Part shown: in pieces, positions 1 to 64,000 of the stretch | Numbering within the stretch: the first letter of the stretch is position 1 | Layout: each line of letters begins with the position of its first letter | Assembly: GCF_025755255.1 (NCBI RefSeq) | Contig: NZ_JALIEB010000002.1 | Coordinates: 225,282-289,281, forward strand | Direction: 5' to 3' | Length of the DNA: 64,000 nt | Source: Roseobacter sinensis | Lineage (GTDB): Bacteria > Pseudomonadota > Alphaproteobacteria > Rhodobacterales > Rhodobacteraceae | Notes under the pieces: generated by a model | The model's input: only the letters and a program-made list of their open reading frames with translations | What the model was told of the DNA's origin: nothing | Databases searched by the model: none | Program-made: the position numbers and the translations under genes

Positions 1-42
1 CAGGAGAACGAGGCCGTCTCGCGCGATGCGGCTGTCCTGCAT
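1..42 (-). CDS. proC: Pyrroline-5-carboxylate reductase, N-terminal fragment (cut by window edge)
   Basis: Only the first 14 codons are inside the window (MQDSRIARDGLVLL). The sequence matches the way ProC of Rhodobacteraceae usually begins, just before its NADP-binding GCGKMG loop, and ybjN-proC is a familiar gene order in this family. If right, the enzyme reduces 1-pyrroline-5-carboxylate to proline in the cytoplasm. The start is an ATG preceded by a G-rich Shine-Dalgarno stretch that is also one arm of a hairpin (51-80). The call rests on a very short peptide and on context, so it is tentative. Confidence 0.5.
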   Translation of the reverse strand, partial: MQDSRIARDGLVLL

Positions 43-50
43 GATGCCTG

Positions 51-80
51 TCCCCCCGAAACTCAGTTGCTTCGGGGGGA
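51..80. repeat. Perfect 10-bp hairpin between ybjN and proC
   Basis: TCCCCCCGAA (51-60) and TTCGGGGGGA (71-80) are perfectly complementary with a 10-nt loop. On the minus-strand transcript the second arm carries the GGGGGG run that would serve as the proC ribosome binding site, 8-9 bases before its ATG. The hairpin could act as an intercistronic attenuator or mask translation initiation. There is no U-tract, so it is a poor intrinsic terminator. Confidence 0.5.
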
Positions 81-84
81 AGGT

Positions 85-585
85 TTACGCGCGACCGTAC
101 GCCTCTGCAATGGCGACCTGCAGCGCCTCGGCCGGGGTCTGGTTGCCCCAGGCCAGCAGTTGCATCGCGGGATAGTAGCGCTCGGCACTCATCACGGCGG
201 CACCGATCATCGTGTCGATCTGATCGGCGCTGGCCACATGCCCACCGGCCAGAACCAGGCCATACCGATACACCATGAGCTTTTGCTCATCCCAATAGGT
301 GAAGGAGCCGGCCCAGCACTGATCGTTCACATGGTTCAGCAACTCGTAGAGCTCGGATTTTTTCTCTTCTGGAGGCTCCATATCGAAGGTGCAGATCATG
401 CGCAGCGTTTCGTCGAAAGCAGACCACGCCAAGGTCAGCGAGTAGGTCCGCCACTGGCCTTCCACGGCCATCGCAATCTGTTCGTCCGAGATCCGGTCGA
501 AATCCCACTCGTGGTGATTTGCCAGATGCTCAACGATGTCGATGGGGTGAATGTCGTCTTCAAGAAACTGCTCGGACAGGGCCAT
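85..585 (-). CDS. YbjN domain-containing protein
   Basis: This 166-residue acidic cytoplasmic protein has the YbjN fold signature. It opens with a short N-terminal segment rich in Asp/Glu/His, then a central beta-rich part (WRTYSLTLAWSAFDETLRM region), then a helical C-terminus. The YbjN family resembles type III secretion chaperones in fold and, in enterobacteria, affects motility and stress phenotypes; no enzymatic activity is known. It lies directly upstream of proC, the usual neighbour in Rhodobacteraceae, and probably shares its transcript. The ATG is preceded by an AGAGG-like site (AAGAGGTGGTACC). Confidence 0.85.
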   Translation of the reverse strand: MALSEQFLEDDIHPIDIVEHLANHHEWDFDRISDEQIAMAVEGQWRTYSLTLAWSAFDETLRMICTFDMEPPEEKKSELYELLNHVNDQCWAGSFTYWDEQKLMVYRYGLVLAGGHVASADQIDTMIGAAVMSAERYYPAMQLLAWGNQTPAEALQVAIAEAYGRA

Positions 586-821
586 GGTACCACCTCTTGT
601 TTTGCACTAGCGGCCGGGCCACGTATGGCCCCCAAAGCTAGGTGCCTGCTCTACAGACCGGGGCGAGCCCCCGCGCCTATACAAGATATGGTGCGGTGTG
701 AAACCGCCTGTGGCAACCCCTATTCTTGTGTAGGGCCGCAATAAGTTGTGGATCAGAGGAGATACGCCGCAAAATACCACCAATCGTAACCATTGGTGAG
801 CGGAATTAACTGAATGTTAAT

Positions 822-851
822 AGAAAAAGGCGCGAAAGCAGTCCCGCGCCG
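822..851 (-). terminator. Rho-independent terminator after ubiK
   Basis: GGCGCG (829-834) pairs with CGCGCC (845-850). On the minus strand the stem is followed at once by TTTTTCTATTA, so it should end the ubiK transcript. The remaining intergenic sequence (586-821) is AT-richer than its surroundings, holds no credible gene, and probably contains the ybjN promoter. Confidence 0.75.
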
Positions 852-876
852 CTGCCCCGGTTGGCTGTCGGAGGCG

Positions 877-1119
877 TCAGTCCTTGGCGTCGAGCGCGTC
901 GAGTCGCGCTTTCAGTGCCTCGTTCTCCTCGCGGGCCTTCTGGGCCATGGCGCGGACGGCATCGAACTCCTCGCGGGTGACAAAATCACGATCCGCCAGC
1001 CAGCGGTCCATCATGCCTTTGATCGCCGTCTCGGCTTCATCACGCGCGCCCTGTGCCACGCCCATTGCGTTGGTCATCAGCTGGGAGATGTCATCGAAGA
1101 TCTTGTTTCGCGTTTGCAT
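877..1119 (-). CDS. ubiK: Accessory factor UbiK family protein (BMFP/DUF526)
   Basis: An 80-residue, highly charged helical protein. The C-terminal half (about residues 48-76) is a heptad-like coiled coil ([20 protein letters not shown]), typical of the membrane fusogenic BMFP/UbiK family. In E. coli, UbiK binds UbiJ and supports aerobic ubiquinone biosynthesis and lipid handling. I start at the ATG at 1119 because it follows a GGAGG (GGAGGCGACCA); longer upstream reading frames lack family similarity. It is divergent from lgt with a 94-bp shared promoter region and is followed by its own terminator. Confidence 0.85.
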
Positions 1120-1213
1120 TGGTCGCCTCCGGCTAGTCCTAGCACACATATGGTGCGAAAGACCGCCTGCTGCAAGGTTGACTTCCCCCGCCCCGCGCTG
1201 GAAAGGATGCGGC

Positions 1214-2098
1214 ATGCACGCGCTCCTTCCCTTCCCGGACATCTCGCCCGAGATCTTCTCCATCTCTTTGTTCGGGGTCGAATTGGCACTCCGCTGGTAT
1301 GCGCTGGCCTACATTGTCGGCATCGTTCTCGGCTGGCGGCTGGTCGTCCTGGCGGTGCAGACCCCACGGCTCTGGCCGGGCGAGACGCCGGTGATGACGA
1401 AGGCGCAGATCGAAGATCTGCTGACCTGGGTGATCATCGGTGTGATCCTTGGCGGGCGGCTGGGATATGTTGCGTTCTACCAGCCCGCCTACTACCTGCA
1501 GAACCCCGGCGAAGTCCTGGCGGTCTGGCAAGGTGGCATGGCTTTTCACGGGGGTCTGCTCGGCGTGGTCGTGGCCGGTCTGGTCTACACCTGGCGTCAT
1601 GCGATCCCGCGGCTCAGCGCCGCAGACATCATGGCGCTTGGCGTCCCGCCCGGGCTGCTTCTGGGGCGCATCGCCAATTTCATCAACGCCGAGCTGTGGG
1701 GCCGGCCAACCGATCTGCCCTGGGCCGTGGCCTTCCCGACCGAAGCCGCGCAGACCTGTCCAGATGTCGTGGGCATCTGCGGGCGTCACCCCTCGCAGCT
1801 TTATGAGGCGGGTCTCGAGGGGCTGTTGCTGGGCGCCGTGCTGATCTGGATGGTCTGGCGTCTCGGCGCGCTGAAGACACCTGGACGGGTCGCGGGCATG
1901 TTTTTTGCCGGATACGGCGCAGCGCGCTTCCTTGTCGAATTCGTCCGCCAGCCGGATGCGCAGTTCATCAGCGACGGCAATCCGCTCGGTCTCGCCTGGC
2001 ATGTCGGGGGCTGGGGCCTGACCATGGGGCAGATCCTCAGCCTGCCGATGATCGCGCTCGGGGTGTGGCTGATGGCACAGGCGCGCCGACGCGCATGA
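1214..2098 (+). CDS. lgt: Prolipoprotein diacylglyceryl transferase
   Basis: Lgt transfers a diacylglyceryl group from phosphatidylglycerol to the lipobox cysteine of prolipoproteins in the inner membrane, the first step of lipoprotein maturation. The 294-residue polytopic protein shows the conserved HGGL motif (AFHGGLLG), the Lgt signature [13 protein letters not shown] and the downstream RHPSQLYEA segment, with about seven membrane segments. The ATG follows a GGAAAGGA site. The stop overlaps the next start by four bases (ATGA), so lgt, the midA-like gene and pgeF form one operon. Confidence 0.96.
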
Positions 2099-3153
2099 GT
2101 CTGCGGGGCCGTCTCTGCACGCGGATCGCGCAGACCGGGCCTATCTCGCTCGCCGAGTATATGGCCGAGTGTCTGCTGCATCCAACCGAGGGCTATTACA
2201 CCAACCGCGCGCCTTTCGGCGCCGATGGCGACTTCACCACCGCGCCCGAGATCAGCCAGATGTTCGGTGAGCTGCTGGGCCTCTGTCTGGCGCAGAGCTG
2301 GATGGACCAAGGCGCAACCGCGCCAGTCACCCTGGCCGAGCTTGGGCCCGGGCGCGGTACGCTCATGGCCGATGCGCTGCGCGCAACGCGCGCTGTTCCG
2401 GGCTTTCACGAGGCAGCAGAGATCATCCTGATCGAGGCGTCGGATTCGCTGCGCCAGCAGCAAAGTGACACGCTTGCAGGGTTCGAGGTCACCCATTGCA
2501 CGACAGTGGAAGAGCTTCCCGAGCAACCGCTTCTCCTCCTGGCAAACGAGTTTTTCGACGCGCTTCCGATCCGGCAGTTCACGCGCGGGCCGCGTCACTG
2601 GCGTGAGACGCACATCAGCCTGGCCTCCGGCAGCCTGGTCCGCGGGCTCGGCCCCGATCTGCCGCAACCGGCCCTCGAGGCGCGCCGGGCAGAGACCGAG
2701 CCCGGCGACGTCATCGAATACGCACCGGGAGCCGCGCCGATCATCGACGCAATCGGGCGGCGCATCGAGACATACGGCGGCGCGGCGCTGATCATCGACT
2801 ACGGGGATTGGCGCAGTCTGGGCGACACCTTTCAGGCGGTCCAGGGACATCAGGCGGTCGATCCGCTGGCCAATCCCGGTCAGGCCGACCTCACCGCGCA
2901 TGTGGATTTCGAGGCCCTCGCTGCGGCCTGCCCCTGTGCCCACAGCCGTCTGACCCCCCAGGGCGTCTTCCTCGAGCGGCTGGGGATTACGCACCGGGCG
3001 CAGACGCTCGCGGCAGGTCTTCGCGGATCGGCGCTTGAGGCGCATATCGCCGCGCATCGGCGCTTGACGCACCCGGACGAAATGGGAAACCTGTTCAAAG
3101 TGATGGGGTTGTTTCCGACCGACGGCACCCCACCGCCGGGATTGGAAGCATGA
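2095..3153 (+). CDS. Class I SAM-dependent methyltransferase, MidA/NDUFAF7 family
   Basis: This 352-residue protein belongs to the DUF185 (MidA/NDUFAF7) family. The eukaryotic member dimethylates an arginine on the complex I subunit NDUFS2 during assembly. Visible marks are the N-terminal [20 protein letters not shown] block, which holds the family [10 protein letters not shown] motif, the SAM-binding [14 protein letters not shown], and [12 protein letters not shown] with the family's NE-FDA-P pattern. It overlaps lgt and pgeF by four bases at each end. The bacterial role is inferred from the eukaryotic member. Confidence 0.9.
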
Positions 3154-3905
3154 CGCTTGAAATACTCACATCGGATGTCCTCTCTCGTGTGCGTCACGGC
3201 TTTTTCACGCGTCGCGGCGGCGCTTCGTCCGGCGTATTCTCCGGACTGAACTGCGGGCATGGCAGTTCGGATCAGACAGAGATCGTCGCGATCAACCGCG
3301 CCCGCGCGGCCCAGGCCATGGGTGTCGCGCCGAACCACCTCGTCGGAGTGCATCAGGTGCATTCGCCAACCGTCGTCACCGTCACCGAACCGTTTACGGA
3401 CAAGCCGAAGGCAGACGCCCTTGTCACCGACAAGCCGGGGTTCGCGCTGTCGGTTCTGACCGCCGACTGCCAGCCGGTGCTCTTTGCCGATGCCGAGGCC
3501 GGGGTGATCGGGGCCGCCCATGCCGGGTGGCGGGGCACGCTGGAGGGCGTGCTTGAGGCCACCATCGATGCCATGTGCGCCTTGAGCGCCCAGCGCGAGC
3601 GCATCGCGGTTGCCATCGGCCCTTCGATTTCGCAGCGCGCCTACGAAGTAGGCCCCGAATTCTTCGATACCTTCATGATGGATGATCCGCAGAATGCCCG
3701 CTTCTTCGCAGGGGGCGAAGGCGATCGCATGTTTTTCGATCTGCCCGCCTTCGGGTTGCACCGTCTGCGCGCAGCCGGTGTCGGTGTTGCCGAGTGGACC
3801 CGGCATTGCACCTACACGGACGCCGCGCGCTTCTACTCCTACCGCCGCGCCACCCACGCCAAGGAGGCCGACTACGGGCGCCTTATCGCTGCCATTGCGT
3901 TGTGA
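3150..3905 (+). CDS. pgeF: Peptidoglycan editing factor / purine nucleoside phosphorylase-like laccase-domain protein
   Basis: A 251-residue YfiH/PgeF-family protein. The metal-site elements are visible in order: GVHQVHS, LTADCQPVLF and AAHAGWRG. E. coli PgeF removes wrongly inserted serine from UDP-MurNAc precursors; other members act as adenosine deaminase/phosphorylase. It is the last gene of the lgt operon, translationally coupled through an ATGA overlap. No terminator was seen after it. Confidence 0.92.
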   Translation: MTLEILTSDVLSRVRHGFFTRRGGASSGVFSGLNCGHGSSDQTEIVAINRARAAQAMGVAPNHLVGVHQVHSPTVVTVTEPFTDKPKADALVTDKPGFALSVLTADCQPVLFADAEAGVIGAAHAGWRGTLEGVLEATIDAMCALSAQRERIAVAIGPSISQRAYEVGPEFFDTFMMDDPQNARFFAGGEGDRMFFDLPAFGLHRLRAAGVGVAEWTRHCTYTDAARFYSYRRATHAKEADYGRLIAAIAL

Positions 3906-4556
3906 CGCTGCCGCCCTTAGGCGGGAATGAGGCGCTGGCGATCTCGAGGCGGCCCAATGCCGACCCACTATCGGCCCGACAAGCGGCACGTGGGCACATT
4001 GACACCAGCAGCGCGATCAATTGACCCTCGAAATCCATAGTCGGCGGCGGCTGCAGCAAACTCCTTGCTTTTGACGAAAATGGAACGGAGTTTCTTCCGT
4101 TTTCCCTCGAACGGCCCGAATGCCGCCAGATTGCTCGCCCATGCTGGCAATCCAAACCGATACCTATGCAACGTTACTTGGCGGCAAGATATGGAACCTC
4201 AATCGCACTTCATTCGGTCAATAGTGCGCGCCTCGCGAGACGCCAGGATCATCATGCCGTGGTCGCGCCGGGCGCGCCGCCGTCGGTTGGCCGCACGCTG
4301 ACGCAATCCGCAAAATGATTCGGTGCTTGCCGGACGAGCTCTCGGAAGGGACTGTTCGCTCGGTCACAATTGCGGAAACAATGCCCGGCTATTCTGATCG
4401 TTTGGCGCGAGATCCGCATCAATCGACCACATTCTTTGACAGCTGCGGCTTTGTCGCGCCAGGGTGGCGGCATCACTCCAGGAAAGCGCAGACCTGCCCT
4501 TTCCGTGATCGTCGGTGGGGGCCGACACGGATTGCGGCCGACCGAAAGAGGCCCAC
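3906..4556. other. 651-bp gene-poor region, probably decayed sequence
   Basis: No open frame here has family similarity, a good ribosome binding site and plausible composition. GC is visibly lower in parts than in the flanking genes (about 52% by hand count for 4021-4080). A short dyad (AACGGA 4084-4089, TCCGTT 4096-4101) lies in the middle. Short frames on both strands run into frequent stops. The texture resembles degenerate intergenic repeats often seen between roseobacter genes, but that is an impression and not an alignment. The promoter of the Hint protein should lie in the 3' part. Confidence 0.5.
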
Positions 4557-5306
4557 ATGACGATCCCGCCGAACGGCAGCAGACCGCCTGCCCCCCTGCT
4601 TGCGGGTCCCCGGCCCACACCGCGGCGCGCCCCACGGATCCGGACGGTTGATGTCGCCGCCGTGCGGCCCGACGGCAGCCTCGCGATCGGCCAGCGCAAG
4701 GTTCCGGCGCTGCCGCTCTTTGACAGTGCCTTTTCGGCTCTGGCTCGCGGCACGCCGTTGCAGACACCGCAAGGGCCGGTGGCCATCGAAGACCTCAGGC
4801 CGGGCAATCTGGTGTTGACGGTCGACGGTCCACCCTGTCAGATCGTCTGGATCGGCTCAGCCACGTTTTCACGGGCCGATGTCAGGGACGGTCGTCTGTT
4901 GACGCGGGTCGTGCCCGACAGCTTCGGTGTCGAGCGGCCGGGGCGTCTTCTGACCCTTGGTCCCGCGGCACGGGTGCTGCAGACACCACCAGATCGGCGC
5001 GCCGTACCGGGCCAACGCCGCATCATGACCCCGGCAAGTGCATTCGTCGATGGGGTCAACGCGATCAATGTCCTGCCGCAGATGCCAGTGCAGATGTTTC
5101 ACCTCTGCCTGGCAGAGCATGCGGCGGTGATCGCCGGTGGGCTGGAGGTCGAAAGCTTTCACCCTGGTTCGGATCTTGAACGGCACCTCTCGGACACCCT
5201 GAAGCCCGTGCTGCTCTCCGTCTTTCCCCAACTGACCGATCTGCGCGACTTCGGTCCGCTGCGCTACGAGCGCACAGCTGAGGCTGCAAACATGGACGCG
5301 GCTTAG
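4557..5306 (+). CDS. Hint-domain protein with the catalytic cysteine replaced
   Basis: The 249-residue protein has a Pro/Arg-rich N-terminus (1-55), then a Hint_2-type domain: ARGTPLQTPQGPVAIEDLRP at about 63-82, the turn LVLTVDG, and the strand QIVWIG. In Hedgehog/intein-like domains the first residue of the C-x-x-x-G-T block is the nucleophilic Cys; here that position is Ala61, so autoprocessing is unlikely. The C-terminal part (FHLCLAEHAAVIAGGLEVES) matches the usual Hint_2 ending with its His/Glu. Roseobacters often carry several Hint proteins linked to secreted RTX proteins; the function of this one is unknown. The ATG follows GAAAGAGG. Confidence 0.75.
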   Translation: MTIPPNGSRPPAPLLAGPRPTPRRAPRIRTVDVAAVRPDGSLAIGQRKVPALPLFDSAFSALARGTPLQTPQGPVAIEDLRPGNLVLTVDGPPCQIVWIGSATFSRADVRDGRLLTRVVPDSFGVERPGRLLTLGPAARVLQTPPDRRAVPGQRRIMTPASAFVDGVNAINVLPQMPVQMFHLCLAEHAAVIAGGLEVESFHPGSDLERHLSDTLKPVLLSVFPQLTDLRDFGPLRYERTAEAANMDAA

Positions 5307-5803
5307 GCCGAGGTGCTGAGGCGTTCCTCCAGAACTTCGAAGGGGACGCCGGGCTCATCCTTCGCGCAGCGGATCACCAGCGAGGTCTTCACACTCGCGA
5401 CGTTTGGTGTGGTCAGAAGCTCGCCGGTGAGGAACCGCTGGAAGCTGGACAAGTCCGGGGCTGCGCATTTCAGGATGAAATCCACCTCGCCGTTGAGCAT
5501 GTGGCACTCACGCACCAAGGGCCAGGCGCGGCAGCGATTCTCGAATGCCGTCAGATCTGCTTCGGCCTGGCTGGCCAGCCCGACCATGGCGAAAACCTGA
5601 ACCTCGAACCCCAACTCGCGCGCATCGACCTCCGCATGGTAGCCTTTGATGTAGCCCGCTTCCTCAAGGGTCCGGACGCGCCGCAGACAGGGCGGCGCAG
5701 AGATTCCGACCCGTTTGGCCAGTTCCACATTGGTCATCCGCCCGTCGGCTTGCAGCTCTGCCAGGATCTTTCGGTCAATCAGATCTAGTCGCGTTATAGC
5801 CAT
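5303..5803 (-). CDS. Lrp/AsnC family transcriptional regulator
   Basis: A 166-residue feast/famine regulator. The N-terminal helix-turn-helix (LDLIDRKILAELQADGRMTN, then VELAKRVGISAPPCLRRVRT) is followed by the alpha/beta RAM (ligand) domain with GEVDFILKC. Such proteins bind amino acids and oligomerise on DNA. The ligand is not deducible. It overlaps the Hint gene by four bases tail to tail (TTAG) and is divergent from trxB, so it may control itself and possibly trxB. Confidence 0.93.
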   Translation of the reverse strand: MAITRLDLIDRKILAELQADGRMTNVELAKRVGISAPPCLRRVRTLEEAGYIKGYHAEVDARELGFEVQVFAMVGLASQAEADLTAFENRCRAWPLVRECHMLNGEVDFILKCAAPDLSSFQRFLTGELLTTPNVASVKTSLVIRCAKDEPGVPFEVLEERLSTSA

Positions 5804-5825
5804 TTCGCCCCCGGATTTTTCGGTT

Positions 5826-5853
5826 GTTATACCACCCGCCGCAGCACGCGCAA
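5826..5853 (-). promoter_or_regulatory. Candidate sigma70 promoter of the Lrp gene
   Basis: On the minus strand TTGCGC (5853-5848) is separated by 16 bases from TATAAC (5831-5826), placing transcription start within about 20 bases of the Lrp ATG. The -10 box is close to consensus. Confidence 0.5.
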
Positions 5854-5938
5854 TAATATTTCGCCTGGGCGCAAGATTCTTTCTAAGTCCTCACGCACGC
5901 ACAACCCGGACTTGCACGCACTGCCGCAACGACGGGGG

Positions 5939-5967
5939 TTTCAGCGCGCGCGCTGACGCTCTATATC
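5939..5967 (+). promoter_or_regulatory. Candidate promoter of trxB
   Basis: TTTCAG (5939-5944), a 17-base spacer and TATATC (5962-5967) lie about 35 bases before the trxB ATG. The -35 box is weak. Confidence 0.4.
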
Positions 5968-6001
5968 TCAAACGCTGCTTTGAAAAGGATTGGGGAGTGC
6001 C

Positions 6002-7003
6002 ATGGCCGAGACGAGAGAAACACGCGTGCTGATTATCGGCTCGGGTCCTGCGGGCTATACCGCCGGTGTCTATGCCAGCCGCGCGATGTTGAACCCCATC
6101 CTCGTGCAGGGGATCGAACCCGGCGGGCAGCTGACAACCACGACCGAGGTCGAAAACTGGCCCGGCGACACCGAAGTGCAAGGCCCCGACCTGATGGTCC
6201 GCATGGAGGCCCACGCGAAGGCGATGGGGACCGAGATCATCGGGGACATCATCACCGACCTTGACCTCACAAAGCGCCCCTTCACGGCCAAGGGTGACAG
6301 CGGAACCACCTATATCGCCGATGCGGTCATACTGGCGACGGGCGCGCGCGCCAAGTGGCTTGGCCTGCCGTCGGAAGAGAAATTCAAGGGCTTCGGCGTC
6401 TCCGCCTGTGCGACCTGCGACGGGTTCTTCTATCGCGGGCAGGAAATCGTGGTGATCGGCGGCGGCAACACCGCAGTGGAAGAGGCGCTGTTTCTCACCA
6501 ACTTCGCCTCGAAGGTGACGCTGGTGCACCGCCGGGACGAGCTGCGCGCCGAGAAGATCTTGATCGACCGCCTGATGAAGAACCCCAAGATTGAGCCCAT
6601 GTGGTTCCACGAACTCGAAGAGGTCGTCGGAACCGAGAACCCGCTGGGCGTCGAGGCCGTGCGCCTGCGGCACAGCAAGACCGGCGAGATCACGGAAATC
6701 CCGGCCAAGGGCGTCTTCGTGGCCATCGGCCACGCGCCGGCCAACGAGTTGGTCAAGGATGTGCTGGAGACGCATATGGGCGGCTATGTGGTGACCAAAC
6801 CCGACAGCACTGAAACGTCGATCCCCGGCGTATTTGCGGCCGGTGATCTGACGGATCACAAATACCGGCAGGCGGTGACTTCGGCCGGGATGGGGTGCAT
6901 GGCTGCCCTGGAGGCGGAGCGATTTCTCGCAGAACAGGGCGAGGGTGAAACCTCCCTGCCACTGGGCTATGGCGCAGAGGTTGCCAACAGCGCGGCTGAA
7001 TAG
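6002..7003 (+). CDS. trxB: Thioredoxin-disulfide reductase
   Basis: TrxB passes electrons from NADPH through FAD and a redox-active disulfide to thioredoxin in the cytoplasm. The 333-residue protein shows the N-terminal FAD loop [13 protein letters not shown], the active-site CATC in [13 protein letters not shown], the NADPH loop [10 protein letters not shown] and the C-terminal [11 protein letters not shown] use the ATG at 6002, which follows GGGGAG; a TTG four codons earlier is possible but lies inside that site. A P450 gene follows after 171 bp, so co-transcription is uncertain. Confidence 0.96.
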
Positions 7004-7054
7004 CGGCGCCGCGACAGCCCTTTGAGATGAAACGCATATTCGCGCTGCACGATG

Positions 7055-7070
7055 CCACGCCCGGGCGTGG
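7055..7070. repeat. 16-bp perfect palindrome
   Basis: CCACGCCCGGGCGTGG is perfectly self-complementary and sits between trxB and the P450 gene. It could end the trxB transcript or be an operator; no U-tract follows. Confidence 0.45.
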
Positions 7071-7174
7071 GTGTTGCGTGCGCGCGGTGGGTTAAGGAGC
7101 CCCAAACCTCGGAACGGGATAAGTCGGTCTGCGCCGTGCCTGGCGCATTGCCCAACAGTCCGCGAGGTCTCTTC

Positions 7175-8494
7175 ATGCCCACCAAAGCCGCGCTTGCGCA
7201 TATTCCCGGCCCTCCCGCCTTGCCGCTGATCGGTCATACGCTCACGATCGCGCGCGACAGCTATGGGACCCAGCAGGAGTACATCCGCCAGTACGGCCCG
7301 GTCTACAAGACCAATATGCTCGGCGTCTGGCGGGTCAATCTCTGCGGTGCGGATGCGATGGAGCGGGTCCTTCTGGACCGGGAAAATCTGTTCTCCTCCG
7401 AAGGGGGATGGGACGCGCTGAAGCGCATCTATCCCGGAGGCTTGCTGCTTCAGGACTTCGACGCGCATCGCGCCAACCGCCGGATCATGCAGGCGGCCTT
7501 CCGGGCCTCGGCCATCCGGGACTATCGCCTGCGTATGACCGGCGCCATGGCGGAGCTGTTCGCGAGCTGGCCCGCGAATCAAGCTTTCGACTTCTACGCA
7601 GCCATCAAGGATCTGACGCTGCGCCTGGGCGGCGCGGTGTTCATGGGGCTGCCGCTGGATGGGCCGCTGGCAAAGCGCGTCAATCAGGCCATCCAGGACG
7701 AGATCCGCGCCTCGCTTGCCGTGATCCGCTGGCCGATCCCGCTGACGCCGATGTGGCGCGGCGTGCGCGGTCGGGACTTTCTGCGCGAGACCTTCCGCGC
7801 CTTGATCCCCGAGCGACGCGCCAAGGGCGGGGACGACTTCTTTTCACAAATGTGCCTGGCCCGTGACGAAGACGGCCGAGGATGGACCGAAGACGAAATC
7901 CTGAACCAGTTCAACCTGCTGATCATGGCCGCGCATGACACCACGGCAACCGCGCTGTCGGTAATGGTCGAGGCGCTGGCTTCGCACCCCGACTGGCAGG
8001 AGCGCTTGATCTCGGAAGTGGCGGGCCTTGGCGAAAGCGCTCTCGATGACGACGCTCTTGGGAAGATGGGCCAGACCAACAACGTCTTCCGCGAAGCCCT
8101 GCGCCTGGTTCCGCCGGTGCCGTTCATCCCGCGCCAGGCCACGCGCGACTTCCACTGGAGGGGCTACGACATTCCGGCCGGAACCTCTATCGCGCTGAAC
8201 CCGGGCGTGACGATGCTCTCGCCCGAATACTTCAGCGACCCCACGGCCTTCGACCCTGATCGCTTCGCGCCACATCGTGCCGAGGACAAGAGCCACAAGT
8301 TCGCCTGGACCCCTTTTGGCGGCGGCGCGCATAAATGCATTGGCATGCATTTTTCGACCCTCCAGGTGAAACTCTTTGTTGCGACGCTGTTGCGGAAGCA
8401 CCGGGTCCAACTGGCAGGCCCTGCCCCGCAATGGCAGCGGATGCCGATCCCGAAACCGAAAGGCGGCTTGCATATCACGCTTCAGCCGCTCTGA
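7175..8494 (+). CDS. Cytochrome P450
   Basis: A 439-residue haem monooxygenase with no N-terminal membrane anchor, so it is probably soluble. In order it has the PGPPALPLIG hinge-like start (11-20), the I-helix oxygen-activation motif AAHDTTATAL, the K-helix ExxR (EALR) and the haem loop FGGGAHKCIG with Cys388 as thiolate ligand. It looks closer to CYP51/CYP120-like class than to P450cam. No ferredoxin or ferredoxin reductase gene is adjacent, so electron partners must be encoded elsewhere; substrate is unknown. Start chosen at the ATG after GCGAGG, where family similarity begins; the frame is open 41 codons further upstream. Confidence 0.93.
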   Translation: MPTKAALAHIPGPPALPLIGHTLTIARDSYGTQQEYIRQYGPVYKTNMLGVWRVNLCGADAMERVLLDRENLFSSEGGWDALKRIYPGGLLLQDFDAHRANRRIMQAAFRASAIRDYRLRMTGAMAELFASWPANQAFDFYAAIKDLTLRLGGAVFMGLPLDGPLAKRVNQAIQDEIRASLAVIRWPIPLTPMWRGVRGRDFLRETFRALIPERRAKGGDDFFSQMCLARDEDGRGWTEDEILNQFNLLIMAAHDTTATALSVMVEALASHPDWQERLISEVAGLGESALDDDALGKMGQTNNVFREALRLVPPVPFIPRQATRDFHWRGYDIPAGTSIALNPGVTMLSPEYFSDPTAFDPDRFAPHRAEDKSHKFAWTPFGGGAHKCIGMHFSTLQVKLFVATLLRKHRVQLAGPAPQWQRMPIPKPKGGLHITLQPL

Positions 8495-8647
8495 GCCGGT
8501 GCCGGGTCGGCAGATTGCGGCACACGGACCGGGAATCGCGCAGGACCGGGGCACTCTGTGCTTGAAAGAACCGCGTGACACGCGGTAAAGGCCAGCGGGC
8601 GACATCTTGGGGGGAGCTGCCGCGCCAGTCTTTAAGCGAGTGACGTG

Positions 8648-10366
8648 ATGACCACTGCCAATCTCTCTCCGATCCCCGAACTCTACGTCTCGTATGAGTC
8701 CGCGCAAAAGCTCAAGGCGGAAGCCGGCGACCTCGTCAGCTGGGATCTGACCCCACGCCAGATTTGCGACCTCGAACTGCTGATGAACGGCGGCTTCAAC
8801 CCGCTCAAGGGCTTCCTGTCCGAGGCCGACTACACCAGCGTCGTCGAGAGCATGCGCCTGGCGGACGGCACGCTGTGGCCGATGCCGATCACGCTCGACG
8901 TCAGTGAGGACTTCGCCGAAACCCTCGAGATCGGGCAGGACATCGCGCTGCGCGATCAGGAGGGCGTGATCCTCGCGACACTGACCGTCACGGACCGGTG
9001 GACGCCCGACAAGGCGCGCGAGGCCGAAAAAGTCTTTGGCGCAGATGACGACGCCCACCCGGCCGTGAACTACCTGCACAATCAGGCTGGCCCTGTCTAT
9101 CTGGGCGGCCCGATCACAGGCATTCAGCAGCCGGTGCATTATGATTTCCGCGCCCGCCGTGACACTCCGAACGAGCTCAGGGCCTTCTTTCGCAAGGTGG
9201 GTTGGAAGCGCGTCGTGGCCTTCCAGACGCGCAACCCGCTGCATCGCGCGCATCAGGAGCTGACCTTCCGCGCCGCCCGCGAGGCCCAGGCGAACCTGTT
9301 GATCCACCCTGTCGTCGGCATGACCAAGCCGGGAGATGTCGATCATTTCACGCGCGTGCGCTGCTATGAGGCGGTGCTCGACAAGTACCCGGCGGCCACC
9401 ACGTCGATGTCGCTGCTGAACCTGGCGATGCGCATGGCCGGCCCACGTGAGGCGGTTTGGCACGGGCTCATCCGCAAGAACCACGGTTGCACCCATTTCA
9501 TCGTCGGCCGGGATCACGCGGGCCCCGGCAAGAACTCGGCCGGTGAAGACTTCTACGGGCCATACGACGCACAGGACCTCTTCCGCGAGCATCAGGAGGA
9601 AATGGGCATCGAGATGGTGGACTTCAAACATATGGTGTGGGTCCAGGAGCGCGCGCAGTACGAGCCCTCTGACGAGATCATGGACAAGGACACGGTCACC
9701 ATCCTGAACATTTCAGGCACGGAGCTGCGCCGGCGTCTCGCTGAAGGTCTGGAGATCCCCGAATGGTTCTCCTTCCCCGAAGTGGTGGCCGAGTTGCGCC
9801 GCACCCGCCCGCCGCGGAGCCAGCAGGGTTTCACCGTCTTCTTCACCGGCTTTTCCGGGTCGGGCAAATCGACCATCGCAAATGCGCTCATGGTCAAGCT
9901 TATGGAAATGGGCGGGCGTCCGGTCACGCTGCTTGATGGGGACATCGTGCGCAAGAACCTCAGCTCGGAACTCGGATTTTCCAAGGCCCACCGCGATCTC
10001 AACATCCGGCGCATCGGCTATGTGGCCTCCGAGATTACCAAGAATGGCGGTATCGCAATCTGCGCACCCATCGCGCCTTATGCGACGACCCGGCGTGCGG
10101 TGCGCGAGGAGATCGAAGCCTTCGGCGCTTTCGTCGAGGTCCATGTGGCGACCTCCATCGAGGAATGCGAGCGGCGCGACCGCAAGGGTCTCTACAAGCT
10201 GGCGCGGGAAGGCAAGATCAAGGAATTCACAGGGATCTCCGACCCCTACGATATTCCGAAGGACCCGGAGTTGCGTGTGGAGACAGAGAATGTCGATGTC
10301 GACAGCTGCGCGCATCAGGTCTTGCTGAAGCTCGAAAGCATGGGGCTGATCGCCGGCCGCGCCTGA
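8648..10366 (+). CDS. Bifunctional sulfate adenylyltransferase / adenylylsulfate kinase
   Basis: A 572-residue fusion makes APS from sulfate and ATP, then PAPS, on one chain. The N-terminal ATP sulfurylase shows QTRNPLHRAHQE (catalytic HxxH-type loop) and GRDHAGPGKN. The C-terminal APS kinase (from about residue 390) has the P-loop GFSGSGKST, DGDIVRKNL and the FTGISDPYDIP lid. The fusion differs from the enterobacterial CysDN + CysC arrangement and is common in roseobacters. No other cys gene is nearby. ATG 8648 is used; the GTG one codon earlier is equally possible. Confidence 0.95.
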   Translation: MTTANLSPIPELYVSYESAQKLKAEAGDLVSWDLTPRQICDLELLMNGGFNPLKGFLSEADYTSVVESMRLADGTLWPMPITLDVSEDFAETLEIGQDIALRDQEGVILATLTVTDRWTPDKAREAEKVFGADDDAHPAVNYLHNQAGPVYLGGPITGIQQPVHYDFRARRDTPNELRAFFRKVGWKRVVAFQTRNPLHRAHQELTFRAAREAQANLLIHPVVGMTKPGDVDHFTRVRCYEAVLDKYPAATTSMSLLNLAMRMAGPREAVWHGLIRKNHGCTHFIVGRDHAGPGKNSAGEDFYGPYDAQDLFREHQEEMGIEMVDFKHMVWVQERAQYEPSDEIMDKDTVTILNISGTELRRRLAEGLEIPEWFSFPEVVAELRRTRPPRSQQGFTVFFTGFSGSGKSTIANALMVKLMEMGGRPVTLLDGDIVRKNLSSELGFSKAHRDLNIRRIGYVASEITKNGGIAICAPIAPYATTRRAVREEIEAFGAFVEVHVATSIEECERRDRKGLYKLAREGKIKEFTGISDPYDIPKDPELRVETENVDVDSCAHQVLLKLESMGLIAGRA

Positions 10367-10405
10367 GACCTGCATCGCCAACCAAACAGGCCTTCGCCGG
10401 GCGCG

Positions 10406-11287
10406 TCAGACCGCGTCAGGCAGATCAACCGTGCCGGACATCACGATCACGCCCTGACCGGACACCTCGACGCCTGTAATGGCATCGCGCGGGCCGAGCA
10501 CGCGGACCTGCGCCTGCCCCGGACGGCCCATCCCATGCCCCTGTTCGGCCACGACCTCGGGCGTGTCGATCAGGCCGTGACGCCACAGATAGGCCGCCAT
10601 CGCGCCGGTGGCCGAGCCGGTGAAGGCATCTTCGGCCGGGCTGGGCGGCGCAAGCAGCAGGCGGCTGTAGGTGTCGCCCGCGGCGGTCGCGCCGTCCAGC
10701 GTCACCCAGAAGGGCTCCAGCATGTTGAGGTCGGGTTGCGCGAGGTGGGCACCGAACGCCGCGAGGGCCTCGACGTCGAGGCGCAGACGCTCCAGCGCCG
10801 CGCGATCCTTCAAGACGGTGATGCAGAACGGCAGCCCGGTCGAGACAACCTGTGGCGGCGCAACGATGTCCGATGCGGTGATGCTGCCCACTGCCGCTAC
10901 GATGTCGGCAGGAACGGTGGGCCCGAACACGGGCGCTATCTGCGTCATCTTGACGGTTGTCCCGGACACCTCGACCTGGATGATGCCCGCGCCTGTCTCC
11001 AGCGTCAGCGGACCGTCCTCAATCAGACCGCGGGCGCGGGCCGCGACGGCGGTTGCGACCGTCGGATGACCTGCAAACGGAATTTCCCGGCTGGCGAGGA
11101 AGTACCGCACGCGCAGATCGGCGGAGTCCGACGGGCCGGTAAAGGTGCACTCGACCAGTGACGTCTCGCGGACATAGGCCATGCAGACGTCCTCCGGCAC
11201 CCCGGCACCGCCATGGACAACGGCGCATCCATTTCCGCCAAAGGCGCGGTCGGAAAAGGCATCCACCCAATCGAAATCGAACTTCAA
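10406..11287 (-). CDS. PhzF family phenazine biosynthesis-like isomerase
   Basis: A 293-residue protein of the PhzF/diaminopimelate-epimerase fold. It shows the N-terminal DAFSDRAFGGNGCAVV, the catalytic-region Glu in RETSLVECTF, the conserved IPFAGHPTVATA and the C-terminal EDAFTGSATGAMAAYL. Most members outside phenazine producers are isomerases of unknown substrate. The start is a TTG at 11287, well placed after GAGGAGG; no ATG is available nearby. It is transcribed toward sat/cysC and separated from the DUF1150 gene by a probable terminator. Confidence 0.9.
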   Translation of the reverse strand: MKFDFDWVDAFSDRAFGGNGCAVVHGGAGVPEDVCMAYVRETSLVECTFTGPSDSADLRVRYFLASREIPFAGHPTVATAVAARARGLIEDGPLTLETGAGIIQVEVSGTTVKMTQIAPVFGPTVPADIVAAVGSITASDIVAPPQVVSTGLPFCITVLKDRAALERLRLDVEALAAFGAHLAQPDLNMLEPFWVTLDGATAAGDTYSRLLLAPPSPAEDAFTGSATGAMAAYLWRHGLIDTPEVVAEQGHGMGRPGQAQVRVLGPRDAITGVEVSGQGVIVMSGTVDLPDAV

Positions 11288-11306
11288 ACGCGGCCTCCTC
11301 AGACAC

Positions 11307-11331
11307 GAAAGGCCGCACCCCGGCGCGGCCC
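11307..11331 (-). terminator. Probable terminator of the hsp20-DUF1150 operon
   Basis: GGCCGC (11311-11316) and GCGGCC (11325-11330) form a stem; on the minus strand it is followed by TTTCGTG, a weak U-tract. Confidence 0.5.
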
Positions 11332-11362
11332 CTGATCAGGATCGCTGTTTGTCAGGCCCGCG

Positions 11363-11587
11363 TCAATGAACCGGGACCGGCGCATAGTCGTGCTGCCGCG
11401 CCAAACGGAAGGCCAGATTTCGGTCGGCCACCAGCGCCAATTGCTGACCGTCGCTATCGTGGACAGCGTAAAGCTGGCTCAGATCGCCGGCCTGATCGCG
11501 CACCTGGCTTGGCAAATCGGTCACATCAACGGCCTTGACGTAAACGATGCGGTTTTCCGCGGGCATTGTTTCGAACTGTTCTCGCAT
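11363..11587 (-). CDS. DUF1150 family protein
   Basis: This 74-residue soluble protein matches the alphaproteobacterial DUF1150 family (NRIVYVKAV segment, then LYAVHDSDGQQLALVADRN and a C-terminal ARQHDYAPVPVH). DUF1150 genes usually follow an hsp20 gene, as here with a 4-bp gap and the ribosome binding site inside the hsp20 stop region. The pairing suggests a stress-related role, but none has been shown. Confidence 0.85.
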   Translation of the reverse strand: MREQFETMPAENRIVYVKAVDVTDLPSQVRDQAGDLSQLYAVHDSDGQQLALVADRNLAFRLARQHDYAPVPVH

Positions 11588-11591
11588 ATGC

Positions 11592-12005
11592 TTACCCCTT
11601 CTTGATGTTGATCGTCTGAACGACGGTTTGCGGTTTGGCGCGGCTCAGATCCACGTGCAGCAAGCCGTTCTCCATGATCGCCTCGCCGACATCGACACCA
11701 TCGGCCAGCACGAAGCTGCGCTGGAATTGCCGCGCAGCGATGCCGCGATGCAAAAAGACGCGTCCTTCGGTGTCTTCGGACTGTCGCCCCCTGATCACCA
11801 ATTGGCGGTCCTCCACGGTGATGGACAGATCATCCTCACCAAAGCCAGCCACGGCCAGGGTGATCCGGTAGGAGTAGTCAGAGGTCTGTTCGATGTTAAA
11901 GGGCGGATAGCCCTCGTTGCCGGACTTGGCCGTACGTTCCAGTAGGCGTTCAAGCTGCTCGAACCCCAACATATGGGGGTAGGAAGCCAGGGTCATTTTC
12001 GTCAT
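11592..12005 (-). CDS. Small heat shock protein, Hsp20/IbpA family
   Basis: A 137-residue ATP-independent holdase chaperone. The alpha-crystallin domain (about 36-130) includes FNIEQTSDYSYRITLAVAGF, the loop LVIRGRQ and the GLLHVDLSRA strand (A-x-x-x-n-GvL-type motif). The N-terminus carries the YPHMLGFEQLERLLER helix usual in alphaproteobacterial IbpA. It is the first gene of a two-gene operon with DUF1150 and has a sigma32-like promoter about 65 bases upstream. Confidence 0.95.
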   Translation of the reverse strand: MTKMTLASYPHMLGFEQLERLLERTAKSGNEGYPPFNIEQTSDYSYRITLAVAGFGEDDLSITVEDRQLVIRGRQSEDTEGRVFLHRGIAARQFQRSFVLADGVDVGEAIMENGLLHVDLSRAKPQTVVQTINIKKG

Positions 12006-12069
12006 GCGACACGTCCTTATCAGTCAAGCGACAGTCTCTTGCGGGTCCCGTTTCGGCGGCCCGCACAGC

Positions 12070-12100
12070 AAATATGGGAAGCAAAGGCACCGGACGCAAG
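12070..12100 (-). promoter_or_regulatory. Sigma32-type heat-shock promoter of hsp20
   Basis: On the minus strand CTTG (12100-12097) is followed after 18 bases by CCCATAT (12078-12072). This fits the RpoH pattern CTTG-N17/18-CCcATnT. It leaves a 5' leader of roughly 55-60 nt before the hsp20 ATG. Confidence 0.65.
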
Positions 12101-12163
12101 GGCTTTGCGGTGCGAAGGTGAATGCTTATTATAGGGGGAAGAGAGCAACGGAATCATGATCGC

Positions 12164-12388
12164 ATGAACGCCCCCACCGACCTGTCGATGAAAACCGACG
12201 ACGTGCTGCGCGTGGAGCTCGCGGTGTTCAAGCGCGAGCATCGGGATCTGGACGAGGCGATCCAGGCCCTGGCCGAGAAGGGCATGGGCGATCAGCTGAC
12301 CCTCCAGAGGCTCAAGAAGCGCAAGCTTCGTCTGAAAGACATCATCGCCCAGATCGAAGACCGTCTGACCCCTGACATCATCGCCTGA
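12164..12388 (+). CDS. YdcH/DUF465 family small protein
   Basis: A 74-residue helical protein with the DUF465 core: [20 protein letters not shown], a short loop, then [20 protein letters not shown]. The family is widespread in proteobacteria, forms a helical hairpin and has no settled role. The ATG at 12164 is used; ATG 12122 upstream is in frame but would add 14 residues with no family match. A -10-like TTATTATA lies at about 12126. Another DUF465 gene occurs at 60330-60494. Confidence 0.85.
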
Positions 12389-12416
12389 GATCCCCGACAA
12401 AGCACAGGCGGGCGCA

Positions 12417-12444
12417 TTGCCCATGCGCGGCGTTTGGCTATAGT
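12417..12444 (+). promoter_or_regulatory. Candidate promoter of purEK
   Basis: TTGCCC (12417-12422), 16 bases, TATAGT (12439-12444), then GAGGGAG before the purE ATG. Confidence 0.5.
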
Positions 12445-12480
12445 GCCGCTTCCAGACGTCGGGCCGAGGGAGCCTTTGAA

Positions 12481-12969
12481 ATGACCACACCCCCCGTTGG
12501 GATCATCATGGGCAGCCAATCGGACTGGCCCACGCTGTCGGAGGCGGCCAAAGTCCTGGACGACCTCGGGATTCCCCACGAAAAACGCATCGTTTCCGCG
12601 CATCGCACGCCAGACCGCCTTTGGGACTACGGGCGTTCGGCCGTAGAGCGGGGCCTGAAGGTCATCATTGCAGGTGCGGGCGGCGCGGCGCATTTGCCGG
12701 GCATGATGGCATCCAAGACACGGCTCCCCGTCATCGGCGTCCCGGTTCAAACCAAAGCGCTCTCTGGTGTCGACTCGCTGTACTCCATCGTACAGATGCC
12801 AAAGGGTTACCCGGTGGCGACCATGGCCATCGGCAGCGCAGGCGCGGCCAATGCCGGGCTGATGGCTGCCGGTATCCTCGCCCTGCAGGATGCCGATCTT
12901 GCGACGCGGCTGGAGGCCTGGCGCGCCGCCCTCTCCGCCTCCATTCCGGAGGAGCCCAGCGATGACTGA
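12481..12969 (+). CDS. purE: N5-carboxyaminoimidazole ribonucleotide mutase
   Basis: PurE (class I) converts N5-CAIR to CAIR in de novo purine synthesis. The 162-residue protein has [12 protein letters not shown] (phosphate/active-site loop), SAHRTPD with the catalytic His, and [11 protein letters not shown]. It overlaps purK by 8 bp in another frame, so the two consecutive enzymes are translationally coupled. Confidence 0.96.
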
Positions 12970-14041
12970 AGCCCTGCCGATGGGCGCAACCATCGGGATC
13001 CTCGGCGGCGGCCAACTGGGGCGCATGCTGTCGGTGGCGGCCGCGCGGCTCGGTCTCAAGACCCATATCTTCGAGCCCGGCGCGGACCCGCCGGCGAGTC
13101 ATGTCGCCCAAGCACTGACAACCGCGCACTACGACGACACGGCCGCGCTGACCGGTTTCGCGCAAAGCGTCGATGTGGTGACCTATGAGTTCGAGAACAT
13201 CCCCACGAGCGCCCTGGATGTGATCGAGGCGATTGTGCCGATCCGCCCGGGGCGGGAGGCGCTGCGGGTGAGCCAGGACCGGCTGACCGAAAAGACATTC
13301 CTCCAAGATCTTGACCTTGCGGTCGCCCCCTTCGCCGATGTGACGAACCAGGCCATGCTGACCGAAGCTGTGGCACGCATCGGGGTGCCATCCATCCTGA
13401 AGACGCGCCGCTTCGGCTATGACGGAAAGGGCCAGGCGCGGCTGACATCCGCGGACAATATCGACCACGCCTGGGCGCAGATGGCGGCCCAACCCGCCAT
13501 CCTCGAAGGCTTTGTCGATTTCACGCGGGAGGTTTCGGTCATCGCGGCGCGCAGCGCGCAGGGTGAGGTCGCCTGCTTCGACCCCGGCGAAAACCTGCAC
13601 CGCAATGGGATCCTGCACAAAACGACTGTGCCCGCTCGGCTGAGCGCTGCGCAAAGGACCGATGCGGTCCTGATTGCGGCGAAAATCCTGAACGCGCTCG
13701 ACTATGTGGGGGTCCTCGGGGTTGAGCTCTTCGTGACGGACGGGGGCCAGATCGTGAACGAGATTGCCCCGCGCGTGCACAATTCCGGGCACTGGACGCA
13801 GAATGGCTGCGCCGTGGATCAGTTCGAGCAGCATATCCGTGCCGTGGCGGGGTGGCCCTTGGGCGACGGCAGCCGCTATGCCGATGTGACGATGGAAAAC
13901 CTGATCGGCGCCGATGTCGAGAACGTCGCCGCATTGGCGAAAGAGTCCGATGCGGCGCTGCATCTCTACGGCAAGGCCGAGGCCAAGCCGGGCCGGAAGA
14001 TGGGGCATGTGAACCGGATCACCGGATCGCCCAGCAGCTGA
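12962..14041 (+). CDS. purK: 5-(carboxyamino)imidazole ribonucleotide synthase
   Basis: PurK makes N5-CAIR from AIR, bicarbonate and ATP, supplying PurE. The 359-residue ATP-grasp protein begins with the nucleotide-binding [12 protein letters not shown] and has [24 protein letters not shown] and the metal-binding [14 protein letters not shown]. The start at 12962 lies inside purE. It ends 60 bp before the convergent phnM, with no clear U-rich terminator between them. Confidence 0.96.
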
Positions 14042-14086
14042 AACACCTCGCCTTGACCTTGAAAACCTGGTGCGCCGGACTTCGCG

Positions 14087-14105
14087 CAAAGGCAAAACGC
14101 TCTAG
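14087..14105 (-). repeat. Copy of a dispersed intergenic repeat
   Basis: On the minus strand these 19 bases read CTAGAGCGTTTTGCCTTTG. They match the copy at 20911-20929 at 18 of 19 positions. The TAG in the element is the stop codon of phnM. Confidence 0.6.
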
Positions 14106-15247
14106 GCGGCGAAGACGCGCTCTGCAATGTCACCCGAAAGATAGCTGAACCGTCCGCGCACCATGGTGGCCGCCACGCGGTATGTCGTGGCGTCGAGCAC
14201 CACGATGTCGGCGCATTGCCCCGGGACGAGCGTGCCGCGGTCTTCCAGCCCAAGGAGCCGCGCGGGCCCTTCGGACACAAGCCGCCAGGCGGTGGCGAAG
14301 TCAACCACCCCGCTGTCCGCCAGCATCAGCGCGGCCCGCCGTGGGCTCGGGTAGTGGTAATCGGAAGCCAGCGCATCGCAAAACCCCATCGCAATGAGGT
14401 CCAGAGCCGACACATTGCCATTATGCGACCCACCCCGCACCACGTTCGGCGCGCCCAGCACGATACCGTCGCCATGGGTCCGGGCGGCCTCTGCCGCCTC
14501 CTGGGTCTCGGGGAACTCGGCGATGGTCGCACCGCGTTCGTGCCATTCGAAACGCTCCGCCGCGGTGGTATCGTCGTGGCTGCCCAGGCGCAGCCCGCGT
14601 GACCCAAGCTGTGTGCAGAGTGCGTCGAGCGCCCCCGGCACCTTGTGTCGCTGCGCATGCAGGCGCTGCATCAGGGCGAAGTGATCCTCCGGGTTGCGGC
14701 CCGCTTTCAGGGCCTGCCCCACCATACGCGGCGGTGTGCGACCGTCGGCCAACCGGGCATGCGGCAGGTGATCGTTGAACACGATGTAATCGACGCCCCA
14801 GCGCGCAAGACGCTCGGGCAAGCTGTCGTAGAGGTCGAGCAGATGGGTCTCGAATCGCAGCTGAGGCCGCAGGTCCGTCACCAGCGTCGGCGCCGTTTCG
14901 GCAATCGCCTGGAAGACCTCGTCCGCGAACTCGAGCCCGCGCAGCCCGCCTTCCCAACTGATGAACTGAGCCAGCACGGCCGTTGTGATGCCATTCGCGG
15001 CGAGCTCCGCTTCGACCGCGATCAGCCCTTCACCCATCTGCTTCATGGCGCCCCGTCGCGGTGCAAGGTGCCGCTCAAATCCGTCGCCATGCGCATCGAC
15101 GATCCCCGGTAACACGAGATAACCTTCAAGCGACACAGGTCGTCCCGCCGGCGCGTCGCTGATCAGACCACCGACAATGTGCAGCGCCTGCCGGTCGAGC
15201 CCTTCCGGTCCCAGCACCTGCGCGCCTTGCAGATCAAGGTCGGCCAA
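14102..15247 (-). CDS. phnM: Alpha-D-ribose 1-methylphosphonate 5-triphosphate diphosphatase
   Basis: PhnM is an amidohydrolase-fold enzyme that removes pyrophosphate from ribose methylphosphonate triphosphate in the C-P lyase pathway. The 381-residue protein has the metal motif [45 protein letters not shown] and [11 protein letters not shown], all typical of PhnM. No phnGHIJKL or transport gene lies in the window, so it is either a detached member or a paralogue with another substrate. Its start is inside the 3' end of the upstream hydrolase gene (14-bp overlap). Confidence 0.9.
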
Positions 15248-16025
15248 TCATCTCACCCATGCTGAGCACACAGCTGCCGGCGGGGCAGCCGAGCTGGGAC
15301 AGCACCGCATCGAACCACGTCAGCGAGCGATCGAACCGGCCGGTGTTCAGAAAGGCGACGGTCTGCGCGATGACCCGCGGGTTGTTCATCATGAAGGTAT
15401 GTGTCACGGGCAGAACGATATGGTCGTTCATGCCAGCGACCCGCGTCGAGGCGACCGAGACCTTGCCGTCGTCCCGGCCCGGGATGAGCGACGAAAAGTA
15501 AGGGTTCAGAGACTGATCGCCCGCGATCACCCCAAGATCGAAGGTGACCGCCGGCAGGCTGCGCGGCAGATCGTCCGGGCCCGTACCAAGCTGCGCTCCC
15601 GCTGGCCCGCTGATCCAGTCGAAGGCCTCGATGTTGTCAAGGGCGTCCACCACCTCGCTGCCCTGGTTTGGCGGCGCGAGCATGACCACCCGGCCCACCC
15701 GGTCCGGCGAGGTTTCAGCGACCCACTGCCGCAGGAGGATGCCGCCCATCGAGTGGGTGACAAAATCGATAGTCTCGCGGGGGCCGCAGCGCGCGACAGC
15801 CTTCGGCAGCGCCTGTGCAGCAAGCTCTGCGACTGGCGCCTGGGTTGAGGGGTAGCCGGGGCGCACAACCGTGTAGCCTTCGGCATTGAGCGCGGCCTCC
15901 ATCAGCGCAAAGGAGAACTCCGTTCGTGCCAGGCCGTGCAGCAGCACCGCGCAGCGCGCATCGGCTGCACCTGCCCAGAAGGCGAAGGCCAGAGCGGCCA
16001 GGAGTGTCCTCGACAGCGTGTTCAT
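15234..16025 (-). CDS. Exported alpha/beta hydrolase, lipase-like
   Basis: The 263-residue protein starts with a signal peptide (about 1-23, ending AGAADA), so it acts in the periplasm or outside. It has the oxyanion loop VLLHGLART, the nucleophile elbow THSMGG (Ser in G/T-H-S-x-G), [13 protein letters not shown] as found in triacylglycerol-lipase/PGAP1-like esterases, and a C-terminal [10 protein letters not shown] with the likely catalytic His. The ATG at 16025 fits the signal peptide; the frame is open further upstream. It overlaps phnM by 14 bp, suggesting co-transcription without an evident metabolic link. Confidence 0.85.
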
Positions 16026-16156
16026 ATCTTCGGAGATAGTGGCATTGTCGGCCTGACAAAAGCATAACGTCACGCCCAAGCGGCAAAAGATCCGGCTTGG
16101 CACGGTTTTGAGGGATGGGCCCGGCCGTTTGAGGCTCAGGGTTCGCAGAACGATGA

Positions 16157-16187
16157 GACCTGCAGCGCCCGTCTGAGACTGCAGGTC
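16157..16187 (-). repeat. Hairpin downstream of the EamA gene
   Basis: GACCTGCAG (16157-16165 read as GACCTGCAG) and CTGCAGGTC (16179-16187) are perfect 9-bp arms with a 13-nt loop, 15 bp after the EamA stop. No U-tract follows, so it may stabilise or end the transcript by a Rho-assisted route. Confidence 0.4.
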
Positions 16188-16202
16188 ACCCGAGGCGCCC
16201 GA

Positions 16203-17051
16203 TCAGGGCGTGCGCTTGGAGCGGGCACCAGTGGTGATGGCCAGAGCAATCCCGCAGATCACGAGAGCCGCGGCACCGGCGACAAGCAGGCTGATCTCCT
16301 CGCCCAGCAGAAGGGCGCCGGCGACCAGAGCGATGATCGGCACGCTGAGCTGCACGACCGGGGCGACGTTCTGCGGCAGTCGCGGCAGAACCGTGTACCA
16401 CATGGCATACCCCAGCCCCGACGTCACACCACCGCACAGCACCGCCAAAGCCCATCCGGTCACGCTTGTCTGGGTTGCGAAGGCAAGCAGCAGAACAACG
16501 ACGATCGGCAGGCAGAGGATGAAGTTCCCTGTGGTCGCGGCGAGCGGGTCGGCCTCGGCACGGCCCGACACGGTGTAGGCGGCCCAGCCCAGTCCGGCCA
16601 GTGTCATGAAGCCCGCCCCCAGGATGTCGGACTGGCCGCCGGGACCGGGCCAGAGCGCGAGCAGCAGCCCGACGAACGCGATGCTCGCCCCGAAAATCTG
16701 CCGCGCGCTCGGCTGCATCTTGGTTGCTGCCGCATGGCCGAACATCGAGATCTGCACCACACCGAAGAGGATCAGGGCGCCCAGCCCCGCATCGAGCGTC
16801 AGATAGGCCAGCGAAAAGCCGGCCATGTAGATGGCGAGGCTGATCGCACCGATGACCCGGCGGCCTTGACCAATTTCGATCTGCCCGCCCCTGGCCTTCA
16901 GGATCAACGCGAGCGTCACGGCGCCTGCGAGAACGCGAACGATCGCAAAGCTGTTGGGATCCATATGGCCGCCATCCACCGCGAGGCGCGTCAAAAGCGA
17001 ATTGGAGGCAAAAGCCATCATCGTCACGGTGGTGAGCAAAAAGAGCTGCAT
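16203..17051 (-). CDS. EamA family (DMT superfamily) transporter
   Basis: A 282-residue inner-membrane protein with ten predicted hydrophobic segments in two EamA repeats (about 1-130 and 145-275); the second includes VVQLSVPIIALVAGALLLGE, the usual EamA signature. Members export amino acids, nucleotides or other small metabolites; the substrate is unknown. It stands alone between the hydrolase-phnM pair and the histidine kinases. The 292 bp upstream of it (17052-17343) contain no recognisable gene. Confidence 0.9.
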   Translation of the reverse strand: MQLFLLTTVTMMAFASNSLLTRLAVDGGHMDPNSFAIVRVLAGAVTLALILKARGGQIEIGQGRRVIGAISLAIYMAGFSLAYLTLDAGLGALILFGVVQISMFGHAAATKMQPSARQIFGASIAFVGLLLALWPGPGGQSDILGAGFMTLAGLGWAAYTVSGRAEADPLAATTGNFILCLPIVVVLLLAFATQTSVTGWALAVLCGGVTSGLGYAMWYTVLPRLPQNVAPVVQLSVPIIALVAGALLLGEEISLLVAGAAALVICGIALAITTGARSKRTP

Positions 17052-17343
17052 TGACGCGCCATATCCTGTCTGATGAAGCGCGCCAACCCTTGCTGTCGAG
17101 CCCGTCTCAAACGGAACCGATCGGCTTGGCCCCCAGCGCGATCAGGATCCTCCGCCAAGGTCTGCTGACGGATGCGGCAAAGCGATATATCTCGTCATGG
17201 TCTTCCTGTCGCGGAGGCCATCCCGCATGACCTTTTGGCGATCAAGGGATCGCCCTTCCGAAGCGGGACAACAAGAGACAAGATCTTCAGACCCGGATTT
17301 GCGAGAGACAACACGCGATGCGTTCGATCGTCGGTGATGCAGC

Positions 17344-18078
17344 TCAGACCGGCCAGCGCACCTCGAAGGTGCTGCCGCGGGCAGACCCCGTGTCGAGGAT
17401 CGCCACATCGCCGCCGTAAAGCTGGGCGATCTTGCGGGTGATGGCGAGCCCCATTCCGCTGCCCTCGACTTCATCGCGCGGCCGCAAGGTGGTCATCGCG
17501 CCGAAGATGCGATCGTGAAACTTGGGCGGTATCCCCGGTCCGTTGTCTTCCACGGATAGAACCACCTCGGCCCCCTCCGTCCTGCAGCTCACGGCGATCT
17601 TTCCAACCGTCCGGTCATTGTGCTTGATCGCGTTGGACAACAGCGCGGTCAGCAGCGTGAGAACGTCCCGCTCTCCCAGCCGGAAGCGGTCGCAAGACAG
17701 ATCGCGTTCGACGGTGAACCCGGCGGGAACTGCAATCTCGTCGAGCACCTCGTCGAGCGCCTGCTGCAGATCGACCTCGACGATGGCTTGCATCCGTCCG
17801 ACGCGCGAAAACGTCAGCAAATCGACCAGCATCCGATCGAGCCGTCCGGTGTGGCGGTTCATCAACTCGATGCTCTCGCCCACGGACCCGTCGAGCGGCA
17901 CACCGGCTTCAGCCAGATCTTCGGAAATCCACTGCGGCAACTCGATCAACGCGCGCACGGAGTTGCGCACATCGTGGCTGATCAGATAGATGAACTCCTC
18001 GAAATCACCGGAGACCGGCGCGGCGGGGTCATGATCGGCCACTGCGGCGTTGCTGGTCGGACGAGCGGTGAATGTCAT
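17344..18078 (-). CDS. Soluble sensor histidine kinase
   Basis: A 244-residue kinase core without a membrane segment or recognisable sensor domain. HisKA dimerisation/phosphoacceptor: YLISHDVRNSVRAL with His35. HATPase_c: N box LLSNAIKHNDRT, G1 DNGPGIPP, G2 GSGMGLAITRK. The tract RPRDEVEGSG is shared with the kinase at 18469-20445, so the two are close paralogues. It is divergent from that kinase and probably feeds the same receiver (20474-20914) or gets its input from a partner protein. Confidence 0.9.
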   Translation of the reverse strand: MTFTARPTSNAAVADHDPAAPVSGDFEEFIYLISHDVRNSVRALIELPQWISEDLAEAGVPLDGSVGESIELMNRHTGRLDRMLVDLLTFSRVGRMQAIVEVDLQQALDEVLDEIAVPAGFTVERDLSCDRFRLGERDVLTLLTALLSNAIKHNDRTVGKIAVSCRTEGAEVVLSVEDNGPGIPPKFHDRIFGAMTTLRPRDEVEGSGMGLAITRKIAQLYGGDVAILDTGSARGSTFEVRWPV

Positions 18079-18468
18079 GCAACTATATCCTGATCTGACT
18101 GCATCGCCGGAAGACTATCGGCGACCCTTGAAGACAGCGTTAAGATCAGTCGCAGTCGGGGGCGCTGGTCTCGGAGGTTCTGAGGTATGGGCAGCGGATG
18201 GGTGTCGCGGAACTCGTGTCATGGCTCGATCTGCGCGGCACGGCCGCCCGGCTCGACGCGTCAGCGCTCACCGAGAAAAGCGTGCGAAGAGACTGCGCGC
18301 CGGGCGTATCAATGCAATCCTCGACGCAGCGCAGGGCCCTAGAGACCTTCCGCTTGCCGGGCTTCAGCGGCAGGACTGTATCAGGGCACGGGATGGCCAC
18401 TGGGTCCTGCCCGACAACCCTGAGTCCGGCGGGCTGCACTTAAGCTGGACTTAATTCTTAGGGCTTAT
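18079..18468. other. 390-bp intergenic region with a possible RelE/HigB-like remnant
   Basis: This holds the divergent promoters of two kinase genes. In one plus-strand frame (about 18230-18454) the translation includes AKRLRAGRINAILDAAQGPR and then DLPLAGL, which resembles the central part of HigB/RelE toxins (R-L-x-x-I-L-D-A-A-x-x-P-x-D-L-x-L-P-G). The N-terminal part and the usual G-x-W-S-V-x-V-x-G-N-W-R end are not recognisable, so if real it is a decayed gene. No intact gene was seen. Confidence 0.3.
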
Positions 18469-20445
18469 TTGTGGCGTGTGATTGAGCCAAGGACACTCCT
18501 TTCTGCAAAACGCAGCCCGCTTTCCGGGATCGTCGCCCGCTTGCGGCTGCTCTTGCTGGTGGCCGGCGGGGTGACTGTTGCGGCCTGTTTCGCCGGATTC
18601 ACACAGCTGCGCGAGATCTCCTCCGCCCATGGCGCCCTGACACAGGACGCGCTGCCGGTTCTCATCCAGACGCAATCGGTCGAGCGTGATCTCAGCGACC
18701 TGTCTATCGCGCTTGAGCGGGCAAACTCGGCGCAGGGCGCAGCACAATTGATCGTGGCAAAGCACAATCTGATCGAGCAGATCGAGACCGTGCGCGAGCG
18801 CGTCATCGGCGTGACGCGAACCGAACGCGGCGCAGGGGTGAGCCTGCGGATGCAGGCCGAACTTGCGCGACTGGACGCCTCCGTCGGGCAATTGCTTGCG
18901 CACCAGAACCTTCTCTTTGAAGCCGAAGACCGGATCGCAGCGCTCGACGCGGACCTGATGCGCGCCGGTGCTGCCGCTCGGGACGCGCTGGAAGGGCTGC
19001 GCGTTGCTACAGAAGCGCAGATCGAGGCAGTGATGGGCGAGCTGCGATCCGGCACGGGGCCTGGGGCCGGAGGTAGCAGGCAGCCGTTCTCGGATCTCTT
19101 TCTGGCCGCACGCAGCCTGACAGGTCTCTCAGCCGAAATCGATGCCATCTTGACCCTGTCACGCAGTGACCAACAGCTTCAAACCTCAGGCGATTTTAAC
19201 GAGATGCGCGATGAGGTCGAAGCCCGTCTGACCGGAACGGCAGAATTGCTCGCTCGACTCGACCCCAGCGCCGATCTTGCGGGTCTGATGGGTGACTTGA
19301 AGCAATTGGTTCTGCAGCAGGACGGGCTGATCGCGATTGCGGAAGCGCGGCTGCGTCAGGCGAACGACGTGCTGGCGCTCCGCCAGTCGAAGCTCGAGAT
19401 GTCTGGCGACGTGTCTCAATTCATTGACGAGATGCTTTCCGATGCGCTGAGTTCGGTCGCGGAGCGGTCGCGCAATCTCGATGAGGCCACGCGGCTGCTC
19501 TCTATCATCCTCATGGTTTGCCTCTTCCTCGCGGCCACAACGACGCTGATCGGACACACCGTCATCATCGAGCAGCAGATCAACCGTCGGGTGGCGCGCC
19601 TGAACGATGCCGTCAAGGCCATCGCGAATGGTGATTTGGACCATCCGATCGACGTCAGCGGCAATGACGAGTTCGGCGACATCGCCCGGGCGCTGCATGT
19701 CTTTAAGCAGAATGCGGAGGAATTGAGGCGGTCGAACACTGATCTTGAAAGATTTGCCTATGTGGCCGCGCATGATCTGCGCGCCCCCCTGCGCGCAGTT
19801 CACGACCTCAGCGAATGGACGCTCGAGGACGATCAAAACGTGCTGACCGATGAAAGCCGGTCTTATTTGCTGATGATGCAGGCGAGGACAGACCGGCTCG
19901 ACCGGCTGCTGGTCGATCTGTTGGACTACGCACGTGCCGGGCAGGAGCAGCAAGATCTGGGTGAGGTCGATCTCGCCGCCCTCGTGGAGCAAGTGACACA
20001 TATGCTTGCGCCGCCCCACGGACTGACCGTGAGGTTTACGGGGCCCGCGCGCGGCGCCCGAACCTACGCCACGCCACTGAAGCAGATCCTGATCAACCTG
20101 ATTTCGAACGCGATCAAGCATCATGATCGGGCCACCGGCTCGATCACCGTGTCAGCTGCCTTTCAGGGCGGGCGCCTGATGGTCGAAGTCACCGATGACG
20201 GGCCCGGCATTCCCCTGGCTTATCAAGATCGGATCTACGAGCTTTTCCAAACACTGAAACCGCGCGATGAGGTCGAGGGCAGCGGCCTTGGCCTCGCAAT
20301 CATCCGCAAGATCCTCGACCGGTATCGCTCCGAGCTTACGCTGCAATCAAACCCGGAGACTGCCCGCGGCGCCACCTTCCGCTTCGATCTACCGGCCGAA
20401 GAGATCATCGACGAAGACGCCACCGCGCAGGCCAATGCGGCCTGA
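18469..20445 (+). CDS. Membrane sensor histidine kinase with HAMP domain
   Basis: A 658-residue kinase. TM1 lies at about 26-45, then a large helical periplasmic sensor region (46-342, no known domain recognised), TM2 at 343-365, HAMP at about 366-418, HisKA with His435 (YVAAHDLRAPLRA), and HATPase_c with LISNAIKHHDRA, DDGPGIPL and GSGLGLAIIRK. The HisKA type resembles the phytochrome-like kinases that partner Rcp1-type receivers. The start is uncertain: TTG 18469 follows AGGG at good spacing; GTG 18478 is an alternative. The response regulator follows 28 bp later. Confidence 0.9.
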   Translation: MWRVIEPRTLLSAKRSPLSGIVARLRLLLLVAGGVTVAACFAGFTQLREISSAHGALTQDALPVLIQTQSVERDLSDLSIALERANSAQGAAQLIVAKHNLIEQIETVRERVIGVTRTERGAGVSLRMQAELARLDASVGQLLAHQNLLFEAEDRIAALDADLMRAGAAARDALEGLRVATEAQIEAVMGELRSGTGPGAGGSRQPFSDLFLAARSLTGLSAEIDAILTLSRSDQQLQTSGDFNEMRDEVEARLTGTAELLARLDPSADLAGLMGDLKQLVLQQDGLIAIAEARLRQANDVLALRQSKLEMSGDVSQFIDEMLSDALSSVAERSRNLDEATRLLSIILMVCLFLAATTTLIGHTVIIEQQINRRVARLNDAVKAIANGDLDHPIDVSGNDEFGDIARALHVFKQNAEELRRSNTDLERFAYVAAHDLRAPLRAVHDLSEWTLEDDQNVLTDESRSYLLMMQARTDRLDRLLVDLLDYARAGQEQQDLGEVDLAALVEQVTHMLAPPHGLTVRFTGPARGARTYATPLKQILINLISNAIKHHDRATGSITVSAAFQGGRLMVEVTDDGPGIPLAYQDRIYELFQTLKPRDEVEGSGLGLAIIRKILDRYRSELTLQSNPETARGATFRFDLPAEEIIDEDATAQANAA

Positions 20446-20473
20446 CGGAACCGGATCGAGGAGCACACAGAGA

Positions 20474-20914
20474 GTGACGCAGGACATCACGGAGGCCGCG
20501 ACATTTCTGCTCGTCGACGATGATGCCATCAGCATCATGGCCATGAAACGCGCGCTGAAGAAACTGAAGATCGTGAACGAGACATTGGTCGCGAAGGATG
20601 GCCAGGAGGCTCTCGACATCCTGCGCGCCGCCGCGGAGGTCGCCGGCAACAGGCTGCCACCCTTCATCGTCACGCTCGATCTCAACATGCCGCGGATGAA
20701 CGGGCTCGAATTCCTCGAAGCCGTCCGGGCCGACCCGCGGCTCCATCGCCTTGTGGTCTTCGTCTTCACGACCTCGGACATGCCGGGCGACATTCGGTCA
20801 GCCTATAGCAAGAACGTGGCCGGCTATCTCGTCAAAGACAATCCCGGAGAGACCTTCGCCAAGGCGCTGGAGATGCTGGGCAGCTACTCGCGGATCGTCG
20901 AACTGCCCGCCTAG
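20474..20914 (+). CDS. Single-domain response regulator, CheY/Rcp1-like
   Basis: A 146-residue receiver with no output domain. Acidic pocket DDD at 15-17, phosphoacceptor Asp69 (TLDLNMPRMNG), switch Thr99/Thr100 and Lys121 (YLVKDN). This long-loop receiver type follows phytochrome-like kinases in many bacteria. It is probably phosphorylated by the upstream kinase and acts by protein contact. GTG 20474 is preferred (upstream GAGG, family-length N-terminus); ATG 20435, inside the kinase gene, is in frame. Its TAG stop is part of a dispersed repeat. Confidence 0.9.
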   Translation: MTQDITEAATFLLVDDDAISIMAMKRALKKLKIVNETLVAKDGQEALDILRAAAEVAGNRLPPFIVTLDLNMPRMNGLEFLEAVRADPRLHRLVVFVFTTSDMPGDIRSAYSKNVAGYLVKDNPGETFAKALEMLGSYSRIVELPA

Positions 20915-20929
20915 AGCGTTTCGCCTTTG
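20911..20929 (+). repeat. Copy of a dispersed intergenic repeat
   Basis: CTAGAGCGTTTCGCCTTTG, with the regulator stop codon TAG at 20912-20914 inside it, is continued by AGCTGAAACAGCGT. A related copy is at 14087-14105 (minus strand), and a weaker one after trxB (CCTTTGAGATGAAACGC at about 7019-7035). Confidence 0.6.
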
Positions 20930-21050
20930 AGCTGAAACAGCGTGTCTCACCTATTGCGTTGATTTCATTGAAGTCAGGCAATGCTAGATGATGCAGGTTT
21001 TGGCCGAATTGCTTCAACGCCGGAGCGGTTCGGGGCTGACGAAGGAAGAA

Positions 21051-21074
21051 GGGGCGCACCGGATGGTACGCCCC
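21051..21074 (-). terminator. Terminator after groEL
   Basis: GGGGCGCAC (21051-21059) pairs with GTACGCCCC (21066-21074) with one wobble pair and a 6-nt loop, 27 bp after the groEL stop. On the minus strand TTCTTCCTTC follows. Confidence 0.65.
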
Positions 21075-21100
21075 CGCTGTGTCAATCGGACCGGCCGAGC

Positions 21101-22780
<1,680 letters not shown>

Positions 22781-22798
22781 TCAGACGATCCGGGGCGT

Positions 22799-23110
22799 TC
22801 AGGCCGCTTTCGCCGCCGCCGACGCTTCGATGATCCCAAGGATGTCGCTCTCTTTCATGATCAGCAGCTCTTCGCCGTCGAGGGTGACTTCAGTGCCCGA
22901 CCACTTGCCGAAGAGGATCTTGTCACCGGCCTTGACGGCCATCTCGATCAGCTCGCCGCTGTCTTTCCGCGCGCCAGCGCCAACAGCAACGACTTCACCT
23001 TCGGATGGTTTTTCCTTAGCGCTATCGGGGATGATCAGCCCGCCAGCGGTTTTTTCTTCGCTTTCAACACGGCGCACCAGCACCCGGTCATGAAGTGGTT
23101 TGAATGCCAT
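22799..23110 (-). CDS. groES: 10 kDa co-chaperonin GroES
   Basis: A 103-residue Gro[22 protein letters not shown] at the start, the mobile loop [16 protein letters not shown], and [20 protein letters not shown]. It caps GroEL and forms the folding cage. The ATG follows GGGAGCTGCAAAG. It is the first gene of the operon, with promoter and CIRCE immediately upstream. Confidence 0.98.
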
Positions 23111-23179
23111 CTTTGCAGCTCCCTAAGCTCAAAGTTACTCCCGTTTGATCCGGGCCGCCGATTCCCGTGACCCGGATCG

Positions 23180-23206
23180 TTAGCACTCAACACTTCTGAG
23201 TGCTAA
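23180..23206 (-). promoter_or_regulatory. CIRCE operator (HrcA binding site)
   Basis: TTAGCACTC, nine bases, GAGTGCTAA: a perfect 9-9-9 CIRCE inverted repeat, 70 bp before the groES start. HrcA repressor binds it and releases on heat stress. It lies at the predicted transcription start, so it would be in the DNA and in the 5' end of the mRNA. Confidence 0.96.
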
Positions 23207-23213
23207 CGGCGCA

Positions 23214-23242
23214 TAGCTAGGGAAGTCCCGGCGCTCTGTCAA
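23214..23242 (-). promoter_or_regulatory. Sigma70 promoter of groESL
   Basis: On the minus strand a perfect TTGACA (23242-23237), 17 bases and TAGCTA (23219-23214) sit directly upstream of CIRCE, predicting initiation at its edge. A vegetative promoter plus CIRCE is the HrcA-type control layout; no clear sigma32 site was seen here. Confidence 0.75.
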
Positions 23243-23312
23243 CCGATGGTTTTGTGAAAATTCGGGGCTTTGCGCGATTTTTTTCCGCTGCTGTGCAGCA
23301 TCGGCGCGCGAC

Positions 23313-23993
23313 CTAGTCTGCCCCAAGAAAAGCTGCACTGTCGCGCGCAGCCGCGGCCCCCTCGGGGGTCAGGCCGTAGACGCCGGTGTCCACGCGTTCG
23401 AACCAGCCGTAGTGGTCGTCCGCCATCATCCGCGTCGCCTTGTCCACGCCGGTTTCGCGCGCCACTTCGGCGCCCTTCGTGGCACCCGCCTCAAACAGAT
23501 AGAGCGCGAGCTTGAGCGCATCCTGACGGTAGGCGGTGACCAGCCCGGAGCGCGTCTGACCGCCCTCGTTCGGGTCCCCTTGGCGCCGAGCGAACTCCCG
23601 CAGCAGCGCGCCTTGCCGGGCCTTGGCAATCCGCGGCCGGTAGGGGCCGGGGTCGCAATGCACCTGCACCAGCCCGTCCGACAGCCGCACCGTGATCAGC
23701 CCAAGGCCAAGGCGACGCGCCAGCTTCAGGTTGTCCTTGATAGCCTTTGCAAACCGCTTGCCCGGCTGATGCGGGACCGCGAGGTAGACAGCATCGGTCA
23801 AGGACTGGCGCGCGGTGCCCTGATGAAAGAGCGACAGCGAGAACCCGAGCTTGAGCTCGACAACCACGGGCGGTTCTGCCCCGCGTAGCGCAACCACGTC
23901 CGCCGCACCGACCTCGGATTTCACCACATAGCCCTGGTCCTGCAGGAAGGTTTTGATCGGCGGGTAGAGGTCCGTTTCACGCAGCTTCGACAT
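23313..23993 (-). CDS. DUF2161 family PD-(D/E)XK-type protein
   Basis: A 226-residue protein of the DUF2161 family, described as putative PD-(D/E)XK phosphodiesterases. The N-terminal core has Asp in GAADVVALRG and the ELK triad in VVVELKLGF, both needed for that nuclease fold. The C-terminal half (about 145-220) looks like a winged-helix domain (VARETGVDKATRMMADDHYG). The function is unproven. It is divergent from ppaC. Confidence 0.75.
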   Translation of the reverse strand: MSKLRETDLYPPIKTFLQDQGYVVKSEVGAADVVALRGAEPPVVVELKLGFSLSLFHQGTARQSLTDAVYLAVPHQPGKRFAKAIKDNLKLARRLGLGLITVRLSDGLVQVHCDPGPYRPRIAKARQGALLREFARRQGDPNEGGQTRSGLVTAYRQDALKLALYLFEAGATKGAEVARETGVDKATRMMADDHYGWFERVDTGVYGLTPEGAAAARDSAAFLGAD

Positions 23994-24130
23994 GCGCGCA
24001 GCCTAACACCGCGCAACACGCCGCGCCAAGCGGCAACGCGGGCCAGACCAGCCACGCGCAGGGCGTGACAACCCCCGTCCGCGCTCCTATAAGGCGCCCA
24101 AATCGACCCTTCAGATCGCAGGAACACCGT

Positions 24131-25051
24131 ATGACGACGCTCGTTTTTGGCCACAAATCTCCCGACACCGACAGCACCGGATCGCCGATCATCTGGTCGT
24201 GGTACCTCAACCAGATCAGGGGCGTCGAGGCCAAGCCCGTGCTGCTGGGGGAACCCAATACCGAGGCGCTCTTCGTGCTGAAGCGCTGGTCGCTGGAAAA
24301 GCCCGAGATCATCTCGGAGGTGGCTGCCGACACGCCCGTGGTGATTGTGGACACCAATAACCCCGCCGAGCTGCCCGCCGGTATCAACGACGCCGACATC
24401 CAGGGCATCATCGATCACCACAAGCTGGTGGGCGGGCTGGAAACCAAGGGCCCCATCGATATCCGGATCGAGCCACTGGCGTGTACGGCGACCATCATGT
24501 GGAAGATGATCGGCAAGGACATGGCGCAGGCGCCCACCGAAATCAAAGGCGCCATGCTCTCCTGCATCCTGAGCGACACGCTGGAGTTCCGCAGCCCCAC
24601 CACCACGCAGGAAGACACCGCCATCGCGCATGATCTGGCCAAGGATCTGGGCGTCGATATCGCCGAATACGCCGCCGAGATGTTCGCGGCGAAATCCGAT
24701 GTGTCCGCCTTTTCCGAAACCGAGCTTCTGCGCATGGACAGCAAGGAATATGAAGTCGGCGGCAAGCAGTTCCGCGTCTCGGTGCTCGAAACCACGTCGC
24801 CCGCGCAGGTGCTCGACCGCAAGGATGCGCTGATGGCCGCGATGCCCGGCGTGGCAGAAGACGATGGGGCCGATCAGGTCTTGCTCTTCGTCGTCGATAT
24901 TCTGAACGAGGAGGCCACGCTGCTCGTGCCGAACGACCTTGTGAAATCCGTGGCTGAGAAGAGCTTTGGCGCCTCAGTCGCCGGCGACACCGTGGTGCTA
25001 CCCGGCATCATGAGCCGCAAGAAGCAGATCATCCCGAACCTCAAGGTCTGA
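24131..25051 (+). CDS. ppaC: Manganese-dependent inorganic pyrophosphatase (family II)
   Basis: Family II PPase of the DHH superfamily, hydrolysing pyrophosphate with Mn2+. The 306-residue protein has FGHKSPDTDS (metal His/Asp), VDTNNPAEL, the DHH motif IDHHKL and the C-terminal MSRKKQIIPNL with the conserved SRKKQ substrate loop. It lacks CBS domains. The ATG at 24131 follows CAGGAA. The HAD gene follows 75 bp later on the same strand. Confidence 0.96.
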   Translation: MTTLVFGHKSPDTDSTGSPIIWSWYLNQIRGVEAKPVLLGEPNTEALFVLKRWSLEKPEIISEVAADTPVVIVDTNNPAELPAGINDADIQGIIDHHKLVGGLETKGPIDIRIEPLACTATIMWKMIGKDMAQAPTEIKGAMLSCILSDTLEFRSPTTTQEDTAIAHDLAKDLGVDIAEYAAEMFAAKSDVSAFSETELLRMDSKEYEVGGKQFRVSVLETTSPAQVLDRKDALMAAMPGVAEDDGADQVLLFVVDILNEEATLLVPNDLVKSVAEKSFGASVAGDTVVLPGIMSRKKQIIPNLKV

Positions 25052-25126
25052 GCGCCTCGGCCCGCTGAGACATGCGGCGGGCACCACCGGCCCATGGGCC
25101 CGTCTGCTGTTTCTGAAGGAGCCTCC

Positions 25127-25999
25127 ATGACCCGGATCATCACCCATCTTGCGGAGATCGCGACCCAATACGACGCGCTCTTTGTCGATCTGTGGGGCTG
25201 CGTGCACAACGGCGTCAGTGCCCTGCCCGAGGCGGTCGCCGCGTTGCAAGCCTATCGCGAGAGCGGCGGCAAGGTGGTGCTGGTCACCAACTCGCCGCGC
25301 CCGCGCCTTGGTGTCGAGAAACAGCTGAAGGCCTTCAACGTACCTGACAACAGCTGGGACACCATCGCCACCTCCGGTGACAGCGCGCGCTCGGCCATGT
25401 TCCGCGGTGTGGTAGGTGAGAAGGTGTGGCACATCGGCTATCCGGGTGACGAGCGATTCTTCGAGCCCATTGGTGTGGTGCAGAACCCGGTCAACGTGCA
25501 ATCGGTGCCGCTGGATCAAGCGGAAGGCATCGTCTGTACCGGCCCGCGCGACCCGCTGGCCGACCCGTCGGTGATGCGACCTGAATTCCTGATGGCCAAG
25601 CAGCGCGGACTGAAACTGCTGTGTGCCAACCCCGACATCATCGTCGACCGCGGAGAGCAGCGCGAATGGTGCGCAGGGGCTTTGGCGAAGCTCTACACCG
25701 AGATGGGCGGGGAGAGCCTCTACTTCGGCAAGCCGCATCCGCCAATCTACGATCTGGCGCGGCGGCGGCTCTCTGCACTTGGCGTGGATGTGCCGGACAG
25801 CCGGATTCTGGCGATTGGCGACGGGGTGCTGACCGACATCGCAGGCGCCATGGGCGAAGACATCGATTCGCTTTTCATTTCGGGCGGTCTGGCTGCGGCG
25901 GAAACGAAGACCTCGACACAGCCCGACCCGGATGCTCTAAGCGCCTATCTTCAAAAGGAAATGTCCAGTCCGACCTATGTGATAGGGCACCTGCGCTGA
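25127..25999 (+). CDS. TIGR01459 family HAD-type hydrolase
   Basis: A 290-residue class IIA HAD protein (NagD/4-nitrophenylphosphatase group). Motif I is DALFVDLWGCVHNG; the second Asp of the usual DxD appears as Gly-Cys, a feature of this subfamily. Motif II is LVTNSPRPR, motif III Lys is in SLYFGKPHPPIYD and motif IV in AIGDGVLTDIAGA. Substrate is unknown. It starts at ATG 25127 after GAAGGAG and probably shares a transcript with ppaC. Confidence 0.9.
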   Translation: MTRIITHLAEIATQYDALFVDLWGCVHNGVSALPEAVAALQAYRESGGKVVLVTNSPRPRLGVEKQLKAFNVPDNSWDTIATSGDSARSAMFRGVVGEKVWHIGYPGDERFFEPIGVVQNPVNVQSVPLDQAEGIVCTGPRDPLADPSVMRPEFLMAKQRGLKLLCANPDIIVDRGEQREWCAGALAKLYTEMGGESLYFGKPHPPIYDLARRRLSALGVDVPDSRILAIGDGVLTDIAGAMGEDIDSLFISGGLAAAETKTSTQPDPDALSAYLQKEMSSPTYVIGHLR

Positions 26000-26011
26000 C
26001 CTATTTTTCGC

Positions 26012-26039
26012 TTGATTTTCTGCAATTGCGAAGTAATTA
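26012..26039 (+). promoter_or_regulatory. Candidate promoter of the maoC-ribF-ycgN operon
   Basis: TTGATT (26012-26017), 16 bases, TAATTA (26034-26039) in an AT-rich 90-bp gap. Confidence 0.4.
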
Positions 26040-26089
26040 AGTTTCAACAGCTGTGTCGTAATGATTAGAAAATTACCGGAAGGGTCATC

Positions 26090-26533
26090 ATGTTGGACAA
26101 TCTGCCGCGCGGAACCATCTGCATCGAAGATATCGAGATGGGGATGTCGCGCTACCTGCAAAAGGTGGTGACCGATGAGGATATCGAGATGTTCGCGCAG
26201 ATCTCGACCGACCGGAATCCGGTGCATCTCGACGACGATTATGCCCGCGACACGATCTTCGAAGGGCGCATCGCGCACGGCATGCTCACCGCGGGACTGA
26301 TCTCGGCGGTGATCGGCGAACAGCTTCCGGGCCACGGCACCGTCTACATGGGGCAGTCGCTGAAATTTCTCGCCCCCGTCCGCCCCGGTGATCTGGTGCA
26401 TGCGGAGGTCAAGGTGATTGACATCGACGTTTCCAAACGCCGCGTGAAGCTGGACTGCCATTGCGAAGTGGACGGCAAGAAGGTTCTGGTCGGCGAAGCC
26501 ATGGTTATGGCGCCTTCGCGCAAGTTCGACTGA
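26090..26533 (+). CDS. MaoC family dehydratase
   Basis: A 147-residue hot-dog-fold protein. The hydratase 2 motif is intact: ISTDRNPVHLDDDYA with Asp and His at catalytic positions, followed by RIAHGMLTAGL. Such stand-alone proteins are (R)-specific enoyl-CoA hydratases or related acyl-CoA dehydratases. With phaA-phaB elsewhere in the window it could supply (R)-3-hydroxyacyl-CoA, but this is speculative. The ATG follows GGAAGGG. Confidence 0.92.
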   Translation: MLDNLPRGTICIEDIEMGMSRYLQKVVTDEDIEMFAQISTDRNPVHLDDDYARDTIFEGRIAHGMLTAGLISAVIGEQLPGHGTVYMGQSLKFLAPVRPGDLVHAEVKVIDIDVSKRRVKLDCHCEVDGKKVLVGEAMVMAPSRKFD

Positions 26534-26613
26534 TCCTGCCAAAGCCGCACCGAGCGGTTTGAGCCCGCCCACGCCGCTTGCGTGTTGCGCGCACGAACGC
26601 TACGCAAGGCGGC

Positions 26614-27546
26614 ATGGAAACCATCCGTGACTACCAGTTCGTGGCACCGGAGCACCGAGGCGCCAGCGCCGCGATCGGGAATTTCGATGGCGTGCACCTG
26701 GGGCATCAATCGGTCATCGACCTGGCCCGCCGTGCGGCACCGGATGCGCCGCTCGGGATCGTCACCTTTGAGCCGCACCCGCGCAGCTATTTTGCACCCG
26801 GCGCCCCTGCCTTTCGCCTGATGGGGCGGGCGGCCCGCGCGCACCGGTTGGAAAAACTCGGTGTCGAGCGGCTTTACGAGCTGAACTTCAACGCAGCCCT
26901 TGCCGCCCTGTCGCCCGAAGCCTTCGCGCAGAAGGTCATTGCGGACGGCTTCGGGCTGCGTCACGTGGTGGTGGGGGCTGACTTCTGCTTCGGCAAGGGC
27001 CGGGCGGGCACGGCGCAAGATATGCAGGACTTCGGGCAACGCATGGGCTTCGGCGTGACCATCGCCCCGCTGATGGCGCATACAAACAAGACCGTCTCGT
27101 CCACGGCGATCCGGCAGGCGCTGAGCGATGGCGACCCGCGGCTTGCGGCCGAGATGCTGGGCCACTGGCACCGCATCGAGGGCCCTGTGATCGGCGGCGA
27201 GCAGCGCGGCCGCGAGCTGGGCTATCCCACGGCCAATATGTCGATCGAGGGGCTGCATCCACCGGCCTTCGGCGTCTATGCGGTGCTGGTCGATGTGCTC
27301 GAAGGCCCGCACAGAGGCAGCTATCACGGGGTTGCCTCGCTGGGCGTGCGCCCGATGTTCGGGGAAAACCGGCCGAACCTTGAAACCTTCCTCTTCGACT
27401 TCCAGGGCGACCTCTATGGCACGCCACTGTCGGTCGGCCTGGTCGACCACCTGCGCCCGGAAGCCAAGTTTGAGGGGCTGGATGCGTTGATTTCCCAGAT
27501 GGATGCGGACAGCGCTGAGGCCCGCCAGATCCTGGAGGCGCTGTGA
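26614..27546 (+). CDS. ribF: Bifunctional riboflavin kinase / FAD synthetase
   Basis: RibF phosphorylates riboflavin to FMN and adenylylates it to FAD. The 310-residue protein has the N-terminal nucleotidyltransferase GNFDGVHLGHQ, STAIRQAL, and the C-terminal riboflavin kinase with GYPTANM (T/N metal site) and the Glu of NLETFLFDF. ATG 26614 gives the normal N-terminus. The last bases (GTGA) overlap the next start. Confidence 0.96.
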   Translation: METIRDYQFVAPEHRGASAAIGNFDGVHLGHQSVIDLARRAAPDAPLGIVTFEPHPRSYFAPGAPAFRLMGRAARAHRLEKLGVERLYELNFNAALAALSPEAFAQKVIADGFGLRHVVVGADFCFGKGRAGTAQDMQDFGQRMGFGVTIAPLMAHTNKTVSSTAIRQALSDGDPRLAAEMLGHWHRIEGPVIGGEQRGRELGYPTANMSIEGLHPPAFGVYAVLVDVLEGPHRGSYHGVASLGVRPMFGENRPNLETFLFDFQGDLYGTPLSVGLVDHLRPEAKFEGLDALISQMDADSAEARQILEAL

Positions 27547-28013
27547 GCGATCCCATTGACCGAGACGGGCTTGCGCCGAGGTATTGGGAACGCAAACCGC
27601 TTGCGAAGATGAGCCAACGTGAGTGGGAGGCGCTCTGCGACGGCTGTGGCAAATGCTGTCTCAACAAGCTCGAGGACGAGGACAGCGGGACCGTCGCTCT
27701 GACGCGCATCGCCTGTCGTTTGCTCGACGATTCCACATGCCGCTGTGCGCATTACGAGAACCGGCATCAATTCGTGCCCGACTGCATCGTGCTGAAGCCC
27801 GACAACCTCGACACGCACGCCTATTGGATGCCCGCGACCTGTGCCTATCGGTTGCTGTGGGAGGGCAAGCCGCTCTACGACTGGCACCCGCTCATCAGCG
27901 GCACGGCGCAGTCGGTGCATGACGCCGGCGTCTCGGTGCAAGGCTGGACGCTGAGCGAGTTCGACGTGCCCGAAGACGACTGGGAAGAGCATGTCATCGA
28001 GGAGCCGGTCTGA
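27543..28013 (+). CDS. YcgN/UPF0260 family cysteine-cluster protein
   Basis: A 156-residue protein with CDGCGKCC near residues 36-43, then CRLL, CRC and a later CIVL and CAYR. These cysteines match the YkgJ/YcgN family, thought to bind zinc or an iron-sulfur cluster. The role is unknown. The start is GTG 27543, coupled to ribF by a GTGA overlap; its stop TGA shares one base with the next ATG. Confidence 0.93.
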   Translation: MSDPIDRDGLAPRYWERKPLAKMSQREWEALCDGCGKCCLNKLEDEDSGTVALTRIACRLLDDSTCRCAHYENRHQFVPDCIVLKPDNLDTHAYWMPATCAYRLLWEGKPLYDWHPLISGTAQSVHDAGVSVQGWTLSEFDVPEDDWEEHVIEEPV

Positions 28014-29056
28014 TGTTGTTTGCCTCGGACAATGCCGGACCCGCCCACCCCAACGTCATGCGGCACCTTGAGCGGGCCAATGCGGGCTACATGGCCTCCT
28101 ACGGCGCGGATCCGATCATGGAGCAGGTACGCAATCAGTTGCGCGAGGTTTTCGAGGCGCCCGAGGCGGCGGTCTATCTGGTCGCCACCGGGACGGCAGC
28201 CAATGCGCTGGCTCTGGCCTGCTATACCCAACCCTGGCAGACGGTGTTCTGTACGCACGTGGCGCATATCCAGGAGGATGAATGCAACGCGCCGGAGTTC
28301 TACACCGGGGGCGCCAAGCTCAGCCTCGTGGAGGGCGGCGACAAGATGACCCCTGATGCACTGCGCGCCCGGATCGACGCCGAGGAAAGGCGTGGTGTGC
28401 ATGGGCCGCAGCGCGGGCCCGTTTCGATCACGCAGGTGACCGAGCGCGGTCAGGTCTACACCTTGGATGAATTGCGTGATCTCACAGAGGTCGCGCGGGG
28501 TTTCGCCCTGCCCGTCCATCTGGACGGTGCGCGCTTTGCCAATGCGCAGGTTGCGCTGGGGTGCAGCCCGGCAGAGATGACCTGGAAGGCGGGTGTCGAT
28601 GTGGTGTGTTTCGGCGGCACCAAGAACGGCTGCCTCGGCGTTGAGGCGGTGATCTTCTTCGACCCTGCCAAGGCCTGGGAGTTCGAGCTTCGACGCAAGC
28701 GCGCAGCACATCTCTTCTCAAAGCACCGCTACCTGTCGGCGCAGATGGCGGGCTACCTGGAGGGCGACACCTGGCTGGAGGCCGCCCGGGCGGCCAATGG
28801 CAGCTGCGCGCAGCTTGCCGAGGGGTTGCGCGCCCGGACGGCCGAGATGATCCATCCGCCTCAGGCCAACATGATTTTCGCGCGCTTCCCCCGCCGCATT
28901 CACCAGCGCCTGCATGATGCAGGCGCCGTCTACTACATCTGGGAGGGGGCGCTCGAGGGCGACGACCCAGACGAGAGGCTGACGGCCCGGCTGGTCTGCG
29001 ACTGGTCGACCGAGGCTGCGCAGATCGACCTATTTCTCAGCCATTTCGACGAGTGA
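28013..29056 (+). CDS. Low-specificity L-threonine aldolase family protein
   Basis: A PLP enzyme (347 residues) that splits threonine or allo-threonine into glycine and acetaldehyde. It begins with FASDNAGPAHPNVMRHLE (usual SDN-x-G-x-HP start), has HLDGARFANA with the PLP Asp, and FGGTKNG with the Schiff-base Lys. It is the fourth gene of the maoC-ribF-ycgN run, joined by a 1-bp overlap. The 3' end overlaps the convergent hydrolase gene by 27 bp. Confidence 0.95.
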   Translation: MLFASDNAGPAHPNVMRHLERANAGYMASYGADPIMEQVRNQLREVFEAPEAAVYLVATGTAANALALACYTQPWQTVFCTHVAHIQEDECNAPEFYTGGAKLSLVEGGDKMTPDALRARIDAEERRGVHGPQRGPVSITQVTERGQVYTLDELRDLTEVARGFALPVHLDGARFANAQVALGCSPAEMTWKAGVDVVCFGGTKNGCLGVEAVIFFDPAKAWEFELRRKRAAHLFSKHRYLSAQMAGYLEGDTWLEAARAANGSCAQLAEGLRARTAEMIHPPQANMIFARFPRRIHQRLHDAGAVYYIWEGALEGDDPDERLTARLVCDWSTEAAQIDLFLSHFDE

Positions 29057-29830
29057 TCTGATCTCGGCCGCGACCTGCGCCGGGTGGGTGAGCGGAGACA
29101 TATGCCCTGCACCCGCAATCCAGGCACGGCGGGCGTGCGGCAGGCGCGCCGCCAAGCTGGCGCTGATTACATCAATGATCTCCGCCGTCTGATCCCCCTG
29201 GATCAGCAGGCTGGGCACCTCAATCCGCGCCAGCGCACCGGGGGCCAGAAGACCTGCCCGGTCCTCGACAATCGCGGAGGCCTGCGCGGGCACCAGGTGA
29301 ACTCTCCGGGCCAGATACTCCCTTGTGCCAGCGGGCATATCGTCCCACCGCGTCCCGTCCCCCCAGAACCGGTTGAAGAGACGCGCAGCGCGCGGGTGGT
29401 CGCCGCGCGCGAGCGCATCGAAATAGGGTTTCGCCTCGCGCTCATGCGCCCGCATCTTGTCCGGCGCATCCGCCATAGCCGCCGCAAAGAAGACCGGTTC
29501 GATCAGCGTCAGGCTGCGCACCAGAGCGGTGTGCTCGACGGCGACCCGCAAAGCGACGGTTGCGCCGAAAGAGTGGCCGATGAGGTGCATCGGCGCGTCA
29601 AGATGCGCCAGCGCCGCTTCGGTGCATTGGTCATGCAAGTCCCCCGCCGGATCCCAATCGTCGCTTTGACCGTGCCCCGGCAAATCGATGGCATGCAGGG
29701 TCAGATCACCCGCAAGCGCCGCCCCGAGAGCACGCCACGCGCCGGAATGCGCCAGCGTGCAATGCAGGGCGAGTGCCGGCAGCCGCCCCGCCCCAAACCT
29801 CCGGACATGGGTGTGACAGGCAGCGGTCAC
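29030..29830 (-). CDS. Alpha/beta hydrolase
   Basis: A 266-residue cytosolic alpha/beta hydrolase with LHCTLAHSGAW (oxyanion region), DLPGHGQSDDW, the nucleophile elbow IGHSFGAT, LLIQGDQTAE (acid) and GAGHMSPLTHP (His). The type is close to carboxylesterase/haloperoxidase-like members; the substrate is unknown. The start is GTG 29830, overlapping the stop of the upstream DsbA-type gene (GTGA), so the two are co-translated. Confidence 0.9.
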   Translation of the reverse strand: MTAACHTHVRRFGAGRLPALALHCTLAHSGAWRALGAALAGDLTLHAIDLPGHGQSDDWDPAGDLHDQCTEAALAHLDAPMHLIGHSFGATVALRVAVEHTALVRSLTLIEPVFFAAAMADAPDKMRAHEREAKPYFDALARGDHPRAARLFNRFWGDGTRWDDMPAGTREYLARRVHLVPAQASAIVEDRAGLLAPGALARIEVPSLLIQGDQTAEIIDVISASLAARLPHARRAWIAGAGHMSPLTHPAQVAAEIRSLVEMAEK

Positions 29831-30426
29831 AGAGCTCCGGAGAGGTGCAGGTCCAGATCCTCGATGCGGTCCTGGCCCCAGAAGCGCTGCCCGTCATCGG
29901 TGATGTAGAAAGGTGAGCCGAAGACGCCGCGCTCCACCGCTTCTTCCAGATTGGCCGCATAGGTCTCGGCCCCTTGCAGCAGCCCGCTGTCGGCAAGGCC
30001 CGGATCAAAGCCCGCCTCTTCCAGGCAGGCGCGGACAACCGCATCCTCGGCGATGTCCTTGTCCTCGGCCCAGACCGCGCGGCAAATGCTGTGCATCAGC
30101 TTGCCCAGATCGCCTCCGCCCGTGTTCTGTGCAGCAATGAAGGCGTAAGACGACGGCGCGCCGTTGGTCGGCCAATGCGCGGGCTTGAGGTTGAAGGGCA
30201 TCTTCAGTTTCTTCGCCTGTCGCGGCAGCTCCTGCGCGCGGTACTCGATGCGGGAGACATGCCGATCCTTGGGCGGTGTCCCGCCGGTGCGTGGGAAAAG
30301 CGCCAAGATGTCGAAGGGTTTGTAGGTCAATGTGGCGCCATGTTTGGCCGCGACCTCCTCGGCCCGGTTCCCGGCCAGGTAGGCATAGGGCGACAGAGTG
30401 GAGAAAAAGAGATCGATATGCGCCAT
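29827..30426 (-). CDS. DsbA family 2-hydroxychromene-2-carboxylate isomerase-like protein
   Basis: A 199-residue thioredoxin-fold protein with a helical insertion. The N-terminus LFFSTLSPYAYLAG carries Ser in place of the DsbA CxxC (S-x-x-S/P), as in the glutathione-dependent kappa-class isomerases of naphthalene-type catabolism. GVFGSPFYITDDGQRFWGQD at the end matches the family. ATG 30426 follows AGGAGCC. It is paired with an alpha/beta hydrolase, suggesting a small aromatic-compound or detoxification unit, but no other catabolic genes are near. Confidence 0.9.
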   Translation of the reverse strand: MAHIDLFFSTLSPYAYLAGNRAEEVAAKHGATLTYKPFDILALFPRTGGTPPKDRHVSRIEYRAQELPRQAKKLKMPFNLKPAHWPTNGAPSSYAFIAAQNTGGGDLGKLMHSICRAVWAEDKDIAEDAVVRACLEEAGFDPGLADSGLLQGAETYAANLEEAVERGVFGSPFYITDDGQRFWGQDRIEDLDLHLSGAL

Positions 30427-30540
30427 TTTGCGGCTCCTGACAGGTGTGGGTTCTTTGCCGATTGGTAAGGCCGTGGTAGGGGGAGTCAACATCACGAATC
30501 TGTCACAATTCCGTTCCCGCTGCGCTCCAGGAAATCCCCC

Positions 30541-31560
30541 ATGCCTCAACTGCAAGAACCCAAACTGATCGCAGGCAATTCCAACATGCCCCTGGCGAAC
30601 GCCATCGCGCGGCGGATGTCGATGCACCGGGGCAGACAGGTCGGTCTGGTGGATGTTCGGGTCGAGCGATTCAACGACGGCGAGATCTTCGTCGAGGTGT
30701 TCGAGAATGTGCGCGGGGAGGACATGTTCATCCTTCAGTCCACGTCGAACCCGGCCAACGACAACCTGATGGAGCTGCTGATCATGGCGGACGCGCTACG
30801 GCGCTCGTCAGCGGCGCGCGTGACGGCGGTACTGCCCTATTTCGGCTATGCGCGGCAGGACCGGCGCACCAAGGCGCGCACGCCCATCACCGCCAAGCTG
30901 GTGGCCAATATGCTGGTCGGCACGGGGATCGAGCGGGTTCTGACAATGGACCTGCACGCCGCCCAGATCCAGGGGTTTTTCGACATTCCCGTCGACAACC
31001 TCTATGCCTCGCCGATCTTTGCGCTGGATATCCAGACGACCTTCAAGAAGCGTATGAATGAATTGATGATCGTCTCGCCGGACGTTGGCGGCGTGGCGCG
31101 CGCGCGGGAACTTGCGAAGCGGATCAATTCCCCGCTGGCCATCGTGGACAAACGCCGCGAAAAACCCGGCGAAATCGCGGAAATGACGGTGATCGGCGAT
31201 GTGAAAGGAAAGACCTGCTTGATCGTGGACGACATCTGCGACACCGCCGGCACGCTTTGCAAAGCGGCCGAGGTGCTGATGGAGAACGGGGCGAAGGAGG
31301 TCCACTCGTACATCACGCATGGCGTGCTCTCTGGTCCGGCGGTCGAGCGTGTCACCAACTCTGTCATGAAATCCCTCGTTGTCACGGATTCGATCGCGCC
31401 CACCGAGGCCGTTCAGAAAGCCCGTAACATCCGTATCGTGCCCACCGCACCGGTCTTCGCCCAGGCGATCCTGAACATCTGGAGCGGCACCTCGGTCTCC
31501 TCCCTCTTCGAAGCCGAGACGCTCAGCCCGATCTACGACGGCACCTACGCGGCGGAATAA
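30541..31560 (+). CDS. prs: Ribose-phosphate pyrophosphokinase
   Basis: Prs makes PRPP from ribose-5-phosphate and ATP for purine, pyrimidine, histidine and NAD synthesis. The 339-residue protein has [20 protein letters not shown], the [11 protein letters not shown] flap and the PRPP-binding loop [10 protein letters not shown]. It is somewhat longer than E. coli Prs (315), mostly at the N-terminus and within the variable loops. The ATG follows CAGGAAATCCCCC. It is divergent from the DsbA-type gene with 114 bp between. Confidence 0.97.
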
Positions 31561-31737
31561 GGCGACCGCAGCCGCAGCGCCATTCGTGACGCTGGGCCAT
31601 GACATCGCGGGCCCTGCACAAAGGCGCGCCCTTTCGCTTAGACAGGTCGTTTTTTCGCAGCCATTAGCGCGCAGATCCGCCTGCGCCAGTGCGACCAAAG
31701 TCTGCACTTCGCCGGCGTCAGTCACACGTGGCGGTTG

Positions 31738-31766
31738 TTGACAGCGTTAACCTTTGTTGCTGTCAT
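31738..31766 (+). promoter_or_regulatory. Candidate promoter of the dehydrogenase-cytochrome operon
   Basis: A perfect TTGACA (31738-31743) is followed by 17 bases and TGTCAT (31761-31766), about 78 bp before the start. The -10 box is poor. Apart from this, 31561-31843 shows no gene. Confidence 0.4.
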
Positions 31767-31843
31767 ATTCGAACGGCGGTCCAAAAGGGAGGCTCAACCT
31801 GACCGAGCAGCAACTCTGACACTCGAAATCTGGGAGGAATTTC

Positions 31844-33097
31844 ATGACAGTGATGCAAATCACCACGGGCGCCGTTCTTGGCGCCGCAATAGCCGGTGCG
31901 GCTGTTGCGCAGGACAATATGGACAAGCTGTCCAACATGCAGCGCACAGATGCGACCTTTACCCACATCGAACAGACCGGTGCGCGCGCCGACGCCCTGA
32001 AGGAGATCATCCCGCATATCAATGTGCCCGATGGTTTCGAGGTCAGCCTCTATGCGGTCGTGCCCGATGCCCGCTCGATGGCGGTTGCGCCGCAGGGCAC
32101 GGTGACCTTTGTGGGCACGCGGAAGGACAAGGTCTGGTCGGTCGTGGACCGGGATCGCAATCGTGTGGCGGATGAGGTGAAGGATTTCGCGCCGTCGATC
32201 ACCTTCGACATTCCGAACGGACCGTGTTTCTCGAAGGATGGCTTTCTCTTCATTGCCGAGCGCAACCGGGTGCTGAATTTCCCCGCCGCGGAGTTCTTCT
32301 TTGAAGGGCCCGACCCGGCCGTGGCCGTTGTGGTCGAACAGGGCGATCTGGTGCCCGTGGAAGAGGAAAGCTTCAACCACACGGCGCGGGTCTGTGACGT
32401 GGGCCCGGACGGCAAGCTCTATATCTCGCTGGGCCAGCCCTACAACGTGCAGCCGGCAGAGAAGGTCGACATGTATGACAAGATCGGCATCGGTGGCATC
32501 ATCCGCATCAACACGGACGGCACGGGCCGCGAGGTCTTCACCCGGGGGGTGCGCAATTCGGTGGGCCAGGACTTCCACCCCGAGACAGGTGAGTTGTGGT
32601 GGACCGACAATCAGGTCGACGGCATGGGCGATGACATCCCACCGGGTGAGCTGAACCGCCAGACCGAAGCGGGCCAGCACTTCGGCTTTCCCTGGACCAA
32701 CAGCCGTGTCGAGATCATGTCCGAAAGCGAGCACCCACGCCCCGAGGGCGTGAGCTTCATCGAGCCACAGCTGGAGCTGACCGCCCATGCGGCAGACCTC
32801 GGCATGAAGTTCTACGAAGGGTCGAGCTTTCCCGAGGCGTATCACGGCGGCATCTTCTGGGCGCAGCACGGCTCGTGGAACCGCACCACGCCAGTGGGCG
32901 CGCGGGTGATGTTCACCGCCCTTGATCCCGAGACGGGCGATGCGGTCGAGGCGCAGGTCTTTGCCGATGGCTGGCTCAACGAAGAGACTGGCGAATACCG
33001 CGGGCGCCCGATGGATATCGCCTTCTTGAAGGACGGCTCCATGCTCGTCTCAGATGATTTCGCCGGTGCGATCTGGCGCATCGCCTACACGCGGTGA
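31844..33097 (+). CDS. Periplasmic PQQ-dependent sugar dehydrogenase-like (sorbosone dehydrogenase family) protein
   Basis: A 417-residue exported beta-propeller. The signal peptide (about 1-22, TGAVLGAAIAGAAVAQ) is followed by propeller blades including GFEVSLYAVVPDARSMAVAP, GLxE-type strands and GELWWTDNQVDGMGDDIPPG with the HFGFPW segment seen in soluble glucose/L-sorbosone dehydrogenases. These oxidise sugars or alcohols in the periplasm with PQQ. The cytochrome gene overlaps it by four bases and is the likely electron acceptor. Substrate and cofactor are inferred from family only. Confidence 0.85.
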   Translation: MTVMQITTGAVLGAAIAGAAVAQDNMDKLSNMQRTDATFTHIEQTGARADALKEIIPHINVPDGFEVSLYAVVPDARSMAVAPQGTVTFVGTRKDKVWSVVDRDRNRVADEVKDFAPSITFDIPNGPCFSKDGFLFIAERNRVLNFPAAEFFFEGPDPAVAVVVEQGDLVPVEEESFNHTARVCDVGPDGKLYISLGQPYNVQPAEKVDMYDKIGIGGIIRINTDGTGREVFTRGVRNSVGQDFHPETGELWWTDNQVDGMGDDIPPGELNRQTEAGQHFGFPWTNSRVEIMSESEHPRPEGVSFIEPQLELTAHAADLGMKFYEGSSFPEAYHGGIFWAQHGSWNRTTPVGARVMFTALDPETGDAVEAQVFADGWLNEETGEYRGRPMDIAFLKDGSMLVSDDFAGAIWRIAYTR

Positions 33098-33666
33098 GGT
33101 TTGTGATGGCCCTGTCCGGCGCGCTTTTATGCGCCGGACCCCTCGCCGCCGAGATCGTGGGCGACCGCGATGCAGGCCGCAAGATTTCCGGCCAATGCCG
33201 CACCTGTCACGGCGCGGATGGCTACGCGGCGATCCCAATTGCGCCGCATATCGGTGGCGAGCCCGAGAGCTATCTGCGCGACCAGCTCACCGCCTTTCGC
33301 GACGGGACGCGCGAACATGAGATGATGACGATTGTCGCCGCGAACCTGAGCGATCAGCAGATCGCTGATCTGGCAGCCTGGTATGGGGGTCATGAGGCGC
33401 GGGCGGAGTTGACGGCAGACCCGGCTGGCGCGCCGGAGCTCTGCGTGGCCTGTCACGGCGCGGACGGGATGCATCTGGCCGACGATGTTCCCAATCTCGC
33501 GGGCGAGACCAACATCTACATCGACACGCAGCTCAAGGCCTTCCGGTCGGGCAAGCGGACCCATGAGGTCATGAGCGGCATTGCCGCGGAACTGACCGAC
33601 GCAGAGATCCGCGCCTATGCGGATTGGTACGCAGCCGTGAAGCTGTACATCGAGACGGTCGAATAG
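33094..33666 (+). CDS. Di-haem c-type cytochrome (c4/c553-like)
   Basis: A 190-residue exported protein: signal peptide about 1-20 (MALSGALLCAGPLAAE), then two tandem cytochrome c domains with haem sites CRTCH and CVACH and Met ligands likely in HEMMTI and HEVMSG. This layout is that of cytochrome c4-type electron carriers. The start is GTG 33094, overlapping the dehydrogenase stop (GTGA). It probably carries electrons from that dehydrogenase to a terminal oxidase. Confidence 0.92.
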   Translation: MRFVMALSGALLCAGPLAAEIVGDRDAGRKISGQCRTCHGADGYAAIPIAPHIGGEPESYLRDQLTAFRDGTREHEMMTIVAANLSDQQIADLAAWYGGHEARAELTADPAGAPELCVACHGADGMHLADDVPNLAGETNIYIDTQLKAFRSGKRTHEVMSGIAAELTDAEIRAYADWYAAVKLYIETVE

Positions 33667-33718
33667 CCCGCGCGCTGGCGACGTGCCCCTGTCTTGAACA
33701 TCGCCGGTCAACTGAGCG

Positions 33719-35107
33719 CTAGGCGCGCAGGTCTATACTGCGCATCGGGGCGGTCTGCTGGCCGGGGGCGTCAAACGTTCCGTCCTGCTGGAAAAACCGC
33801 GTGCCGTCGCCATTGCGCACAATCAGATTGGCCGCGTCGTCGACCCCTTCGAAGGTGATGGCGCCCCCATCCTCGAAACTGAGCGTCAGAAGCCCGTCGG
33901 TCTTGTCGACGGTGTAGCGGGCGGAACTGTCGAGATCGACCAGGACAGACACGCCCTTGCCAAGCGAGACATGATCCTGTCCGTCACCGCTGCGGTACTT
34001 GAGTGCGACGGTCCCGCTCTCGAGGTGCATCCGGTCGTCACCGAGGCCGCCGTCGACAGAGATATGTCGGTCGGCACGGATGTTCAGGGTGTCATTGCCC
34101 GCACCGCCCTGCACATCAGCGTTGCTCAGTGAGGAGAACCTCAGCTCGCGACCCGATCCCTCGGCGCGCGGCGTGTAAATGGTGTCGAGCGGTCGATTGC
34201 CCTGCTCGACGTCCACCGAGATGACGTCGTCGCCCGCGCCCCCGTCGATCCGGGTGGCCAGCACCGCCTTCACGGCAATACTGTCATGGCCCTCATCCCC
34301 ATTCACATATTCCACCAGGCCGCCGTTGATCGCCACGGCGTCATTGCCCGCGCCCGCGTGCACGCCGTTGACCAGCCGGGACTGGACCGCGATGGAATCC
34401 GCGCCGCCGCCGGTCCAGATATCCTGCACATCACGCGCTTGGATCGAAAGACTGTCGGCGTTGCTGTACCGGCGCTGGCCGCCATGGCCGCCACCGAAGC
34501 CATCGCCGACAATATGCGCCATCGTGGCCCGATCCGCGTCCGTGTGCACGCTGTAGACCCGATCGGCGCTGATGCTGACGGCGTCGCTGCCATCACCGGT
34601 GCGCATCCCGCTCACGGTGTCATCGGTGACCGCGACAGCGTCATTGCCGTCACCGGTGGCATATTCGACATATTCGGTTTCGAGCGTGAGCCTGGCATCC
34701 GCGCGGCTGATGGTGTCGATGTTCGCCCGAACAAAGTCGGCCATGGTGGTCCCGATATCCGGCTCCTCGGTGTTTTGCGGGTCAATGGGTGCCGCGCTGT
34801 CGTCTTGGCCGGACAGTTTGACCAAAGCCTTCATCAGCTCCAGCGCCTTTTGGCGGTACCGCTCGGCGACCAGATTGACCGAATCGTCCACATGATCGTT
34901 GGTTATGATCTCACGGGCCTCATACCGCTCATCGCGGTCGGCCATGTAATCTTTCTGGGCCACAGCCTTCTCGCGGCGCAGAGCCTCCACGGTGCTTGTG
35001 GTGCTGGGCCCGTCGTCCTGCTGCCGGGTGACTTCGGCGCGGGCCGCATCGGATTGCGCCATGAGCAAAGATGCTGTGATCATTGGACTATTTTGCTGAA
35101 TCATCAT
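33719..35107 (-). CDS. Protein with regular 19-residue RTX-like repeats
   Basis: A 462-residue acidic protein with no signal peptide. Residues 1-110 are a charged helical region; residues 150-380 contain G-x-G-x-D repeats whose Asp falls at 156, 175, 218, 237, 256, 275, 294, 336, 355 and 375, that is 19 apart except at two insertions of about 42 residues and one step of 20. Each unit reads roughly TGxGxDxxxI/V...V..V. RTX nonapeptides give an 18-residue two-turn period, so this is a related but distinct beta-helix. The family is not recognised; it could be a type I secreted protein or a cytoplasmic scaffold. ATG 35107 follows GGAGGG. Confidence 0.75.
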   Translation of the reverse strand: MMIQQNSPMITASLLMAQSDAARAEVTRQQDDGPSTTSTVEALRREKAVAQKDYMADRDERYEAREIITNDHVDDSVNLVAERYRQKALELMKALVKLSGQDDSAAPIDPQNTEEPDIGTTMADFVRANIDTISRADARLTLETEYVEYATGDGNDAVAVTDDTVSGMRTGDGSDAVSISADRVYSVHTDADRATMAHIVGDGFGGGHGGQRRYSNADSLSIQARDVQDIWTGGGADSIAVQSRLVNGVHAGAGNDAVAINGGLVEYVNGDEGHDSIAVKAVLATRIDGGAGDDVISVDVEQGNRPLDTIYTPRAEGSGRELRFSSLSNADVQGGAGNDTLNIRADRHISVDGGLGDDRMHLESGTVALKYRSGDGQDHVSLGKGVSVLVDLDSSARYTVDKTDGLLTLSFEDGGAITFEGVDDAANLIVRNGDGTRFFQQDGTFDAPGQQTAPMRSIDLRA

Positions 35108-35281
35108 TGTCACACCCTCCTTCACCCGAAGATGAGCGTGACTCAGAAAGATTGCCGATCGCTTAACGCCAACAGCGGACTGGATAGAAATGAAACAACC
35201 CCCGAACCGCACGGCGTGCCAGACAACAAGGCGGAGATCAGGCAGGAAAGGCACAGCCGGGGCGGACAACGGGACCGCTCA

Positions 35282-35310
35282 AACAAAAAGCCCCGACTGT
35301 GCGGGGCTTT
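35282..35310 (-). terminator. Intrinsic terminator of the atp operon
   Basis: AAAGCCCCG (35287-35295) and CGGGGCTTT (35302-35310) form a perfect 9-bp stem; on the minus strand a TTTTTGTTT tail follows, 20 bp after the atpC stop. Confidence 0.9.
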
Positions 35311-35331
35311 CGTGATTATGTTCTGGTCGGA

Positions 35332-35748
35332 TCAGACGCGGATGTGATCGCCCACGGCCACCATATCGGCAAGAAGCTTGGCCGCGTCATCGACGGGGCC
35401 GGGCTCGTTTTTGAAGGTTTCTTTGGCCTGCGCGAGCGCCTCCTCGGCCTCCTTGATCAGTGCCTTCATATCGTCAGCGGTGACCTCGGATTTCGGCATG
35501 GCGCGCTCGGCCAGCACCGTGACACCGGACGCGGTGATCTCGGCGAAGCCGCCGGTCACCACGTAGTCGCTGGTGCCATCGGGACCTTCAGCACTCAGCA
35601 CACCGGGGCGCAGGGTGGTGATAGTGGGCGCGTGGCCCGCCATCGCCGTCATGTCGCCGTCAGCGCCCGGGATCTGCACCGAGGTGACGGCGGCCGAGGC
35701 CAGCCGCCGCTCGGGCGAGACCAGGTCGAATTGGGTTGTGTCTGCCAT
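35332..35748 (-). CDS. atpC: ATP synthase F1 subunit epsilon
   Basis: Epsilon couples the F1 rotor to the c-ring and inhibits ATP hydrolysis. The 138-residue protein has the beta-sandwich ([35 protein letters not shown]) and a C-terminal helical tail ([16 protein letters not shown]). It is the last gene of the operon, 11 bp after atpD and just before the terminator. Confidence 0.96.
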
Positions 35749-35759
35749 CAGGGGCCTCC

Positions 35760-38079
<2,320 letters not shown>

Positions 38080-38085
38080 AATGTC

Positions 38086-38316
38086 CTACCTTTCCAACCA
38101 TGTGTACGCGAACGCAATAAAAAGGGAGCCGGCGAAGAGAAGAATACCCAAGTACCTTCCAGACTTTTCCCATCTTGCTTTCCTTCCGTATTCTTCGACA
38201 CAGACATGCACTGTCCGCCATTTCCCTGTTCTGAAACCGCATTGTGATCCCGCGCTGCATTCTCGAATTTCGACAGCTTCTTTCCCACATCGGTTGCAAA
38301 CAAAGAGGTCAGGCAT
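38086..38316 (-). CDS. Small zinc-ribbon/transmembrane protein inside the atp operon
   Basis: A 76-residue protein of no recognised family. The N-terminal half has Cys7 and Cys10 (CNRCGK), then Cys20, Cys26 and Cys39, a possible zinc ribbon. The C-terminal half has a basic stretch (RKARWEKSGR, about 45-54) then one membrane segment (about 55-74, LGILLFAGSLFIAFAYTW), predicting an inner-membrane anchor with the Cys-rich part in the cytoplasm. AGGAGA sits five bases before its ATG, starting inside the atpA stop. Gaps to atpA and atpG are 6 bp each. GC is about 49% by hand count, against about 56-63% in sampled flanking atp sequence, suggesting a late insertion. Confidence 0.75.
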   Translation of the reverse strand: MPDLFVCNRCGKEAVEIRECSAGSQCGFRTGKWRTVHVCVEEYGRKARWEKSGRYLGILLFAGSLFIAFAYTWLER

Positions 38317-38322
38317 CTTCTC

Positions 38323-39852
38323 CTAGGCGAAATCAGCGGCGAATTCACTGATCGCAGCCTTGAGCCGGTCTGCCGCGTCGTCCTTGATCTTGGGATCTTC
38401 GTTGGTGATCCAGTCGAGAATGTCGCTGTGCTTGGAGTGCATGTGACCCAAGAGGCCCTTCTCGAAGCGGCCCACTTCGCTCACGTCGATCTTGTCGAGG
38501 AAGCCATTGGTGCCTGCGAAGATCACGCAGACAATCTCGGCGTTGGTCAGCGGCGAATACTGCGGCTGTTTCATCAGTTCGGTGAGGCGCGCGCCCCGGG
38601 CCAGCAGTTGCTGGGTCGAGGCGTCGAGGTCGGAGCCGAACTGCGCGAAGGCCGCCATTTCGCGGTACTGCGCCAGCGACAATTTCACCGGGCCCGCGAC
38701 CGAGGACATCGCCTTGGTCTGGGCCGAGGAGCCCACGCGGGAGACCGACAGACCGGTGTTCACGGCAGGGCGGATGCCCTGGTAGAAGAGCTCGGTTTCG
38801 AGAAAGATCTGGCCGTCGGTGATTGAGATCACGTTTGTCGGAATAAAGGCCGACACGTCGCCGCCTTGGGTTTCGATGATCGGCAGCGCCGTGAGCGAGC
38901 CGTTGCCCGCGTCATCGCCCAGTTTCGCGGAGCGTTCCAGAAGGCGGGAGTGCAGGTAGAAGACGTCACCGGGGTAGGCTTCGCGTCCGGGCGGACGGCG
39001 CAGCAGCAGCGACATCTGACGATAAGACACGGCCTGTTTGGAGAGGTCATCGTAGATGATCAGCGCGTGGCGGCCGTTGTCGCGGAAGTGCTCGGCCATC
39101 GCGGTGGCGGAATAGGGTGCGAGGAACTGCATCGGCGCAGGCTCGGACGCCGTCGCGGCGACGACGATGGAATAGTCGATAGCACCCGTCTCTTCGAGCT
39201 TCTTGACCAACTGCGCCACGGTGGAGCGCTTCTGGCCGACGGCGACATAGATGCAGTAGAGCTTCTTGCTCTCATCATCGCCAGCCGCGTCGTTATAGGA
39301 TTTCTGGTTCAGGATCGCGTCGAGGGCAACGGCGGTCTTGCCCGTCTGACGGTCGCCGATGATCAGCTCACGCTGACCGCGGCCAATCGGGATCATCGAG
39401 TCGACGGCCTTGAGGCCGGTCGCCATGGGCTCATGCACGGATTTGCGCGGGATGATGCCCGGCGCCTTGACATCCGCCTGGGAGGAGGTCTTGGCGTTGA
39501 TCGGGCCCTTGCCGTCGATCGGGTTGCCGAGGCCGTCCACAACGCGACCCAAAAGCTCGTCACCGGTCGGCACCGACACGATGGAGTTGGTGCGCTTGAC
39601 GGTATCGCCTTCCTTGATGTCGCGGTCGGAGCCGAAGATCACGACACCCACGTTGTCGGATTCGAGGTTCAGTGCCATGCCCTGAATGCCACCGGGAAAC
39701 TCGACCATTTCACCGGCCTGCACGTTGTCCAGACCGTACACGCGGGCGATCCCGTCGCCGACGGAAAGCACGCGGCCCACTTCGGCTTCCTGACCGAAGT
39801 TCTTGATCTGGTCTTTCAGGATCGCAGAAATCTCTGCTGCTTGGATACCCAT
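38323..39852 (-). CDS. atpA: ATP synthase F1 subunit alpha
   Basis: The regulatory nucleotide-binding subunit (509 residues). It shows [20 protein letters not shown], the P-loop [22 protein letters not shown] and [17 protein letters not shown]. It starts at ATG 39852, immediately after the atpH stop, and is followed by the small Cys-rich gene and then atpG. Confidence 0.99.
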
Positions 39853-40419
39853 TTATCCGACCTCTTTCATTGCATTCTGGAGGGAATTCAGCTTCGCGCG
39901 GATCGAGGTGTCGACCATGCGCGAACCAACTTTGACGATCAGACCGCCGATGAGGCTTTCGTCGACGGTTGCATCGAGTGTCACGGTTTTGCCGGTGGAA
40001 GCTTTCAGCGTCTTGGCGAGTTTCTCGGCCTGCGCTTTCGTCAGTTCCTTGGCCGAGATGACCTCGGCGGTGACTTCACCCTTCTCGGCGGCAATGATGT
40101 CGCGCAGGGTGGCCACAAGTTGCGGCAGAACGAAGAGACGGCGTTTCTGTGCCATCAGGGCGAGCGTGTTGGCCATCGTGTCCGAGAGGCTCATCTTTGC
40201 GGCGATGGCGCTGATCGCCGCACCTTGTTCTTCACGCGAGTAAATGGGGGAATGGATCAGCGCCCGGAAATCTGCACTCTCGCTCAGCGCTGTCTTTAGG
40301 GCATCGAGGTCGGTTTCGAGAGTGTCCACGGCGTTGCCATCCTTGGCGATCTCGTAGACCGCGGTGGCGTAGCGCGCGGCAATACTCGTGGAAATCGAAG
40401 CTGGTTCTGACACGTCCAC
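39853..40419 (-). CDS. atpH: ATP synthase F1 subunit delta
   Basis: Delta links F1 to the peripheral stalk. The 188-residue protein has the N-terminal six-helix domain ([18 protein letters not shown]) and the C-terminal [20 protein letters not shown], the most conserved part of the family. It heads the atpHAGDC operon; F0 genes are not in the window, as usual in alphaproteobacteria. Confidence 0.97.
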
Positions 40420-40726
40420 CCTTCCGATGTTCTTGCCCCGGATACGCGAAAAAATCGCGTCACCGAGGGTGTTGGCGCGACTTGAATTTACTCAAGACGT
40501 CAAAATCAGCGGTGATGTAGCAGAGAGACCCCCACCCCGCAACATGAGATACTGTAGAGCGTTCAAACCTCTTTTCCCCTATTTTCAGACGCTTGGCGCA
40601 AGTGCGACCGTTTGGCGTCTCAGAAACTTTGCGCAACGGCGCGATTATTAAGGAATTTGGCGATTCCCGCGCCGGGTTTTTGTGCACCTCGGCGCAAATC
40701 GAGGGTCCGCCCCCATGGTTCAACGG
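40420..40726. other. 307-bp region upstream of the atp operon
   Basis: It should contain the atp promoter (minus strand) and the 3' end of the methyltransferase transcript. A 6-bp hairpin with a 5-nt loop (ACGCGA 40444-40449, TCGCGT 40455-40460) lies about 25-40 bases before atpH and would be in the leader. Sequence around 40560-40660 is AT-richer. I could not single out one convincing -35/-10 pair, and no gene was seen. Confidence 0.5.
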
Positions 40727-41461
40727 CTAAACCGGCTTGGCCGTGGGTTCGAGCACCGCGCTGGGGCGCAGCGCGCGTGCGGGCTCGACCTTGCCTTTGG
40801 GCGGGTAGACCAGCTTGGTTGCCTCGACCATAAAGGCTCCGCCTGCCATCATCGTGGGCACCCGGCGTCCGAATTTTTCGAAAGCGGGGCCGGCTTTCAT
40901 CCAGATCCGCTTGGTCGAGGGCACCTGGTAGAGCGCACCAAGATGGCGTTCGGGCAGGAACTGGTGCTTGCGCAGCTGCGTCTCAAGCTGCCCCGACGAG
41001 TAGGGCCGCCCGAAGCCGAAGGGCGTGCGGTCGCGCCGCGCCCAGAGACCTGCACGGTTCGGAACAATGAAAAGGGCCCGTCCTCCGGGACCCAGCACGC
41101 GCCAGCACTCTTCCAGCAGATCGGACGCGCGCTCGGAGGTTTCCAACCCATGCAGCATCACCAGCTTGTCCACATGGCCGGTTTCCAGCGGCCAGCAGGT
41201 CTCTTCGGTCAGCACCGAAACATTCGGCATGTTTGCAGGCCAAGGCATCACCCCCTGCGGCCCGGGCATGAGCGCGATGACCCGGCGCGCCTCTTTCAGG
41301 TAGGGCCGCAGCAGCGGCGCGGCAAAGCCGTAGCCCACCACCGTCTGCCCTTTCGCCTCGGGCCAAAGCTCGAGGATGCGACCACGCAGGCTCGCCTGCG
41401 CCGCGCGTCCAAGCTGCGAGCGGTAATAGAAGTTGCGCAGATCCTGCACGTCCAGATGCAT
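40727..41461 (-). CDS. Class I SAM-dependent methyltransferase
   Basis: A 244-residue methyltransferase. [15 protein letters not shown] is a modified SAM-binding motif [12 protein letters not shown] the motif near the catalytic region, and [20 protein letters not shown] the conserved post-motif. It has the UbiE/type 11-like fold. Substrate is unknown. It is divergent from gloB with a 62-bp spacer; the arrangement methyltransferase-gloB is common in this family. Confidence 0.88.
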
Positions 41462-41523
41462 TGCGGCCCGTCTCGTCTTGCGTCACTCTGAATGCAGTCT
41501 CGCAAACCTCTCGGAGAATGACC

Positions 41524-42291
41524 ATGGCCCTTGAACTCGTCACCATCCCGTGCCTGTCGGACAATTACGCCTTCCTGCTGCATGATGACGAAAGCGGGGC
41601 CACGGCGCTGGTCGATATCCCGGAAGCGGCGCCGATCCTTGCGGTTGCGGACGCCCGCGACTGGGCGATCACCGAAGTCTGGATCACGCACCATCATGCA
41701 GATCACGTGCAGGGGTTGCCCGAGGTTCTAACGGCCCACGGCGCGGTGGTCCGCGGTGGCGCGGCGGATGCGCATCGGCTGCCGCCGCTGGACCATGCCC
41801 ATGCGGGAGAAGAGACGTTCGAGTTCGCCGGGCACACGGTCCGTGTGATCGACGTGCCTGGTCATACGACTGGCCATATCGCCTATCACGTGGCCGCCGC
41901 GGGGGTTGTGTTCACGGCCGACAGCCTCATGGCGCTGGGGTGCGGACGGCTCTTCGAGGGTACGGCAGAGCAGATGTGGGCCTCGCTTCAACGCTTGATG
42001 GCTCTGCCGTCCGAGACAACCGTGTGCTCGGGCCATGAATACACCGCGTCCAATGCTAAGTTCGCCTTAACCATTGACCCCGATAATTCCGACCTTATAT
42101 CGCGAAGCATGGCCATCGATGCCGCCCGAGCGGCAGGCGAGGCCACCGTTCCATCCACCTTGGCGCTCGAAATGGCCACAAATCCGTTTCTGCGCGCCTC
42201 CGACCCGAATATCCGCGCGCGGCTGGGCATGACAGACGCCAGCGATGTTCAGGTCTTTGCAGAAATCCGCGCCCGCAAGGACGCCTTCTAA
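41524..42291 (+). CDS. gloB: Hydroxyacylglutathione hydrolase (glyoxalase II)
   Basis: GloB hydrolyses S-lactoylglutathione to lactate and glutathione, completing methylglyoxal detoxification. The 255-residue protein has the dinuclear metal motif THHHADHVQG, VPGHTTGHIAY, FTADSLMALGCGRLFEGT and the C-terminal NPFLRASDPNIRARLG. ATG 41524 is used because GGAG lies 8 bases before it; ATG 41518 is too close to that site. Confidence 0.96.
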   Translation: MALELVTIPCLSDNYAFLLHDDESGATALVDIPEAAPILAVADARDWAITEVWITHHHADHVQGLPEVLTAHGAVVRGGAADAHRLPPLDHAHAGEETFEFAGHTVRVIDVPGHTTGHIAYHVAAAGVVFTADSLMALGCGRLFEGTAEQMWASLQRLMALPSETTVCSGHEYTASNAKFALTIDPDNSDLISRSMAIDAARAAGEATVPSTLALEMATNPFLRASDPNIRARLGMTDASDVQVFAEIRARKDAF

Positions 42292-42466
42292 CGCCGAAAT
42301 CGCAGTCTTTCATGTCGGCTTCACACAATTTGTGACCGCAAAAGTGCAGAAAAAACTTGAAGCGGGCCCGCGATCAACCAAACTCTAATACTATGAGGCC
42401 ATGGTCGGCTTACGGATCGGCATCAATCAGATCCCAAACCGACCCCGATCAGAAGGAGCACTCCTC

Positions 42467-44788
42467 GTGCCTTCATTTTCGACCACCTTGGAACAGGCAA
42501 TCCATTCCGCGCTGGCGCTGGCGAATGCCCGCCGCCACGAATTCGCAACGTTGGAGCATCTGCTGCTGGCGCTGATCGACGAGCCGGATGCGACACGGGT
42601 TATGAAGGCCTGTAGCGTCGACATCGACGATCTGCGGGCCACGCTGGTGGAGTTCGTCGATGAGGACCTCAGCAACCTCGTGACCGACGTGGACGGCTCC
42701 GAAGCGGTGCCCACGGCGGCCTTCCAACGGGTCATTCAGCGGGCTGCGATCCACGTGCAATCTTCCGGCCGTACGGAGGTCACAGGCGCGAACGTCCTGG
42801 TGGCGATCTTCGCCGAACGCGAGAGCAACGCGGCCTACTTCCTGCAAGAACAGGACATGACGCGCTATGACGCGGTGAATTTCATTGCCCACGGGGTCGC
42901 AAAGGACCCTGCCTATGGTGAACAGCGCCCCGTGTCAGGCGCGCCGGAGCACGAAGAGGAAGCGCAGGGCGTGACCGAAGGTGAAAAGAAAGAGAGTGCG
43001 CTCGAGAAATACTGCGTGGATCTCAACGCCAAGTCGCGCGAAGGCGGGATCGACCCGCTGATCGGACGCGATGCCGAGGTCGAGCGCTGCATCCAGGTGC
43101 TCTGCCGCCGGCGCAAGAACAACCCGCTGCTGGTGGGTGACCCCGGCGTGGGCAAAACCGCGATTGCCGAGGGTCTGGCCCGCAAAATCGTGGCCGGAGA
43201 GACTCCGGAAGTTCTGGAAAACACCACGATCTACTCGCTCGACATGGGCGCCTTGCTCGCGGGCACGCGCTACCGCGGTGACTTTGAGGAGCGCTTGAAA
43301 GCCGTCGTGGCGGAGCTGGAACAGCACGAGGACGCGGTTCTGTTCATCGATGAGATTCACACCGTGATCGGCGCCGGTGCCACGTCGGGTGGTGCGATGG
43401 ATGCGTCGAACCTGCTGAAACCCGCTCTTGCTGGCGGCAAGCTGCGCACCATGGGCTCCACCACCTACAAGGAATTCCGCCAGCACTTCGAGAAAGACCG
43501 CGCGTTGAGCCGCCGGTTCCAGAAGATCGACGTGAACGAGCCGTCGGTCGAGGATGCCGTGAAGATCCTGCGCGGTTTGAAACCCTACTTCGAGGATCAT
43601 CACTCGGTGAAATATACCGCTGATGCGATCAAGGCATCGGTCGAACTGGCCTCGCGCTACATCAACGACCGCAAGCTGCCGGACAGCGCCATCGACGTGA
43701 TCGACGAGGCGGGCGCGGCACAGCATCTCGTCGTGGCCGCGAAGCGCCGCAAGACCATCGGCACCAAGGAGATCGAGAATGTGGTGGCCAAGATCGCGCG
43801 TATTCCGCCAAAGAACGTCTCCAAGGACGATGCCGAAGTGCTGAAGGACCTCGAAGGCTCGCTGAAACGCGTTGTCTTCGGCCAGGACAACGCCATCGAG
43901 GCATTGTCCTCCGCGATCAAGCTGGCCCGGGCCGGTCTGCGCGAGCCGGAGAAACCGATTGGCAACTATCTCTTTGCCGGACCCACCGGGGTGGGCAAGA
44001 CGGAAGTGGCAAAGCAACTGGCGGATACGCTGGGTGTGGAGCTTCTGCGCTTTGATATGTCTGAATACATGGAGAAGCACGCAGTCAGCCGTCTGATCGG
44101 CGCACCTCCGGGTTACGTCGGCTTCGACCAGGGCGGCATGCTCACCGATGGCGTGGATCAGCACCCGCACTGCGTGCTGCTGCTCGACGAGATCGAGAAG
44201 GCGCACCCGGACGTCTACAACATCCTGTTGCAGGTGATGGACCACGGCAAGCTGACCGACCACAACGGGCGCACTGTCGATTTCCGCAACGTCGTTCTGA
44301 TCATGACTTCAAACGCCGGCGCCGCGGAGCAGGCGAAAGAGGCCATAGGCTTCGGTCGTGACCGCCGGGAAGGCGAGGATACGGCGGCCATCGAGCGGAC
44401 CTTCACACCGGAGTTCCGCAACCGTTTGGATGCGGTGATCAGCTTCGCGCCGCTGCCCAAAGAGGTCATCCTGCGTGTGGTCGAGAAGTTCGTGCTGCAG
44501 CTTGAGGCGCAGCTCATGGACCGTAACGTGACCATCGAGTTGACCAAACCCGCCGCCGAGTGGCTGGCCGACAAGGGTTATGACAGCAAGATGGGAGCCC
44601 GCCCTCTGGGCCGCGTGATTCAGGAGCACATCAAGAAGCCGCTGGCGGAAGATCTGCTCTTCGGCAAGCTTGCCAAAGGTGGCATCGTGAAAGTGGGCGT
44701 GAAAGGCGGTGAGATCGATCTGAAGATCGAGGGCCCCGACAAACCCCGCCTTTCGGGCAACCGCCCACCGCTGCTCACGGCGGAGTAG
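42467..44788 (+). CDS. clpA: ATP-dependent Clp protease ATP-binding subunit ClpA
   Basis: ClpA unfolds substrates (including N-degron proteins delivered by ClpS) for ClpP. The 773-residue protein has the Clp_N double repeat (1-145), first AAA+ domain with GDPGVGKTAIAEGLARK and LFIDEIHTVIGAGA, second AAA+ with GPTGVGKTEVAK and LLLDEIEKAHPDV, and an IGF-type loop (EAIGFGR) for ClpP binding. GTG 42467 is preceded by AAGGAG and gives the normal N-terminus. No clpS is adjacent in the window. A strong terminator follows. Confidence 0.97.
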   Translation: MPSFSTTLEQAIHSALALANARRHEFATLEHLLLALIDEPDATRVMKACSVDIDDLRATLVEFVDEDLSNLVTDVDGSEAVPTAAFQRVIQRAAIHVQSSGRTEVTGANVLVAIFAERESNAAYFLQEQDMTRYDAVNFIAHGVAKDPAYGEQRPVSGAPEHEEEAQGVTEGEKKESALEKYCVDLNAKSREGGIDPLIGRDAEVERCIQVLCRRRKNNPLLVGDPGVGKTAIAEGLARKIVAGETPEVLENTTIYSLDMGALLAGTRYRGDFEERLKAVVAELEQHEDAVLFIDEIHTVIGAGATSGGAMDASNLLKPALAGGKLRTMGSTTYKEFRQHFEKDRALSRRFQKIDVNEPSVEDAVKILRGLKPYFEDHHSVKYTADAIKASVELASRYINDRKLPDSAIDVIDEAGAAQHLVVAAKRRKTIGTKEIENVVAKIARIPPKNVSKDDAEVLKDLEGSLKRVVFGQDNAIEALSSAIKLARAGLREPEKPIGNYLFAGPTGVGKTEVAKQLADTLGVELLRFDMSEYMEKHAVSRLIGAPPGYVGFDQGGMLTDGVDQHPHCVLLLDEIEKAHPDVYNILLQVMDHGKLTDHNGRTVDFRNVVLIMTSNAGAAEQAKEAIGFGRDRREGEDTAAIERTFTPEFRNRLDAVISFAPLPKEVILRVVEKFVLQLEAQLMDRNVTIELTKPAAEWLADKGYDSKMGARPLGRVIQEHIKKPLAEDLLFGKLAKGGIVKVGVKGGEIDLKIEGPDKPRLSGNRPPLLTAE

Positions 44789-44814
44789 CGGGCCTCAAAA
44801 TCCGACATCAATCG

Positions 44815-44854
44815 CCCCCGCGGACCGTCAGTCCGCGGGGGTTTTGTTTTTTTG
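44815..44854 (+). terminator. Strong intrinsic terminator after clpA
   Basis: CCCCCGCGGAC (44815-44825), a 5-nt loop, GTCCGCGGGGG (44831-44841), then TTTTGTTTTTTT. A perfect 11-bp GC-rich stem with a long U-tract. Confidence 0.95.
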
Positions 44855-44920
44855 CGGTCGACGACCTCTCCCGAACTGTTCCAGCCTTCCAGCTTGTCCA
44901 CTCCGGTCGCCGCCGGGGCC

Positions 44921-44970
44921 GCGCACACGCACGCCGATGTCCTCCTCGGAGGACATCGGCGTGCGTGCGC
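44921..44970 (-). repeat. Very long near-perfect hairpin downstream of the stator operon
   Basis: 44921-44945 and 44948-44970 are complementary over 23 bases, with a 2-base bulge in the first arm and almost no loop (CCTCC-TC-GGAGG centre). It lies 8 bp after the stop of the OmpA-type gene, on the far side of the clpA terminator. Without a U-tract it may block transcription or protect mRNA ends. Confidence 0.7.
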
Positions 44971-44977
44971 CCTGCCC

Positions 44978-46864
44978 CTACCGTTCGGTGAACTTCAACT
45001 CGATGCGCCGGTTCTGCGCGCGCGCCGCTTCGCTGTCGCCCAGGGCCACGGGCTGGTACTGGCCAAACCCGTTCGCGGCTAGGCGATCCGGCGGAAGACC
45101 CAATGCATCGACCATGTACTTCACGACCGACAACGCCCGGCCCTGGCTCAGCTCCCAGTTGTCGGCATAGCGACCGCTGCCCGAGAGGGGCACGTTGTCG
45201 GTATGTCCATCGACACGCAGCACCCAGTTGATCTCTGGCGGAATGTCATCGGCCACGCTTGAGATGATCTCGGCCACCTTCGTCACCTCAGCCTGCCCCT
45301 CGGGCGAGAGCTCCGCGCTCGCCGGAGCAAACAGAACCTCAGAAGAGAACACAAACCGGTCGCCTTCTATCCGCACCCCTTCCTGACGCCCGAGCACATC
45401 GCGCAGGCGCCCGAAGAACTCCGAGCGATACTGCTCCAGATCCTTGGTTTGCGCCGCCAGCTGCGCCGCTTCCTCCTCAAGACGCTTGCGCTCCGCCTCC
45501 TCCAAAGCCGCACGGCGGCGCTCTTCGGCAGCGAGCCGCGCGAGCGCAGTGTTGAGGTCGGACCCCAGAGATTGCAGGCGGATCTGCGAGGCGGCGTCCC
45601 GCTCCGTCGCATCATCCAGCAGCGCCTGCAGGTCACCGAGTTGCCCACGCAGCGCCGCCACCTGCTGGTTCAGCAACTCGGCCTGACGTTGCGCCTCGGC
45701 ACTGATGTCCTCTTCTTCCGCAAGCGCCTGCCGCGCCTGCGCCAGGAGCGCCGCCTGCCGCTCGGCTTCGGTGCTGCTGTCCCCGGCAAGCGTTTCAGCG
45801 GCCAGCTTGGCCGCCAGCGCCTCGGCCAGCTGCGCGCGCAGAGCCTCCTGTTCGGTCGCAGAGCGCTCCGATGCCGCCGCCAACTCGGCCCGCAGCGCCT
45901 CTTCGGCCAGACGCAGCGCATCAGCTTCACCACTGGCCGCCTCAAGCGACTGAGCCAGATCACTGACCTGAAGAAGGGCTGCGGCCAACTCCGCGTCGAG
46001 ATCCTGCTCGGCGGCCCGGGCCGCGGCCAGAAGCGTCAGCGTTTCCTCGGCCTCGCGGCGCTGCGCCTCGAGCGCCAAGGTCATCGCCGTCAGCTCTGCA
46101 TCCGCATTCTCGAGACGAGCGCGCAACGCCTCGGCGGCAGCGGCCTCGGCCAGGCGCGCCGCTTCCTCATCGCTGAGGGCGGTGCGCGCGGCATCGAGAT
46201 CGGAGGCCAGCGCCTCTACCTGCCCCTGCGCCTCGGCGTTGCGTGCCCGCAGATCGGCCACCAGCGCGTCGAGTGCCTCGCGCCGGGCCGCGGCAAGCCG
46301 GGCCGCTTCCGCCTGAGCGTCGATCTCACCTCGGGCGGCTGCAAGGGCCAGGTTCAACGCCTCCTGCTCGCTCAGCAACTCCGCCTGGGCGGCCTCCAGC
46401 TGCGCCGCCTGATCCCGCGCCGTATCCCGTTCGGCGACCAGTGTCCCCACCCGATCGCGCGCGCTGTCCCGCTGCGCGATGAGCGCAGCCACCTGCGCCT
46501 CGAATTGCGTAATCTGCGAGGTGGCCGCCTCCAGCGCCGCCGCTTGTGTATCCCGGGTCGCGGTCAGCGTCGCAATGCGTTCCTCCGCATCGGAAAGCGT
46601 GGTCTGAAGCTCGCCCAACTGGCCTTGCAGCTCCGATGTCGTCTGCCGCTCCAACCCCAAAGCCTGCGCAAGGATCGCCACTTCACCGGCAAGCTGATCC
46701 AGCTCGGTCTCCTGGCCGGTGATCCGTTCGGTCAGCACAAACTGCACGATCATGAAAATCGTCAGCACAAACATCAAGACCAGCAAAAGGCCCGTCATCG
46801 CATCGACAAACCCGGGCCAGATCGAGGCCTGGAACCGGGTGCCGGTGCGTCGGGACAGCGCCAT
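44978..46864 (-). CDS. MotB/OmpA-like stator protein with a giant coiled coil
   Basis: A 628-residue inner-membrane protein. A short cytoplasmic N-terminus is followed by one TM (about 18-43, WPGFVDAMTGLLLVLMFVLT), with Asp21 where MotB/ExbD/TolR carry the proton-binding Asp. Then come some 430 residues of Ala/Glu/Leu-rich coiled coil (about 45-480) and a C-terminal OmpA peptidoglycan-binding domain (about 495-628, VDGHTDNVPLSGSG, NWELSQGRALSVV, NRRIELKFTER). It follows the MotA-like gene by 2 bp, so the pair should form a stator complex. The long coil would span the periplasm to the wall. Target and role are unknown. Confidence 0.88.
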   Translation of the reverse strand: MALSRRTGTRFQASIWPGFVDAMTGLLLVLMFVLTIFMIVQFVLTERITGQETELDQLAGEVAILAQALGLERQTTSELQGQLGELQTTLSDAEERIATLTATRDTQAAALEAATSQITQFEAQVAALIAQRDSARDRVGTLVAERDTARDQAAQLEAAQAELLSEQEALNLALAAARGEIDAQAEAARLAAARREALDALVADLRARNAEAQGQVEALASDLDAARTALSDEEAARLAEAAAAEALRARLENADAELTAMTLALEAQRREAEETLTLLAAARAAEQDLDAELAAALLQVSDLAQSLEAASGEADALRLAEEALRAELAAASERSATEQEALRAQLAEALAAKLAAETLAGDSSTEAERQAALLAQARQALAEEEDISAEAQRQAELLNQQVAALRGQLGDLQALLDDATERDAASQIRLQSLGSDLNTALARLAAEERRRAALEEAERKRLEEEAAQLAAQTKDLEQYRSEFFGRLRDVLGRQEGVRIEGDRFVFSSEVLFAPASAELSPEGQAEVTKVAEIISSVADDIPPEINWVLRVDGHTDNVPLSGSGRYADNWELSQGRALSVVKYMVDALGLPPDRLAANGFGQYQPVALGDSEAARAQNRRIELKFTER

Positions 46865-46866
46865 GC

Positions 46867-48051
46867 TCAGCCGTCCTCAGATGTCAGACGGGTGGTGGCA
46901 CGCGGCGGCGCGGTCCGGAGCGCCTCCGTCAGCCGGGAGAGATCCACACGCAGCTCAGCCATGCTTTCCTGCCGCCCGGCGGAAATCTCCTCGAGGATGC
47001 GCAACATCTGCACGTCGATCGAGCGCAGGCGCATGCGGCTTTCCGCGTCAATCCCGTCGCTGTGCCCCTGGTGTTCGAGAGCGGAGATCAGCCGCTCCTG
47101 CCCGGCGGCAACCCGCTCGAGCGCGGCACTGGCCGGGTCCATGCCGTCCATCTTCTGCGTCATCCGCTCGATGGACCCCGCAAGGGTGCTGAGGTTCTCG
47201 TTGATCTCGGACCTGCTCACATCTGAATTCTGGAACATCTCCTGCAGGCGTTCCATCTGTTCGACCATATGCTCGACCACAGCGGCCAGCGCGCCCTGAT
47301 CGCCTGCTGCCTCATCATCTGCGGTCAATCCCACACGCGTGATGGTGCTGAGCCATTCCTCAAGTTCGCGGTAGAAGCGGTTCTGGCCATGACCGGCAAA
47401 AAGCTCCAGCAGCCCCACGATCAGAGAGCCCGCAAGGCCAAGAAGCGAGGACGCAAAGGCGACACCCATGCCGCCGAGCTGCGCCTCAAGCCCGGTCATG
47501 AGCCGGTTGAAGACTTCAACCCCGCCTTCGCCGTCTTCCGGCACGAGGTTGCGGATGGTGTCGACCACCGCCGGCACGGTCGTGGCAAGCCCGTAGAAGG
47601 TGCCCAAAAGGCCAAGGAAAATCAGCGTGTTGACGATGTAGCGCGTGATCTCGCGCGCCTCATCGATGCGGGTCGCGACGGAGTCGAGGATCGAGCGCGT
47701 GGAGGTCGCGCTGACTTGCATCCGCGCGCCGCGCGACCGCAGTAGAGTGGCGAGTGGCGCCAGAAGGAGCGGTGCCTGCGTGGATCTGTCCAGCTGGTCC
47801 GAGGCAAAACGCTCGATCCAGCGCACCGAACCGATCAGTTGGAAGACCTGGTAGAAACAGGCCAGCACGCCGATGGCGAAGACGAAGAGAATGAACCCGT
47901 TCAGGTAGGGGTTCGCCTCGAAAATCGGAAGCACCCGCGGCAGCGCGAGAAAACTGCCGAAGCCCGACAGCGCCAGCACGATGAGCATCAGCGAAATCTG
48001 CCGCACCGGCTGAGAAAAGACCGGTCTTGCCTGTCGAACTGGCAATGCCAT
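46867..48051 (-). CDS. MotA/TolQ/ExbB-like proton channel protein
   Basis: A 394-residue protein with four predicted TMs (about 21-40, 52-75, 138-160, 194-217). TM3-TM4 have the MotA/TolQ/ExbB pattern (TLIFLGLLGTFYGLATTVPA and GLEAQLGGMGVAFASSLLGL), including the Thr/Gly-rich channel face. A cytoplasmic C-terminal tail of about 175 residues looks helical (MVEQMERLQEMFQNSDVSRS). ATG 48051 follows GGGGAG. It is the partner of the MotB-like protein. Zorya ZorA/ZorB are formally similar in parts, but no ZorC/D-type genes are present. Confidence 0.88.
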   Translation of the reverse strand: MALPVRQARPVFSQPVRQISLMLIVLALSGFGSFLALPRVLPIFEANPYLNGFILFVFAIGVLACFYQVFQLIGSVRWIERFASDQLDRSTQAPLLLAPLATLLRSRGARMQVSATSTRSILDSVATRIDEAREITRYIVNTLIFLGLLGTFYGLATTVPAVVDTIRNLVPEDGEGGVEVFNRLMTGLEAQLGGMGVAFASSLLGLAGSLIVGLLELFAGHGQNRFYRELEEWLSTITRVGLTADDEAAGDQGALAAVVEHMVEQMERLQEMFQNSDVSRSEINENLSTLAGSIERMTQKMDGMDPASAALERVAAGQERLISALEHQGHSDGIDAESRMRLRSIDVQMLRILEEISAGRQESMAELRVDLSRLTEALRTAPPRATTRLTSEDG

Positions 48052-48126
48052 GCGCACTGCTCCCCGCGCGTTATTCTTCTGCTTGGACGGCAGTTTAACC
48101 CGAAAACTGCACCTCGCGCCAAGGAT

Positions 48127-48657
48127 TTATGCGGTAAGGTGGCGGACCCGCTGGCTCAGCCACTCCAGATCGGGATCGTGCAGGCCGATCTCGGCGAGAT
48201 GCCGCGCGGTGTTGTAAAGGTATTCCGTATTCGGGCCCATCCCGCCCTTGGCCTTGGCGATGATCTGCGCTTGCTGTTCCAGCGGCAGGCCCCCGCAATA
48301 CTGCCGGTTGGCGCGGTTGATCACATAGGCCAGAGCCTGAACCCGCCGCCCGTCCACCAGATCGACATCCAGCATGCGCTCCAGATAGGCCGAGGAAATC
48401 AGCTCGCGTTCGCGCAGGTAGGCGAGCGTAGCCTCCTCGGTGCCCGGTTTCACCGCCAAAGCGACGCCTTCGCAGGCATGCCGGGGGTCTTCATCGAGCG
48501 CCAGCACGAGGCCCGGATCCTCTTCGGTCCCGCGGTGGTGGATCGACCACATGCAGAACGAGCGCGCATAGCCCGGCAGGGTCGCCACCACCTGCTCCGA
48601 GACCTCGAAGCCGGGCTTCCACAATAGGCTGCCGTAGCCGAACACCCACATGGTCAT
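48127..48657 (-). CDS. Gamma-glutamylcyclotransferase (ChaC-like)
   Basis: A 176-residue cytosolic protein with the family hallmark VFGYGSLLWKPGF (substrate-binding YGSL), the RSFCMWSIHHRGT segment, and a Glu-containing strand (RERELISSAYLE). ChaC-type enzymes cleave glutathione to 5-oxoproline and Cys-Gly. It is divergent from the DUF2125 gene with almost no spacer. The 75 bp to the MotA-like gene hold no clear terminator. Confidence 0.92.
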   Translation of the reverse strand: MTMWVFGYGSLLWKPGFEVSEQVVATLPGYARSFCMWSIHHRGTEEDPGLVLALDEDPRHACEGVALAVKPGTEEATLAYLRERELISSAYLERMLDVDLVDGRRVQALAYVINRANRQYCGGLPLEQQAQIIAKAKGGMGPNTEYLYNTARHLAEIGLHDPDLEWLSQRVRHLTA

Positions 48658-48723
48658 ATGACTGGTTCTCCTTGCCTCAGTTGCGTAAACCTCAATTCAG
48701 GGCAAAAGGCAAAGAGGTCGGCG

Positions 48724-49728
48724 ATGCCTCGGATCATGTGGGCAGGGGTGCTACTGGCGCTGGCCTGGGGCGGCTGGTGGCTCTGGGCGGCGGCAGCCGC
48801 TGAGCGGGCAGTCGAGCGTTGGGTTGCAGATCGCCGCGCCGAAGGCTGGCAGGCCGAGTATGCCCGCCTCGATCTTGGCGGTTTTCCTCTGCGGTTCGAC
48901 GCGGAGGTGCTGCTGCCGGCACTGGCCGATCCACAGACCGGTGTGGCACTGACCGCAAGCGCGCTTTCGGTCTCGGCCCCGGCGTGGTGGCCAGGGGACG
49001 TGACCGTGCTCCTGCCCGAAGACGCGATTACGCTGGCCAGCCCCGAGGGGCGGGCAACGCTGCTCATGCAGGGCGCGAGGGCAGACATGCAGCTGCGCCC
49101 CGGCGCGGCGCTCGAGCTGGAGCGGCTGGAGCTCGCATCGGGCCCGTGGTCCCTCGGCGGGCCGAATGGTCAGGTTCTCTTGGCCGAAGACCTCAGCATC
49201 ATCATGGAACAGGACCCGACAGAGCCGCGGCGCTATGTGCTGAGCGCAGGTGCCGCGGCCTTTCAGCCGGGTTCGGTGCCGCGCGCGGCGTTGCGGGTGC
49301 CCGAGAGCTGGCCGGTAAGTTTCGACAGTTTTACTCTGCAGATGCGGGCCGAGTTCGATCGGGTCTGGGACCGCCGCGCCGTCGAGGTGTCGCGCCCGCA
49401 ACCCAGGCGGATCGAGATTGCGCTGGCCGAAGCGGTCTGGGGCACCTTGGAGTTGCGGGCGGCTGCGGATCTGACGATCGATGCCGAGGGTGTGCCGGAA
49501 GGGACCCTGTCGCTCCAGGCGCGAAACTGGCAGCAGATTCTGACGCTGGCGGAGCGCGCCGGCCTCTTGCCCGCTGCACTGGTCCCGCAGGCGCAGAGCG
49601 TGCTGCAAGCGCTGGCTGCGGCCTCGGGCGATCCGCAGGCCATCGACGCCACACTCACCTTGCGCGACGGGCTCGTATTGCTGGGCTTCGTGCCGCTCGG
49701 ATCCGCACCGCGGATTATCTTGCGCTAG
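48724..49728 (+). CDS. DUF2125 domain-containing protein
   Basis: A 334-residue exported or membrane-anchored protein. The N-terminus has one hydrophobic segment (MWAGVLLALAWGGWWLWAAA, about 5-24), then a beta-rich body with the DUF2125 features LDLGGFPLRFDA and WWPGDVTVLLP. DUF2125 is an alphaproteobacterial family of unknown role. ATG 48724 follows AGAGG. It is convergent with the extensin-like gene, sharing the 4 bp CTAG that gives both stops. Confidence 0.88.
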   Translation: MPRIMWAGVLLALAWGGWWLWAAAAAERAVERWVADRRAEGWQAEYARLDLGGFPLRFDAEVLLPALADPQTGVALTASALSVSAPAWWPGDVTVLLPEDAITLASPEGRATLLMQGARADMQLRPGAALELERLELASGPWSLGGPNGQVLLAEDLSIIMEQDPTEPRRYVLSAGAAAFQPGSVPRAALRVPESWPVSFDSFTLQMRAEFDRVWDRRAVEVSRPQPRRIEIALAEAVWGTLELRAAADLTIDAEGVPEGTLSLQARNWQQILTLAERAGLLPAALVPQAQSVLQALAAASGDPQAIDATLTLRDGLVLLGFVPLGSAPRIILR

Positions 49729-50498
49729 CGGCAGTAGGTTCCGTTGCGGTAGCGCGCAGTATCAAAGTGAAAGTGATCGCGGTGGAAACTGTCGGCGTCG
49801 GGGCCGAGCACGGTTCCGAAGGGGCCGCAGGCGTCGCGGTGCATCCGGCGCAGAGCGCGGCTGGTGTCGCGCGCCGTCCAGCCCGTCAGCACCGAGATCG
49901 TGGACCCGTCGCGCAAAACGAAGCCGGAGATATCGATGGCGCGGCCCTTGCCGTGTTCGGAGATGCGTGCACCTGCTTTGTGGTTTCGGGTGCGGCAGAC
50001 GTAGTGCGCCGCGACCTTCAGGCTCGCGACGCCACCGCCCATCTTGCGCAATGTGGGCTTCACCGAGCCGTCCACCCAGGTTTTCAGCGCCTGTGCGGTG
50101 CCGCAGTCCATAACGGCACGCTGGCTGAGTGCGATATCCGACACCGCGCGCACCCGCACCGCCTGGGCCACGCCGCAGCCCGCGATGCGCCCGGGCACGG
50201 CGCCGACCACCTCGCCCTGGATCGCGGGATCGCCGCAGATGGCGCCCGCCGCGCGCAGCTTCTGGTGCCTGCGGATCAGCCGGCGGACCTCGCGCGTGCG
50301 CATCCGGGGCCGGAGCGAGACCGCCGGTGCCGTGCCGCGCAGCGTCGCCGCGCGTGGTGCGGCGGTGGAGATCGCGCCGGAGCCCTCGAGCGTAAGAGCG
50401 GCAGGCCGGTCCACCGGGCGCTTGGAGCTCTGGGGCACCTCAGCCGCCACCGTTCCTGCCAGAAGAAGCAGGAGCGCGCTCAGAACCCGGCGGGTCAC
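49725..50498 (-). CDS. Extensin family protein (extensin-like C-terminal domain)
   Basis: A 257-residue exported protein with signal peptide about 1-19 (RRVLSALLLLLAGTVAA). The C-terminal domain contains SEHGKGRAIDISGF and HRDHFHFDTARY, His/Asp patterns like the LAS-type peptidase metal site, plus paired cysteines (ICGDP, GCGVA, YVCRT, ACGPFG). Extensin-like proteins are thought to act on the cell wall but are uncharacterised. GTG 50498 overlaps the tyrA stop (GTGA), giving the order hisC-tyrA-extensin. Confidence 0.87.
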   Translation of the reverse strand: MTRRVLSALLLLLAGTVAAEVPQSSKRPVDRPAALTLEGSGAISTAAPRAATLRGTAPAVSLRPRMRTREVRRLIRRHQKLRAAGAICGDPAIQGEVVGAVPGRIAGCGVAQAVRVRAVSDIALSQRAVMDCGTAQALKTWVDGSVKPTLRKMGGGVASLKVAAHYVCRTRNHKAGARISEHGKGRAIDISGFVLRDGSTISVLTGWTARDTSRALRRMHRDACGPFGTVLGPDADSFHRDHFHFDTARYRNGTYCR

Positions 50499-51415
50499 GA
50501 CGAGGTTTTGGCGCGCCCGAAGTCCGGCGCGTCCGTGTCCTGCCCCGCCTCGATGATGCCGCGCCGGATCGCGCGGGTGCGGGTGAAATAGTCGTGCAGG
50601 TGATCGCCGTCGCCGGTGCGAATGGCCCTTTGCAGCGCAAAGAGCTCTTCGGTGAAGCGGCCGAGGATCTCCAGCGTCGCATCCTTGTTGGTGAGGAACA
50701 CGTCGCGCCACATCGTCGGATCGCTCGCGGCAATGCGGGTGAAGTCGCGGAAGCCGGCTGCCGAGTACTTGATCACCTCGCTGTCGGTCACCCGGCGCAA
50801 GTCATCGGCAACGCCGACCATCGTGTAGGCGATCAGGTGCGGCGCGTGGCTGGTCACTGCAAGCACCAGATCGTGGTGCTCGGCCTCCATCTCCTCGACA
50901 TTGCTGCCAAGGCCCTGCCAGAAGCGACGCAGCCGGGCGACGGCAGCAGGGTCGGTGCCTTCCGGCGGGACAAGCAGGCACCAGCGATTGTCAAAGAGCT
51001 CGGCAAAACCCGACTCCGGCCCCGAATGCTCGGTGCCCGCAAGCGGATGGCCCGGCACGAAATGGACATCTTCGGGCAGATGCGGACCGACGCTCTCGAT
51101 CACGTCGCGTTTGACCGATCCGACATCCGTCACGGTGGTACCCGGCTTGAGCGCGGGCGCGATCTCGGCCGCCACGGCGCCCATGACGCCCACGGGCACG
51201 GCCAGCACCACGAGGTCCGCATCCGCCACAGCTTCGGTGAGGCTGTCGCAGACACGATCGCAGAGCCCAATGCGGCGCGCCGTCGCTCGCGTAGCCTCGG
51301 AGCGCGCAAACCCCGTGACCTCGCCCGCCAGCCCGCGGCGTTTCATCGCCCAGAACATCGACGAGGCGATCAGCCCTAGCCCGATCAGGGCGACGCGGTT
51401 GTAAATGATACTCAT
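50495..51415 (-). CDS. tyrA: Prephenate/arogenate dehydrogenase
   Basis: TyrA-type NAD(P)-dependent dehydrogenase for tyrosine synthesis (306 residues, no chorismate mutase or ACT domain). The Rossmann loop is ALIGLGLIASSM; TDVGSVKRDVIE, FVPGHPLAGTEHSGPE and AVTSHAPHLIAYTMV are conserved catalytic/prephenate-binding segments. It overlaps hisC by four bases (ATGA), so an aminotransferase able to act on aromatic keto acids is co-translated with it. Confidence 0.95.
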   Translation of the reverse strand: MSIIYNRVALIGLGLIASSMFWAMKRRGLAGEVTGFARSEATRATARRIGLCDRVCDSLTEAVADADLVVLAVPVGVMGAVAAEIAPALKPGTTVTDVGSVKRDVIESVGPHLPEDVHFVPGHPLAGTEHSGPESGFAELFDNRWCLLVPPEGTDPAAVARLRRFWQGLGSNVEEMEAEHHDLVLAVTSHAPHLIAYTMVGVADDLRRVTDSEVIKYSAAGFRDFTRIAASDPTMWRDVFLTNKDATLEILGRFTEELFALQRAIRTGDGDHLHDYFTRTRAIRRGIIEAGQDTDAPDFGRAKTSS

Positions 51416-52497
51416 GCGGCCTGCCGAAAACTGGCGAGCGCGTCGAGCACGCGCGTAACATCTTCCGCACGGCCCACGGTGATCCGCAAAGCCTCGGGGA
51501 AGCCGTAGCCTTTCACGAGGCGCACGAGGATGCCTGCGGACTTCAGATGCGCATCCGCCGCCAGCGCCTCACCCTCATCGGCGAAGCACGCGAGTACGAA
51601 ATTGGCCTCGCTGTCGTCGCAGGCGATGCCCAGCTGCCGCAGGCCTCCGATCAGCCGCGCGCGCTGTTCGGCATTCTCGCGCAGGCAGATCTCGACAAAG
51701 CCGCGGTCGCGCATCGCGGCCTCCGCACCAGCGAGCGCCACGCTGGACATGTTGAAGGGGCCGCGGATGCGGTTCAGCACATCGATCACATGCTGGCTCG
51801 CGTATCCCCATCCGACGCGCAACCCGCCAAGCCCGTAGAGCTTGGAGAAGGTGCGGGTCATCGCGACGTTGGCCCGCGCGGTCACCAGGGCGGCGCCGCC
51901 ATCATAGCCGGCGAAAAACTCTGCATAGGCGCCATCGAGCACCAGCAGGCACTGCTCTGGCAGCGCATCCGCGAGCCGGGTCAGCTCGGCCATGTCCAGC
52001 GCCGTACCGGTGGGATTGGCCGGATTGGCAATATAGATCAGCCGGGTGGCCGGGGTGACATGGCGCAGCAACAGATCGACATCGATGCGGCGCTCGCGCT
52101 CCGGCGCCACCACCGGGGTCGCACCCGCCGAGAGCGCAAAGATCCGATAGAGCCCAAATCCGTGCTCGGTGTAAAGCACCTCGTCACCCGGACCGGCAAA
52201 GGCCATGGCGAGCAGTGTCAGGATCTCGTCCGAGCCGACACCGCAGATGATCCGATCGGCATCAAGCCCGTGCACCTCGGCAATCGCAGTGCGCAGGGCT
52301 GCATGATCGGTCGGCGGATAGCGGTGCAGCGAGAGGGCGGCCGCGGCCACCGCCTCGGCCACCTTGGGGCTTGCGCCAAGAGGGTTCTCGTTCGAGCTCA
52401 GCTTGAGCGGGTCTGCCTGCCCTTCAATCCGGGAGGCACCGCCCTGGTAGAGGGCGATGTCCATGATACCGGGCTGGGCGCGCATATCTGTCATCAT
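51412..52497 (-). CDS. hisC: Histidinol-phosphate / aromatic aminotransferase
   Basis: A 361-residue fold type I PLP aminotransferase. It has KLSSNENPLGASPKV, GVGSDEILTLLAMAF, IANPANPTGTALD, DGAYAEF and the PLP-lysine TRTFSKLYGLGGLRVGWGY. HisC makes histidinol phosphate; beside tyrA it probably also serves aromatic amino acid synthesis. ATG 52497 follows GGAGACCACCCG. Confidence 0.94.
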   Translation of the reverse strand: MMTDMRAQPGIMDIALYQGGASRIEGQADPLKLSSNENPLGASPKVAEAVAAAALSLHRYPPTDHAALRTAIAEVHGLDADRIICGVGSDEILTLLAMAFAGPGDEVLYTEHGFGLYRIFALSAGATPVVAPERERRIDVDLLLRHVTPATRLIYIANPANPTGTALDMAELTRLADALPEQCLLVLDGAYAEFFAGYDGGAALVTARANVAMTRTFSKLYGLGGLRVGWGYASQHVIDVLNRIRGPFNMSSVALAGAEAAMRDRGFVEICLRENAEQRARLIGGLRQLGIACDDSEANFVLACFADEGEALAADAHLKSAGILVRLVKGYGFPEALRITVGRAEDVTRVLDALASFRQAA

Positions 52498-52601
52498 CGG
52501 GTGGTCTCCTGTCCGGCGGACATTAGCGGGGTGCTGCGCGCTCTGCCACCACCAACTCGCCTCTCGCCGCACCCTCCACCCGCAATCCCGGCGCGTCGCA
52601 C

Positions 52602-52629
52602 AAAAAGGGCCCGGTGACCCGAGCCCTTT
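52602..52629 (-). terminator. Intrinsic terminator after the VPLPA-CTERM gene
   Basis: AAAGGGCCCGG (52604-52614) pairs with CCGAGCCCTTT (52619-52629) with one wobble; on the minus strand TTTTTG follows. Confidence 0.85.
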
Positions 52630-52650
52630 CAGAACGATATGATGGGAGGA

Positions 52651-53379
52651 TCAGGCGGCTTTTGACCGGCGCCGCCCGGCCCAACCAAGACCACCGATCG
52701 CAGCACCCAGCAGCAGCACGGAGGCCGGCAGCGGCACAGCCGAGACTTCAATACCGTCCACCGAGAAGCCGTCATTCAGCCGGTACTGCTGACCCCCGGA
52801 GGTGGTGAAGTTCCCGAGGATGATTTCCGCCGAGCTGATCTTCTGACCGAAGTCGATCTCCACCACCCGTGCATTGCCGTTGGGCAGCTTGCCGCCAGTG
52901 CGCAGCTCTTTCGTCTGGCCGCCAGCGATGATGCGCAGGAACGCGCCCACATCGCTGCCATCGTTCAGAACAAAGGAGACCTTGCTGAAGAGGCTGCCGG
53001 TGTCGACCATCCACTTCATGCCCCAGGTGTCGTTGCTGTCAAGGAACCACGACCCGCCTTGTGGGACTGTGTTGGTCCGACCGAAGAGCGTGCCGTCACG
53101 CAGCGCCAGCTCGGTCCCGGTGCCGATCACGGAACCGCCGGTGCCGGTACCGCCCAGCGACTCGAACGTGCCGACGGCGGTGGACAGCGAAGCACCCACC
53201 TCGCCTTCACCCATGCTGCCACCAAGCGCTTCGAAGTCTTCCCCCGTTGTGCCCGCGGCGCCGAGGCTGCTGTTATAGTTGCCGGCATCAAATGTGGTGA
53301 CAGTGATGGTTGCGGCATTTGCGCCAAAGGCGCAGGCCAGTGTCAGGGCCGCAGCGCCCGCCAATTTCCAGATACTCAT
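52651..53379 (-). CDS. VPLPA-CTERM sorting domain protein
   Basis: A 242-residue secreted protein with signal peptide about 1-22 (ALTLACAFGANA), a Gly/Thr/Ser-rich beta body, and a C-terminal sorting signal: VPLPAS, a hydrophobic helix (VLLLGAAIGGLGWAG) and an RRRSKAA basic end. PEP-CTERM-like proteins of this kind are processed by exosortase-type machinery in species making exopolysaccharide. The body has no enzymatic motif; it may be a surface or biofilm protein. It is monocistronic with its own terminator. Confidence 0.9.
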   Translation of the reverse strand: MSIWKLAGAAALTLACAFGANAATITVTTFDAGNYNSSLGAAGTTGEDFEALGGSMGEGEVGASLSTAVGTFESLGGTGTGGSVIGTGTELALRDGTLFGRTNTVPQGGSWFLDSNDTWGMKWMVDTGSLFSKVSFVLNDGSDVGAFLRIIAGGQTKELRTGGKLPNGNARVVEIDFGQKISSAEIILGNFTTSGGQQYRLNDGFSVDGIEVSAVPLPASVLLLGAAIGGLGWAGRRRSKAA

Positions 53380-53561
53380 TACTCACTCCGCAAAATTTTA
53401 TGCTATTTTTCCTCAAACCGGATATATTGCGCGGATCGCCGGGTCAAGCGGGTTTCCGCCGAACAGACTGTTTCCAACGTTGCGTCACTTGACATCGCTT
53501 CGGCGATCTTCGACGTGCGCCTCGGCTTGCGCGCCCGGCAGCCCCATGCAACGCTTGGCTC

Positions 53562-54182
53562 ATGACGCAGAGCGCATCCGACCTCGCCGCACGCTATACC
53601 GCAGCTGCCCCGAAGTGGTCCGACAAGATGCGGGCTCTGGGTTACTTCGACGGCTATCTGGGGTTTCTGGCGGACCGGGCGGAGGTGCCTGCGGCGGGTG
53701 CGTCGGTCGTAGATGTGGGGACCGGCACAGGCGCTTTTGCAGAGGCTTGGGCGGCCCTTCACGAGGCGCCCGCGCGGATGGTGCTGCTGGATCCGTCAGC
53801 GGCCATGCTCGAAGTCGCACATGGTGCATTGCTCCGCCGCGGGGTCGTGGCGGAGCCCCGTCATACCGGCCTTGAGACGGCGGCGTCGGACCACTTCGAT
53901 ATCATTCTCGCAGCTCATGTGATCGAGCATTTCGATGCGCCCTGCACAGCGCTTTCGGCCATGCGACGTCTGGCGCGCCCGGGGGCGCGGCTCTTTCTGG
54001 TGGTCTCCAAACCGCATTGGTGCAATGTGATCATCTGGCTGCAATGGCGTCACCGGACCTTCCGGCCCGACGAAATCACCGGCCTGTTGCAGGCGGCCGG
54101 TTTCGAGGTGGAGGCGCGACACCGCTTCCCCTCGGGCCCACCGTCGCGCACCAGCTTTGCGCTCGTGGCGCGTGCGGTGTGA
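53562..54182 (+). CDS. Class I SAM-dependent methyltransferase
   Basis: A 206-residue methyltransferase with SAM motif I VVDVGTGTGAF, motif II MVLLDPSAAML, motif IV FDIILAAHVIEHF and RRLARPGARLFLVV. The pattern fits small type 11/12 enzymes; the substrate is unknown. It faces rpsD and shares the bidirectional hairpin at 54186-54216. Confidence 0.85.
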   Translation: MTQSASDLAARYTAAAPKWSDKMRALGYFDGYLGFLADRAEVPAAGASVVDVGTGTGAFAEAWAALHEAPARMVLLDPSAAMLEVAHGALLRRGVVAEPRHTGLETAASDHFDIILAAHVIEHFDAPCTALSAMRRLARPGARLFLVVSKPHWCNVIIWLQWRHRTFRPDEITGLLQAAGFEVEARHRFPSGPPSRTSFALVARAV

Positions 54183-54185
54183 ACG

Positions 54186-54216
54186 AAAAAACCGCGCCGT
54201 AAGATCCGGCGCGGTC
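54186..54216 (-). terminator. Intrinsic terminator of rpsD, possibly bidirectional
   Basis: ACCGCGCCG (54191-54199) and CGGCGCGGT (54207-54215) form a perfect 9-bp stem, followed on the minus strand by TTTTTCG. It also lies 4 bp after the methyltransferase stop. Confidence 0.85.
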
Positions 54217-54241
54217 TTCAAGGTCAGCGCGACGAAGCGCT

Positions 54242-54862
54242 TTAGTTCTTCGCGTAGAATTCGACGACCAGGTTCGGCTCCATCATCACCGGATAGGGCA
54301 CGTCGCCCAGCGTCGGCGTGCGCACGAAGGTCGCGGCCATCTTCGAGTGATCGGCTTCGATGTAGTCCGGCACGTCACGCTCGGGCAGCTGTGTTGCCTC
54401 AATGAGTGCCGCCATCTGCTTGGAGCGGTCACGCACTTCGATCACATCGCCCTCTTTCACGCGGTAGGAGGGGATATTCACAATCTTGCCGTTCACCCGC
54501 ACGTGCTTGTGGTTCACGAACTGACGCGCCGCGAAGACGGTCGGCACGAATTTCGCGCGGTAGACTACGGCGTCGAGCCGACGCTCGAGCAGGCCGATCA
54601 GGTTTTCACCGGTGTCGCCCTTCACACGCTCGGCTTCAGCGTAGATGCGGCGGAATTGCTTCTCTGTCAGATCGCCGTAGTAGCCTTTCAGCTTCTGCTT
54701 GGCGCGCAACTGGATGCCGAAATCCGAAAGCTTGCCCTTGCGGCGCTGGCCGTGCTGGCCGGGGCCGTATTCGCGGCGGTTCACGGGGGACTTCGGACGA
54801 CCCCAGATGTTTTCACCCATGCGGCGGTCGATCTTGTACTTGGCAGCGGTGCGTTTGGTCAC
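54242..54862 (-). CDS. rpsD: 30S ribosomal protein S4
   Basis: S4 nucleates 30S assembly on 16S rRNA. The 206-residue protein is family length: [20 protein letters not shown] at the start, [20 protein letters not shown], and the S4 RNA-binding domain ([32 protein letters not shown]). It lacks the zinc-type cysteines of some S4 forms. GTG 54862 follows GGAGATCAGCT. It is a single-gene unit with its own promoter and terminator. Confidence 0.98.
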
Positions 54863-55200
54863 AGCTGATCTCCTTCGATATGGGCCCGATGCACGGGCAT
54901 GAAGGGCGTTGTCCTCTGGCTTAAAGCCCGACAGGCATCCCCTTGCGGGGGCCGCCAACACCAATGAAGCCGCGCTTATACTGAGCCCCAAGGCAGAGTC
55001 AACGCCCCTTCGGCTTGCGGGCGCCTTGGCACCAGCTTTGCGCGCGCGGGCGGCAAACGATCCGTCTTCATGTTTGCCAATTGTTCACCATATTTTTCAA
55101 AGGGTTAAATCTAATCTAAATTAGAACAAAATGAGAATATTTACGCGATTTTAGCAATTTTGCCCACAAAGTGACCCGGTCGAAACAGTGCGAGGGTCCC
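54863..55200. other. 338-bp intergenic region between rpsD and the EAL gene
   Basis: It contains the rpsD promoter (54975-55002) and a leader of about 105 nt with short GC hairpins (GGGCTTTAAGCC; CCCCCGCAAGGGG), which could serve S4 feedback control. The right half (55080-55165) is very AT-rich and includes the dyad TCTAAATTAGA, likely the promoter region of the EAL gene. No gene was found. Confidence 0.5.
54975..55002 (-). promoter_or_regulatory. Sigma70 promoter of rpsD
   Basis: On the minus strand TTGACT (55002-54997), 16 bases, TATAAG (54980-54975). Both boxes are near consensus. Confidence 0.7.
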
Positions 55201-56043
55201 ATGTCCGGATCGAGAAGAAGACGATTGGCAGATGTTCCCCCGGGCGCGGAAAACCCGCTTCAGTTTGCGCTCTCTCAGCGCGACCGGAATACGATCGGGA
55301 TGGTCGAGGAGGCGATCAGGCACAAGCAGGTTTTGCTGGCGTTTCAGCCGGTGATGCAGGCGCGGGCTCCGGACAAGATCGCATTCTATGAGGGTCTGAT
55401 CCGCGTGCTCGACTCGACCGGCCGGGTCATCCCCGCCATCGACTTCATGGATACGATCGAGAACACGGAGCTGGGGCGCCAGTTGGACACGCTGGCACTC
55501 GGGCTCGGCCTGCGCGCGCTGAATGACAACCCCAGCTTGCGGCTGTCCATCAACATGTCGGCCCGCTCGATCGGCTATCGGCAGTGGAACCGGACGCTGG
55601 ACCGCTGGCTGACCCGGAACCCTCTGATTGCCGAGCGCTTGATCCTGGAAATCACCGAGAGCTCGGCCATGCTCGTCCCCGAGCTTGTGGTCGACTTCAT
55701 GGACCGTTTGCAGATCGAGGGGATCTGCTTTGCCATGGATGATTTCGGGGCAGGCTACACCGCCCTGCGGTACTTCAAGGATTTCTACTTCGACATTCTC
55801 AAGATCGACGGCCAATTCGTTCAAGGCATCGCAAATGATCCGGACAACCAGGCGCTGACGGCGGCGCTCGTTTCGATCGCGAAGCATTTCGACATGCTCA
55901 CCGTCGCGGAGTTCGTCGAGACCAAGGAGGATGCCGCAACCCTGATCAATCTCGGGGTGGACTGCCTGCAAGGTTTCTACTTCTCCGCCGCCTCGACGCG
56001 GCCACACTGGCTGCGGCCCGCGGATACGCAAAAAGCCATCTGA
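55201..56043 (+). CDS. EAL domain cyclic-di-GMP phosphodiesterase
   Basis: A 280-residue cytoplasmic EAL protein with no GGDEF, PAS or membrane region. The catalytic set is present: the Glu of FYEGLIR (EGL in place of EAL), Asn in SINMSARS, EITES, DDFGAGYTALRY, DILKIDG, EFVETKED and the final QGFYF. It should hydrolyse c-di-GMP to pGpG. ATG 55201 follows GAGGG; a GTG at 55171 is in frame but the extension looks non-family. No cognate cyclase is nearby. Confidence 0.9.
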   Translation: MSGSRRRRLADVPPGAENPLQFALSQRDRNTIGMVEEAIRHKQVLLAFQPVMQARAPDKIAFYEGLIRVLDSTGRVIPAIDFMDTIENTELGRQLDTLALGLGLRALNDNPSLRLSINMSARSIGYRQWNRTLDRWLTRNPLIAERLILEITESSAMLVPELVVDFMDRLQIEGICFAMDDFGAGYTALRYFKDFYFDILKIDGQFVQGIANDPDNQALTAALVSIAKHFDMLTVAEFVETKEDAATLINLGVDCLQGFYFSAASTRPHWLRPADTQKAI

Positions 56044-56192
56044 CCGGGACCACGGACCGGACCGGCCATCTGGTTGCCGCGCTGATGCGAATGCGGTATG
56101 CACCGAACCATGAGAGGTGAGGGGGTTGGGGCCCTTCGGACCGGGGCCCGGTGAGAACACCCCTTTGCCAGAACTGGTAAAGGACACACCAC

Positions 56193-57368
56193 ATGACGAA
56201 TGTCGTTATCGCATCCGCAGCCCGAACCGCCGTTGGCAGTTTCGGCGGCGCCTTCGCAACCACGCCCGCCCATGATCTCGGCGCAGCCGTCCTGAAGGAA
56301 GTGGTGGCGCGCGCAGGTGTCGACCCGTCGGAAGTGTCCGAAACGATCCTCGGCCAGGTGCTGACGGCAGCGCAGGGCCAGAACCCTGCACGTCAGGCGC
56401 ATATCAATGCGGGGCTGCCCCAGGACAGCGCGGCCTGGACGATCAACCAGGTCTGCGGCTCGGGCCTACGCTCGGTTGCGCTGGCCGCACAACATATCCA
56501 ATTGGGGGATGCGGATATCGTCGCAGCCGGCGGGCAGGAGAACATGACCCTGTCGCCCCACGCGGCACCGCTGCGCGCCGGGCACAAGATGGGTGACATC
56601 AAGTACATCGACACGATGATCCGCGACGGCCTGTGGGACGCTTTCAATGGGTACCACATGGGGCAAACCGCCGAAAACGTGGCCGAAAAATGGCAGATCA
56701 ACCGTGAGCAACAGGATGAGTTCGCTGTTGCGTCCCAGAACAAGGCCGAAGCCGCGCAGAAGGCGGGGAAGTTTGCAGACGAGATCGTGGCCTTCACTGT
56801 GAAGGGCCGCAAAGGCGACACCGTGGTCGAGCAGGACGAATACATTCGCCACGGCGCGACCATCGAAGCCATGCAAAAGCTGCGCCCCGCCTTCGCAAAG
56901 GATGGCTCTGTCACTGCGGCGAATGCCTCGGGCCTGAATGATGGCGCGGCGGCCGCTTTGATGATGTCAGCCGATGAAGCAGAAAAACGCGGCATCGAGC
57001 CGCTGGCGCGGATCGCCAGCTATGCAACGGTGGGCCTCGATCCGTCGATCATGGGCGCCGGCCCGATCTACGCCAGCCGCAAGGCGTTGGAGAAGGCTGG
57101 CTGGAAAGCTGAAGACCTTGACCTGGTAGAGGCGAATGAAGCCTTCGCGGCCCAGGCCTGCGCGGTGAACAAGGACATGGGCTGGAACCCCGAGATCGTG
57201 AACGTGAACGGTGGCGCGATCGCCATCGGCCACCCGATCGGCGCGTCAGGCGCGCGCATCCTGAACACGCTGCTCTTCGAGATGAAGCGGCGCGACGCGA
57301 AAAAGGGTCTCGCGACGCTTTGCATTGGCGGCGGCATGGGCGTGGCCATGTGCCTTGAGCGTCCCTGA
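56193..57368 (+). CDS. phaA: Acetyl-CoA C-acetyltransferase (beta-ketothiolase)
   Basis: Condenses two acetyl-CoA to acetoacetyl-CoA, the first step of poly-3-hydroxybutyrate synthesis. The 391-residue thiolase has the nucleophile Cys in [13 protein letters not shown], the signature [20 protein letters not shown] and the catalytic [10 protein letters not shown]. It is followed by phaB 126 bp later, with a striking dyad in between. Confidence 0.96.
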
Positions 57369-57412
57369 TCTGCGGCAGGGCGGCGCCGGCTGACCCATGC
57401 GCTGCCCAAATC

Positions 57413-57454
57413 CTGAAAATGAGCGCGCAACAATGTTGCGCATCTCATTTTCAG
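57413..57454. repeat. 42-bp interrupted palindrome between phaA and phaB
   Basis: CTGAAAATGAG (57413-57423) and CTCATTTTCAG (57444-57454) are perfect arms; inside them GCGCAAC (57425-57431) and GTTGCGC (57435-57441) form a second dyad around AAT. Only C versus AT break the stem. There is no U-tract. The inner TTGCGCAA-like half-sites recall operators of PhaR-type PHB regulators, but no binding data are at hand. Confidence 0.7.
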
Positions 57455-57494
57455 TGCGTAACAAGATTATCAGAAAAACTATGGAGGATCCCCT

Positions 57495-58217
57495 ATGTCC
57501 CGTGTCGCCCTAGTCACCGGAGGCAGCCGAGGTATCGGTGCCTCGATTTCCAACGCTCTGAAAGATGCCGGCTATACCGTGGCCGCCACCTATGCCGGCA
57601 ACGACGAAGCCGCTGCGAAGTTCACCGACGAGACGGGTATCAAAACATACAAGTGGAACGTCGCAGACTATGACGCTTGCAAAGAGGGGATCGCAGGGGT
57701 CGAGGCGGATCTGGGGCCTATTGAGATCGTTGTGGCCAACGCCGGGATCACCCGCGATGCGCCCTTCCACAGAATGACACCCGAGCAATGGCAAGAGGTG
57801 ATCGACACCAACCTGACCGGGGTCTTCAACACCGTACACCCGATTTGGCCGGGCATGCGCGAGCGCAAGTTCGGGCGGGTGATCGTGATCAGCTCGATCA
57901 ACGGCCAGAAGGGGCAGTTCGCCCAAGTGAACTATGCTGCGACCAAGGCGGGCGATCTGGGCATTGTGAAGTCTCTGGCGCAAGAGGGCGCGCGCGCAGG
58001 CATCACAGCAAACGCGATTTGCCCCGGTTACATCGCAACCGACATGGTGATGGCCGTTCCGGAGAAAGTGCGCGAGTCGATCATCGCTCAGATCCCCGCC
58101 GGCCGGCTGGGTGAGCCGGAAGAGATCGCCCGCTGCGTCGTCTTCCTCGCCTCGGATGACTCCGGGTTCATCAACGGCTCCACCATTTCAGCAAACGGGG
58201 CGCAGTTCTTCGTATGA
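57495..58217 (+). CDS. phaB: Acetoacetyl-CoA reductase
   Basis: NADPH-dependent reduction of acetoacetyl-CoA to (R)-3-hydroxybutyryl-CoA. The 240-residue SDR has TGGSRGIGASI (cofactor loop), NAGITRD, ISSINGQKGQFAQVNYAATK (Ser-Tyr-Lys catalytic set) and CPGYIATDM. The ATG follows GGAGG. With phaA it supplies PHB monomer; no phaC synthase or phasin gene is in the window. Confidence 0.96.
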   Translation: MSRVALVTGGSRGIGASISNALKDAGYTVAATYAGNDEAAAKFTDETGIKTYKWNVADYDACKEGIAGVEADLGPIEIVVANAGITRDAPFHRMTPEQWQEVIDTNLTGVFNTVHPIWPGMRERKFGRVIVISSINGQKGQFAQVNYAATKAGDLGIVKSLAQEGARAGITANAICPGYIATDMVMAVPEKVRESIIAQIPAGRLGEPEEIARCVVFLASDDSGFINGSTISANGAQFFV

Positions 58218-58238
58218 GCGCCCGGGCCATCGGACAGA

Positions 58239-58273
58239 AGAAGGGCCGGTCGCGGTGACCGGCCCTTCCTTTA
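58239..58273 (+). terminator. Intrinsic terminator of phaAB
   Basis: GAAGGGCCGGTC (58239-58251 region) pairs with GACCGGCCCTTC (58257-58268), a 12-bp stem with a 5-nt loop, followed by CTTTAT. It may also stop the small minus-strand gene. Confidence 0.85.
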
Positions 58274-58296
58274 TCCCGTAAGATCGCTGCAGCCGA

Positions 58297-58410
58297 TCAG
58301 CGGGAAGTGGAAAACAACCAATGCCAGGCGTTTTTCATGGCCTGTGCACGCTCTTCATGCGCGCGTTGCATGGCGTTGCGTGTGTCGCGACGGGTCGTTG
58401 CTTCGAACAT
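58297..58410 (-). CDS. 37-residue small basic helical protein
   Basis: MFEATTRRDTRNAMQRAHEE is followed by RAQAMKNAWHWLFSTSR. It has a near-ideal ribosome binding site (AAGGAGCCCGCC before the ATG), an Arg/Ala-rich amphipathic helix and a Trp-Phe end. The plus-strand phaAB terminator lies directly beyond its stop. I believe similar short proteins occur in other Rhodobacteraceae, but cannot verify this here. Function unknown; it may contact a membrane or nucleic acid. Confidence 0.65.
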   Translation of the reverse strand: MFEATTRRDTRNAMQRAHEERAQAMKNAWHWLFSTSR

Positions 58411-58523
58411 GGCGGGCTCCTTACCTGCGAAAGCTCATTTGATCTGATACCGTTATGACATTCGCTAACAAAGCTGACAAACGAGACTTTCCACGCCCTC
58501 AGTTAAGCTGTATTTAAGTGACT

Positions 58524-59468
58524 ATGGTTAACAGATTACCTCCCCTCACAGCTCTGCGTGCCTTCGAGGCCGCCGCACGGCATATGTCTTTTGCCAAGGC
58601 CGCCGACGAGCTTGCCGTCACACCCGCTGCGCTCAGTTTTCAGATCAAGTCGCTCGAAGAACATCTGGGCGCACCGCTTTTCCGGCGACTGAACCGCGCT
58701 GTCGAACTGACAGAAGCGGGCAAGACCCTCGCCCCGGGAGTGGCAGAGGGCTTTCAGACGCTGGCGAACGCCTGGCGGGGCACGCAGCGTCTGCAAGACG
58801 ATCAGTCACTCACGGTGACCGCAGGCCCCGCCTTTACCGCAAAATGGCTCGCACCGCGTCTATACGAATTTGCGCAGGCACACCCCGAGATCGAGCTGCG
58901 ATTCTCGGCATCGTTGCGGATCATGGATTTCGGGCGGGATGCGATCGATGTCGCGATCCGCTTCGGCAAGGATGGCGGCGACGGGCTCTACTGTCTTCCG
59001 CTGGCGGAGGAATGGGTGGCTCCGGTGATGACCCCGACATTGGCCGAGCGCTTCCCCGACCCCCAAAGCCTGATCGAGGCCCCGCTCATCTTCGACGATT
59101 CGATCAGGTTTCTGGACCCGCCGTGCGGCTGGGCGGAGTGGTTCGCCGCCGTGGGGATCGATTTCGACCCGACCCATGGCCCCCGCTTCAGCCAGGCCGA
59201 TCACGCTGTCGATGCCGCGCTCGCGGGCGTTGGGGTGGTGCTGGGGCGGCGCGCATTGGTGGTCAAGGACATCGACGAGGGCCGTCTCGTCACGCCCTAT
59301 GGTGTCGCCCTCTCCACCGGGGCGAAGTTCCGCTTTCTCTGCCCAGACGGCAGCGAGACCCGCCCGCATGTCAAAGCCTTTCGTGACTGGATGCTGAGTG
59401 AGATCGACAAAACAACGCATATCACTGAGGGTTTGCAGCTTGTCGAACCCGGCGCGCGGATAGCATGA
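58524..59468 (+). CDS. LysR family transcriptional regulator (GcvA-like)
   Basis: A 314-residue LTTR. The N-terminal winged helix (LPPLTALRAFEAAARHMSFA, AKAADELAVTPAALSFQIKS, LEEHLGAPLFRR) is of the GcvA/AmpR type; the effector domain begins near residue 90 (LTVTAGPAFTAKWLAPRLYE). It overlaps the following EamA exporter gene by four bases (ATGA), so it may regulate that transporter; the ligand is unknown. ATG 58524 is used; GTG 58518 is two codons earlier. Confidence 0.93.
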   Translation: MVNRLPPLTALRAFEAAARHMSFAKAADELAVTPAALSFQIKSLEEHLGAPLFRRLNRAVELTEAGKTLAPGVAEGFQTLANAWRGTQRLQDDQSLTVTAGPAFTAKWLAPRLYEFAQAHPEIELRFSASLRIMDFGRDAIDVAIRFGKDGGDGLYCLPLAEEWVAPVMTPTLAERFPDPQSLIEAPLIFDDSIRFLDPPCGWAEWFAAVGIDFDPTHGPRFSQADHAVDAALAGVGVVLGRRALVVKDIDEGRLVTPYGVALSTGAKFRFLCPDGSETRPHVKAFRDWMLSEIDKTTHITEGLQLVEPGARIA

Positions 59469-60349
59469 GCCGCGTACAGGCCACGGGGGTGGGGTTCGTT
59501 GCGGTGCTCCTCTGGGCACTGCTGGCGCTTCTCACCGTGCGCTCTGCGCCCGTCCCGCCTCTGTTGCTGAACACGATCTGTTTTGCCATCGGCGGCACTT
59601 GCGGGCTGATCTGGACGTTTCTTTCGGGTGGACTCGGCGTGTTGCGGCGCGTGCCTCGGCGGGTTTACGTCTTTGGAACGCTTGGCCTTTTTGGCTATCA
59701 CGCGCTCTATTTTTCAGCGCTGCGGCTCGCCCCTGCCGCGGAAGCGGGGCTGATCGCCTATCTCTGGCCGCTGCTTATCGTGCTGTTCTCGGGCCTGCTG
59801 CCCGGGGAGAGGCTGCGGCGTGGGCACGTGATCGGCGCGATTGCGGGTTTTGCGGGGGCCGCACTGATCATCTCGGGCGCAGGCCAGGGGTTCGAGGCAC
59901 GGCATCTGCCCGGCTATGCACTGGCGCTCATCTGTGCGCTGACCTGGTCGGGATACTCGGTCCTGTCCCGGGTTGTCGGGGACGCCCCGACACAATCCGT
60001 CACTCTCTTCTGCCTGGGTGCGGCCGCCTTGTCTCTGCCCCTGCACCTTGCCTTTGAGCAGACGGTGCTGCCGACCAGTGCGACAGCCTGGGCGGCCACC
60101 GTCCTGCTTGGCCTCGGACCGGTTGGCCTTGCGTTTTTCGTCTGGGATATCGGTGTGAAGCGCGGCGACATTCAGCTGCTGGGTGCTGCATCCTATGCAG
60201 CACCGCTTCTGTCGACGGGCATTCTCGTTATTGCGGGTGCCGCGCCGGTTTCGGCAACCTTGGGTCTCGCGGCACTGCTGATCACGGGCGGGGCGGCAGT
60301 GGCCGCCTACGCCAGTTTTGGATCGAGCGCTAACTCGACAAACGCGTGA
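59465..60349 (+). CDS. EamA family (DMT) transporter, YddG-like
   Basis: A 294-residue inner-membrane protein with about ten TMs in two EamA halves. FGTLGLFGYHALYFSALRLA and AGLIAYLWPLLIVLFSGLLP match the aromatic amino-acid exporter subgroup (YddG). It is co-translated with the LysR gene and probably controlled by it. The last 20 bp overlap the convergent DUF465 gene. Confidence 0.9.
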   Translation: MSRVQATGVGFVAVLLWALLALLTVRSAPVPPLLLNTICFAIGGTCGLIWTFLSGGLGVLRRVPRRVYVFGTLGLFGYHALYFSALRLAPAAEAGLIAYLWPLLIVLFSGLLPGERLRRGHVIGAIAGFAGAALIISGAGQGFEARHLPGYALALICALTWSGYSVLSRVVGDAPTQSVTLFCLGAAALSLPLHLAFEQTVLPTSATAWAATVLLGLGPVGLAFFVWDIGVKRGDIQLLGAASYAAPLLSTGILVIAGAAPVSATLGLAALLITGGAAVAAYASFGSSANSTNA

Positions 60350-60494
60350 TTTCTTCCTTGAGGCGGAGTTTCTGCTTTTTCAGGTCGGCGATTGCAAGAT
60401 CGTCCATCCCGGGCGATCGCTGCGCCTCTTCGACGGCTTCGCTCAGGGACTGATGCTTCTTTTTCAGCTGGTCGACATGTGCAGTGACGCTCAT
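60330..60494 (-). CDS. YdcH/DUF465 family small protein
   Basis: A 54-residue helical protein: MSVTAHVDQLKKKHQSLSEA, then a turn, then LAIADLKKQKLRLKEEITRL. This is the DUF465 pattern of two helices with a basic second helix. AGGAGGA lies five bases before the ATG. It overlaps the EamA gene tail by 20 bp. A longer relative is at 12164-12388. Role unknown. Confidence 0.85.
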   Translation of the reverse strand: MSVTAHVDQLKKKHQSLSEAVEEAQRSPGMDDLAIADLKKQKLRLKEEITRLSS

Positions 60495-60605
60495 TCATTC
60501 CTCCTGTTGCAACGGTACGACGTCGAGTGAATCACAGATGGTGATTCTAGTCACGCCGCACAAGCAGCATGAGCGCGATACCCGTTAAAATTGTGTTAAC
60601 GACGA

Positions 60606-61346
60606 CTAGAATTCTAGCGCGGCGCCATCCCGCAACACTGCTTTGACCTGCGGGCAGTAGTCCTCGGCATCGCGTGTGTGGCAGGCGCCGAGGTGCAAAA
60701 CGAGGGGCGCGTGCAGCTTGAATGCCCCGCGTCCGTTCTTGCGCGCACGCACGATCACGCGCTCGGCCATCCGCCCGGCGCGCGCCGAGAGCGGCAGCAC
60801 TTCGATACTGCCCATGCCACCGGGCCAGGCACCGAGGATCTCGGGCAGCCGTTCGGCACGGTGGATGATATGCGCATATCCTTTTGGTTTCAGACGCTTG
60901 GCCGCAACACGCACCCATTCGGCCAAAGGCGCGCTCTCGCCATGCGCGGCCTCCCGGCCGGCGTCAAATGCCGCGCGGCTCGCAGCCCGATTGAAGTAGG
61001 GCGGATTGGTCAGCACGTGGTCGAACTGGCGCTGGCGCAAATCCAAAGGCAGATCGCTGATATCCGCCGTAATCACCTCGACCCTGTCACCAGCGTTGCG
61101 CCGGGCCAGCATCGCGTAGTCTTCCTGCACTTCGACCCCGGTCAGGGACAGGCCGGGGACGCGGGCGGACAGGCACAAAATCGCCGCTCCGACCCCGCAG
61201 CCCAGATCCAGCACCGACTGGCCGGGCGTGGCAGCGACACTCGCTGCCAGAAGCACCGGATCGACACCCGCCCGATAGCCCACCCGCGGCTGATAAAGCT
61301 GCACCCGCCCGCCCAGAAACGCATCCCTGGTGAGGTTGTCGGTCAT
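60606..61346 (-). CDS. tRNA1(Val) adenine-N6 methyltransferase-like (TrmN6) protein
   Basis: A 246-residue class I methyltransferase. LYQPRVGYRAGVDPVLLAAS is typical of the YfiC/TrmN6 family, SAM motif VLDLGCGVGAAIL follows, and DHVLTNPPYF is the NPPY amino-methyltransferase motif. TrmN6 methylates A37 of tRNA1(Val); related bacterial proteins may have other targets. It overlaps the DUF2007 gene by four bases. Confidence 0.88.
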   Translation of the reverse strand: MTDNLTRDAFLGGRVQLYQPRVGYRAGVDPVLLAASVAATPGQSVLDLGCGVGAAILCLSARVPGLSLTGVEVQEDYAMLARRNAGDRVEVITADISDLPLDLRQRQFDHVLTNPPYFNRAASRAAFDAGREAAHGESAPLAEWVRVAAKRLKPKGYAHIIHRAERLPEILGAWPGGMGSIEVLPLSARAGRMAERVIVRARKNGRGAFKLHAPLVLHLGACHTRDAEDYCPQVKAVLRDGAALEF

Positions 61347-61558
61347 GTCCCCAGCGGGATGTCATTGTCCAGCATCACGCGCGCCGCGATCTCGTGATCT
61401 TCGGTCCGCACCATCAATCTGCGCGGGAAGATTCCGATGCCGCCTTCGAGCACGCTCATGTTTACGTCCACCTCAAAGCAGTCTATATCCTCGCCTTGGA
61501 GAAGGGCCGTGGCAAAGGCGATGACGGTGGGGTCTGTGCTGCGCAAAAGTTCCTTCAT
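61343..61558 (-). CDS. DUF2007 domain-containing protein
   Basis: A 71-residue protein with the DUF2007 signal-transducing PII-like fold: DPTVIAFATALLQGEDIDCF, then NMSVLEGGIGIFPRRLMV and VMLDNDIPLG. It is usually encoded next to the TrmN6-type gene in roseobacters, as here (ATGA overlap). Role unknown. It is divergent from the polyprenyl synthase gene with a 55-bp gap. Confidence 0.9.
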   Translation of the reverse strand: MKELLRSTDPTVIAFATALLQGEDIDCFEVDVNMSVLEGGIGIFPRRLMVRTEDHEIAARVMLDNDIPLGT

Positions 61559-61613
61559 ATCAGGGATGTAAGGGCAAGCCGGCAGCGATGTCGAGCCTGC
61601 AAACGGGAAGTTG

Positions 61614-62615
61614 ATGCCGAATACCGAGAATTCGCAAAAGCCGCACGACCGGATGGCGGCCTATCTGGCGGCTGATCTGGAGGCGGTGAACGCGCTGATC
61701 CGCACCCGCATGGCGTCCGAGCACGCCCCGCGCATCCCGGAGGTGACGGCGCATCTGGTCGAAGCGGGGGGCAAACGGCTGCGCCCGATGCTGACCCTCG
61801 CGGCGGCGCATCTCTGCGGCTATGAGGGCCGCTTTCATATCAACCTCGCCGCAACCGTGGAATTCATCCACACGGCGACGCTGCTGCATGACGACGTGGT
61901 CGATGAAAGCGGACAGCGGCGCGGCCGTCCAACGGCGAACCTTTTGTGGGACAACAAATCCTCCGTTCTCGTGGGCGACTATCTCTTCTCGCGCAGCTTC
62001 CAGTTGATGGTCGAGACCGGGTCCTTGCAGGTTCTCGACATCCTGTCGAACGCCTCCGCCACTATCGCGGAGGGCGAAGTCCTGCAACTGACGGCGAGCC
62101 AGGATCTGCGCACCACCGAAGAGATTTACATGCAGGTGATCCGCGGCAAGACGGCGGCTCTGTTCTCGGCGGCGACGGAGGTCGGCGGCGTGATCGCAGG
62201 CGCGCCCGATGCCCATGTGCGGGCTCTTTTCGATTACGGGGATGCGCTGGGGATCGCCTTCCAGATCGTCGACGATTTGCTGGATTTCCAAGGCGATCCG
62301 AATGCCATCGGCAAGAACCTCGGAGACGACTTCCGCGAACGCAAGCTGACCCTGCCGCTGCTGAAGGCGGTGGCGCAGGCAGACGCGGAAGAGCGCGCGT
62401 TCTGGGAGCGCACCATCGAGAAGGGTAAGCAGACCGACGATGATCTTGAAGCCGCGCAGGCCTTGCTGCGGAAATACGATGCGCTGACGGATACGGCGGC
62501 GGCGGCCCGGGATTGGGCGGCCAAGGCGCGGGCGGCGCTCGCCCCCCTGCCCGCCCATGCGATCAAGGACATGCTCGAGGATCTCGCCGACTATGTGGTC
62601 GAGCGGATCAATTGA
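61614..62615 (+). CDS. Polyprenyl diphosphate synthase (long-chain, ubiquinone side chain)
   Basis: A 333-residue trans-prenyltransferase that elongates FPP/GGPP with IPP units. It has GGKRLRPML, first Asp-rich motif LLHDDVVDESGQRRG (DDxxD), GDYLFSRSF, and second motif FQIVDDLLDF (DDxxD) followed by GDPNAIGKNLGDD. Chain length is probably C50 (alphaproteobacterial ubiquinone-10), not shown by sequence alone. Start ATG 61614. It ends 8 bp inside the convergent ispE, so two isoprenoid genes meet tail to tail. Confidence 0.95.
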   Translation: MPNTENSQKPHDRMAAYLAADLEAVNALIRTRMASEHAPRIPEVTAHLVEAGGKRLRPMLTLAAAHLCGYEGRFHINLAATVEFIHTATLLHDDVVDESGQRRGRPTANLLWDNKSSVLVGDYLFSRSFQLMVETGSLQVLDILSNASATIAEGEVLQLTASQDLRTTEEIYMQVIRGKTAALFSAATEVGGVIAGAPDAHVRALFDYGDALGIAFQIVDDLLDFQGDPNAIGKNLGDDFRERKLTLPLLKAVAQADAEERAFWERTIEKGKQTDDDLEAAQALLRKYDALTDTAAAARDWAAKARAALAPLPAHAIKDMLEDLADYVVERIN

Positions 62616-63447
62616 GCACGGTGGGCACGCACCACCAGTCCGGGTGCCGCGTGGCAAGAGCTTTTGCAGCGGTCTGCGCATCGGACATGGACGGGTAGAG
62701 GCCAAAACAGGTCGAGCCTGAGCCGGACATCCGGACCAGAAGAACCTCATCCGTCTCGGCAAGGGCTGAACAGACGTCACCAATGGCAGGCGCCAGCTGT
62801 CGCGCCGCCCCCTCCAGGTCATTGCGCTGCGCCGCCAGCCAGTCGATCCAGATGCGGTCACCGGAGCCTGCGGCGGGCAAGTCCGGCATCGGCGGATTGT
62901 CCTTCACCACCAGGTTCTGAAACACGGTCGGGGTCGCAATATGAACGCCGGGATTCACAAGCACGGCAAAGAACGACATCACATCCGCTGCAGGTGCGAT
63001 CTGATCGCCGATCCCGAGCATCCGGGCGGCCCGGCCAAACTGGCAGACCGGCACATCCGCCCCAAGTGACACCGCACCGTCCTGGACGCCAAGCGCCCTC
63101 AGAACAGCCCCCGCATCTGCCGACCCGCCGCCAATGCCGCCGCCATGCGGCAGGTGCTTCTCCAGTCGGATATGACCGCACCAGCCCGCCAGTTCCGCGG
63201 CCTGCCAGACGAGATTGCGCGCATCAGACGGCACGCCGGGCGCGAAGGGGCCCGCGATCTCCAGCATCAGGTCGCTCCCTGGTGTCAGCCAGAGCCGGTC
63301 GCCCACAGCAGCAAAGACCACCAAACTGTCGAGCAGGTGATACCCGTCATTCCTTTGGCCGGTGACATGCAGCGTGAGGTTGATCTTGGCCGGGGCAAAG
63401 CAACGGATCGTCCCGTCCGGCAAAGTCGGGTCAGTTTTCTCGGGCAA
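62608..63447 (-). CDS. ispE: 4-diphosphocytidyl-2-C-methyl-D-erythritol kinase
   Basis: IspE phosphorylates CDP-ME in the MEP isoprenoid pathway. The GHMP kinase has CFAPAKINLTLHVTGQRNDG, the ATP-binding PHGGGIGGGSADAGAV and the C-terminal RMSGSGSTCFGLY. There is no ATG near the family start; TTG 63447 (after GGAG at moderate spacing) gives 279 residues, while TTG 63423, GTG 63465 and TTG 63501 are alternatives. The start overlaps the upstream TPR gene. Confidence 0.92.
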   Translation of the reverse strand: MPEKTDPTLPDGTIRCFAPAKINLTLHVTGQRNDGYHLLDSLVVFAAVGDRLWLTPGSDLMLEIAGPFAPGVPSDARNLVWQAAELAGWCGHIRLEKHLPHGGGIGGGSADAGAVLRALGVQDGAVSLGADVPVCQFGRAARMLGIGDQIAPAADVMSFFAVLVNPGVHIATPTVFQNLVVKDNPPMPDLPAAGSGDRIWIDWLAAQRNDLEGAARQLAPAIGDVCSALAETDEVLLVRMSGSGSTCFGLYPSMSDAQTAAKALATRHPDWWCVPTVLN

Positions 63448-64000
63448 GATGCAAGGGCTCCGCACCTTCTTCTGCCAACACAGCGTCGAGCCCGACCTCA
63501 AGCTTGCGGCGAATGCGCTCCGGCTTGGCCTCGCTCATCGGGTCGTTCTTGTCGACGAAGGAGAGTGCCCGTTGCCACTGGAATTCCGCCTCGCGCTTGC
63601 GCCCGACCGCCCAGTAGACATCGCCCAGGTGGTCGTTGACCACGGGATCGACCGCCATCAGCTCCACTGCGCGTTCCATATGCGGCACTGCTTCTTCGTA
63701 GCGGCCAAGCCGGTAGAGCGCCCAGCCAAGCGAGTCGATGATATAGCCGCTGTCGGGGCTGGCCGCTACGGCGCGCTCGATCATCTCGAGCGCCTCTTCA
63801 AGCTTGATCTGTTTTTCCACCAGAGAGTAGCCGAGATAATTCAGCACCTGCGGCTGGCCGGGGTTGATCTCCAACGCGGCGCGGAAGTCAGCCTCGGCCT
63901 CCTCCCAATTGCCCTGCCGCTCATGCGAGATCGCCCGCGCGTAGTAGAGGAACCAGCTCGGCCCGCCGTGGTCCTCCACGAGGGCTGCGGCCCGGTTGTA
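63431..64000 (-). CDS. Tetratricopeptide-repeat protein, C-terminal part (cut by window edge)
   Basis: The frame is open to the right window edge, so the N-terminus is missing. The visible 189 residues hold at least four TPR units (YYARAISHERQGNWEEAEAD; VLNYLGYSLVEKQIKLEEAL; IIDSLGWALYRLGRYEEAVP; VNDHLGDVYWAVGRKREAEF), a protein-interaction solenoid. Such proteins next to ispE in Rhodobacteraceae are exported TPR proteins of unknown role. Its 3' end overlaps the ispE start by about 17 bp. Confidence 0.88.
   Translation of the reverse strand, partial: YNRAAALVEDHGGPSWFLYYARAISHERQGNWEEAEADFRAALEINPGQPQVLNYLGYSLVEKQIKLEEALEMIERAVAASPDSGYIIDSLGWALYRLGRYEEAVPHMERAVELMAVDPVVNDHLGDVYWAVGRKREAEFQWQRALSFVDKNDPMSEAKPERIRRKLEVGLDAVLAEEGAEPLHLAREN

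Follow-up and report, generated by a model that had tools for sequence, protein, structure and literature searches.

One of the first questions raised by the F1-ATP synthase operon of Roseobacter sinensis is why a 76-codon open reading frame (ORF) should lie between atpA and atpG, the genes for the alpha and gamma subunits. Is the frame a gene at all, does its product act on F1, and how might the DNA that carries it have come to be there? An initial annotation of the locus offered two answers: a small zinc- or redox-sensing membrane protein that serves F1 as an assembly or inhibitory factor, or a recent insertion that is simply tolerated. The analysis of the window, i.e. the whole stretch of 64,000 nucleotides under study, leads us to regard the DNA as probably a recent insertion that is tolerated, with an ORF that is likely to be translated along with the operon and for which no role in F1 is indicated.

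The ORF within the atp operon

The atp genes of the window are found on the minus strand in the order atpH, atpA, ORF, atpG, atpD and atpC, with names taken from the translations and, for atpA and atpG, also from sequence matches (by tblastn in the case of atpA). Between atpA (38323-39852) and atpG (37204-38079) there is an intergenic stretch of 243 nt (38080-38322), within which the orphan ORF, P0001, runs from an ATG to a TAG at 38086-38316, again on the minus strand. Its 76-residue product, MPDLFVCNRCGKEAVEIRECSAGSQCGFRTGKWRTVHVCVEEYGRKARWEKSGRYLGILLFAGSLFIAFAYTWLER, has a Cys-rich first half and a C-terminal hydrophobic helix. The fit to both neighbours is close, such that the TAG stop of atpA (38323-38325) is followed by six nucleotides, GAGAAG, and then by the ATG of the ORF, and the TAG of the ORF (38086-38088) is followed by a further six, GACATT, and then by the GTG start of atpG (38077-38079). 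Re-reading of the coordinates on the minus strand thus agrees with the 76-codon gene and 6-nt gaps described in the initial annotation, as it does with the AGGAGA site placed partly inside the atpA stop, since an AGGAG at 38320-38324 (minus strand) overlaps the TAG. This AGGAG is a putative ribosome-binding site for the ORF, and a GGAAAGG within the end of the ORF (38089-38095, minus strand) could act in the same way for atpG. Judged from this layout, it is likely that the ORF is co-transcribed with the F1 genes and translated.

The junction in relatives

How unusual is such an arrangement? The gap of 243 nt compares with 6-33 nt in all 196 relatives whose junction was inspected at the nucleotide level (18 congeners plus 178 further members of the family, about one per genus). 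Of the 178 non-congener loci, 148 were drawn from genomes in which atpA and atpG match as a single stretch, a choice that biases towards short gaps that keep the frame. Within the congeners alone the gap is 11-15 nt (18/18). A counter-sample consisted of 75 family genomes where atpA and atpG match in separate stretches, one of them split over contigs, and for the 74 with both parts on one contig the match coordinates give gaps of 4-40 nt, 29 of these genomes being also among the 196 read. Altogether the junction was examined in all but about 150 of the 373 non-congener family genomes with a match. The survey of Rhodobacteraceae atp operons for the same gene, on which the standing of the ORF as an accessory factor kept in the operons of several lineages depends, returned no gap above 33 nt in 196 genomes and none above 40 nt in 74. 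Nor was a gene between atpA and atpG found in the titles and abstract starts surveyed, all from the open literature. An extra ORF is known within the F1 operon of a related bacterium, Rhodobacter (Rhodopseudomonas) blasticus, where it lies instead between gamma and beta.

The start of atpG is also of interest. Here it is GTG, against ATG in 18 of 18 congeners, and across the 196 relatives ATG is used in 184, TTG in 7 and GTG in 5.

Composition and coding signal

The GC content of the ORF is 48.9%, close to the value of about 49% first estimated by hand and below all five atp genes (58.7-66.7%); when the window is scanned in 231-bp stretches at steps of 10, only 0.5% have a GC content equal to or below that of the ORF. 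Two more low-GC stretches, at 25831-26261 and 54921-55331, fall to 46% in 231 bp and are comparable to the insert. Across the three codon positions the GC content of the ORF is flat (0.481/0.494/0.494), in contrast to that of atpA (0.627/0.418/0.824), and the codon score in the ORF frame is -0.82, as compared with 0.47 (sd 0.16) for the host and -0.94 (sd 0.20) for host off frames, where the host values come from segments of 18 long genes in the window. The same stretch is also free of stops in two other frames, one per strand, and a third frame has one stop, near its start. Another minus-strand frame of the insert scores -0.42, above the ORF and far below host genes; searches of viral contigs and of 99 genomes returned no homologue of it outside its own genome. 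The RNA of the insert folds no better than shuffles (z -0.41) and has no Rfam match; no sigma-70-like promoter was found, and one terminator-like site, on the plus strand, compares with 0.7 expected.

Since the frame was open in 844 of 20,000 dinucleotide shuffles, its openness alone is weak evidence. The hydropathy peak, however, recurs in 3 of these 844, a figure to which must be added that shuffling disrupts the local T-rich run behind the peak; five or more Cys residues are found in 91, and both features together in none. The rarity of the peak, with the confident helix discussed below, is more in keeping with a protein under selection than with a frame open by chance. Coding is thus plausible from the sequence but unproven, given that the ORF is AT-rich, lacks a codon-position signal and scores unlike host genes; the start site abutting the atpA stop and the rarity of the hydropathy peak among shuffles speak in favour of translation.

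The predicted protein

What kind of protein would be made? Its Cys residues are at positions 7, 10, 20, 26 and 39 (codons 7-39, 38200-38298, minus strand), so that the count of five proposed earlier holds and their assignment to the N-terminal half does not, the fifth lying just past the middle. The C-terminal membrane segment proposed to follow basic residues is recovered both by hydropathy and by a single-sequence AlphaFold2 model as a predicted hydrophobic helix over codons 52-75 (38092-38163, minus strand). Confidence in the model is high at the core of this helix and low elsewhere, with mean pLDDT values of 91 for residues 61-70, 58.6 for the whole protein and 42-50 for the four blocks of residues 1-40. 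The basic residues before the helix, interpreted by the positive-inside rule, suggest that the Cys-rich end faces the cytosol.

Whether the Cys residues form part of a zinc ribbon is less clear-cut. In a profile (HMM) search, a check proposed at the outset, all Pfam and NCBIfam rows were below their cut-offs and no ATP synthase factor was among them. The best Pfam resemblance is to L37e (PF01907), with an E-value of 0.017 and 15.6 bits against a curated cut-off of 27.6; the NCBIfam L37e model gives 12.2 against 71, and the best sequence match in the PDB is to ribosomal L37 (E 0.002). The likeness to L37e-type zinc ribbons resides in a CxxCG followed by further Cys and in a weak alignment. The definition of a zinc ribbon includes two CxxC pairs, and the ORF has C7-x2-C10, then C20-x5-C26 and then C39, i.e. 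one such pair. With a score below the cut-off, a second pair of the C-x5-C form, a predicted membrane helix and a place in a bacterial operon, the product differs from the L37e type, and a zinc ribbon is possible on the evidence of its Cys pattern.

Searches for homologues

The genomes searched for the ORF protein were sampled from genus to phylum as overlapping sets with one genome per species. The genome itself returned the ORF and two places at chance level (E 0.19 and 0.53). At the level of the genus (19 genomes) 5 of 18 congeners gave matches at E 0.002-0.07, four of them with internal stops and none credible, and at that of the family (394 genomes) nine others at E <= 0.01 were likewise not credible. 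Nothing besides the genome itself was found in the order (292 genomes, E 0.001) or the phylum (299 genomes, E 1e-4), and the one other match in the class (385 genomes) contained three stops and was not credible either. When the weak hits from genus (5), family (9) and class (1) were fetched, 14 of the 15 were overlapped by a longer open frame, with locus L005 as the exception. L016, the hit that comes closest to the ORF in the order of its Cys residues and in its hydrophobic end, was rejected as it sits off-frame within a 680-aa frame. L004, the sole locus from the pattern search of contigs, was also set aside: what it shares is CGFRTGKW, itself one of the search patterns, and its own frame we presume from its motif to resemble an HNH endonuclease.

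Mobile elements were no more informative. There was no protein match in plasmids at E 1, eleven phage records were found at E 0.1-0.7 only, none of seven pattern matches in viral contigs was confirmed, and the insert DNA, searched in a distant mode, matched neither phages nor plasmids at E 1. The best PHROG for the ORF has an E-value of 0.11, and among the other frames of the insert the best is 0.025, for one plus-strand frame over 18 residues; PADLOC gave no row for the ORF. A decayed mobile-element gene, the alternative raised in the initial annotation, thus found no match in plasmids, phages, viral contigs or PHROGs. Among named entries of the plasmid collection, the DNA of the atp region was matched best by Paracoccus denitrificans (79.3%). 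The insert DNA is single-copy in its genome, where the only other match is of 18 nt, and has matches of 19-22 nt in only 3 of 18 congeners. Within the genomes sampled the ORF therefore has no detectable homologue outside the species, and it resembles the species-restricted short ORFans of bacteria in being short, AT-rich relative to the host, devoid of a credible homologue and unlike the host in codon usage. Its place inside a core operon, with a tight fit of both start and stop, may set it apart from them.

These results bear on two alternatives to a tolerated insertion. According to the first, the insert is a functional foreign gene, for instance of a phage or mobile element, which encodes a small zinc-binding, single-span membrane protein kept for a function outside F1. 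Such a gene would account for the rare hydropathy peak, the confidently modelled helix, the CxxCG with its further Cys and weak alignment to L37-type ribbons, and the close fit of start and stop to the neighbours; yet it is made rather unlikely by the search results in plasmids, viral contigs, phages and PHROGs, by the C-x5-C form of the second Cys pair, by the flat GC content across codon positions and by the low pLDDT over residues 1-40. The second alternative holds that the ORF is no gene, and that any effect of the insert would be that of a spacer, lowering the translation of gamma or uncoupling it from that of alpha. A ribosome-binding-like site and an ATG at the atpA stop, which make translation likely, do not sit easily with this, and nor does a hydropathy unlike that of most shuffles. 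We consider the spacer clearly unlikely, even with the flat codon-position GC, the two other stop-free frames, the GTG of atpG in place of the ATG of the congeners, and the unremarkable fold and lack of an Rfam match on its side.

Recombination beside the insert

Trees of atpA from -1200 to -181 relative to its stop, and of atpG, place the genome beside the congener G013, with support of 95/83 and 100/98, respectively. In a tree of the last 165 nt of atpA, however, it groups with eight congeners of group II (90/93), and ten genomes of the group of G013 stand apart (99/95) on a branch that also holds one outside locus. The change is localised to a patch from about -135 to -25. Compared with G013, this patch has differences at 35 of its 111 sites and the sequence immediately upstream at 22 of 195 (P 2.6e-5); compared with G001, the counts are 39 of 111 and 19 of 195 (P 1.2e-7). 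As the best identity to the patch among the 196 loci is only 0.793, its donor would lie outside the sample. The trees and site differences together indicate that the 3' end of atpA, at about 38350-38460 (minus strand), is a recombinant patch, a new observation, and that recombination acted at the atpA-atpG junction. At the protein level the C-terminus of AtpA is here like that of the other congener group, and the rest of atpA as well as atpG side with G013. The genus (L020-L037) has two types of AtpA C-terminus, DITNNDRKVK in 10 genomes and WIT..DPKIK in 8, and the type of atpA-atpG spacer departs from this split in G018, G008 and G006.

Closer to the insert the picture reverts. The 20-mer at -21 to -2 of atpA is of the type of the G013 group (8 of 18 congeners, 1 of 178 others), which means that the patch ends before the insert and that the two do not form one continuous import; they may be separate events. 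On the other side, the first 21 nt of atpG (38059-38079, minus strand, from the GTG start) have 5 differences from each of G013 and G001, against 19/219 and 23/219 further in (P 0.04 and 0.08), and contain a 17-nt word, CCTAGTCTGAAGGACCT, that occurs in 5 of 178 outside loci and 0 of 18 congeners.

An imported atpA patch on one side and an unusual start of atpG on the other hint at a further reading, in which a donor lineage that the sample does not contain keeps a small Cys-rich membrane protein at the atpA-atpG junction that acts on F1, by way of assembly or of zinc- or redox-dependent inhibition, and the whole junction was received by homologous recombination. We hold this to be very improbable.

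Routes considered for the insert

Several ways in which the DNA could have arrived were tried. A 5-bp target duplication, TGCCT, with the ORF taking over the atpG start, was considered, and removal of the stretch between the two TGCCT copies would restore the ATG of atpG. The idea is weakened by the shuffle test, where the longest shared junction word of 6 nt is reached in 309 of 2000 shuffles, and by the unusual atpA-atpG gap of 6 nt that would remain, which is seen in 2 of 196 relatives and 0 of 18 congeners. MITE-like features are marginal, inverted similarity near both ends being found in 14 of 2000 shuffles, with mismatched outermost bases and no second copy. The idea that an integrase-type event replaced the 3' end of atpA and moved the native end to a place beside atpG was rejected, as no remnant of that end stands out in the insert (for the ends of four relatives, 12-40 of 100 shuffles were as good). 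A single unbroken tract through atpA, insert and atpG sits badly with the 20-mer of the G013 group, and the cluster in atpG 1-21 is marginal.

Gene transfer agents occur in Rhodobacterales and are a possible route for the insert. Natural transformation is reported to leave donor segments that are discontinuous and lie near one another (PMC13344027), and joining with homology at one end only is described as homology-facilitated illegitimate recombination (PMC3240628).

A probable recent and tolerated insertion

The probable explanation remains that of a recent, tolerated insertion, which is supported by the absence of the insert from the relatives examined, the lack of a credible homologue in the collections searched, the host-unlike composition and the mosaic flank. 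The course of events that we infer is as follows. In this species, about 230-240 bp of AT-rich, foreign-looking DNA would recently have entered the space that separates atpA from atpG, a junction also touched by the recombination that imported the patch at the atpA 3' end. The insert either carried the 76-codon ORF or created it on joining to the junction. With its start abutting the atpA stop, the ORF would probably be read by ribosomes on the atp mRNA, and its product would be a small protein whose Cys-rich end lies in the cytosol and whose C-terminal part spans the membrane as a single helix. The insertion would be tolerated in that it leaves both neighbours whole and provides atpG with a new candidate ribosome-binding site alongside its GTG start. 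Since only a third as much gamma as alpha is required, a somewhat weaker coupling between the two should cost little.

Of the two answers first proposed, then, the tolerated insertion has gained from absence, composition and recombinant flank, and the zinc- or redox-sensing F1 factor is left with its Cys pattern, helix and position. A dedicated assembly or inhibitory factor, for which only the place in the F1 operon and likely co-expression speak, is scarcely probable at all in view of its absence from the 196 relatives read and the 74 judged by coordinates, of profile rows devoid of any ATP synthase factor, and of the zeta subunit (DUF1476), the inhibitor of the alphaproteobacterial F1FO-ATPase, whose gene lies outside both atp operons (PMC9317440). 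Were an F1 factor nevertheless encoded here, it would share with zeta its small size and action on F1; the two Pfam rows found for the ORF at E up to 10 do not include DUF1476.

If only a tolerated insertion, the locus offers a case from nature in which a very young ORF has entered a highly conserved operon, with a recombination scar adjoining, and would be useful for studying the origin of new small membrane proteins. Were the product to act on F1, ATP synthase would have a regulator specific to one species, a surprising finding.

Other features of the window

Two observations concern the neighbouring genes. In atpG, the synonymous sites of codons 8-22 (38014-38058) look constrained across 196 family sequences, its own included, with codon 10 being AGG or CGG in 193, codon 11 ATC in 195 and codon 19 AAG in 195, a constraint that may reflect codon choice or else a signal, in RNA or DNA, within the coding sequence. 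Directly after atpC, at 33719-35269, there is a 516-aa frame with repeated motifs rich in D, G and N, which may resemble RTX-type calcium-binding repeats.
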